Of a stretch of 30,512 nt of DNA, positions 1 to 30,512 are shown piece by piece (positions within the stretch are counted from its first letter, which is position 1; each line of letters begins with the position of its first letter). Below the pieces are notes generated by a model. The model did not search any database and was not told the origin of the DNA. It saw nothing but the letters and a program-made list of their open reading frames with translations. A program made the translations under genes and the position numbers. The stretch is from a virus. Where the stretch lies: positions 1 through 30,512 of IMG/VR virus record IMGVR_UViG_3300021474_000024; one strand, written 5' to 3'.

Positions 1-165
1 CAGCGTCTCTTCGAACGCGAATTCCCGGGCGAGGTTGAGCCGTAGCTCGGGATAGGCGTAGCGCTGCGCGCCTTTGGCCTTGGGGAAACTTTGGACGTAA
101 TCGAGAAAACGTCCGGGCCAGTCAGGCTCCTCGAATTCGATCGCTCCTGCTTCGGCGGGACTCAT
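1..165 (-). CDS. Unknown small phage protein, cut by the window's left edge
   Basis: Minus-strand reading frame opening at an ATG at 163-165 and staying open for 55 codons to the window edge, so the C-terminus is missing. The visible protein begins MSPAEAGAIEFEEPDWPGR and is acidic, with many aromatic residues (FLDYV, QRYAYPEL). I do not recognise a family. The start lies inside the end of the preceding minus-strand frame, a 44-base overlap that is longer than the 1-4 base overlaps usual in this operon. Either this start or the upstream frame may therefore be set slightly wrong. Confidence 0.5.
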   Translation of the reverse strand, partial: MSPAEAGAIEFEEPDWPGRFLDYVQSFPKAKGAQRYAYPELRLNLAREFAFEETL

Positions 166-313
166 CCAGAACCTCGATGGCGGTTTGAAGGCGGGCGTAC
201 AGGACGCGCGCGCGCGCCTCGTCGCGGGTATGCAGGCTCGACCAATAGATCTTGCCGCCGCGGTTGACCTCGTAGCGCCAGATGCCGCGATCGGACTGGA
301 AGAGGCGAATCAG
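122..313 (-). CDS. Possible small protein of about 63 aa with a non-ATG start
   Basis: A minus-strand frame follows directly from the stop of the gene at 310-573 and ends at TGA 122-124. It has no ATG, GTG or TTG near its beginning. The best-placed candidate is a CTG at 311-313 overlapping the upstream TGA (CTGA), so the start is uncertain. The translation contains GIWRYEVNRGGKIYWSSL and then HTRDEARARVLYARLQTAIE. This tryptophan/tyrosine-rich strand pattern followed by a helix looks like a real small alpha/beta protein rather than noise. The family is not recognised. It is a plausible member of the early operon only. Confidence 0.35.
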   Translation of the reverse strand: MIRLFQSDRGIWRYEVNRGGKIYWSSLHTRDEARARVLYARLQTAIEVLDESRRSRSDRIRGA

Positions 314-573
314 TCGCGTGCGATCGCCCTCAGAAAATCAGCGCGAGTCGGGGTGCAAGTGCAGTCGTCGCGCAGGCAGCTGGGAGCGAAGGTGTCCATG
401 ACGTAGGTCGTGGCCACATCCTGTATGCGCATGTACCTCAAAATGTCGGTGTTGGTGGCGCGCATGTCCTTCAGCTCGCGTTTGAGCCTGCGGATCTCAG
501 CCTTCAGCTGGACGATGGTGACCTCGCGCGGCGCGCGGACCTTCTGGGCAGGCTCGATGCGTTCGACTTTCAT
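310..573 (-). CDS. Small coiled-coil protein, unknown function
   Basis: 87-aa protein starting at ATG 571-573, which overlaps the upstream TGA as ATGA. An AGAGGTG-like ribosome site lies just before it, so I prefer this start to the upstream in-frame TTG. Residues of about 20-50 (VTIVQLKAEIRRLKRELKD) form a heptad-like Leu/Ile/Lys/Glu helix, probably a short coiled coil that dimerises. The C-terminal part has a small cysteine cluster (SCLRDDCTC) that could bind a metal. No known family is recognised. It belongs to the densely coupled early operon, so it could be a small regulator or host-interaction protein; that role is inference. Confidence 0.6.
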   Translation of the reverse strand: MKVERIEPAQKVRAPREVTIVQLKAEIRRLKRELKDMRATNTDILRYMRIQDVATTYVMDTFAPSCLRDDCTCTPTRADFLRAIARD

Positions 574-785
574 GGCAACACCTCTAAGCACTCGATGAAA
601 CCGGGGGTCTGATATTCAAGCTGGGCGCGATGTTTGGTCAGCAGCTCCTCTTTGGTGTAGCCGAGCCCGGACAGGAACGCATAGGCGCGCACCGCCCGCT
701 GGGGCGTCATCGGATCACCGCGCTTTTTGATCGTCTGGCCGCAGCACAGGCATTTGTCGAACTCGGTGTTATCCCTGAAGCCCAT
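570..785 (-). CDS. Small protein with a CxxC knuckle, unknown function
   Basis: 71-aa protein. The ATG at 783-785 is preceded by a strong AGGAGG ribosome site about 8 bases upstream, which fixes the start even though it overlaps the previous gene by 17 bases. The N-terminus has a CLCCGQTIKKRG knuckle (one CxxC pair). A helical segment (RAVRAYAFLSGLGYTKEELLTKHR) follows. The single cysteine pair is not enough to call a zinc finger in a monomer; a dimer could share a metal. It is followed by an ATGA overlap to the next gene. Function unknown. Confidence 0.6.
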   Translation of the reverse strand: MGFRDNTEFDKCLCCGQTIKKRGDPMTPQRAVRAYAFLSGLGYTKEELLTKHRAQLEYQTPGFIECLEVLP

Positions 786-963
786 CGGTCTTCCTCCTCG
801 ACATCAGCGCGCGCCGCAGCGGATCGTCCCACGCCGCGCGGATGCCCGCGGCGCGCTTTTCATCGGCCGCGTGGCCGCCGAACTGCTCGCCCTTTGGCCT
901 GGGATAGCGCACCCGCCCCTGGTAGCGGCGTTTGGGCTTGAGGAAATAGTGAACGTCGATCAT
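769..963 (-). CDS. Small basic protein, unknown function
   Basis: 64-aa, strongly basic protein starting at ATG 961-963, overlapping the previous TGA as ATGA. The N-terminal half (HYFLKPKRRYQGRVRYPRP) is rich in Lys, Arg and Tyr. The second half has AAGIRAAWDDPLRRALMSRRK, a short helix of the kind seen in DNA-binding phage proteins that repeat 'A..maarWaDP..ra....r'. A nucleic-acid-binding role is suggested by this and by the charge, but no family can be named with confidence. The stop lies within the start region of the next gene (17-base overlap). Confidence 0.55.
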   Translation of the reverse strand: MIDVHYFLKPKRRYQGRVRYPRPKGEQFGGHAADEKRAAGIRAAWDDPLRRALMSRRKTDGLQG

Positions 964-1109
964 TTCCGCTCCAGCTGGTCCGCGACCTTCCTCATCTCGT
1001 CACGAATCCCTCTCAGTTGATGGTTGCACCACCTCACGCCGCTGCTGAAGCCAATGCAGAATACGATGATCAGGATGAAGACGAAGGTCCATGGGTGCAT
1101 CCACGTCAT
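960..1109 (-). CDS. Small single-pass membrane protein, 49 aa
   Basis: 49-aa minus-strand gene beginning MTWMHPWTF at ATG 1107-1109, overlapping the upstream stop as ATGA, and ending with TGA 960-962 that overlaps the next ATG the same way. Residues of about 8-25 (TFVFILIIVFCIGFSSG) form one clear transmembrane helix. The rest (RWCNHQLRGIRDEMRKVADQLERK) is a charged amphipathic helix that probably lies in the cytoplasm. Being bracketed by two ATGA couplings argues that it is translated. It could modify the host membrane or accompany early takeover functions; the sequence shows only its topology. Confidence 0.6.
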   Translation of the reverse strand: MTWMHPWTFVFILIIVFCIGFSSGVRWCNHQLRGIRDEMRKVADQLERK

Positions 1110-1510
1110 CGACGCTTCGCCGCGTGGCGAGCCCGCCGACGCGCCAGCTGCGCCTGATGCTTGCGCTCCTGCTCGACCGCGATGCGGGCGTTGTCCTCGT
1201 TGATCGCCTGCTTGATCTCGTCCGAGACATAGAGCCGCTCGGCCTCGTCGAGCCCGATCCGGTCGATCTCAGCGTTGACGAGGCGCGCGGTGTTGCTTTC
1301 CGGGGTGGTCGGATAGGAGGCGGCGTCGCCCGTCAGGCAGTTGTGGTAAATGGTGTTCTTGCACTTTTTGAACAGCTTGACGAGCAGGTCCATCCGCACC
1401 TTGCGGCGCCATAGGACGTTCAGCGCCAAGCGCTGCGAATAGGTCAGTTCAGGGCCCCGCGGCGCGCGCTTCACGCGCTGGATGAGGCTATGGTCGAGAG
1501 CGATGGTCAT
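1106..1510 (-). CDS. HTH-like DNA-binding protein, putative regulator
   Basis: 134-aa protein starting at ATG 1508-1510. Residues of about 22-60 (LTYSQRLALNVLWRRKVRMDLLVKLFKKCKNTIYHNCLTG) read as a helix-turn-helix: a long helix, a short helix VRMDLLVKLF, a tight turn, and a recognition-like helix KNTIYHNCL. The C-terminus is highly basic (RKHQAQLARRRARHAAKRR), typical of DNA contact. It lacks the length of a sigma factor. It has its own promoter candidate immediately upstream (1520-1548), so it may be expressed apart from the genes at 1545-4524. Its proximity to the shared TAAGGACnnTGA box makes it one candidate reader of that box, with the protein at 4778-5347 the other. The DNA-binding call rests on pattern only. 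Confidence 0.6.
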   Translation of the reverse strand: MTIALDHSLIQRVKRAPRGPELTYSQRLALNVLWRRKVRMDLLVKLFKKCKNTIYHNCLTGDAASYPTTPESNTARLVNAEIDRIGLDEAERLYVSDEIKQAINEDNARIAVEQERKHQAQLARRRARHAAKRR

Positions 1511-1519
1511 GGTCGTTCC

Positions 1520-1548
1520 GATATAAGGTTCACAGTCCTTACGGTCAA
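1520..1548 (-). promoter_or_regulatory. Putative sigma70-type promoter with TAAGGAC box
   Basis: On the minus strand, TTGACC (1543-1548) and TATATC (1520-1525) are separated by exactly 17 bases. The spacer carries TAAGGACTGTGA, closely matching TAAGGACTCTGA and TAAGGACGATGA in the other two leftward promoters. The predicted transcription start is within a few bases of the ATG at 1510, so the mRNA would be leaderless or nearly so. The -35 overlaps the stop codon of the upstream gene. Confidence 0.5.
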
Positions 1549-1754
1549 CCCAACTGATCGATCAGGTCGTCGATCGCGGCGTCCGGCGTCTTGCCAGTCC
1601 CGACCCGAGCGCCCAGGTCGTAATCGCCGACCGTAGCGCTCCAACCATACCACGAGCCCGCCAGATCGGGGTGAACCTGGATCTCCTCCGGGCGGATTCC
1701 GAGCGCCTTGAGCTGCTCGCAGCGCTCGATCTCCTCGGCCGAATCTTCGTTCAT
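1545..1754 (-). CDS. Small acidic protein, unknown function
   Basis: 69-aa, acidic protein starting at ATG 1752-1754 (ATGA overlap with the upstream gene). The first part, EEIERCEQLKALGIRPEEIQVHPD, is helical. It is followed by a strand-rich stretch (GSWYGWSATVGDYDLGARVGTG) and a final helix (PDAAIDDLIDQLG). This alternation resembles small single-domain HicB-like or double-stranded-RNA-binding-like folds, where a sheet is followed by 'tp.eAi.dLi..l'. That is only a fold impression. It is the last gene before the promoter at 1520-1548. Confidence 0.6.
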   Translation of the reverse strand: MNEDSAEEIERCEQLKALGIRPEEIQVHPDLAGSWYGWSATVGDYDLGARVGTGKTPDAAIDDLIDQLG

Positions 1755-2008
1755 GGTTTTACATCCTTCAGTAATTGTTCGATGGCCGATGGGTGACTGC
1801 CCGTCGCCATGAAGTTATGGCCATTCTTTTTGATGTCGGTTTCTTTGCCGCACTCTTCGCATTTGCCGCGAAGATAGAAGATGTTCTTGTCCGGCATGGT
1901 CTGCTTTGCGCCGCAATGCTCGCAGTTCCATTGCTGATAGATGCTCCAGCCTTGGCCTATTTTGCGCTCGGCGTTGGCGAGCACGTCGCCCCATGGGTGC
2001 AGATTCAT
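1751..2008 (-). CDS. Zinc-ribbon protein, 85 aa
   Basis: 85-aa protein starting at ATG 2006-2008, overlapping the upstream TGA as ATGA. It contains two CxxC pairs about 20 residues apart, in NCEHCGAKQTMPDKN and GKCEECGKETD. This is the standard spacing of a four-cysteine zinc ribbon, so a bound structural zinc is likely. Such ribbons bind nucleic acid or protein partners in phage early proteins. The C-terminal part (ATGSHPSAIEQLLKDVKP) is a short helix. No enzyme motif is present and the specific target cannot be read from the sequence. Confidence 0.65.
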   Translation of the reverse strand: MNLHPWGDVLANAERKIGQGWSIYQQWNCEHCGAKQTMPDKNIFYLRGKCEECGKETDIKKNGHNFMATGSHPSAIEQLLKDVKP

Positions 2009-2229
2009 AGCCCGGCCACATCCATCAGCTTGCGGACGAATTCCTTCTGTTTCTCGCGGTAGACCTCATCGAGCGCCTTGAGCTTGACGACCGACACCGA
2101 CTCGTCGCCGTCGTGTCGCCAATAGTCGATGATCGCCTTGGTGAAGGCGGCGTAGGTCTTGCCCAGCTCGGTCGCCAGGAAACGGTCGTGCCGGGCCTTC
2201 TCGGCCAGCCAATCAGCGCTTTCGGGCAT
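2005..2229 (-). CDS. Small helical protein, unknown function
   Basis: 74-aa protein. Start codons GTG (2230-2232) and ATG (2227-2229) sit side by side; the ATG is chosen because an AAGGATC ribosome site lies at a good distance upstream. It overlaps the previous gene by about 17 bases. The sequence is almost entirely helical and highly charged (ESADWLAEKARHDRFLATEL, then VVKLKALDEVYREKQKEFVRKLMD). It has no cysteine cluster, membrane segment or recognised motif. It ends with an ATGA overlap to the zinc-ribbon gene, so the two are probably made together. Confidence 0.6.
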   Translation of the reverse strand: MPESADWLAEKARHDRFLATELGKTYAAFTKAIIDYWRHDGDESVSVVKLKALDEVYREKQKEFVRKLMDVAGL

Positions 2230-2374
2230 CACTGATCCTTTCCGCCGCGGCCTCGATCGCCGCGACGATGCGGTCGACCGCGTCGTCGATCGTGCGCCAT
2301 AGCTCCTGCGCGATGCGGGTTTCGTGGGTCGGGGTGAGCTTGCGGTCCTTGTCGCGCTGTTCTTCGGTTCTCAT
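2213..2374 (-). CDS. Small charged helical protein, 53 aa
   Basis: 53-aa protein starting at ATG 2372-2374, overlapping the upstream TGA (ATGA). It begins MRTEEQRDKDRKLTPTHETR and continues as one long amphipathic helix (DDAVDRIVAAIEAAAERISDARKR). An upstream in-frame extension reads as Arg-rich out-of-frame sequence of the neighbouring gene and is rejected. No family is recognised. A short, charged, mostly helical chain could bind a host protein or dimerise, but no function is visible. Confidence 0.55.
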   Translation of the reverse strand: MRTEEQRDKDRKLTPTHETRIAQELWRTIDDAVDRIVAAIEAAAERISDARKR

Positions 2375-2571
2375 TGCCAGACGTCCTTCGGTCGGCCGAA
2401 GGCGCGGGCGATGCGCTCGCGCTCGGTAGCCTCGATGATGCGCTGACGCATCGGCTCGTCGATCTGATGCACCGGCGCCGTGTCCGGATTCCAGTTCTCG
2501 GCCTCTTTGAGGATCGCTCGGTCTTTCGCAGCGCGAGCCTTGCCGAACCGGCGAGCCCAATCGTTCGCCAT
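2371..2571 (-). CDS. Small charged protein, unknown function
   Basis: 66-aa protein starting at ATG 2569-2571, where TGATG joins it to the gene upstream; a GTG one codon earlier is possible. It begins MANDWARRFGKARAAKDRAIL and has a helical C-terminus ending RERIARAFGRPKDVWQ. The protein is rich in Arg, Lys, Glu and Asp and carries no cysteine pair or hydrophobic segment. Neither a family nor a catalytic motif is recognised. It sits mid-operon with one-base and four-base couplings on its two sides. Confidence 0.55.
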   Translation of the reverse strand: MANDWARRFGKARAAKDRAILKEAENWNPDTAPVHQIDEPMRQRIIEATERERIARAFGRPKDVWQ

Positions 2572-2762
2572 CACTTGTCTCCCAAGTTGTGCGGCAGGCG
2601 CGCGTTGGCTTTTACCTGCATTCGGTTGATGGTCGTCTGCAGACGTTTATTCTGCGTCCGCGCCTTGATCAGCTCCTCGATCAGCTCCACGGCCATGTCG
2701 CTGGTGACGCCGCCGTTGCCGACGATACCGAGCAGCCATCGAAGCTTGGCGTCATCGATCAT
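2571..2762 (-). CDS. Small helical protein with coiled-coil tendency, 63 aa
   Basis: 63-aa protein starting at ATG 2760-2762 (ATGA overlap with the preceding gene). It begins MIDDAKLRWLLGIVGNGGVTS and then forms a long helix (DMAVELIEELIKARTQNKRLQTTINRMQVK), with hydrophobic residues every three to four positions, which suggests a dimeric coiled coil. There is no recognisable family. Coupling to both neighbours indicates expression in a fixed ratio with them. Confidence 0.55.
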   Translation of the reverse strand: MIDDAKLRWLLGIVGNGGVTSDMAVELIEELIKARTQNKRLQTTINRMQVKANARLPHNLGDK

Positions 2763-2965
2763 CGGAGAAACCGCACGCCAGCCAATTCCCAGACACAGCT
2801 GACCGGGTCGTCGCTCTCGACCACCCGGAATTCCCTCACGCTGGTCCAGCGCATCGAAAGGTCAAAGACGTATTCTTCGGCCTCTTTGCGGGTGGCGAAC
2901 CGGCAGGCGTTGCCCGCCCAGTCCTCGATCGAGGAGGTCTTAACTTCGGGCTTGTAGCTGACCAT
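2759..2965 (-). CDS. Conserved small phage protein, unknown function
   Basis: 68-aa protein. I choose ATG 2963-2965 because it is preceded by GAGGAAG at ideal spacing. A 34-residue N-terminal extension back to 3067 stays open but would overlap the previous gene by 32 bases. The sequence VSYKPEVKTSSIEDWAGNACRFATRKEA, followed by WTSVREFRVVESDDPV, matches a pattern I know from many alphaproteobacterial phage and prophage proteins: 'yKPEV...W..NalrFaT..EA......L..RW..vre.rvveS.dpV'. The role of that group is not known to me. Likely a compact alpha/beta domain. Confidence 0.65.
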   Translation of the reverse strand: MVSYKPEVKTSSIEDWAGNACRFATRKEAEEYVFDLSMRWTSVREFRVVESDDPVSCVWELAGVRFLR

Positions 2966-3035
2966 GGGCTTCCTCTTGCCAAAGTAATGCTCGTAGCTGT
3001 TGGCCAGCGAGTTGATGGAGAACGCAATCTCAGTT

Positions 3036-3377
3036 TCAATCGACACGGGACACCTCGTAGCTGTCATCGTCCTGCAGGATCATCAGAAAATCGTGGTCGT
3101 AGAGGATCAGCCGTTCCTTGCGCAGCAAGGCCATGGCGCGCGGAACGAGCGGCGGATCGCCGGGATATTTCAGCACGCCGAGCATCCACAGCCGCGGATC
3201 CTTCATCGGCCGCGGGGTGTAGCGGAAGCCCTTCATCGGGTTCCAACCGCCGCCGTGAGCGTAATTCGCAGCGATCTGCTCGCGCGCGGGCCTCGGGTCC
3301 TTCTCGCTCAAGAACGAGGGCAGGAACCCGAGGTGCTCGGGCCGCATGTCGGGATGGACCAGAGTCCAGACGATCAT
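3036..3377 (-). CDS. Conserved phage protein with HGGGW motif, unknown function
   Basis: 113-aa protein starting at ATG 3375-3377 (ATGA overlap). Visible landmarks are PRPAREQIAANYAHGGGWNP in the middle, a LKYPGDPPLVPRAMALLR segment, and a C-terminal ERLILYDHDFLMILQDDDSYEV. These recur in uncharacterised proteins of alphaproteobacterial phages, usually as 'REQ....Y.HGGGW.P...G......L.YPGDPP..p........E.i..YdHaw..i.q.dgs.ev'. I infer a small beta-rich domain at the C-terminus. No catalytic signature is evident. A gap of about 70 bases follows before the next confident start. Confidence 0.65.
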   Translation of the reverse strand: MIVWTLVHPDMRPEHLGFLPSFLSEKDPRPAREQIAANYAHGGGWNPMKGFRYTPRPMKDPRLWMLGVLKYPGDPPLVPRAMALLRKERLILYDHDFLMILQDDDSYEVSRVD

Positions 3378-3568
3378 CCGCGCACCGTCAGGCCGTCGTC
3401 GGCGATGCCTTCGAGGATCGCCCCGATATAGCGGGGCTCGACCACGATCGAGTGTTTGCCCCAGAGCATGCGGTCCTCGGGTAGGTGCTCGTCGGCCCAG
3501 TCATGCGCCGCGGGAGTAAGCGGGGTGAGCAGGCCGATCGAGCCGTCAGTGGTGAAATCGAAATCCAT
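3374..3568 (-). CDS. Conserved small phage protein, unknown function
   Basis: 64-aa protein; the ATG at 3566-3568 overlaps the previous stop by one base (TGATG), and a GTG one codon upstream is also possible. The sequence MDFDFTTDGSIGLLTPLTPA, then AHDWADEHLPED and VVEPRYIGAILEGIADDGLTVRG, resembles a short family common in alphaproteobacterial genomes and phages: 'df....gsi.ll.P.s.aA.dWv.eHl..d....g...vve.Ry...il.gi..dGL.v'. No function has been assigned to it that I know of. The compact alpha/beta layout suggests a folded domain. Confidence 0.65.
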   Translation of the reverse strand: MDFDFTTDGSIGLLTPLTPAAHDWADEHLPEDRMLWGKHSIVVEPRYIGAILEGIADDGLTVRG

Positions 3569-3651
3569 CACGCCACCGCCATGATCAGCACGAAGGCGAT
3601 AATCGCCAGGGCGACGATCATCGTGAACGCAGTGGAATTACCTTCAGCCAT
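3568..3651 (-). CDS. 27-aa membrane microprotein
   Basis: Short gene from ATG 3649-3651 (TGATG overlap with the DUF6011-like gene) to TGA 3568-3570, which again overlaps the next start. The peptide MAEGNSTAFTMIVALAIIAF ends in LIMAVA and is essentially one transmembrane helix with a short polar N-terminus. GGGAAA lies at a workable distance before the ATG. Being exactly bracketed by coupled genes is the main support. Similar hydrophobic microproteins are often missed because of their size. Role unknown; membrane insertion is the only confident prediction. Confidence 0.5.
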   Translation of the reverse strand: MAEGNSTAFTMIVALAIIAFVLIMAVA

Positions 3652-4061
3652 CAAAGTTTCCCTATGCAGTCTGGGCCAAAGCCGGATGCGACCGACTCGG
3701 GCACGGTGAGAGGACGGCCGCAGCGTCCGCAGCGTCCGCAGTGGAAGACTTCGACTTGGTCGAGCGGCAGCTCGCTGGCGGCGAGCATGCGCCAGAACCA
3801 TTCGAACGCCTTGTTGGAGGGCGCGTCGCGGGTGATGCGGCTCTTTTTGCCGTGGAAATAGACGCCGCGGCGGATCACCCCGAGGTAGGCGTAGTCCGCG
3901 GTGTTGTCCGGCCCGGTGAGCAGCTGGACGAAAAAGAACGAGGCGTCATCCTCGCTCTGGCGCACCCGATAGGTGAAACGCCCGCCTGTTTTCTTAGACC
4001 GGAGCGTGAAGGTGGCGTTGCCCGCCTGGGCGAAGCGGGCGACGTCGTTGAGCGGGGTCAC
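3651..4061 (-). CDS. DUF6011-like zinc-binding protein
   Basis: 136-aa protein with a GTG start at 4059-4061 overlapping the upstream TGA (GTGA). The N-terminal 90 residues are beta-rich with aromatic strands (GGRFTYRVR, ASFFFVQLLTG). The C-terminus, FHCGRCGRCGRPLTVPES followed by SGFGPDCIGKL, matches the DUF6011 pattern of a cysteine knuckle, then 'R.Lt.p.S...G.GP.C', expected to bind one zinc ion. DUF6011 modules are widespread in phages and mobile elements but have no assigned function. The tandem CGRCGRCGR is encoded by a short DNA repeat (cagcgtccg units around 3720-3737), which may be a slippage-prone site. Confidence 0.75.
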   Translation of the reverse strand: MTPLNDVARFAQAGNATFTLRSKKTGGRFTYRVRQSEDDASFFFVQLLTGPDNTADYAYLGVIRRGVYFHGKKSRITRDAPSNKAFEWFWRMLAASELPLDQVEVFHCGRCGRCGRPLTVPESVASGFGPDCIGKL

Positions 4062-4375
4062 GCCAGCGCCTCGTTGAACACCCAGCTGTCGCCGGGGGCG
4101 GCGCCGTCATAGCCTTGATAGACCGGGTTCCCGGCCGCGGCGCGCGCGGCGATGTAGGCCGCGATGCGCTCGGCCTTGCGCGCCACCAGAGCCTGATATT
4201 CGGGCTTCGAGATTTCGATCGCCGGGAGGGGCGACAGGGGCGCGAGCTTGGCCGCGAACCCGAACGCCTGGGCGCGTTCGGGACCGGGCCGGATCCAGGC
4301 CGCCGCATAGACGCGGGTGGCGCTCGATCGGTAGACGGTGAAACGGCCGTCCGTGGCTTTGAAGTAGCGGTTCAT
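4058..4375 (-). CDS. Small protein, unknown function, 105 aa
   Basis: 105-aa protein starting at ATG 4373-4375 (ATGA overlap). The N-terminus, MNRYFKATDGRFTVYRSSATR and then VYAAAWI, looks like a short beta-sheet of the 'yf...dg..tv.Rss.tR.Y..A..' kind common in small phage proteins. The middle is a long helix (YQALVARKAERIAAYIAARAA). The end (YDGAAPGDSWVFNEALA) is polar. No catalytic residues or family can be named. It is the second gene downstream of the promoter-leader cassette at 4524-4596. Confidence 0.6.
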   Translation of the reverse strand: MNRYFKATDGRFTVYRSSATRVYAAAWIRPGPERAQAFGFAAKLAPLSPLPAIEISKPEYQALVARKAERIAAYIAARAAAGNPVYQGYDGAAPGDSWVFNEALA

Positions 4376-4524
4376 CGGCGCGCCTCCGCGTCGATGATGT
4401 CGAGCACCTTGCGCCAGAAGCCGCTAGTGTCGCGGATCGCGCAATGATTCGCCCAGTCGCGGGCGTTGGCGAGGCCGCGGTCTTCGATCAGGGCCTCCGC
4501 GGTGTCTTGTTCCTGCGTTTTCAT
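4372..4524 (-). CDS. 50-aa protein, first gene after the leader cassette
   Basis: 50-aa protein from ATG 4522-4524 to TGA 4372-4374. It begins MKTQEQDTAEALIEDRGLAN and ends DTSGFWRKVLDIIDAEARR; it is acidic and helical. The GGAGATGACCC ribosome-site sequence lies four bases before the ATG and is shared with the gene at 5548-6261. It is the leading cistron of the operon running down to 1545 and is coupled to the next gene by ATGA. Function unknown. Confidence 0.6.
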   Translation of the reverse strand: MKTQEQDTAEALIEDRGLANARDWANHCAIRDTSGFWRKVLDIIDAEARR

Positions 4525-4544
4525 TTCGGGTCATCTCCGGTTTG

Positions 4545-4559
4545 GCGGACCGTGTCCGC
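4545..4559 (-). promoter_or_regulatory. Leader hairpin between promoter and ribosome site
   Basis: A perfect inverted repeat, GCGGAC-3 bases-GTCCGC, lies just downstream of the -10 at 4568-4573 and upstream of the GGAGATGACCC ribosome site. It would form a 6-bp stem in the mRNA leader. The leader of the gene at 5548-6261 has a hairpin in the same place with a different stem sequence (6275-6292), which argues for selection on structure. Confidence 0.45.
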
Positions 4560-4567
4560 TGGTCACA

Positions 4568-4596
4568 TATTTAGTCTATCTCAGAGTCCTTAGCAA
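4568..4596 (-). promoter_or_regulatory. Leftward promoter, repeated box type
   Basis: Minus-strand TTGCTA (4591-4596) and TAAATA (4568-4573) are 17 bases apart. The spacer ends GAGATAGAC and includes most of the TAAGGACTCTGA box. The copy at 6300-6328 shares TAAGGAC, then TGAGATAGACTAAAT, almost base for base. The -35 overlaps the stop codon of the gene at 4590-4781. It should drive the operon from 4524 leftwards. Confidence 0.6.
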
Positions 4597-4781
4597 GAGG
4601 GCGGTTCGGGCTTTTTTTCTAGGATTTGGGCGTTTTCGAGCGCTTTGGCGATGCGCTCCAGTTGGCGCGCGATGCGGCCGAGCATCAGGGCGAGGATCAC
4701 GGCGCCGCGGTCTTCGCCATCGACCATGCGAATCGCGGTCTCCAGATCTTTTTCGACGAGGTCGCGCAGATCGGGGGTCAT
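4590..4781 (-). CDS. Small helical protein, unknown function, 63 aa
   Basis: 63-aa protein starting at ATG 4779-4781, which overlaps the stop of the HTH gene (ATGA). It reads MTPDLRDLVEKDLETAIRM, then ALMLGRIARQLERIAKALEN, and ends KKPEPPSC. It is strongly helical with a hydrophobic heptad-like pattern in the second helix, suggesting self-association or binding to the upstream HTH protein. No family is recognised. Coupling to the HTH gene suggests that the two act together, for example as a co-regulator; this is inference from context. Confidence 0.55.
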   Translation of the reverse strand: MTPDLRDLVEKDLETAIRMVDGEDRGAVILALMLGRIARQLERIAKALENAQILEKKPEPPSC

Positions 4782-5347
4782 TTGCGCGGCCTCCCGACTT
4801 TGCGGACTTCGTAGCCGAAGGCGCGCAGGGCGGCGTTGTGGGCTTGGGTTTTGGTCGGATAGCGGCCTTCGCGCGGGCTGGCGGCGTCGGCGCGCCCCCA
4901 TGACCAGCCTGCGGGCTCGGGCTCGTCGGTCTCCGGGTTGATGTCGCCTGCGGGGCGCCATGCGAGCCTGATGACGACCGTCTCGCCGGGCTCGCCCTCC
5001 AGTTTGAAGGTGGAGGGCTGCTCGCGCGGCCGATCGGTTAACAGTTTGAGCCGGTATTTCTGGATCAGGACCAGATGGTCGTCGGTGAAATATTTGTCGC
5101 CGAAGGCGTCATGGCCGAGGTCGCGATATTCTTCGGCGACTTTGTGGTATTTGCCGGTCGGGCTGGCGCGCGCGAGGGCTGAGATCGTGCCCTGAGTGAC
5201 GGCGAAGGCCTGAGCGACGATGGTTTGGGGGAAGCGGCGCCGCAAGGCGTAATAGGCTGCGCAGCGTTGGGGAAAGGAAAGGCTCGGCGGCCGCGGTTGG
5301 GGGAGGCCTTCCAAGAGGGTTCCGAGGGCTTCAGTGGCTTTTGACAT
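4778..5347 (-). CDS. HTH DNA-binding protein, probable regulator
   Basis: 189-aa protein. I choose ATG 5345-5347 because AAGG precedes it at good spacing; an in-frame TTG at 5374 would place the start inside an inverted repeat. Residues of about 24-58 (FPQRCAAYYALRRRFPQTIVAQAFAVTQGTISALA) form a helix-turn-helix with recognition helix TQGTISALA. This is the arrangement seen in phage repressor-like and small-terminase-like proteins. The C-terminal half is beta-rich (TVVIRLAWRPAGD) and ends basic (RKVGRPRK). A palindrome and a promoter lie just upstream, so autoregulation is plausible. A DNA-recognition role in packaging is less likely because a small terminase candidate is present at 6685-7182. 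Confidence 0.65.
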   Translation of the reverse strand: MSKATEALGTLLEGLPQPRPPSLSFPQRCAAYYALRRRFPQTIVAQAFAVTQGTISALARASPTGKYHKVAEEYRDLGHDAFGDKYFTDDHLVLIQKYRLKLLTDRPREQPSTFKLEGEPGETVVIRLAWRPAGDINPETDEPEPAGWSWGRADAASPREGRYPTKTQAHNAALRAFGYEVRKVGRPRK

Positions 5348-5350
5348 TTT

Positions 5351-5374
5351 TTGGCCTTGGTCAAAGTTGGCCAA
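5351..5374 (-). promoter_or_regulatory. Candidate operator, inverted repeat
   Basis: Arms TTGGCC (5351-5356) and GGCCAA (5369-5374) flank a 12-base centre that also contains TTGG and TCAA half-site-like words. The element lies between the predicted -10 (5378-5383) and the ATG at 5347, where a repressor would block transcription or initiation of the HTH gene. The reader is probably the HTH protein itself (inference). Confidence 0.4.
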
Positions 5375-5377
5375 ATG

Positions 5378-5407
5378 AATATAGCCGCATATTCGTTAGT
5401 CTGTAAA
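5378..5407 (-). promoter_or_regulatory. Candidate promoter of the HTH gene
   Basis: Minus-strand TTTACA (5402-5407) and TATATT (5378-5383) are 18 bases apart, within the AT-rich stretch upstream of 5347. The spacer begins GACTAACGAATATG; its AGACTAA word also occurs in the other two leftward promoters (GATAGACTAAAT), but the TAAGGAC box is absent. Moderate match to sigma70 consensus. Confidence 0.4.
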
Positions 5408-5434
5408 ACTATATTTTCTAATATCCCCGCGCGC

Positions 5435-5487
5435 ACGCGCACGCGAGTGAACACTGTCAATGCTGCAGTGCACCCTCGCGCGCGCGC
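5435..5487. repeat. Long imperfect inverted repeat in alternating purine-pyrimidine DNA
   Basis: The core is CACTG (5452-5456) and CAGTG (5466-5470). GCGAG (5443-5447) and CTCGC (5475-5479) pair outside four mismatches, and the surrounding CGCG/CACG runs continue the pairing imperfectly. The flanks are alternating purine-pyrimidine tracts (GCGCGCACGCGCACGCG and TCGCGCGCGCGCATGTG). It lies in the 200-base gap between two leftward genes. Possible cruciform or Z-DNA site, regulatory element or attenuator; no U-tract marks it as a simple terminator. Confidence 0.4.
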
Positions 5488-5547
5488 ATGTGTGTAGGGT
5501 TTCCGAAATTTTAGTTTTACGTATCGGGTGGAAATGCACGGTAATAG

Positions 5548-6261
5548 CTAGTGCGCCATAATGGCAATATCGACTTTTGCCTTAGCGCTGTTACCGCCGC
5601 ATGCGACGCAGCTGGCGCATGTGGTTTTGAAACCCGCCTCTTTTGACGCGGGGCACGAGATCTCGCGCGGCTGCAAAGCGTCGTTTCCATCCCGAACCCG
5701 GAACAGGCGATAGCCAAGCTTGCGGGCTTCCACACCTTCCAAAACCGTTTCAACGCTCGCCATGACAAGCTCAGACCATGCATGCGGGGCAGTGCGCCAA
5801 TTGTGGACATAGCCCGTATGGCCTGAGCAATCGGCCGAAACCTCGCGCCACATCTCGATTGGCGCGGCCGAAGGATTGCCATAGCTCCCCAAACGCAGTT
5901 TCTTTCCGGCGAGCAAGCGGCGCCCCTCGTCCGGGCTTACGGTCGGATAAATGCCCCGATGGAAACTGCGGTACACCCAATTGGGCGCCTGAAACGTCTT
6001 GACGTAGCAGGGGCGCTTTTTGCCGCGGGCTTTGTAGTGCGATGGTCTGAGATTGCAGTCGCCACAGACCGAAACGTCCTGGCCAGACTTGACCGCGAGG
6101 TGTGGCGCGATGTCTGAACGCATGATCCAGGTTTGGACCATATTGCCGGTTTTGGCGTTTTTTGACTTGCCAGCGATTCCGGTCGCAATCACCACGATCG
6201 GCGCGCCATCGATCAAGCTCGCGCCTTGCCAGAGCACAACACCATTAATTTGTGGTTTCAT
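5548..6261 (-). CDS. Conserved phage/plasmid protein with cysteine clusters, 237 aa
   Basis: 237-aa protein starting at ATG 6259-6261 behind a GGAGATGACCC ribosome site. The N-terminus, INGVVLWQGASLIDGAPIVV and then SKNAKTGNMVQTWIMRSD, with CGDCNLRP at about residue 66, matches an uncharacterised family I have seen repeatedly in phages, prophages and plasmids of proteobacteria and actinobacteria. Further cysteines form CPAS and TTCASCVACGG near residues 205-225, so one or two zinc sites are likely. The central region is a mixed alpha/beta domain rich in aromatic and basic residues (NWVYRSFHRGIYP). A nucleic-acid function would fit the cysteine knuckles and its first position in the early arm, but is unproven. 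It has its own promoter (6300-6328). Confidence 0.7.
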   Translation of the reverse strand: MKPQINGVVLWQGASLIDGAPIVVIATGIAGKSKNAKTGNMVQTWIMRSDIAPHLAVKSGQDVSVCGDCNLRPSHYKARGKKRPCYVKTFQAPNWVYRSFHRGIYPTVSPDEGRRLLAGKKLRLGSYGNPSAAPIEMWREVSADCSGHTGYVHNWRTAPHAWSELVMASVETVLEGVEARKLGYRLFRVRDGNDALQPREISCPASKEAGFKTTCASCVACGGNSAKAKVDIAIMAH

Positions 6262-6274
6262 TGGGTCATCTCCA

Positions 6275-6292
6275 ATGGGCAGAATCGCCCAT
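6275..6292 (-). promoter_or_regulatory. Leader hairpin of the 5548-6261 gene
   Basis: A perfect inverted repeat, ATGGGC-6 bases-GCCCAT, lies between the -10 (6300-6305) and the GGAGATGACCC ribosome site. It occupies the same place as the hairpin at 4545-4559 but with an unrelated stem, so the structure is kept while the sequence is not. Confidence 0.45.
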
Positions 6293-6299
6293 GGGCGCT

Positions 6300-6328
6300 A
6301 ATTTAGTCTATCTCATCGTCCTTATCAA
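6300..6328 (-). promoter_or_regulatory. Leftward promoter, repeated box type
   Basis: Minus-strand TTGATA (6323-6328) and TAAATT (6300-6305) are 17 bases apart, and the spacer contains most of TAAGGACGATGA and then GATAGAC. It closely matches the promoter at 4568-4596 and, in the box only, the one at 1520-1548. It should drive the gene at 5548-6261. Confidence 0.6.
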
Positions 6329-6421
6329 GGGGCGAGAGCTAGAGAAATATGAGTTTTTTGATGTGTGAACATGGTTTTCAGAAACGAGATGTGTGTGGTA
6401 CCCTAGTGCTACCCCGCGCGC

Positions 6422-6450
6422 TTGACCTGGCGCTTCACATCAATGATATC
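6422..6450 (+). promoter_or_regulatory. Weak candidate promoter for the late operon
   Basis: TTGACC (6422-6427) is followed, after 17 bases, by GATATC (6445-6450). The -35 is good and the -10 poor. It is the only rightward sigma70-like pair I could find before the terminase genes. A phage-encoded activator or antiterminator may be needed. Confidence 0.25.
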
Positions 6451-6470
6451 AATGGGTTAGCGACAACGAT

Positions 6471-6491
6471 CCCCTGATAGCCTATCAGGGG
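6471..6491. repeat. Perfect 10-bp inverted repeat
   Basis: CCCCTGATAG (6471-6480), one central base, then CTATCAGGGG (6482-6491) form a perfect palindrome. With a one-base centre it reads better as a protein-binding operator than as an RNA hairpin. It lies about 20 bases after the candidate rightward -10. Confidence 0.6.
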
Positions 6492-6524
6492 CACAACGCA
6501 GGAACGAAGCGCGCTTCAACCATC

Positions 6525-6553
6525 TTGCTCATGCTGTGAAACAGCATGAGCAA
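6525..6553 (+). repeat. Perfect 13-bp stem with GAA loop
   Basis: TTGCTCATGCTGT (6525-6537), GAA, then ACAGCATGAGCAA (6541-6553) give an uninterrupted 13-bp stem and a three-base loop. No T-run follows, so an intrinsic terminator is unlikely. It could be a structured leader element, an antitermination or RNase site, or a DNA-binding site. Confidence 0.6.
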
Positions 6554-6606
6554 CCAGTAGGGGACAGTTCCCTTGTGTGAAACGCCTATTGAGATCGTCG
6601 TCGAGG

Positions 6607-6646
6607 CCCCCGGCAGGCCCCTACCTTGAGGGGACTGGCCCCGGGG
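6607..6646 (+). repeat. Long GC-rich imperfect hairpin
   Basis: CCCCT (6617-6621 region) pairs with AGGGG (6629-6633) around a short loop. Outward, CAG pairs with CTG, and the CCCC/CCGG blocks pair with CCCCGGGG (6639-6646), with one or two mismatches. It ends about 40 bases before the small terminase start and would strongly fold the late mRNA leader. Confidence 0.45.
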
Positions 6647-6684
6647 TGGTAGTCAGGCTATGGACGTGGAAAATTAAATCACAA

Positions 6685-7182
6685 ATGGCAGACGTACCAC
6701 ATCTCCACTTGGTCGATCCGCACGCCCTCTCGGACGCTGACGAATATTCACCGCTGCCATTCTATCCGTGGGATGAGCGTCCACCGACCTTGCCCATCGA
6801 CGCGGATGAGGCAGCAACCGCTCTCTATCTCGCCAAGGGCGTGTTGCAACAGGCCTCTGCGCTGCTCAAGGTTCCGGACGTCCGTCTTCGCCGCCTGATC
6901 CAGCAGAGCCCGCGCCTGCAGCGCATCCAGACCGAGCAATATGGGCTTGCGGTCGATCGTTCCGCTGGAAAATACATCGAGGCCCTGGACGCTCCCGACG
7001 CCCGCAGGCAGGAATGGGGGGCGAAGAACATTCTCGCCTCGCGCGCCGCGATCGGTCATCCCTTTAGCCCTGCCCCCGCCCAGCCCACCCAGTCCACCAC
7101 CCTTACCCTGACTGATCAGGCCCGCACCATCACCTACCGCTGGCGGACTGACCAGGACCCGGACCCCAACGATGACGCTTGA
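6685..7182 (+). CDS. terS: Putative terminase small subunit
   Basis: 165-aa protein. I choose ATG 6685-6687 because an upstream in-frame GTG at 6577 would place coding sequence across strong hairpins. Residues of about 43-82 (DEAATALYLAKGVLQQASALLKVPDVRLRRLIQQSPRLQRI) form an HTH of the type 'A..ArG.v..AA.lLkvp..RL.rlI..sP.Lq', seen in small terminase subunits of alphaproteobacterial phages. The protein recognises packaging sites and recruits the large subunit. The N-terminus is Pro/Asp-rich and the C-terminus acidic. It is separated from the large terminase only by a 34-codon coupled ORF. The assignment rests mainly on the HTH and position. Confidence 0.65.
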   Translation: MADVPHLHLVDPHALSDADEYSPLPFYPWDERPPTLPIDADEAATALYLAKGVLQQASALLKVPDVRLRRLIQQSPRLQRIQTEQYGLAVDRSAGKYIEALDAPDARRQEWGAKNILASRAAIGHPFSPAPAQPTQSTTLTLTDQARTITYRWRTDQDPDPNDDA

Positions 7183-7276
7183 CCCTGTTTGGTTCGCTGC
7201 GGGCTTGCTTTCAGGCCCCGTCATCGCTGTAGCGCTGTTCTTCGCCATCATCGGCTTGCAGCGCTGGCTACGATGA
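7172..7276 (+). CDS. 34-aa membrane microprotein between the terminase genes
   Basis: A short frame from ATG 7172-7174 to TGA 7274-7276. Its start lies 11 bases inside the end of the small terminase, and its stop overlaps the large terminase ATG as ATGA. The peptide MTLDPVWFAAGLLSGPVIAV continues ALFFAIIGLQRWLR, one transmembrane helix with a positively charged cytoplasmic end. The double overlap and the clean hydrophobic pattern support a real gene. It may also serve as a translational bridge to the large terminase. Role unknown; membrane insertion is predicted. Confidence 0.55.
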   Translation: MTLDPVWFAAGLLSGPVIAVALFFAIIGLQRWLR

Positions 7277-8571
7277 TCCAACCCGACGAGACCGTCGTCC
7301 TCCCCTATAAGCCGCGTCCCCATTTTCGCCCGGTGCACGATAGCCCGAAGCGGTGGAAGTTCGTCGTCGCCCACCGGCGCGCCGGGAAGACCGTCGCGCT
7401 GGTGAACCAGCTCATTCGCGCCGCGCTCGGCAACCCCCGGGTCACCCCGCCGCCAAGATACGCCTACATCGGCCCCTCGTTCGACCAGACCAAGGACCTC
7501 TGCTGGGCTTATCTGAAGGAGTTCACTGCCAATGTCCCGGGCATTTCCTACCTCGAAGGCGAGCTTACCGTCCGCTTCCCCCGCGGCGCCACCATCCGTC
7601 TCTACGGCGGGGCCCTGGCTTATGAGCGGATGCGCGGGATCTACCTGGATGGAGCGGTCCTCGATGAATATCCCTTACTTGCCCCGCGGGCCTTCACCTC
7701 GGTGGTTCGACCTTGCCTTGCAGACTACCGCGGATTTGCGATTGTGTCGGGCACCTCCGCTGGCGATGATCACTTCCATCAGCTGATGGTCCGCAGCGAA
7801 GGCGATCCTGGCTGGGACATCTTCGACATCAAGATCACCGACACCGGCTCCGACGCGCTCTCTCCCGACGAGGTCGAGGAGATGCGCCAGGATATGTCTC
7901 CGGACGAGTTCGCCCGCGAGATGCTGAACAGCTTCGACGCGCCGGTCGAGGGCGCGTATTACGTCGAGCAGCTGAACATCTTGCAGCAGCAGAACCGGGT
8001 GTGCAAAGTCAGCCCGGACCTCTCTACGGGCGTGATCACGTCCTGGGATCTCGGCATGCGCCATCTCCAGGTGATCTGGAGCTTTCAGGTCGCGGGACGG
8101 GAGATCCACTGGATCGATTACATCGAGGGCCGCGGCAAGAACCTCTCCTATTACGCCGAGCTGCTCGCCCTGAAGGCCCAGACCCACGGCTATTCCTACC
8201 GCGCCCACCTCTTGCCGCACGACGTCGAGGTGCGCGAACTCTCCACCGGCAAGAGCCGCCGCCATGAACTCACCAGCCTGCTCAGCGAGCCGATCATCAC
8301 CGTGCCCAACCATTCGACCGAGGACGGCATCTCGGCCTCCAGGGGGATCCTCGGAATAAGCTGGTTCGACGAGAGCGCCACCCGCAAGGGCCTCGCCCGG
8401 CTGCGCTCTTACCGACGCGGCAAAAGCGGCGCGGCAGTGCCCGATGAGGCCGAAGACGCAGCCGACGCCTTCCGCACCGGCTGCGTCGGTCTTCCCCTCA
8501 TCGCTGGCGGATCTCTCTCCAGCGGTCTTGCCGGTCAGCGCCTCCGTCGTCGGCTTAGGGGCCTCGTCTGA
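7273..8571 (+). CDS. terL: Terminase large subunit
   Basis: 432-aa protein starting at ATG 7273-7275, coupled to the 34-codon ORF; an upstream in-frame extension to 7189 reads as Arg/His-rich noise. The ATPase domain has Walker A VAHRRAGKT (about 32-40), Walker B YLDGAVLDEYP (about 123-133, Asp then Glu) and a coupling motif VSGTSAG. The C-terminal RNase H-like nuclease shows the expected acidic residues: SWDLG (about 256-260), HDVEV (about 315) and DAADAFRTG (about 394). The enzyme cuts concatemeric DNA and pumps it into the prohead through the portal. The length is typical of the shorter TerL group found in podovirus-like phages. Confidence 0.95.
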   Translation: MIQPDETVVLPYKPRPHFRPVHDSPKRWKFVVAHRRAGKTVALVNQLIRAALGNPRVTPPPRYAYIGPSFDQTKDLCWAYLKEFTANVPGISYLEGELTVRFPRGATIRLYGGALAYERMRGIYLDGAVLDEYPLLAPRAFTSVVRPCLADYRGFAIVSGTSAGDDHFHQLMVRSEGDPGWDIFDIKITDTGSDALSPDEVEEMRQDMSPDEFAREMLNSFDAPVEGAYYVEQLNILQQQNRVCKVSPDLSTGVITSWDLGMRHLQVIWSFQVAGREIHWIDYIEGRGKNLSYYAELLALKAQTHGYSYRAHLLPHDVEVRELSTGKSRRHELTSLLSEPIITVPNHSTEDGISASRGILGISWFDESATRKGLARLRSYRRGKSGAAVPDEAEDAADAFRTGCVGLPLIAGGSLSSGLAGQRLRRRLRGLV

Positions 8572-8843
8572 TGGTCGGCTCTCCCCATCTCGCCGGAACC
8601 CCCGAACACATCCTTGACACGCACCCGGGCCAAGCTCACTTTGCCCTCCCCAATGGAACTCACACCTGCAGGGAGTGTCAGTTTTGGGGGAACAGCCTGG
8701 GACGTCACCGGATCGGGACGATGCTGCGCCCGGCCTATTGCCGGAAGGCGCGACAATTGACCCATACGCGGACCCCGGCGGTGCCGCACAACGCCCGGGA
8801 ATGTCGGCATTTCAGGGTGAGCCTGCTCCCGCCCGAAATCTAG
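8571..8843 (+). CDS. Small cysteine-rich (zinc) protein after terL
   Basis: 90-aa protein whose ATG (8571-8573) overlaps the terL stop (TGATG). HTCRECQFWG at about residue 31-40 is followed by AYCRKARQL and NARECRHFR, giving four cysteines in a C-x2-C ... C ... C pattern that fits one zinc site. The 'C..C..wg.......C.......p....aC..F' layout is common in small phage proteins beside terminases. No enzymatic role is evident. The position suggests an accessory packaging or regulatory role, which is inference. Confidence 0.65.
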   Translation: MVGSPHLAGTPEHILDTHPGQAHFALPNGTHTCRECQFWGNSLGRHRIGTMLRPAYCRKARQLTHTRTPAVPHNARECRHFRVSLLPPEI

Positions 8844-8857
8844 ACTTGCTGGCCGAG

Positions 8858-9013
8858 ATGAACGAGCCGTTGGAGCTGATGATCGCGATCGAGCGGATCG
8901 CCATCTTCTCGATCGGCCGCCTTGTCCGCACCCACCAGCCCGCCGAATCGTGGCAGGCGGTTGCCAGCTTCGCCAAGGCCTGCGTCCACGAACTGAAGGT
9001 CCTCAACCGATGA
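8858..9013 (+). CDS. Small helical protein, 51 aa
   Basis: 51-aa protein from ATG 8858-8860, 14 bases after the previous stop; its last codon overlaps the next ATG (ATGA). The sequence MNEPLELMIAIERIAIFSIG, then RLVRTHQPAESWQAVASFAKACVHEL, is almost entirely helical. Upstream in-frame ATGs at 8675 and 8798 would overlap the previous gene heavily and add proline-rich sequence, so they are rejected. The family is not recognised. Probably a small accessory protein of the packaging region. Confidence 0.5.
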   Translation: MNEPLELMIAIERIAIFSIGRLVRTHQPAESWQAVASFAKACVHELKVLNR

Positions 9014-9177
9014 AACTCTCTGGTCCGCTGACGCCGCGGCTGGCCCGGCAAGGTCCGCAAGGGGTCAAGCCGAAGCCGCCCGACTGGAAGCCGTCCCATC
9101 AGACGACGTCGATGCCGATGCGGCCGACCGGCGGCCGTCCGTGTGGCAAGCCGAGCGCGACGCCGCGGCCGCGCTAA
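9010..9177 (+). CDS. Small Pro/Arg-rich protein, 55 aa
   Basis: 55-aa protein from ATG 9010-9012 (ATGA overlap) to TAA 9175-9177, whose last base is the first base of the next ATG. It is low-complexity and basic: KLSGPLTPRLARQGPQGVKP, then SMPMRPTGGRPCGKPSATPRPR. No domain is visible. The double overlap supports translation, but composition alone could be a chance open frame in GC-rich DNA. It may be the remains of a longer gene interrupted by the HNH insertion that follows. Confidence 0.35.
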   Translation: MKLSGPLTPRLARQGPQGVKPKPPDWKPSHQTTSMPMRPTGGRPCGKPSATPRPR

Positions 9178-9722
9178 TGTTCCTCGATGCGCACGAGGAT
9201 AAATGGACGCCGGTTCCGGAGACGGGCTGTCTTCTGTGGACGGCCGCTATTGGAAGCCACGGACGTCCAATGGTTGGGGTTGCCGGGAACAAAGTTGCGT
9301 TGGTTTCGCGCGTAGTTTGCACTGAAGCGCACGGATCGCCGCCAACGCCGAAACATCAGGCAGCCCACGCGCCGCAAGGATGCATCGGCGGTCTTTGCGT
9401 TGCGCCTCAACATTTGCGCTGGGCGACCAACCGTGAAAATCAGCTGGATATTGCGCCTGAAAAGCGCGTGGAAAGAACACGACGTGGATTGCTGAAGGTT
9501 TCACCGGAAGCGCGATCGGAAAGAACTCGACTTGGAAATTGGAATAAGACGCCTGAAGCGCGCACTCGTATGCGAAAAGCGCGTTATGAAGCTTTGGTGA
9601 GGGGGGAAAAGTTTTATTATTCAGATAAACCATGCAGAAAGGGCCATACTGGGAAATTTCTTGTAAAAGGTGGATGTATAGAGTGCCGTGATGAACGTAA
9701 CGCAAAGCGTTATAGGAAGTAA
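9177..9722 (+). CDS. HNH endonuclease, probable homing type
   Basis: 181-aa protein; ATG 9177-9179 overlaps the previous TAA, and I prefer it to an upstream in-frame GTG at 9141. The HNH core is around residues 59-90: HQAAHAPQGCIGGLCVAPQH, then LRWATNRENQ, with H64, H79 and N86/N89 as candidate catalytic or metal residues. The usual Asn of the 'CvNP' step is Ala here (CVAP), a variant also common in phage HNH proteins. A C-terminal DNA-binding knuckle, PCRKGHTGKFLVKGGCIEC (about 152-170), resembles the 'PC.rGH......G.C.eC' module of homing enzymes. GC drops along the gene to about 40-50%. It sits between packaging and portal genes, a common place for free-standing HNH insertions. Confidence 0.8.
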   Translation: MFLDAHEDKWTPVPETGCLLWTAAIGSHGRPMVGVAGNKVALVSRVVCTEAHGSPPTPKHQAAHAPQGCIGGLCVAPQHLRWATNRENQLDIAPEKRVERTRRGLLKVSPEARSERTRLGNWNKTPEARTRMRKARYEALVRGEKFYYSDKPCRKGHTGKFLVKGGCIECRDERNAKRYRK

Positions 9723-9727
9723 AAATC

Positions 9728-12535
9728 ATGGCTCTTGAACGTATATTTGCCGCTAGTTTCAAGGACTCGAGCAACGCGAACACCTCAGCCTATGACCCTT
9801 TAGATCCGCAAAGCTATGAGCAATTCATCCAAGCGATGATCAATGATAGTCGTGATTATGAAGGAAGCGTATTAGCAAGAGATCGCAACGAGAGCCAGTT
9901 GTATTACTATGGCCTCAAACCCTCTCTCAATCCCAACGGTTCGCCTTATTCCGACACGATGATCGTCGAGGATCCGACTGCGACCTACGAAGAGATCCTC
10001 GGTTACGACAGCGAGAGCGTCAATCGATCGACTTACGTCTCGACCGACGTCCGCGATGCGGTGATGCTGACGCTTCCGAGCCTCGTGCGTTTATTTGGCG
10101 CGACTGAGAACCCGGTCAGTCTTGTCCCCAGGAGTCAAGAAGAGGTCGACGAGGCCGAGCAGGCGACCGATTACGTCAACTATACTTTCTGGAACGACAA
10201 TCCGGGTTTTCTTATTCTATACGGCGCTTTTAAAGACGCCCTCACTGTAAAAACTGGTTTTATCAAATGGTGGACGGACGACCACAAGGAAAAGAAGCGC
10301 AAGACTTTCCTCAATATTACCCGCGACCAGATTCAGATGGTGCTGGCCGAGGATCCGACCGCGAGGATCATCGATGTTGGCAAGCCACAACGCGCACCCA
10401 TGGCTGCGCCGCCACCAATCCCGCTCCCTATGGGTCCACCGCCATCTCTATCGCCGCCTTCACCGGGTAATTTACCGCCCGGACCTTCCGTTGGACCCCC
10501 TGGTGCGCCTCCGGGTTCGCCGTCAGGACCGATGGCTGGATCGCCTGCGCAACCGGCGCAGGGCGCGGGGCCGCCGCTAACGCCAGGACCGCCGCCCGCC
10601 CCGCCCCCGGGCCCGCTTGCTGGCGCGCCGTCTCCGCAGTTGCCTGCGGTCCCGCCAGCCCCACCGCCGGTGTTCTACAAGCACGTGACCTTTGAGTACG
10701 AGGTCAAGAAGCCGGTGATCAAGATCTCTGGCGTCCCTCCAGAGGAGATGCGGCTCGATCGTTACGCCCGCACGTTTCGAGAGAGCCGCATCGTCGGCCA
10801 TGAGCGGGTGGTGCCGGTCGATCAGATGATCGCCATGGGCTACGACCGCGAACTCTGCATGCAGTACATCCAGTCGCAGCAGATCCAAGAGTTCACCATG
10901 GAGAGCCAGCTCCGCAACCCTGGCAGGTATATGTCGACCCGCGTCGGTGACGGAGTGCTCTATGGCGAATGGTACATCCGGATCGACAAAGACGGCGATG
11001 GGGTGCCGGAACTGCGCCACATTTGCACGATGGGCGAAGTCCATGAAATCGTGGTTGACGAAGAGGCCAACCGGATCAAATTCGCCCTCTTCTCCCCGGA
11101 TCCCATCTCTCACACCATCGTCGGCGACTCGCTGGCCGACTACGTTGAGGACATCCAGAGGATCAAGACCAACATGATGCGCGGGGTGCTCGACTCGCTC
11201 GCCGAGTCGATCAACCCCAAGACCGTGATCAACGAGCTGACCGTCACCGTCGACGACGCGCTCAACGACGATCTCGGCGCCGTCATCCGCACCCGCGGCA
11301 ATCCCAAAGATTCGGTGATGTTCACCAATCTGCCGTTCGTTGGCCAGCAGGCGCTGCCGGTGGTGCAGGCGCTCGACGCGACGCTCGCCAAACGCACTGG
11401 TCTCACCGACGCGGCGCGCGGGCTCGACCCGAAGGCCTTGCAAAGCTCCACCCAGCTCGGCGTCGAGGCGATCATCAACGGCGCGCAAGAGCGCATCGAG
11501 ATGATGGCGCGGATCTTGTGCGAGACCGGCTTCCGCGATTTGTTCTCCGGGCTCTACAACGAGTGCTGCGAGAACCCGAATCAGCAGCGGACGCTGAAGA
11601 TTCGCGGCAAGTTCGTGCCTTACGACACCGGCACCTTCGACGCCTCGATGGCGGTTGAGGTCAACGCTAACCTCGGCAAGGGTTCGGATCTGGTGCGGAT
11701 GCTGGCGCTCAACCAGATCAAGCAGGACCAGCAGCTGATCGTCACCACCTACGGGATGAACAATCCGGTCTGCGGCATTCCTGAACTCTTGAACACCATC
11801 ACCGACATGCTCGCCTTGGCGAATGTGAAGAACGTCGGCCGCTACTTCAAGACGCCGACGCCGCAGCAGATGGCGGCGATCATGAATGCGCCGAAGCAGC
11901 CTGACCCGGCGGCGATGCAGGCTCAGGCGATGCTGGAGAAGGTTCGCTCCGAGACCGCCAAAGCGGTCGGCCAGCAGGACATTGATCGGCAGAAGATGCA
12001 GCTCGAACATCAGTTCAAGCAGCAGGATCTCGCCGAGCGCACCTTCTACGATCAGAACAAGCTGATGATCGAGGGCCGCAAGGTCGACGTCGACCACATT
12101 ACCAAGCTCGGCGCGCTTGGCAGCCAGTTGATGAAGGATCAGTCCGACAGCGATCAGAACGACGTCGAGAACCAGATCAACATGGCGGGGGCTCAGAACG
12201 ACGCCGACGCCCAGCGGCAGCAGCATCAGCAGGCGCAGAACGACGCGCAGCTCAAGGCGGCGCAGCTCGCCAGCCAGCACATGCAGAAAATGGCCCAGGT
12301 TCACTCGGGCCACGTCCAGGCGATGACCCAGATGGCGGCCCAGCACCATCAGGCGATGACCGGCCATGCGGTGCAGCACGCCAAGACGGTGGTAGGGGCG
12401 CTCGCCGGGGTCGACGACAACGAGCACGAATCCCGAGAGAACGCGCTCGATCGGGATCATGACGAGCTGACCACTGCGGCGACGCTGGCCAATCAGCAGC
12501 GGGTGGTGAAGATGAGGCCGAGGCCCGCCGCATGA
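9728..12535 (+). CDS. Portal protein (P22/SU10-like) with proline-rich insertion
   Basis: 935-aa protein, ATG 9728-9730. Residues 1-215 and 315-720 match the P22/SU10-type portal layout: the N-terminal region begins ERIFAASFKDSSNANTSAY, with SRDYEGSVLARDRNESQLYYYG and then DVRDAVMLTLPSLVRLFGATE. Later come VPPEEMRLDRYARTF, the core KDGDGVPELRHICTMG and a long crown and stem helix region. The dodecameric portal sits at one head vertex and is the DNA channel and docking site for terminase and tail. Residues of about 222-315 are almost wholly Pro/Gly/Ala/Ser and look inserted. The last 200 residues form Gln-rich helices (KVRSETAKAVGQQDID, QQHQQAQNDAQLKAAQ) with coiled-coil tendency. It is longer than a typical 650-750-aa portal. 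The N-terminal 80 codons are AT-richer than the rest. Confidence 0.9.
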   Translation: MALERIFAASFKDSSNANTSAYDPLDPQSYEQFIQAMINDSRDYEGSVLARDRNESQLYYYGLKPSLNPNGSPYSDTMIVEDPTATYEEILGYDSESVNRSTYVSTDVRDAVMLTLPSLVRLFGATENPVSLVPRSQEEVDEAEQATDYVNYTFWNDNPGFLILYGAFKDALTVKTGFIKWWTDDHKEKKRKTFLNITRDQIQMVLAEDPTARIIDVGKPQRAPMAAPPPIPLPMGPPPSLSPPSPGNLPPGPSVGPPGAPPGSPSGPMAGSPAQPAQGAGPPLTPGPPPAPPPGPLAGAPSPQLPAVPPAPPPVFYKHVTFEYEVKKPVIKISGVPPEEMRLDRYARTFRESRIVGHERVVPVDQMIAMGYDRELCMQYIQSQQIQEFTMESQLRNPGRYMSTRVGDGVLYGEWYIRIDKDGDGVPELRHICTMGEVHEIVVDEEANRIKFALFSPDPISHTIVGDSLADYVEDIQRIKTNMMRGVLDSLAESINPKTVINELTVTVDDALNDDLGAVIRTRGNPKDSVMFTNLPFVGQQALPVVQALDATLAKRTGLTDAARGLDPKALQSSTQLGVEAIINGAQERIEMMARILCETGFRDLFSGLYNECCENPNQQRTLKIRGKFVPYDTGTFDASMAVEVNANLGKGSDLVRMLALNQIKQDQQLIVTTYGMNNPVCGIPELLNTITDMLALANVKNVGRYFKTPTPQQMAAIMNAPKQPDPAAMQAQAMLEKVRSETAKAVGQQDIDRQKMQLEHQFKQQDLAERTFYDQNKLMIEGRKVDVDHITKLGALGSQLMKDQSDSDQNDVENQINMAGAQNDADAQRQQHQQAQNDAQLKAAQLASQHMQKMAQVHSGHVQAMTQMAAQHHQAMTGHAVQHAKTVVGALAGVDDNEHESRENALDRDHDELTTAATLANQQRVVKMRPRPAA

Positions 12536-12783
12536 CCGAGATGGCGCGCATCTCGCCGGAATTACGCAAGGCCGACGCTGCCGCCGCCCAGGCTTTGCTC
12601 GACGATCGGATCTTCATGAAGGCGATCATCGATCTTCGCAAGCAGTGGTTCGGCGAGCTGATGAACGAGGAGACGGCGCGCAAGCAGGATATGCTGGTTG
12701 CAAAGCTCAAGGCTTTGGAAGACATTCCGCTGCAACTGCAATCCTACGTCAACGCGCAGAAGATGGCGATGAAGAGTGCCTGA
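12532..12783 (+). CDS. Small helical protein between portal and scaffold
   Basis: 83-aa protein, ATG 12532-12534 overlapping the portal stop (ATGA). It is wholly helical: ISPELRKADAAAAQALLDDR, then FMKAIIDLRKQWFGEL and ALEDIPLQLQSYVNAQ. Small charged helical proteins in this position are common between portal and scaffold genes of podovirus-like phages, but their job is not established to my knowledge. It could assist prohead assembly. It overlaps the scaffold start by 8 bases. Confidence 0.65.
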   Translation: MTEMARISPELRKADAAAAQALLDDRIFMKAIIDLRKQWFGELMNEETARKQDMLVAKLKALEDIPLQLQSYVNAQKMAMKSA

Positions 12784-13897
12784 GGGTCTCGAACAAGCGA
12801 GAGATGCTTTTGCCAAGGAGCTGTCGCCCCAGATCGCGCCGCGTGATCAGGCGGGGAGATTCGTCGCCACTGAAGACAAGCCTCAACCGATGTTCGCCAC
12901 CCGGTCGCTTGAAGGCGATCCGCTGACCGGCGACACCAGCGACGGCGGCGATAACGAGCGGTTGCGCGAGATCGAACAGGAGGTCGCAGATGGCAGGCTT
13001 GACGAGAGGCAAGGGCGGCGAGCAGCTCAGGACGTCCAGAACTTACGCCGGACCCCCGCCGACGACCGACACGAGCCGACCGAGACAGAGCAAGGCGACG
13101 AGCTGCTCGACGACGAGCCCGTCGATGAAACGCCAGCCGAAGACGACGGTGAAAAATACGAGGTAACCGTCGAGGGCGAGACCCAGCATGTTTCGCTGGT
13201 CGAGGCGCTGCGCGGCTATATCCGCCAGGAGACCTTCCACAAGCGTCTGCAGCAAATCAATCAGGAAAAGACCGGGGTCGACGCCGAGGCGCAGCGCCTT
13301 CGGCAGAATTGGCAGCACCTGATCAAGGCCCGGCAGGACTACGAGCAGGACATGCAGGCGATGATCCCCGCCGAGCCCAACTGGGATCAGGAATTCGCCC
13401 GCGATCCAGGGGCGGCGCACAACCATCAGAAGATTTTCGCGGCTCTCTACAGCAAGCTCGCCCAATCGCGGCAGCAGCGGGCTCAGTACGAGGCCTTCAA
13501 CGCTCAAGAGGAAGCCCGGCGCGTCGAACGCTACGCTGTCGATGGCTTTTCGAAATTCGTCATGGACAACAAAATCCCTGACGAGGCGACTCTGCAGAAG
13601 GAGTTGAAGTCGATGCGGCGGACCGCCGCAGCGGCTGGTTTTACGGAATACGAAGTCGCCACGGTCTATGACCCCAGGATGCTTACCGTCCTGCGCAAGG
13701 CGAGCAAGTATGATCGGATGACCGCAGCCACGAGACCAAGGGCTGTGATCCCCGGCAAAGGTCGGACGCTAACTCCAGGCGCGGCTACCCCCCTCAGTGG
13801 GAATGCAACCCGGAAGGGCCTCGACGACGCACTTCGCCGACAGGCGAGCAGTGGATCGCTTGATGCGACCACAGAAGTGTTTCGGAGATTGCTCTAA
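12776..13897 (+). CDS. Scaffolding protein
   Basis: 373-aa protein with a GTG start (12776-12778) overlapping the previous gene by eight bases (GTGCCTGA). It is acidic and extended at the N-terminus (ETEQGDELLDDEPVDETPAE). A small folded segment, KYEVTVEGETQHVSLVEALRGY followed by IRQETFHKRLQQINQEK, begins a long helical region (residues of about 140-290). The basic C-terminus contains KASKYDRMTAATRPRAVIPGKGR. This combination, placed directly before the major capsid gene, is typical of scaffold proteins that shape the prohead and then leave. The 'veVdGe...vsl.ELl.GY...sdy.r' motif at about 130-160 is widely seen in such proteins. Confidence 0.85.
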   Translation: MPEGLEQARDAFAKELSPQIAPRDQAGRFVATEDKPQPMFATRSLEGDPLTGDTSDGGDNERLREIEQEVADGRLDERQGRRAAQDVQNLRRTPADDRHEPTETEQGDELLDDEPVDETPAEDDGEKYEVTVEGETQHVSLVEALRGYIRQETFHKRLQQINQEKTGVDAEAQRLRQNWQHLIKARQDYEQDMQAMIPAEPNWDQEFARDPGAAHNHQKIFAALYSKLAQSRQQRAQYEAFNAQEEARRVERYAVDGFSKFVMDNKIPDEATLQKELKSMRRTAAAAGFTEYEVATVYDPRMLTVLRKASKYDRMTAATRPRAVIPGKGRTLTPGAATPLSGNATRKGLDDALRRQASSGSLDATTEVFRRLL

Positions 13898-13912
13898 CCC
13901 CCGGGGAGACCC

Positions 13913-14929
13913 ATGCCCGTCGTAACCAATGCCTTCACCACCTATGCGGCGGTGGGCAACAGAGAAGATTTGTCCAATGCTATCTACAACATAGATCCGT
14001 TCGATACGCCGGTGATGAGTGCATCACGGCGTAGGAATGTGAAAAATAGGATCTACGATTGGCAGACGGAATTTCTGCCGCTCGTGGCTCCGACGACCGT
14101 GCCGGGCACCGGCGCGCTCGATCCGAACGCCAACGCCCAGCTGGAAGGCTTTTCGCTCGTCAACGCGCCAGCGCAGCCGACTATTCGTCTCAATAACTGT
14201 ACTCAGATCTCACAGCGCAACGCCACTGTCTCTGGCTCGCAGGAAGAGTCCGATGCGGCTGGTAAAGGTTCCGAGATGGCGCACCAAATGGCTATGGCCT
14301 CTAAGGTGCTAAAGTCGGACATGGAAACTGCGATGTGCGGCCGTCAGGCGCGAAATGACGGCAACAATACTACCCCTACCGCTCGCTCGACTGAGGCGAT
14401 CTCGCATTGGCTGGCGCGCGCGGTGACCAAGCTTGGCGTAGCGGCGGGCGCGGTGGCGCCTGGGACCGTCGTCACTGGTCTGCCGACGACCCAGACCGGG
14501 TTGTTTCCGACGCCTGCCGCGCCGGTGCAGCTAACAGAACAGATGTTGGGAGACGCTATGCAATTAGCGTATACCAATGGTGCTTCACCGACACTCTGGG
14601 TTGTGCCCCCTGGGCCTAAGCGTACAGTTTCGACCTTTATTGGTCGATCGACTACGCAAGTGCTTGTCGGCAAGACTGAGGTGGTGAGCACAGTCGATGT
14701 GCTGGCGACCGATTTCGGGCGCGTCAAATGCATCCCGTCGCGCTGGACGCCGCCAGACGTCGGACTTTTGCTCGATCCGGACTATGTCGCGGTCAGCTTC
14801 TTCCGAGCTTTCAGGCAATACTTGATGGCGCGGACCGGCGACGCCGAGACCCGGATGATCATCGTCGAGTGGGGCGTCGAGATGCGCAACAGCCTCGCCC
14901 ACATCTTGTTTAACGGCATCACTGCGTAA
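13913..14929 (+). CDS. Major capsid protein, SU10/DUF5309-like
   Basis: 338-aa protein, ATG 13913-13915 with GGGGAG six bases upstream. The N-terminus, FTTYAAVGNREDLSNAIYNI, then DPFDTPVMSASRR and YDWQTEFLP, matches the SU10-type major capsid family (formerly DUF5309), as do RLNNCTQISQRNATVSGSQE and KGSEMAHQMAMASKVLKSDME. These proteins adopt the HK97 fold and build the icosahedral head. The length is right for the family. The C-terminal TRMIIVEWGVEMRNSLAHI is also typical. It follows the scaffold after a 15-base gap, the usual order. Confidence 0.92.
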   Translation: MPVVTNAFTTYAAVGNREDLSNAIYNIDPFDTPVMSASRRRNVKNRIYDWQTEFLPLVAPTTVPGTGALDPNANAQLEGFSLVNAPAQPTIRLNNCTQISQRNATVSGSQEESDAAGKGSEMAHQMAMASKVLKSDMETAMCGRQARNDGNNTTPTARSTEAISHWLARAVTKLGVAAGAVAPGTVVTGLPTTQTGLFPTPAAPVQLTEQMLGDAMQLAYTNGASPTLWVVPPGPKRTVSTFIGRSTTQVLVGKTEVVSTVDVLATDFGRVKCIPSRWTPPDVGLLLDPDYVAVSFFRAFRQYLMARTGDAETRMIIVEWGVEMRNSLAHILFNGITA

Positions 14930-15232
14930 GTGGGCGAGCGCAAGCGGCGCTATTACGCGCAAGACGGGGTCGCCCGGACGGTCATCTATGATCCGGACGA
15001 TCCCAATCGATTTACGATCCAGACGACGTCGGACATCGAGCCGATTCTCGAAGGGATCAAGCGCGATCGCGAGACCATGCGGCACGGTTACAACAAGAAG
15101 GTTGCGACCTTGCCGCTGTTCATCGTCGAGGACCTGATCCACCGCGGAATTTACTACGACGAAGACGCCTTCAAGAAGTGGCTCAACGGTCCAGAGGCGA
15201 CGCCCTGGAGGGTTTGGCGAGGACAAGTCTGA
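14930..15232 (+). CDS. Small conserved head-region protein
   Basis: 100-aa protein with a GTG start at 14930, immediately after the capsid TAA. FTIQTTSDIEPILEGIKRDR, then TLPLFIVEDLIHRGIYYDED and AFKKWLNGPEATPWRVWRGQV, follows a pattern I know from many podovirus-like genomes: '.iq...DvepIle.nk.......d.r.va.iPl.v...l...Gi..D.k.lkkWLnd.e...wR...G.v'. Members are encoded directly after the capsid and are presumably virion- or assembly-associated, though no activity is known to me. The next gene starts on its stop (TGATG). Confidence 0.7.
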   Translation: MGERKRRYYAQDGVARTVIYDPDDPNRFTIQTTSDIEPILEGIKRDRETMRHGYNKKVATLPLFIVEDLIHRGIYYDEDAFKKWLNGPEATPWRVWRGQV

Positions 15233-15819
15233 TGCCCTACGATCGGAAGGTGTTCTTTGACGGGGTGCGAGCCAGCCTGTTTCGCGGCACGCTGACCCAG
15301 GATCAGGTCGACGGGATGAACTATCTCCTGGAGACCTGGGAGCGCCATTTCGAGCAAGGCAATCCGCGCGACGGCACCAACTGGCTGGCCTATTGCCTCG
15401 CCACCTTCTTTCACGAGACCGCCGAGCGGATGCAGCCGATCGAGGAGTACGGCAAGGGCGCAGGCCAGAAGTATGGCCAGCCCGCCGGACCCTACAATCA
15501 GAAGTATTACGGGCGTGGCCATGTCCAGCTTACCTGGGAGGATAATTATAAGAAGGCCGAAAAGTATTTGAAGGAGAGATATGATGTTACTCATACTATC
15601 CACAAAGAACCGCACAAGATGCTTGGGAGTGAGGTTTCAGCGCTGGTGTCTTATGATGGGATGGTATACGGATGGTTCACCGGAGTTGGACTATCAAAGT
15701 ATTTCAATGGCACTACCGAAGATCCGGTTAACGCTCGGAAGGTTGTCAACGGGCTCGATCGGGCCGACTTGATCGCTGGTTATTATCGCAAGTTCAAGGC
15801 GGCGCTGAGAAAGACATGA
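15232..15819 (+). CDS. Endolysin, GH19 chitinase-like
   Basis: 195-aa enzyme, ATG 15232-15234 overlapping the previous TGA. The glycoside-hydrolase-19 core is visible: CLATFFHETAERMQPIEEYG (about 55-74), with E62 as the likely catalytic acid and E71/E72 as the probable second acidic residue, then YYGRGHVQLTWEDNYKKAEKY (about 92-112). GH19 endolysins cut the sugar backbone of peptidoglycan. No signal peptide is seen, so release probably depends on the holin encoded next. The middle of the gene (15540-15740) is AT-richer than its ends. Placing lysis genes between capsid and adaptor genes is unusual but not unique. Confidence 0.9.
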   Translation: MPYDRKVFFDGVRASLFRGTLTQDQVDGMNYLLETWERHFEQGNPRDGTNWLAYCLATFFHETAERMQPIEEYGKGAGQKYGQPAGPYNQKYYGRGHVQLTWEDNYKKAEKYLKERYDVTHTIHKEPHKMLGSEVSALVSYDGMVYGWFTGVGLSKYFNGTTEDPVNARKVVNGLDRADLIAGYYRKFKAALRKT

Positions 15820-16127
15820 CCCTCGCCGATCTCGTCATCCCCCCTCCGACGCCGAAGCTCAGCGATTATCCGGTTGCGATGACGGTTTGCGGCGAGGTGA
15901 TCGCCGTGGCGATTTTGGTGTTCATGGCGGCGCGGTTCGATCCGAGCGGCGGCGTCCTGACGATTTCGCTCCTGGTGGTGTTGGCGTTCATCAGCGCCGT
16001 GGTGTTCAGCCTGTTTTTCACCATTCCGAACGATGAGATCACGGCCGCGGTGGCGGGAGGGCTGGTGGCGGCGTTCGGCGCGGTCATCGCCTATTGGCTC
16101 GGTCGGCCCAGGGAGCCCCCAAAATGA
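15816..16127 (+). CDS. Holin candidate, three membrane segments
   Basis: 103-aa protein, ATG 15816-15818 overlapping the endolysin stop (ATGA). Three hydrophobic segments are visible at about residues 20-39, 47-69 and 76-95, with a short charged C-terminus (GRPREPPK). That is the class I holin pattern: small, several membrane spans, encoded beside the endolysin. It would make lesions in the inner membrane so that the cytoplasmic endolysin can escape. Sequence alone cannot exclude another small phage membrane protein. Confidence 0.65.
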   Translation: MTLADLVIPPPTPKLSDYPVAMTVCGEVIAVAILVFMAARFDPSGGVLTISLLVVLAFISAVVFSLFFTIPNDEITAAVAGGLVAAFGAVIAYWLGRPREPPK

Positions 16128-16306
16128 GCCCGCTCGGCATCGTTCTGATCATCGTGCTCGTGCTCGTGCTGTTCGGCGGCGTTGGAGGCCCGCGCTTCGG
16201 CGCGCCCTGGCAGTACGGCTATGGCTACGGGACCGGCGGCGTCGGGGTGATCGGCACGCTGCTCGTCATTCTCGTGATCCTCTGGCTGCTCGGGGTGCTC
16301 CGATGA
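16124..16306 (+). CDS. DUF3309-like small membrane protein
   Basis: 60-aa protein, ATG 16124-16126 overlapping the previous stop (ATGA). MSPLGIVLIIVLVLVLFGGV, then GAPWQYGYGYGTGGVG and VIGTLLVILVILWLLGVLR, shows two hydrophobic segments joined by a Gly/Tyr-rich loop. This is the DUF3309 layout, a family of tiny membrane proteins common in Hyphomicrobiales and other proteobacteria. Its place directly after the holin candidate suggests a lysis accessory (antiholin- or spanin-like) role, but DUF3309 function is unknown. It may have been captured from a host. Confidence 0.7.
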   Translation: MSPLGIVLIIVLVLVLFGGVGGPRFGAPWQYGYGYGTGGVGVIGTLLVILVILWLLGVLR

Positions 16307-16935
16307 GCGACTACGACACTCTTTGTGCGGCGATCGCCGAATGGGCGAACCGCGCCGATTGGAGCCCGACGCTCCTCGCCCAGTTCGTCGCCATGGCTGA
16401 GCAAAAATTTAACGCTGAGCTTCGGGTAGATAGGATGATCACCCAGGCGTCGAATGTCGTCACCCTGCGCTGTGCTGAATTGCCGGACGATTGGCTGGAG
16501 ATGGAGTTCGTTGCGGTCGCCAACGGCAACACCCCGAACGGCTGGATGCCGATTCGCTACAAGGCGCGCGACCAATTCTTCCATCAGCCTGACAAATTGA
16601 CCTATGGCTTTTATACGCTTGAAGGTCGGATGATCACCTTCGGCGGTCCGCCGGACGACGTTGAGGGGGTGCCCTATCAGATCTGGTACTTCCAGGAAGT
16701 GCCGGTGATGGCGACCACCGGCAGCTCTTGGATCTACACCAAATATCCGCGGCTCTATCTCATGGCCGCGTTGATGAATGCGGATCTGCACGCCCAGGGC
16801 GAGGAGCAGGTGGCGCTGCTGATCGGCGCTCAGGTCGATCAGATGATCGGCAAGCTCAACGATAACTATCGGCTGTCGAAGGCGAGCGGCTCGCGCCTCA
16901 AGCGGACGCGCATCAGGACGTCAACTTTCGGGTGA
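16303..16935 (+). CDS. Head-tail adaptor protein, SU10-like
   Basis: 210-aa protein, ATG 16303-16305 overlapping the previous stop (ATGA). It starts MSDYDTLCAAIAEWANRADW and continues FVAMAEQKFNAELRVDRMI and LPDDWLEMEFVAV, with the YPRLYLMAALMNADLHAQGE helix near the C-terminus. This is the phage adaptor pattern 'y..L...i..wlnr.D......fi..aE..inr.LR...m......LP.dwle...i...g' known from SU10-like and related podoviruses. Adaptor rings bind below the portal and carry the tail. The C-terminus is basic (SRLKRTRIRTSTFG). An upstream in-frame extension to 16033 overlaps two genes and is rejected. Confidence 0.8.
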   Translation: MSDYDTLCAAIAEWANRADWSPTLLAQFVAMAEQKFNAELRVDRMITQASNVVTLRCAELPDDWLEMEFVAVANGNTPNGWMPIRYKARDQFFHQPDKLTYGFYTLEGRMITFGGPPDDVEGVPYQIWYFQEVPVMATTGSSWIYTKYPRLYLMAALMNADLHAQGEEQVALLIGAQVDQMIGKLNDNYRLSKASGSRLKRTRIRTSTFG

Positions 16936-16940
16936 GGATC

Positions 16941-17165
16941 ATGTGGAAATTGGCTTTTCTGCTTTTTCTGGGCGCGACGCCCGCGTGGGGTCAGGCGCGG
17001 GTGGTGAGCGCTTGCGGCACCGCGAACTATAGCGCCTCGATCGGCACGCTGCAGAATCTGACTATGAACACTTCGGGGTATTTGTGCGCGACGACTACCG
17101 CGACGGTGGTCGAGAAGGGCGCGCCGCAGCGTCAGCAGCAAGAGCAACAGGAACCACGGAAGTGA
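16941..17165 (+). CDS. Small signal-peptide protein, tail region
   Basis: 74-aa protein, ATG 16941-16943 preceded by GAGG; a GTG at 16932 overlapping the adaptor stop is an alternative. MWKLAFLLFLGATPAWGQA is a good Sec signal peptide with likely cleavage after AWG-QA. The mature part, VVSACGTANYSASIGTLQNL then TMNTSGYLCATTT, shares the 'L..LTM(N/D)T.G.LCA' module with the next protein. The C-terminus is Gln/Glu-rich. This is unusual for a gene within the tail cluster and would place the product in the periplasm or outside the cell before lysis. Confidence 0.6.
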   Translation: MWKLAFLLFLGATPAWGQARVVSACGTANYSASIGTLQNLTMNTSGYLCATTTATVVEKGAPQRQQQEQQEPRK

Positions 17166-18556
17166 AGCGGCTTCTTCTCGCCCTCCTGCTGTCGACCTCG
17201 GCAGCGCACGCGCAGAGCCTGTCCAAGGCGCTGGTGGTGCCGACATGCACGCCGGGCCGGGAGCTGGAGCAGGCGGGTCCGGGTCTTCAGCAGCTGACGA
17301 TGGATACCCAGGGGCGGCTCTGTGCTGCGGCGACCAATGCAGGCAGCACCAATATGGTGACGCCGCTGATGGTCAACACTATTGCGATACCCTTGGCTGT
17401 CACGACCTATGGCATCAATTTCTTTGGTGCAAATTGGAATGTGCCAACATTGAGGGGCGCTCCGACTCCGATTGCTGGTACAGTTTCTGGTCTTACTGTT
17501 CATAATCAGACTGCAGTTGCGACTAGCTATTTTTTGATTGCTCTTAGCGTTAATGGAGTGGCGACAGCTCTGCAGTGCAGCATCGGCGTAGGCAGTGGTC
17601 CTAATCTTGGAACTCCGACAGGATGCACGGATCGAACTGATAGTATTGATGTTCATGCCGGTGATATATTGGCATGGCAGTCGACTGTGCCGGGTGGACT
17701 GCCGACGACGCCTGGGGCAATGTCAATTTCTGGGTTGTTTACTAGCCAGAATGGTCAGGAAAGCTTGCTCGGCAGCGCCACCAACAATTTTATCTCAGTA
17801 ACAGGAATTACGTATATTGGTCCAAGTGGTCAAGCGGGTTATGTCAATGAGTATCAAGCATCGGTCATCATGCCGACCAATGGTGTAATTGATCATTTGA
17901 ATGTTTCACTTGGTGGCGTTCCGACAACTTATAGTGTTCAATTTACGGTGTTTAAGAATGGCGCGCCGACCGGCATCATCGCTCTCTGCAACAGTACGAC
18001 TGGTGCAAAATGCACCGATTTGACCCATGCGATCAGCGTCGCGCCTGAAGATACAATTTCAGTGCAGATTTGTCCAAGTAATGTCGCCGGATGTCCGGCT
18101 GGAGCAGCTGTTCCTAATATAACGATGTCGTTTGGGTTGCGGTGGCAACATGAAATAGCTGATGAAGCATTAGTGTTTAATGGATCTTTCAACAATTCTT
18201 CGACAACCAATTATGCGCCGATCGCTGGAGGGTATGGGGCCAATCCAAGCGAAGCATTCTTTCAAAATCCTGCGCCAATTGCAATGACTTTGGGTAATCT
18301 TCTTGCCGCGCAATGTCCTGATATCAGCGCAACAACGTCTAGAACGGTGACGTTGCGCAGCAACGGGGTTAGTCTAGCGCCGACAGTGATCATGCCCACC
18401 GGCACTGGCGTTTGTCCATCATTGACGATAGCGCCGCAGGACACGATCCACACCGCTCAAGTCACCACCGATCAGCTGTTGAATTTCTTGACGGTGCCAA
18501 CCGGGGGCGGACAGAACCCTCTCTTCAAGACCTCGATGACGGCGACGGTGCCGTGA
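17162..18556 (+). CDS. 464-aa signal-peptide protein with three repeated domains
   Basis: GTG start at 17162-17164 overlapping the previous TGA (GTGA), chosen over upstream in-frame codons because it begins a clean signal peptide, MKRLLLALLLSTSAAHAQS. A short module with 'LQQLTMDTQGRLCAAAT' follows. After that, three domains of about 120 residues repeat a beta pattern: ALSVNGVATALQCSIG ... CTDRTDSIDVHAGDI (about 70-200), FTVFKNGAPTGIIALCNS ... CTDLTHAISVAPEDTIS (about 208-345), and VTLRSNGVSLAPTVI ... CPSLTIAPQDTIH (about 346-464). The 'v.kNG..t.......g...c.D.t.si.v..gDtis' form is known from jelly-roll-like domains in phage tail and host-surface proteins. Probably a tail decoration or receptor-contact protein. 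The middle is AT-rich relative to neighbours. Confidence 0.65.
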   Translation: MKRLLLALLLSTSAAHAQSLSKALVVPTCTPGRELEQAGPGLQQLTMDTQGRLCAAATNAGSTNMVTPLMVNTIAIPLAVTTYGINFFGANWNVPTLRGAPTPIAGTVSGLTVHNQTAVATSYFLIALSVNGVATALQCSIGVGSGPNLGTPTGCTDRTDSIDVHAGDILAWQSTVPGGLPTTPGAMSISGLFTSQNGQESLLGSATNNFISVTGITYIGPSGQAGYVNEYQASVIMPTNGVIDHLNVSLGGVPTTYSVQFTVFKNGAPTGIIALCNSTTGAKCTDLTHAISVAPEDTISVQICPSNVAGCPAGAAVPNITMSFGLRWQHEIADEALVFNGSFNNSSTTNYAPIAGGYGANPSEAFFQNPAPIAMTLGNLLAAQCPDISATTSRTVTLRSNGVSLAPTVIMPTGTGVCPSLTIAPQDTIHTAQVTTDQLLNFLTVPTGGGQNPLFKTSMTATVP

Positions 18557-21030
18557 CCGATTCCTGGACCCCAGGGCCTGCGCCGTCGAACGGCTGGACC
18601 CCGGGGCCTCCTCCTGCGCCCGCGCCGCCGATCGCGCCCGAGCTGCCCCTGGCCGACCAATGGAATCCGGAGGCCGGGTGCCTGTCGAGCGGCTGCACCC
18701 TCTCGGTGGTCGGCAACATCATCCTGAACTGTGCCGAGGGCGCCAGCATCAGCTACGCCGCCAACGGCTCTTTGATCTGGTCATTGGCGCTCAATGACGG
18801 CTCTAGCCCGCCGAACGTGGCCTTGCAGCAATGGGCGGGCGGCGAGCTGGTATCGACGCCGCTCGAAGTTTCAGGGACGGACGGCAGCGTCTGGTTCAAC
18901 ACCCCGGTGACGCTCGCTGCGGATCCAACGACGGCGATGGGGGCGGCGACCAAGGATTACGTCGATAACCACAGCGGCGGCATCCCTGAAGCGCCGATGG
19001 ATAACTACACCTATGCTCGGTATATGGCGACCTGGGAGCGCCTGCCGCAAACTTACATTCCGGAAGCGCCGAACACCGGCCAGCGATTCGGCCGGTTCAA
19101 TTCGATTTGGCAGCTCGACGCGATTCAGGTCGACGCGCCGGATAGCAACAACTACGTGCGCCAGAACGGCGCCTGGACGGCGGCGGCCTACCTTCCGCTG
19201 GCTGGCGGCACCATCACCGGCAGTCTGACCGTCAATCAGGTGCTGACGGTGCAGGGGCCGAACAGCTTGGTGCTGAACGCCCCTCTCAACAATCCTCGCG
19301 CTATTCTGTGCTCGGCCTCCAACGTCATGCGTTGGGTGCTGAATCTGGGTGACGGAACCACCGAGGGGTTGAACAATCTCGGGGCGAATTTCAGTCTCCA
19401 GGCTTATTCTACGACCGGCGCGCCTCTCGGGACGTGGCTGACCATCGCGCGCGCGGATGGCTCCACGACTTTCAATGGCTCCGGCGTCACCATTGCGGGA
19501 GGTCTGGCGGTCAACGGGCTGCTCGCCCTTGCTGATTTGACCCATCTGGCGATCTACGGCGGCGCGGCCGGGCAAGTCCTTTCGACTAACGGTTCGGGGA
19601 TCCTGTACTGGGCCAATCCCGGCAGCGGCGGGGGCGGCGGCGGAATCGACGATGCGCCGATCGACGGCACCTCCTACGCGCGCAAGAGCGCCGCGTGGGT
19701 CCATCTGACCCACAACGACATCACCGATTGGGCGACCAGCGTTCCGCTTCCCTCCTCGACCCCGCCCGTGATGGACGGGACTGCGGCGCCGGGCGTCGCG
19801 ACGACCTTCTCGCGCGGCGATCACGTCCACCCTACCGACACCAGCCGCGCGGCGGCTTCGGCCCTGGCGAGCTATGTGCCGCTGGCTGGCGGGTCGATGA
19901 CTGGCACGCTGTTTCTTCCCTACGACCCGATCGTTCCGCTGGCGGCGGCGACCAAGCAGTATGTCGACGCCCACGCGGGCGGCATCGGCGAAGCTCCGAC
20001 CGATGGTCAGCTTTACAGCCGCCAGAATAGCGCCTGGACGCCAACCGTTGTTCCGCTTGGTGACAACCGTATCATCAACGGCGACATGCGGATCGACCAA
20101 AGAAACAACGGCGCGGCTGGAACAGGGATAGGCGTCTATACGGTTGATCGTTGGTTTTATGGAACCAATGTTGCTGGCAATATATTGAATTGGGGGCGAA
20201 ATTATAATGGAGGGTCAAATACGGCACAATTTGTTGCTGCAGGATTTCCTTATAATTTGGGATTTCAGGTTTTTCAAGCTCGCACTCTAGTTGCAGCCGA
20301 TTATTTCGCACTTTATCAGCCAATTGAAGCTGATATGATCGGTGACTTTGCTTGGGGAACGACGAACGCGCGGCCTGTGACTTTGTCATTCTGGGTGCTG
20401 TCAAATCAAATTGGAATGTTCAGCGGATCACTTCGTAACTATGCTGGAACGCGCTCATATCCGTTCACTTTCAATATTCCGACCGGGGGAGTGGCAACGA
20501 GGATTGTTGTCAATATTCCGGGCGACACCACCGGGACTTGGGTGATGAGCGGCCCGGGCGGCGCGCTCCACGTGATTTTCGACCTTGGTTCGGGCGCGAA
20601 TTTTCGCGGAGCGGCGGGCGCGTGGACGACGGGCAATCTTGTCGGCGTGACCGGAGCGGTTAGTCTGGTAGCGACGATCGGCCTGATTTTCAGCATCAGT
20701 GGGATCAAGCTGGAGGTTGGCAATATTGCCACGCCCTTCAATCGGCAGTCGATGGCGAAGACTTTGGCCGATTGTCAGCGGTATTATCAGAGTTTTTCTC
20801 ATACATTTAATTGTTGGCAGGGAGCTGGCGCGTTTTTTTATGGAGCAGAGACCTATCCACAAGTTATGCGCGCCTCGCCAACCGCGGCAGTTTCTGGTCA
20901 ATCATACACAAATTCATCTGCTTATACTGTATCAAATTTGGCTACGAATAATTTTTTGGCGTACGCAACAGCGACTTCTCTTGGTTATGCTTATGCGAGT
21001 GCAGTCGTAACATTAACTGCGGAGATTTGA
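18553..21030 (+). CDS. Tail fibre / receptor-binding protein, 825 aa
   Basis: GTG start at 18553-18555 overlapping the previous stop (GTGA). Residues 1-45 are Pro/Trp-rich (SWTPGPAPSNGWTPGPPPAP). The shaft has 'YLPLAGGTITGSLTV' and 'VPLAGGSMTGTLFL', two 'AATK.YVD.H.GG' units and five 'EAP.dg..Y.R...aW' repeats, all common in phage fibres. From about residue 505 (NRIINGDMRIDQRNN) a different C-terminal module begins, with PVTLSFWVLSNQIGMFSG, ISGIKLEVGNIATPF and DCQRYYQSF. These landmarks are shared with many fibre tips and are expected to bind cell-surface sugars. GC falls to about 40% in parts of the tip (20160-20280), against about 68% in the shaft, which suggests a swapped module. Confidence 0.8.
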   Translation: MTDSWTPGPAPSNGWTPGPPPAPAPPIAPELPLADQWNPEAGCLSSGCTLSVVGNIILNCAEGASISYAANGSLIWSLALNDGSSPPNVALQQWAGGELVSTPLEVSGTDGSVWFNTPVTLAADPTTAMGAATKDYVDNHSGGIPEAPMDNYTYARYMATWERLPQTYIPEAPNTGQRFGRFNSIWQLDAIQVDAPDSNNYVRQNGAWTAAAYLPLAGGTITGSLTVNQVLTVQGPNSLVLNAPLNNPRAILCSASNVMRWVLNLGDGTTEGLNNLGANFSLQAYSTTGAPLGTWLTIARADGSTTFNGSGVTIAGGLAVNGLLALADLTHLAIYGGAAGQVLSTNGSGILYWANPGSGGGGGGIDDAPIDGTSYARKSAAWVHLTHNDITDWATSVPLPSSTPPVMDGTAAPGVATTFSRGDHVHPTDTSRAAASALASYVPLAGGSMTGTLFLPYDPIVPLAAATKQYVDAHAGGIGEAPTDGQLYSRQNSAWTPTVVPLGDNRIINGDMRIDQRNNGAAGTGIGVYTVDRWFYGTNVAGNILNWGRNYNGGSNTAQFVAAGFPYNLGFQVFQARTLVAADYFALYQPIEADMIGDFAWGTTNARPVTLSFWVLSNQIGMFSGSLRNYAGTRSYPFTFNIPTGGVATRIVVNIPGDTTGTWVMSGPGGALHVIFDLGSGANFRGAAGAWTTGNLVGVTGAVSLVATIGLIFSISGIKLEVGNIATPFNRQSMAKTLADCQRYYQSFSHTFNCWQGAGAFFYGAETYPQVMRASPTAAVSGQSYTNSSAYTVSNLATNNFLAYATATSLGYAYASAVVTLTAEI

Positions 21031-21032
21031 TC

Positions 21033-21197
21033 ATGGCTTATACGCTCACCGCTGATCCAAACACCATCGTCCGCGACGAGGATGGCGCGTTCATCCCGTT
21101 CGATGAGGATAACGTCGACTACCAAGAATATCTGTGGTGGCTCGAACAAGGCAATGAGCCAGCCGCCTATGTGCGCCCGGAGGCTCCCCTTGGCTGA
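21033..21197 (+). CDS. Small protein following tail fibre, 54 aa
   Basis: 54-aa protein from ATG 21033-21035, two bases after the fibre stop, to TGA 21195-21197. MAYTLTADPNTIVRDEDGAF, then IPFDEDNVDYQEYLWWLEQG and NEPAAY, matches a short family found after fibre genes in many phages: 'ytl...p..ViRD.DGA.IP.D..N.DY..Yl.Wl..Gn.P'. These proteins are acidic and are thought to go with fibre or tail-tip assembly. The mechanism is not established. Confidence 0.65.
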   Translation: MAYTLTADPNTIVRDEDGAFIPFDEDNVDYQEYLWWLEQGNEPAAYVRPEAPLG

Positions 21198-22005
21198 AAG
21201 CTTAACGCCAAACTACGGTTGGGTTCTGCCACAAGTCGGAGGCGATCCGACCACCTGGGGCGCGACGCTCAACGCGACCGTCAATCTGATCGACGCTCAG
21301 GTCTACGCCAACGAGACCGCGGCGGCCGGGAACGCGGCGCCGATCGGCTCGGTGACGATGTTCGTCGGCGCGACGCCCCCGACCAACTGGCTCCTCTGCG
21401 ACGGCACGGTCTATCAGAACAGCGCCATTCCGCTGCTCGCGCCGCTCCTCAACAATGCGTTCAACGCGGGCACCGCCGCGGTCGCGGGCACGTCGAGCGC
21501 GGTGCCGAATCTGCAGGGGAAGTTTCCGATTGGAGCCACAGTTCCGAGCGGCAACATCGGCGCGACCGGCGGCGAGACGACTCATCTTCTCAGTGCGGCC
21601 GAGATGCCGGTGCACACCCACGCTGTCTATGACCCCCAGCATATTCACGTCGTCGCCGCCTACAGCCATGGCCACGGCGTCAGCGATCCAACCCACGTGC
21701 ATGGCGCTTCGCAGGATGCGCACGTGCACGGCACGAACCTGATGCGGTTCGTGGGCTCGGGCGCTTCGTATGGCGTCACCAATGCGCCGGGCAACGTTTC
21801 TGCTGGCAACAGCGACGGAGCGAGCGCCAACAACGTCTATATCGCGGGCGCGGCGACCGGCATTCAGATCCAGGCCGCCGTCACCAATATCCCGAACACT
21901 GAGTATGCTGCAACCAGCATATCCAACTATAACACCGGCGGCGGTGGCGCTCACAACAATATGCCGCCTTACATCTCCCTCGCTTTTATTATCAGATATC
22001 AATGA
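21190..22005 (+). CDS. Tail collar protein with HxH repeats
   Basis: 271-aa protein. TTG 21190-21192 is chosen as start because GGAGG lies six bases upstream; it overlaps the previous gene by eight bases. An opening YGWVLPQVGGDPTTWGATLN and then PIGSVTMFVGATPPTNWLLCDGTVY lead to VPNLQGKFPIGA and GGETTHLLSAAEMPVHTHAVYD, the phage tail-collar (PF07484) pattern. The region of about residues 143-185 carries five HxH pairs (HTH, HIH, HGH, HVH, HVH), the kind of motif that binds iron along the axis of trimeric fibres. The C-terminus has NNMPPYISLAFIIRY, typical of the family. Role: fibre tip or tail-associated receptor contact. Confidence 0.85.
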   Translation: MAESLTPNYGWVLPQVGGDPTTWGATLNATVNLIDAQVYANETAAAGNAAPIGSVTMFVGATPPTNWLLCDGTVYQNSAIPLLAPLLNNAFNAGTAAVAGTSSAVPNLQGKFPIGATVPSGNIGATGGETTHLLSAAEMPVHTHAVYDPQHIHVVAAYSHGHGVSDPTHVHGASQDAHVHGTNLMRFVGSGASYGVTNAPGNVSAGNSDGASANNVYIAGAATGIQIQAAVTNIPNTEYAATSISNYNTGGGGAHNNMPPYISLAFIIRYQ

Positions 22006-23831
22006 GCACTCAGTTCAAACCGCTTGAGATCCCGCCTGGGGTGGTCGCGCTGCCGACCAAGCAGATGCGCTCGTCCAACTGGGCGGAAGTCAATTTGATG
22101 CGCTGGGTCGAGGGCCAATTGACGCCAATCGGCGGGCAGGCGCAGTACAATTATGCTTTCGCCACTCGCTGCAAGGTGATCCACGACTGGTACGATTTGA
22201 GCAGCGTGCATTACATTGCATATTTGTGCGAAGCCAACCTCTATGTCGACGTCGGCGGCCAGCTCTACGACATTTCGCCGGTTCCCCCGCTGACCCCGCC
22301 TGCGTCGTTCGGCCAGGGCGGGTATGGCGAGGGCAATTACTCGGACGGCACCTACGGCACGCCGCGCGACGTTTCCACCATTCAGGCGATGAACGAGATG
22401 CCGAGCGCCTGGAGCCTCGACAATTTCGGTCAGATTTTGCTGGCGATGACCTCGCCGGATGGGCGTCTGCTGCAGTGGGATCCGACCCAGGGTTCGCCCG
22501 GTCTGGTGGCGAGCGTCGAGGCCTATACGCCGTGGGGCACCAATCAAAACACGATTCAGATGCTCACCCTCAATCCCGGCTCCGTCGTTCCGGGCATGGC
22601 GGTCTACAATCAGACGACCGGGCGTCCGGTGGGGACAGTCGAAACCTATCCGAACGACAGTCCCACACTGACTTTGACCGCCAACGCGCTCAATCCGGGC
22701 TCGGCCAACGACCTGCTCGGATTCGGCAACATCGCCACCCTGGTTGAGCCCAATGCGGGCCGCGGTCCGGTCCCGCAAGGTCGCCTATTCGTTGTTACAC
22801 AAGAACGTTTTGTGATGATGTTCGGGACCGAGGGCGACGGCACCGTGGGAGGCGGGTCGTTCAGAAGGTTCGCGTGGTGCGACCAGGAAAATTTTCAGGC
22901 CTGGGACTATGGCAACGTCGTCAGCCAAGCAGGCTTCCTCGACATCGAGCCCGCCTCGCCGATCGTCACCGCCAAGGCGACGCCGCTCGGGGTGCTCTTC
23001 TGGACTGGCGTCAGCTCCTACATCAGCACCTTTTCCGGTCTCCCTTATATCTACAATTACGTGGAGATTTCGAAGAACGACACGCCCTGGTCGCCGTGCA
23101 GCGTCGTCTCGACCACGATCATGACGCTCTGGTTCTCCAAGCAGGGACTGTTCTCGTACAACGGCGCGTGGGTGGCGCCGATCCCGTGCAAGGTGCGGCC
23201 ATGGGTCGATGACGACATCGACCTCCTCAACGTGCGCGAGCAGGCCTGCGCGGTGCACGTCGCCGATTTCAATGAGTTCTGGTGGTTCTTCCCGCAGGGC
23301 CCAGCTACCAACGCCTCGGGCGAGGGCTACAACACCCGATGCATAATCTACAACTATAAAGAGGGGTGGTGGTCGATGGGGCAGATGTCCCGCTCAGCGG
23401 GCATCCGCGCCGCCTATACCGTCAACACCATCATGGCTGATGGGACGCTCGCCTACGAGCACGAGGCGAGCAATGTCTATCCGGCCAACGTGCCGCTGCC
23501 CTGGGCCGAGACCTTCGACCTCAACCTCAATTCCGGAGCCAAGCTGACCACGCTGAAGCAGCTCCAGCCCGACGTCAGCGGCGACGTCCTCAACCTGCTT
23601 TACAGCCTGTTCTACAAGACCAGCCGGTCGGTGATGCCGGACGCCAATGGCAACGCGATCCCGGTGATCGAGCTGCAAACCGCGCCGCAGCCGGTGCGCC
23701 CGAACGGTTACGTCGACCTGCGCACCACCGGACGCGACATGCGGCTCAGAATCGCGCTCGCTGGTCCGGCGGTCAATCCGGTGACGGTCGGCCAGCACCT
23801 CGTTGATTCGGCGCCCAGAGGAGATCGCTGA
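22002..23831 (+). CDS. Probable tail nozzle / beta-propeller protein
   Basis: 609-aa protein, ATG 22002-22004 overlapping the previous stop (ATGA). It opens FKPLEIPPGVVALPTKQMRS, then NWAEVNLMRWVEGQLTPIGG, the 'pG.......s..rw.d.nlvRW.dG...pigG' start of many podovirus nozzle and stabilisation proteins. The rest is beta-rich with repeated aromatic strands (RLFVVTQERFVMMFGT, LFWTGVSSYISTFSG, LWFSKQGLFSYNGAWVAP, FNEFWWFFPQ, IYNYKEGWWSM), consistent with a beta-propeller. In P22 and SU10 such a protein closes the tail tube beneath the adaptor. The propeller assignment rests on pattern only; length and position agree. Confidence 0.65.
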   Translation: MSTQFKPLEIPPGVVALPTKQMRSSNWAEVNLMRWVEGQLTPIGGQAQYNYAFATRCKVIHDWYDLSSVHYIAYLCEANLYVDVGGQLYDISPVPPLTPPASFGQGGYGEGNYSDGTYGTPRDVSTIQAMNEMPSAWSLDNFGQILLAMTSPDGRLLQWDPTQGSPGLVASVEAYTPWGTNQNTIQMLTLNPGSVVPGMAVYNQTTGRPVGTVETYPNDSPTLTLTANALNPGSANDLLGFGNIATLVEPNAGRGPVPQGRLFVVTQERFVMMFGTEGDGTVGGGSFRRFAWCDQENFQAWDYGNVVSQAGFLDIEPASPIVTAKATPLGVLFWTGVSSYISTFSGLPYIYNYVEISKNDTPWSPCSVVSTTIMTLWFSKQGLFSYNGAWVAPIPCKVRPWVDDDIDLLNVREQACAVHVADFNEFWWFFPQGPATNASGEGYNTRCIIYNYKEGWWSMGQMSRSAGIRAAYTVNTIMADGTLAYEHEASNVYPANVPLPWAETFDLNLNSGAKLTTLKQLQPDVSGDVLNLLYSLFYKTSRSVMPDANGNAIPVIELQTAPQPVRPNGYVDLRTTGRDMRLRIALAGPAVNPVTVGQHLVDSAPRGDR

Positions 23832-24124
23832 TGTCGTCTGTTCCTTCCCCGCCGCAGCCACAGCCGCCGCCGCCGGTCCCCAGCGACCCTTCGCTCGGCG
23901 TTTCGCTGAGCAATTACCTCAATCAGTTTTCGCTGTGGTGCCGCCGCGGCTTCGCCGCCAAGATGAACGCCAATGTCGCGCTCGATGGCGTGCTGTTCCA
24001 AGCCTACAACCCTCCAGCCGGGGCGCAGCCGACAGTCTGGATGCTGCAGGTCAATCAGGGCGGCAACTTCGTCATCACCCAGGTAGCGCTCGGCACCGGG
24101 CAGATCGGGAACCGGCCGCCATGA
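23831..24124 (+). CDS. Small tail-region protein, 97 aa
   Basis: 97-aa protein, ATG 23831-23833 overlapping the previous stop by one base. An N-terminal proline run (SPPQPQPPPPVPSDP) is followed by SLSNYLNQFSLWCRRGFAAK, then LDGVLFQAYNPPAG and a beta end, VWMLQVNQGGNFVITQVALG. The 'l..Yl.qFalWcRrgla.kl.......g.lfqaydaPaG.....' pattern is common in tail regions of alphaproteobacterial podovirus-like phages. Probably structural; exact place unknown. Confidence 0.65.
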   Translation: MSSVPSPPQPQPPPPVPSDPSLGVSLSNYLNQFSLWCRRGFAAKMNANVALDGVLFQAYNPPAGAQPTVWMLQVNQGGNFVITQVALGTGQIGNRPP

Positions 24125-24477
24125 CCCATGTCTATGAGCGCCATCTCGCCCGCGCGCTCGACCGGATGGGCGGCATCTACGGGCTCGACGACATTCTCGC
24201 GGCGATTCCCGAGGGGCGTTTTCAGAGCTTCGCCGAGGGCGATTCCTGGGCGCTGACCAAGATCGCCGATTTCCCGAAAAAGCGGATGCTGGAGATCCTG
24301 GTGGCGCTCGGCGACCTCGAAGCCTGCCGGACGCTGCATGACCGAGTTCTACAATACGCGGAACGTAATGACGTCGATCTGGTGCAAGCTTATGGTCGGC
24401 GTGGGTGGCTGCGTGATGCGAGGACGCACGGCTGGAAGATCAAGACCACGGCGTATCTCTATCAGCGGGAGCTGTAG
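24121..24477 (+). CDS. Conserved helical virion-associated protein, 118 aa
   Basis: 118-aa protein, ATG 24121-24123 overlapping the previous stop (ATGA); an in-frame upstream extension is rejected because it covers the previous gene in another frame. GLDDILAAIPEGRFQSFAEG, then DSWALTKIADFPKKRMLEIL and ALGDLEACRTL, lead to YGRRGWLRDARTHGWK. This recurs in tail and ejection regions of podovirus-like phages, as '.l.dil..i..g..q.w...ds...TEi..yP..k.l.i.laaGdl..l.......wA...G...v...GR.GW.r.l...Gw'. The position is compatible with an internal-virion accessory role. Function unknown. Confidence 0.65.
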   Translation: MTHVYERHLARALDRMGGIYGLDDILAAIPEGRFQSFAEGDSWALTKIADFPKKRMLEILVALGDLEACRTLHDRVLQYAERNDVDLVQAYGRRGWLRDARTHGWKIKTTAYLYQREL

Positions 24478-25869
24478 ATGAGCGGCTCGACAGACACCAC
24501 TTCGAACACCAACAGCTCCTCGGAATCGGTCAACCAGATCCCGCAGTGGGTCCAAAACGCCGGTCAGGCCAATTATGGCCTCGCTCAACAAGTGGCTTCG
24601 CAGCCTTTACAGCAATATCAAGGACAAATGGTCGCCGATGTCGCGCCTCAAACCCAGCAGGCGTGGAACATGGCGGCCAACAGCGGCTCGGTCGGTCAGC
24701 CCGCGCAGAACGCCGCCCAGGCGGGCTACCTTAACACGATGGCCCAGGCCCCGGGGCAGATCAACCCGGCGCAGCTGTCAGATACCAATTTAAGTCCGTA
24801 TATGAATCCTTACACCCAATCGGTTATCAACAGCACTATTCCGTTGATGCAGCAGTCGAACGCGCTGCAGCAAAATCAGGTTCAGGACCAAGCCGCTTCG
24901 GCTAACGCCTTCGGCGGTTCGCGCCAGGGGATCCAACAAGGCGTCGCCCAGGCGCAAGGCGCCTTGAATATCGGCCAGATGGCGGCCGGGCTCAATCAAG
25001 CCAACTTCGGGCAGGCCCAGACGGCGGCTCAGTCCGACGTCGCGGCGCAGAATACCGCGGCGGCGCAGAACCAAGCGGCCGGGCTCAGTCAGGAAGGGCT
25101 GGTCAATCAGGCGGCGCAGGGGCTTGGCAACCTCGGCAGCCAGCAGATGCAGAACAACCTCGCCAATTTTGGCATGCTGAGCGCGGCCGGGGGTCAGCAG
25201 CAGCAACAGCAGCAAAACGACATCAACGCTCAGATGGCCAAGTTCCAGCAGGCGTTCAGCTACCCGCAGAGCCAGCTCGGGATTATGGAATCCTCGCTCG
25301 GCATGACGCCCTACAACACCGCGACCTCGGGCTCGTCGGCGTCGAGCACCGACACCACTCAGACCCAGTCGAACCCCTTCGGCGCCGCGACCTCGGGCAT
25401 GCAGATGCTCGGCTCGCTGTTCAGCGGCGGCGCGAACAGCGCGATGTCGGGGCTCACCAGTTTCCTTGGCGGCTCCGATCGCAGGCTCAAGACCGACATC
25501 AAGAAGGTCGGCAAGCACCCGACTGGCGTCGGCATCTACTCCTATCGATACAAGGGTGACCCAAAGACGTACCCCAAGGTCGTCGGTCCGATGGCCGAGG
25601 ACGTGATGAAGATCGCGCCGCACGCGGTCCGGCCGATGACCACCAAGGGTCATCTCGCCGTCCATATGCCGACCCTCGACGCGCTCTCGACGCCGCCGTC
25701 TTCGCCCGGCGTCGCCAAGGCGATCGGCATGCTCGGCCGCGGGACGCCGGGCAAGCTGTCGCCGAACGCCACCCCGCCGACGCAGCCGATCGGCGTCGGC
25801 CGAGGCGCGCTGGCGCGCGCCCCCACCCGGCGGATCAACGCCCCCATCGTTGGAGCGCTCGGTGCCTAA
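24478..25869 (+). CDS. Virion protein with S74 auto-processing chaperone domain
   Basis: 463-aa protein; ATG 24478-24480 directly follows the previous TAG. Residues 1-330 are Ala/Gln/Asn/Ser-rich helices (QPLQQYQGQMVADVAPQTQQ) with a seven-Gln tract at about 240-246. At about 333-400, SDRRLKTDIKKVG, then GVGIYSYRYKGD, PMAEDVMKIAPHAV and GHLAVHMPTLDAL, form a peptidase S74 (intramolecular chaperone) domain with the Ser-Asp...Lys dyad S333/K338. S74 domains trimerise the preceding stalk and cut themselves off. Here about 60 further Pro/Ala-rich residues follow the domain. It opens the ejection module. Confidence 0.8.
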   Translation: MSGSTDTTSNTNSSSESVNQIPQWVQNAGQANYGLAQQVASQPLQQYQGQMVADVAPQTQQAWNMAANSGSVGQPAQNAAQAGYLNTMAQAPGQINPAQLSDTNLSPYMNPYTQSVINSTIPLMQQSNALQQNQVQDQAASANAFGGSRQGIQQGVAQAQGALNIGQMAAGLNQANFGQAQTAAQSDVAAQNTAAAQNQAAGLSQEGLVNQAAQGLGNLGSQQMQNNLANFGMLSAAGGQQQQQQQNDINAQMAKFQQAFSYPQSQLGIMESSLGMTPYNTATSGSSASSTDTTQTQSNPFGAATSGMQMLGSLFSGGANSAMSGLTSFLGGSDRRLKTDIKKVGKHPTGVGIYSYRYKGDPKTYPKVVGPMAEDVMKIAPHAVRPMTTKGHLAVHMPTLDALSTPPSSPGVAKAIGMLGRGTPGKLSPNATPPTQPIGVGRGALARAPTRRINAPIVGALGA

Positions 25870-26551
25870 CGATCCGTGGCTCAGCGATCCGGCGAACGCC
25901 GGTGGAATCCCGCCCTGGTGGACTGTCGGTTCGCCGGGCGCCGCCGCTTCGACGCCGTCCGGCGCGCCGAGCCCGGGCACGACGCCGACGACGGGCACCA
26001 CGCTGAACTCGCTGCCCCCGGCGCAGGCGACCAACGCAGCTCCGACCAGCGGGCTTATGCCATCGATGATGGGCATGCCGGGCATGCCGATGGACGAGGG
26101 CCAGCGCGACGCGATGATCCGCACCATCCACGGCGAGGCCAGCGCCGATCCAACCGAGCGCGCCGCGATCGCCCACGTGGTGATGAACCGGATGGCGGCG
26201 GGAGGCTTCGGCGACACCCCGGCGTCGGTGGTTACCCAGTCGGCGGGCGCGCCCGGCTATCATCAGTTCTCGACCTGGAACGATCCGTCCAAGCAGGGCG
26301 ATCAGAGCGCCAATTTTACGACCAAGGATCCGGATTACGCCAAGATCGGCGCGATCGTCGACGGAGTGCAGAGCGGAGCCATTCCGGATCCGAGCCACGG
26401 GGCGACGTTCTATTACGGGCCTCAAAGCATGCCGGGCCATCGCGCGCCGCCGTGGGCTCCCGGGTTGGTCAAGCAGGGCTTCACCCCGACTTCGATCGGC
26501 GCCCAGATTTTCTACAAGCCTCCAACCGTGATGGGAGCGCTCGGTGGCTGA
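25862..26551 (+). CDS. SleB-like cell wall hydrolase (virion-associated)
   Basis: 229-aa protein; GTG 25862-25864 is chosen because GGAGCGC precedes it. It overlaps the previous gene by 8 bases (GTGCCTAA). An N-terminal proline/serine-rich linker is followed by the Hydrolase_2 (SleB) core: DAMIRTIHGEASADPTERAA (about 83-102, E92 the likely catalytic residue), IAHVVMNRMAAGGF and YHQFSTWNDP (about 133-142). Enzymes of this group cut peptidoglycan, and in phages they open the wall during DNA entry. It lies within the ejection module rather than in the lysis cassette, so an entry role is more likely than lysis. The C-terminus ends VMGALGG, like the previous protein (IVGALGA). Confidence 0.8.
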   Translation: MPNDPWLSDPANAGGIPPWWTVGSPGAAASTPSGAPSPGTTPTTGTTLNSLPPAQATNAAPTSGLMPSMMGMPGMPMDEGQRDAMIRTIHGEASADPTERAAIAHVVMNRMAAGGFGDTPASVVTQSAGAPGYHQFSTWNDPSKQGDQSANFTTKDPDYAKIGAIVDGVQSGAIPDPSHGATFYYGPQSMPGHRAPPWAPGLVKQGFTPTSIGAQIFYKPPTVMGALGG

Positions 26552-27548
26552 TTATGCTGGCGAGACCAGCTACGCGGATTTCCGCAAGAAAATCGACTCG
26601 GGAGCGTCCGACGCGCCGGGGACGACTTACAATCCCGCCACCGGGGTCTCGCTCGCCAGCAAGCCTGCGCCGGTGGTTTCTGTGAGCGCGACACCTCCCG
26701 CCGCAGCTCCTGCAGCTACGACTTTCCCGACTGACCGTCGTCAGACCACGCCGCAGCAGCGGGCTGATTTCTATCGCCAGTATATTCAGCAGAAATACCC
26801 CGGCATGGATCCCAATGTCGCCATCGGCATCGCCAAGGCCGAGGGGTTGATGGTGCCGGGCCTCGGGCCTTCCAACGTCGACATCTATCGAAGCGGTCCT
26901 CAGACCGGCCAGCCTTATAGCTATGGCGACTTCCAGATGAACGTGCGGAACGGCCTGGGCTTGGAGGCGCAACGGGCTGGCTTCGATCCGCTCAATCCCA
27001 ACCAATGGCAAGACGTCGGCAAGTATGCCATCGACGTAATGTACGGCGGTGGCAAGGGTTTCAACCTCCAACCCTGGAAGGGCGACGCTTACGCCGAGGC
27101 GTACCTCAAGAGCGGCAAGGCGACGCCGGTCACGGTCGGCGCTGCGGCGCCGGGTCATGGCGGCATCGGCTCCGACACGGTTGCTGCGGGCACTGCGGGC
27201 GCGCCTGCGCCAGCGACCGCGAGCGACGTCCTCGCCAGCCTGAACAAGAGCAACGCTGGTCAGCCGAGCACGATGGACGACCTCGCCAAGATGGGCGAGC
27301 AGCAAAAAACGCAGGCGACGCAGCAGGACCAACAAGCGGGCAATCAGCTGCAGCAGCAGATGGCGATGTCGGCGGCGATGGGTCGGCCGCAGCAGAACCC
27401 GGCCTATCAGCAGCTCTTCGCTCAGATGCTTGCCAAAGGGGCTCAGCCTTTGACCTGGGGGGCCGCGCCCTACGGCTCCGGGGCCGGGCAGCAGGCGCCG
27501 CAGACGCCCGGCATGACGCTGAATTCCACAGGAGGCCTTTATGGCTAG
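26544..27548 (+). CDS. Lysozyme-fold (transglycosylase-like) virion protein
   Basis: 334-aa protein with a GTG start (26544-26546) overlapping the previous gene by 8 bases (GTGGCTGA), preceded by the same GGAGCGCTCG as the previous junction. Residues of about 73-200 look like a lysozyme or lytic-transglycosylase domain: FYRQYIQQKYPGMDPNVAIG, then IAKAEGL (E100 the candidate catalytic acid), QPYSYGDFQMNVRNGLG and GGGKGFNLQPWKG. The rest is Ala/Gln-rich, ending TPGMTLNSTGGLYG. It probably acts with the neighbouring SleB-like enzyme to open the wall at infection. The catalytic assignment is from pattern only. Confidence 0.65.
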   Translation: MADYAGETSYADFRKKIDSGASDAPGTTYNPATGVSLASKPAPVVSVSATPPAAAPAATTFPTDRRQTTPQQRADFYRQYIQQKYPGMDPNVAIGIAKAEGLMVPGLGPSNVDIYRSGPQTGQPYSYGDFQMNVRNGLGLEAQRAGFDPLNPNQWQDVGKYAIDVMYGGGKGFNLQPWKGDAYAEAYLKSGKATPVTVGAAAPGHGGIGSDTVAAGTAGAPAPATASDVLASLNKSNAGQPSTMDDLAKMGEQQKTQATQQDQQAGNQLQQQMAMSAAMGRPQQNPAYQQLFAQMLAKGAQPLTWGAAPYGSGAGQQAPQTPGMTLNSTGGLYG

Positions 27549-28326
27549 CGGCGACGATCCCCTTGCCGACATCATGAATATTCAGGGGTATCAGGGGCTC
27601 GTCGGTCAGAACCCCTACCTTGAATATCAGGGCCAGATCCCGATGGCGGGCTATTACGGCACGCCGACCAACGCCCAGGGTCAGGCGATCCCGTCGTTCC
27701 TGGCCGCCCAGGCGCAGTCCCAGGCCGCCCAGGCCGCACAGCCGACCGGCACGACGCTGAATTCGACGCCCCCGGCGACGCAGGACTACGTGATGAACCC
27801 GCAGACCGGGATGATGGGCCCCAACCCGGCGGCGTTCCAGGGCAGCTATGCGGGCGGCGTCGATCCTTCGACCGGGCTGACGCGGATGCAGGCCAACGCG
27901 GCGACGAACCGATATTACAACCCGCAGCCGGTCAGCATGGTCGGCGGGCAGTCGCAAGGGTGGGGCGGCACTGGAGGCACAGTAGGAGGTCAGATGATGG
28001 CGCCCTCGCCCGCTTCGATGGCCGCGCCATGGGCCAACCAGACCGCCGCTGCGCCGACTGCCGCGCCTGCGCCCGCTGGGCCGAACATGCGGCAGGCTTA
28101 TCTCGACGCGCTCTCGAACCCGGGGCCGCTGCCGCAGTACGGCGCGGCTGCGCCGCAACCCGGGCAGACGCCGAGCGGCTCGCCGCCGCCCAATGTGCTC
28201 GCCCAGTTCCTCGCCACTCAAGGCGCGGGCAAGACCGGCGCGGGCGGCTACACCAATAAGCCGTTCTTCTCGACCTTGAACGCGCTGCAGTCCGGGACGA
28301 CGCCAACCCAGGGAGCCACCGCATGA
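27541..28326 (+). CDS. Ala/Gln/Pro-rich ejection-module protein
   Basis: 261-aa protein, ATG 27541-27543 overlapping the previous gene by 8 bases (ATGGCTAG), with GGAGG five bases upstream. It is low-complexity throughout (QAQSQAAQAAQPTGTTLNST, then AAAPTAAPAPAGP), with a helical patch MRQAYLDALSNPGPLPQYG and a C-terminal FLATQGAGKTGAGGYTNKPF. No domain is recognised. The TGTTLNS peptide is shared with the SleB-like protein. Composition and position suggest a structural, possibly ejected, virion protein. Confidence 0.55.
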   Translation: MASGDDPLADIMNIQGYQGLVGQNPYLEYQGQIPMAGYYGTPTNAQGQAIPSFLAAQAQSQAAQAAQPTGTTLNSTPPATQDYVMNPQTGMMGPNPAAFQGSYAGGVDPSTGLTRMQANAATNRYYNPQPVSMVGGQSQGWGGTGGTVGGQMMAPSPASMAAPWANQTAAAPTAAPAPAGPNMRQAYLDALSNPGPLPQYGAAAPQPGQTPSGSPPPNVLAQFLATQGAGKTGAGGYTNKPFFSTLNALQSGTTPTQGATA

Positions 28327-29579
28327 GCTTCGGCGATTGGATTTCTGGGTCCGGCAATACGATGGACCAGATCGCGGCTGCGGCGCGCGGCCAACAGAGC
28401 CCCACAGGAGCCCAAGGACAGCCTCCCGCTGCAAACCCGCCTCCACCTAGCGGCCAGCCTAATCAACCCCCATCCCAGGCCACGGCTAGCCCGCCTGACC
28501 TAACCCAGCTCTATGTCAAGCTGGCGCAGCAGGACCGGGCGGCGAATATGTTCGACCGCGGCCTCGCCGGGATGCAGGCGGCGTTCGCCCCGCCGGGCCA
28601 GCAGGCGGCGTGGCTGAACTCGGCCCCGCCGCAGCAGGATGCGGGCGCGATGGTCGAGAATCTGATGAAGATTCAGCAGATGCAGTTCCAGCGGCAGAAC
28701 CAGCAGACGATCATGAATTCCGCGCCTGCGCTGGCCGAGCAGTTGTTCGGCCCCAAGCCGACACCTCAACAAATCCAGACCGCCCAAGGGATCATCGCCA
28801 GCGGCAAGTATGGTGACGTCGAGACCAACCTCGTCGGCAGCGGGGACCTCGATCAGCGGCAGTATTTGCAGGAACAGCGCGCTAACCAGCAGGCTGGTCA
28901 GCCAACAGTCGATTTTTCAACCTGGAAAGCTCAGCATGCGACGGCCGCGGCGGTGGGGACCGAGGCGGCCAAGACCAAATTCGATGCGGCGGACACTTTC
29001 CCTTCGCTCGATCCCCAATACAAGACCGCGGAAGATACGGTGGATTGGTTGAATCAGCACCCCGACGCCACCGTCAGGGCGGTTCAGTGGGGGTCTGCCG
29101 CAAACGGCCGTGTCGGGCAGTCGCTTGGCGGCCTTGGCATTCTCGATCAGGACACCAAAGACGCGCGCTCCAAGATCGATCAGCTGAACGACGAGAACTT
29201 CCGAGCGGGCTTGGCCAACGTGAAGAATGTGCGTTCGCAGAGCGAGGCCAACAAGGTCGGAGGCGCGGTTTCCAGCCTCGACAAGCCGGGCAACAGTCCG
29301 CAGATGATCACCCAGGAATTGGGCCGGTTGACCAACACAATTCAGAGTGCGCGCGGTAATCTGATGGGCGCTGCTGGCAGGGTTATTCCCTACAAATACA
29401 ATAATATGATCGACCCGAGTTACCTCGATCCAAATAGTCAGACCTATAATGGCGCGAAGATGGAGGTGCCGGTTGATCTCAGCAAGATGAACGACGCCGA
29501 CGCCGACGCCGCATTTGAAAAATTACCTAGTGGCCGAGCTTTTATTGGCCCAGACGGTCAACCTCATACGAAGAAGTAG
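28323..29579 (+). CDS. Helical internal virion-type protein, 418 aa
   Basis: 418-aa protein, ATG 28323-28325 overlapping the previous stop (ATGA). The N-terminus is Pro/Gln-rich (QSPTGAQGQPPAANPPPPSG); residues of about 60-340 are Gln-rich helices (MVENLMKIQQMQFQRQNQQ). Motifs such as LAQQDRAANMFDRGLAGMQA and VKNVRSQSEANKVGGAVSSL are of the kind found in ejected inner proteins of podovirus-like phages. The last part (DADAAFEKLPSGRAFIGPDG) is a short segment resembling the ends of other virion proteins. Probably carried inside the head and ejected; not proved by the sequence. Confidence 0.6.
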   Translation: MSFGDWISGSGNTMDQIAAAARGQQSPTGAQGQPPAANPPPPSGQPNQPPSQATASPPDLTQLYVKLAQQDRAANMFDRGLAGMQAAFAPPGQQAAWLNSAPPQQDAGAMVENLMKIQQMQFQRQNQQTIMNSAPALAEQLFGPKPTPQQIQTAQGIIASGKYGDVETNLVGSGDLDQRQYLQEQRANQQAGQPTVDFSTWKAQHATAAAVGTEAAKTKFDAADTFPSLDPQYKTAEDTVDWLNQHPDATVRAVQWGSAANGRVGQSLGGLGILDQDTKDARSKIDQLNDENFRAGLANVKNVRSQSEANKVGGAVSSLDKPGNSPQMITQELGRLTNTIQSARGNLMGAAGRVIPYKYNNMIDPSYLDPNSQTYNGAKMEVPVDLSKMNDADADAAFEKLPSGRAFIGPDGQPHTKK

Positions 29580-29582
29580 ACC

Positions 29583-30512
29583 ATGGGATGGCGTGACGAA
29601 TCGACCCCGATCGGCGCGGCTCCAGCGCCAACGGACGCTTCCGCTTCGGGATGGCGCAGCGGGTCGACCCCGATCGGCGGCGGTCCGCCCCAGGCTTCTC
29701 CTCAGGCCCCGCCGACCAGCGCCTGGGGCTCGGAGACGAGCACCGGCGATGCTCTGCAGGACTATGGCCGCATCGCCGCCAATTCATTCGGCGTCGGCGA
29801 TCGAGCGATCGCGGGCTGGCACACCATCCTGCCTGCGATGTTTCCCAAGCTGTTCGGCGGCAACGCCACTGGGCCGATCGCCACCGACGCCGCCACCCTC
29901 GATCAGCAAAACCAAGCCGCGCTGCAGGCCGAGCGCGACAAGACCGCGGCGGCGACCACGCGCGCTGGCGCGATTCCGAGCGCGGTCGCCAACGCCGTTG
30001 GCTATTTGCCCGCGGCTGCGGTCACTGGCGGCATCGGCGCCGGATTTGGCGGTGGGGTGATGGCGGGCGCGGCCGAGCAGGCTGCGCTCGGTGCGCTGGC
30101 GGCGACCGGGCGGGGCGAGAACGTCGCTCAAGGGACGATCGGCGGCGCGGTTGGAGGCGCAGGCGGGGGCCTCGTGTCGAAATACGCCATCAGTCCGCTG
30201 GTCAACGCGGTTGGAACCAAAGTCGGCCGAGCGGTCGGCATGCTGTCGGATCCGGAGGCCGCGACCGCGGAGGCTCAAGCCGCCGAGAAGGCTGCCTGGG
30301 CTCCGACCAAGACCACTCAATTCAGCCGCTCCGACGTCAATCCGGCCTACGATTCGGCGCTTAACAGTCTGGAGAAGAACCAGCTCGACGACGTTTCCGG
30401 CACTTTCATGAGCCGGATCAACGGTCAACGCAGTAGTCTCTCGACCCCCACCAGCGCGAGCGACATCGATGGTTTCCAGCGCAACCTCGCCAACGCCGCC
30501 TCTTCCCCTGGC
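29583..30512 (+). CDS. Gly/Ala-rich ejection protein, runs off the window
   Basis: ATG 29583-29585, three bases after the previous TAG; the frame is open for 310 codons to the window edge, so the C-terminus is missing. The N-terminus has a tandem unit, GWRDESTPIGAAPAP then GWRSGSTPIGGGPP. Residues of about 130-200 are hydrophobic and glycine-zipper-like (VANAVGYLPAAAVTGGIGAG, then FGGGVMAGAAEQAALGAL and GTIGGAVGGAGGGLVSKYA). Such segments can enter membranes. This fits a large inner protein that forms a channel across the host envelope during DNA entry, as proposed for other podovirus ejection proteins. Residues after 225 are polar helices. Family not named with certainty. Confidence 0.65.
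   Translation, partial: MGWRDESTPIGAAPAPTDASASGWRSGSTPIGGGPPQASPQAPPTSAWGSETSTGDALQDYGRIAANSFGVGDRAIAGWHTILPAMFPKLFGGNATGPIATDAATLDQQNQAALQAERDKTAAATTRAGAIPSAVANAVGYLPAAAVTGGIGAGFGGGVMAGAAEQAALGALAATGRGENVAQGTIGGAVGGAGGGLVSKYAISPLVNAVGTKVGRAVGMLSDPEAATAEAQAAEKAAWAPTKTTQFSRSDVNPAYDSALNSLEKNQLDDVSGTFMSRINGQRSSLSTPTSASDIDGFQRNLANAASSPG

Follow-up and report, generated by a model that had tools for sequence, protein, structure and literature searches.

The virion parts of tailed phages are assumed to be synthesised and put together in the cytoplasm. Why, then, do two adjacent genes in the tail region of a short-tailed phage encode proteins that begin with Sec signal peptides? The genes, here called ORF1 and ORF2, belong to a 30,512-base IMG/VR virus record (the whole stretch analysed, hereafter the window) of an SU10-type podovirus, whose capsid, portal and adaptor were recognised with Pfam SU10_MCP, SU10_portal and SU10_adaptor. 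A preliminary description of this DNA had assigned the two frames to a tail cluster and, on the premise that virion proteins need no export, had proposed that they may be displayed or secreted, or may act in superinfection exclusion or in changing the host surface. Both frames are present, and their place in a tail cluster is borne out, since they lie between an SU10-type adaptor gene and a tail-fibre gene without a signal peptide (Table 1).

Table 1. Features of the ORF1/ORF2 locus and its neighbours, in window positions
Feature	Position	Strand	Remarks
SU10-type head-tail adaptor gene	16303..16935	+	Pfam SU10_adaptor (PF24175) 7.5e-20; PHROG virion structural protein; upstream neighbour
ORF1	16932..17165	+	signal peptide, cysteine module and hydrophilic Q/E/K tail; relatives in 7 IMG/VR contigs
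ORF1 signal peptide MWKLAFLLFLGATPAWG	16941..16991	+	predicted cleavage before QA; rule-based call
ORF1 cysteine module QARVVSACG...LTMNTSGYLCA	16992..17090	+	two invariant cysteines
ORF2	17162..18556	+	464 aa from a GTG that overlaps the ORF1 stop as GTGA
ORF2 signal peptide MKRLLLALLLSTSAAHA	17162..17212	+	predicted cleavage before QS; rule-based call
ORF2 cysteine module KALVVPTC...LQQLTMDTQGRLCAAAT	17225..17332	+	
ORF2 domain D1, C1q-like repeat	17450..17764	+	cysteine pair C139/C155; homology to D2
ORF2 domain D2, C1q-like jelly roll	17852..18148	+	C276/C284 and C304/C311; AlphaFold2, fold searches
ORF2 C-terminal domain D3	18158..18553	+	C385/C418; weak likeness to D1/D2
ORF2 swapped-allele region	17400..18500	+	56-70% DNA identity to L009; flanks 86-99%
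Tail fibre gene without signal peptide	18553..21030	+	PHROG tail fiber 6.1e-42; Pfam Fibritin_C 1.2e-9; GTGA overlap with ORF2 stop

Only the starts needed revision. ORF2 begins at the GTG at 17162, read as initiator methionine and overlapping the ORF1 stop; ORF1, which has 74 residues from the ATG at 16941, may instead begin at the GTG at 16932, because this codon forms a GTGA overlap with the adaptor stop. The longer protein of 77 residues would begin MRIMWKLAFLL... and so have one more arginine in its n-region. Since such stop/start overlaps at 16932, 17162 and 18553 join adaptor, ORF1, ORF2 and fibre, translation of all four is probably coupled. Elsewhere in the window, a match to a DNA-ejection-protein family (24478-25869) also carries a Peptidase_S74 intramolecular chaperone domain, which is unusual outside fibres and spikes.

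Signal peptides were called with a rule of our own, not with SignalP, that asks for a basic n-region, an uncharged h-region and small residues at -3 and -1; shuffled proteins passed it in 86 and 97 of 20,000 trials (about 0.5%). Among the 46 predicted genes of the window only ORF1 and ORF2 were positive, and cleavage sites could be marked in both. The leaders have the typical n-h-c design, with A.A or A.G before the cleavage site and Q at +1, and are conserved in relatives, which were found in seven IMG/VR contigs, all of the same phage type, with leader and module maintained; in the ORF1 group A.G at -3/-1 and Q at +1 are preserved. Over residues 2-29 of ORF2, comparison with the relatives L004, L009 and L002 gave no non-synonymous and five to eight synonymous changes (the misaligned L006 rows and L005 module row were left out of these counts), which indicates that the ORF2 signal peptide is under purifying selection.

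The cysteine module said to be common to the two proteins is also real. The mature N-terminal parts of ORF1 and ORF2 align with a score of 59, whereas none of 5,000 shuffles exceeded 52, and both module cysteines are invariant in relatives. A profile of the module had no match in 297 genomes of one bacterial order, a search without positive control that shows little. In the related phage L093 the module also stands behind a twin-arginine-like leader (MRRRDILGG; 7692-8492), in a protein with a SPRY-like region that was recognised by eye and has no Pfam match, and in this form the module may be exported by Tat as well. The first module cysteine of ORF1, in VVSAC, resembles a lipobox, and ORF1 is small, as would suit an outer-membrane lipoprotein or a spanin-like lysis protein; however, a charged stretch lies between the h-region and this lipobox-like sequence, whose cysteine is conserved jointly with the second one, and we regard such a function as extremely improbable. 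Lipoproteins and o-spanins were rejected because the lipobox is not kept, the corresponding residues being VPTC in ORF2, LPAC in ORF1 of L002, LSTC in L093 (7692-8492) and VTTC in L106 (2012-3643).

Even cysteine numbers are preferred in exported bacterial proteins (PMC7678975). Mature ORF1 has two cysteines and mature ORF2 ten, and ten are found in every complete relative of the ORF2 group. At 80 loci with related, SU10-type adaptors, all 18 distinct complete proteins with signal peptides have even, non-zero counts, at 2.0 cysteines per 100 residues, while among the other downstream genes 52 are even, 104 odd and 43 without cysteine, at 0.76 per 100 residues. The difference in parity reaches 1.7e-8 in Fisher's test at the level of proteins, which are not independent, and p 0.03 at the level of families (nine even versus two odd and one mixed group). 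Odd exceptions occur among relatives added later, namely L109_e with 19 cysteines, L093_r1 with three and L072_r3 with five.

Genes for proteins with a signal peptide and no other membrane helix cluster near the adaptor at these 80 loci, mostly just downstream of it: they account for 26 of the 291 genes between +1 and +6, for 5 of 342 between -5 and -1 and for 0 of 141 at -6 and beyond. Their distribution is that of accessory genes. Most relatives have none at the ORF1/ORF2 locus. By our rule no signal-peptide protein was found in the nearest cultured relative by capsid (62%), Ochrobactrum phage vB_OspP_OH, and none of three prophage relatives, from Enterovirga, Plastoroseomonas and Caulobacteraceae, has a convincing one. 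Several loci also encode, close to the adaptor, members of a family of signal-peptide proteins of about 120 residues with two cysteines, near the N- and C-terminus (L034 2431-2817, L070 5381, L072 5748, L086 818). As far as export is concerned, the earlier interpretation gains from selection on the leader, from the even and conserved cysteines and from the clustering at this locus, and we consider export of ORF1 and ORF2 very likely.

What the exported proteins might do was approached through ORF2, in which the signal peptide and cysteine module are followed by a pair of C1q-like repeats and one further domain. Neither protein has a significant match in Pfam, PHROGs, PDB sequences or cultured phages. 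D1 and D2 are repeats of each other (E 2.5e-7). An AlphaFold2 model of D2, built with 14 repeat sequences, is all-beta (pLDDT 83.8, pTM 0.74); the full-length protein with six relatives reached a pLDDT of 38, so that only the D2 model was used. In Foldseek searches its best PDB neighbours were C1q heads, at a weak E of 6.9e-3, with the phi812 spike and fibres of Agrobacterium phage 7-7-1 at lower rank, and among viral models collagen-like proteins (5.4e-6) and the fibre of Synechococcus phage S-CAM7 (1.6e-3) were found. D2 is confidently modelled as an all-beta domain, probably a jelly roll of C1q type, and its likeness to C1q heads and to domains of phage fibres has moderate scores. Outside its own group ORF2 has relatives in L038 (9520-10890) and in two proteins of L106, all with signal peptides.

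The evolution of ORF2 points in the direction of host recognition. Compared with L009, the window shows 99.7-100% identity in capsid, scaffold and adaptor and 95% in ORF1, against 55% in ORF2, inside which the DNA identity drops to 56-70%. In L006 the reverse is seen, identity being 72-80% for capsid, portal and adaptor and as high as 97% across residues 1-150 of ORF2. These opposite patterns show that ORF2 alleles are exchanged between phages, and allele exchange is typical of host-recognition genes and receptor-binding proteins. It is likely, on our estimate, that ORF1 and ORF2 act as an adhesin binding the host surface.

The relatives with signal peptides give the clearest indication of the class of proteins concerned. 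L038 r2, which has a signal peptide, and fibres without one have a shaft module in common (L041, E 2e-20), and L032 r2, a near-identical truncated copy of L038 r2, matches the window's own fibre (E 2e-10). A profile of the domain behind the leader, built only from signal-peptide proteins (L038/L072/L077), finds L029 r2, which lacks a signal peptide (E 5.5e-13) and begins MQNPSPGALGLV, while the signal-peptide form begins QTPSPGQLGLV after its leader, the first residues of L029 r2 thus matching the mature N-terminus. A homologue that begins exactly where the leader would be removed argues against leaders that serve as hydrophobic anchors in virions assembled in the cytoplasm; such anchors would agree with the location among virion genes, but considering also that the leaders are of typical design, A.A or A.G preceding the cleavage site and Q following it, and the parity and density of cysteines, we judge them very unlikely.

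In 26 of 33 records the interval from the adaptor to g609 holds a protein of 586-931 residues without signal peptide. In L038/L113 and in L072 it holds a short stub and signal-peptide proteins of 285-1415 residues (the largest having 1415 residues in L038/L113 and 988 in L072) and no long fibre of the usual kind, so that the signal-peptide proteins appear to replace it. Stand-alone short proteins without signal peptide, similar to the N-terminus of long fibres, were also seen (L038 7624-8235, L072 7738-8268, L029 3312-3614, L056 6953-7258, L025 3088-3366), and several such loci have a separate spike-like gene for the distal protein. Six consecutive large signal-peptide proteins (432-1432 residues) are encoded in a P22-type podovirus (L106 2012-9581, with a P22-type portal at 2.1e-156; L109 206-8388), whose contigs reach no further than the coat gene. 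The glycine-rich protein of L106 (Gly_rich_2) has a relative without signal peptide in L093 (E 1.7e-27). In one protein of the L106/L109 series a glycine-rich domain is joined to a long region at the C-terminus, and a short frame with a signal-like leader follows the six genes (L115 near 8780).

L093 also encodes, next to the gene with the twin-arginine-like leader and downstream of it, a protein in which signal peptide and cysteine module are combined with a carbohydrate-esterase domain (SASA 4.8e-10). This protein, together with the C1q-like fold in ORF2, would agree with secreted soluble proteins that bind or cut glycans and open the polysaccharide for progeny while not being mounted on tails. 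However, the N-terminal domain of the spike-like signal-peptide proteins also starts a tail-locus protein without signal peptide, and would be superfluous in a free enzyme if it binds the particle; moreover, Sec alone delivers only to the periplasm. Soluble proteins of this kind therefore seem to us rather improbable.

A stronger competitor is a function outside the virion, in which exported factors in the periplasm or at the surface would block superinfection or alter the surface. Lom, which carries a signal at its N-terminus, is encoded between tail genes of lambda (PMC12309495), and the T4 Spackle protein gp61.3 has a cleaved signal peptide of 22 residues and a Cys29-Cys81 disulfide (PMC7650644); ORF1 and ORF2 could be borne by a tail operon like the former or be periplasmic like the latter, which is similar in size to ORF1. 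The accessory distribution of the genes fits as well, and the window phage retains an ordinary fibre without signal peptide and a collar gene, so that ORF1 and ORF2 need not be virion parts. The normal fibre and these two precedents help to keep a non-virion function in consideration. On the other hand, the related signal-peptide proteins reach 1415 residues and stand three to six in a row, have modules in common with tail proteins lacking signal peptides and, in two records, stand in place of the long fibre, and neither ORF1 nor ORF2 matches Ail_Lom or another membrane-protein family in Pfam. We hold a non-virion factor to be unlikely.

On balance we slightly favour the view that ORF1 and ORF2 belong to the host-recognition, tail-fibre-type repertoire and are exported by Sec and disulfide-bonded. 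The fibre-like relatives with signal peptides and the replacement of the fibre in L038/L113 and L072 suggest that they may be host-recognition proteins and not superinfection-exclusion or host-modifying factors, and the premise that virion proteins need no export becomes doubtful, because signal peptides of relatives precede long proteins that share shaft or N-terminal modules with tail proteins lacking them. Late in infection the host Sec machinery would move both proteins into the periplasm, where signal peptidase would cleave before QA in ORF1 and QS in ORF2 and the paired cysteines would be oxidised in vivo to disulfides. ORF2 would be an adhesin with tandem C1q-like jelly-roll domains behind the small cysteine module that it has in common with ORF1, and at lysis the mature proteins would exit together with the progeny. 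Their likeliest fate is, as a conjecture, attachment to tails or to host glycans. A link to the particle is made more plausible by the relatives of fibre type, but we identified no particle-binding residue or partner, and that the two proteins are part of the infectious particle is possible at somewhat less than an even chance.

We know of no tailed-phage fibre that undergoes Sec export before assembly, and found no report of Sec signals on such fibres in the open literature, which is weak evidence. The signal peptides that relatives carry before tail-fibre-type proteins suggest that in some phages a share of the host-recognition proteins may be exported through the cell envelope, these proteins then not being produced wholly in the cytoplasm. 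More tentatively, a group of short-tailed phages, of SU10 and P22 type, might export fibres, spikes and accessory adhesins by Sec, fold them in the periplasm with disulfides and join them to tails only after lysis; tail maturation would then take place partly in the cytoplasm and partly in the periplasm. Should working Sec signals be present on the fibre-type proteins of entire phage groups, there would be two alternatives: periplasmic maturation of some fibres, with mounting once the cell has lysed, or secretion by phages of adhesins and enzymes that are related to their own fibres. Either outcome would change the annotation of tail genes and the laboratory production of receptor-binding proteins, for which oxidising folding would matter.

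Among known systems, Lom is similar to ORF1 and ORF2 as a protein with signal peptide encoded among tail genes; however it is an outer-membrane beta-barrel, while neither ORF1 nor ORF2 matches such a family and D2 is modelled as a jelly roll. Spackle is likewise a small phage protein with a cleaved signal peptide and one disulfide, but it binds the gp5 lysozyme domain, whereas ORF1 consists of the module and a hydrophilic tail, is in an operon with ORF2 and has no family match. C1q/TNF-like domains, as in cerebellins, adiponectin, collagen-like viral proteins and the S-CAM7 fibre, have the fold of D2 according to AlphaFold2 and Foldseek; ORF2 differs in that its domains stand in tandem within a single chain, in its conserved cysteine pairs and in having no sequence-family match. 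From podovirus fibres and tailspikes, of the P22 gp9 or SU10 type, ORF1 and ORF2 differ in their Sec signal peptides and disulfide-type cysteine pattern, but the likeness extends to the locus beside the adaptor, modular shafts, exchangeable tips and allele swapping, and some relatives with signal peptides have shaft or N-terminal modules in common with tail proteins that lack them.
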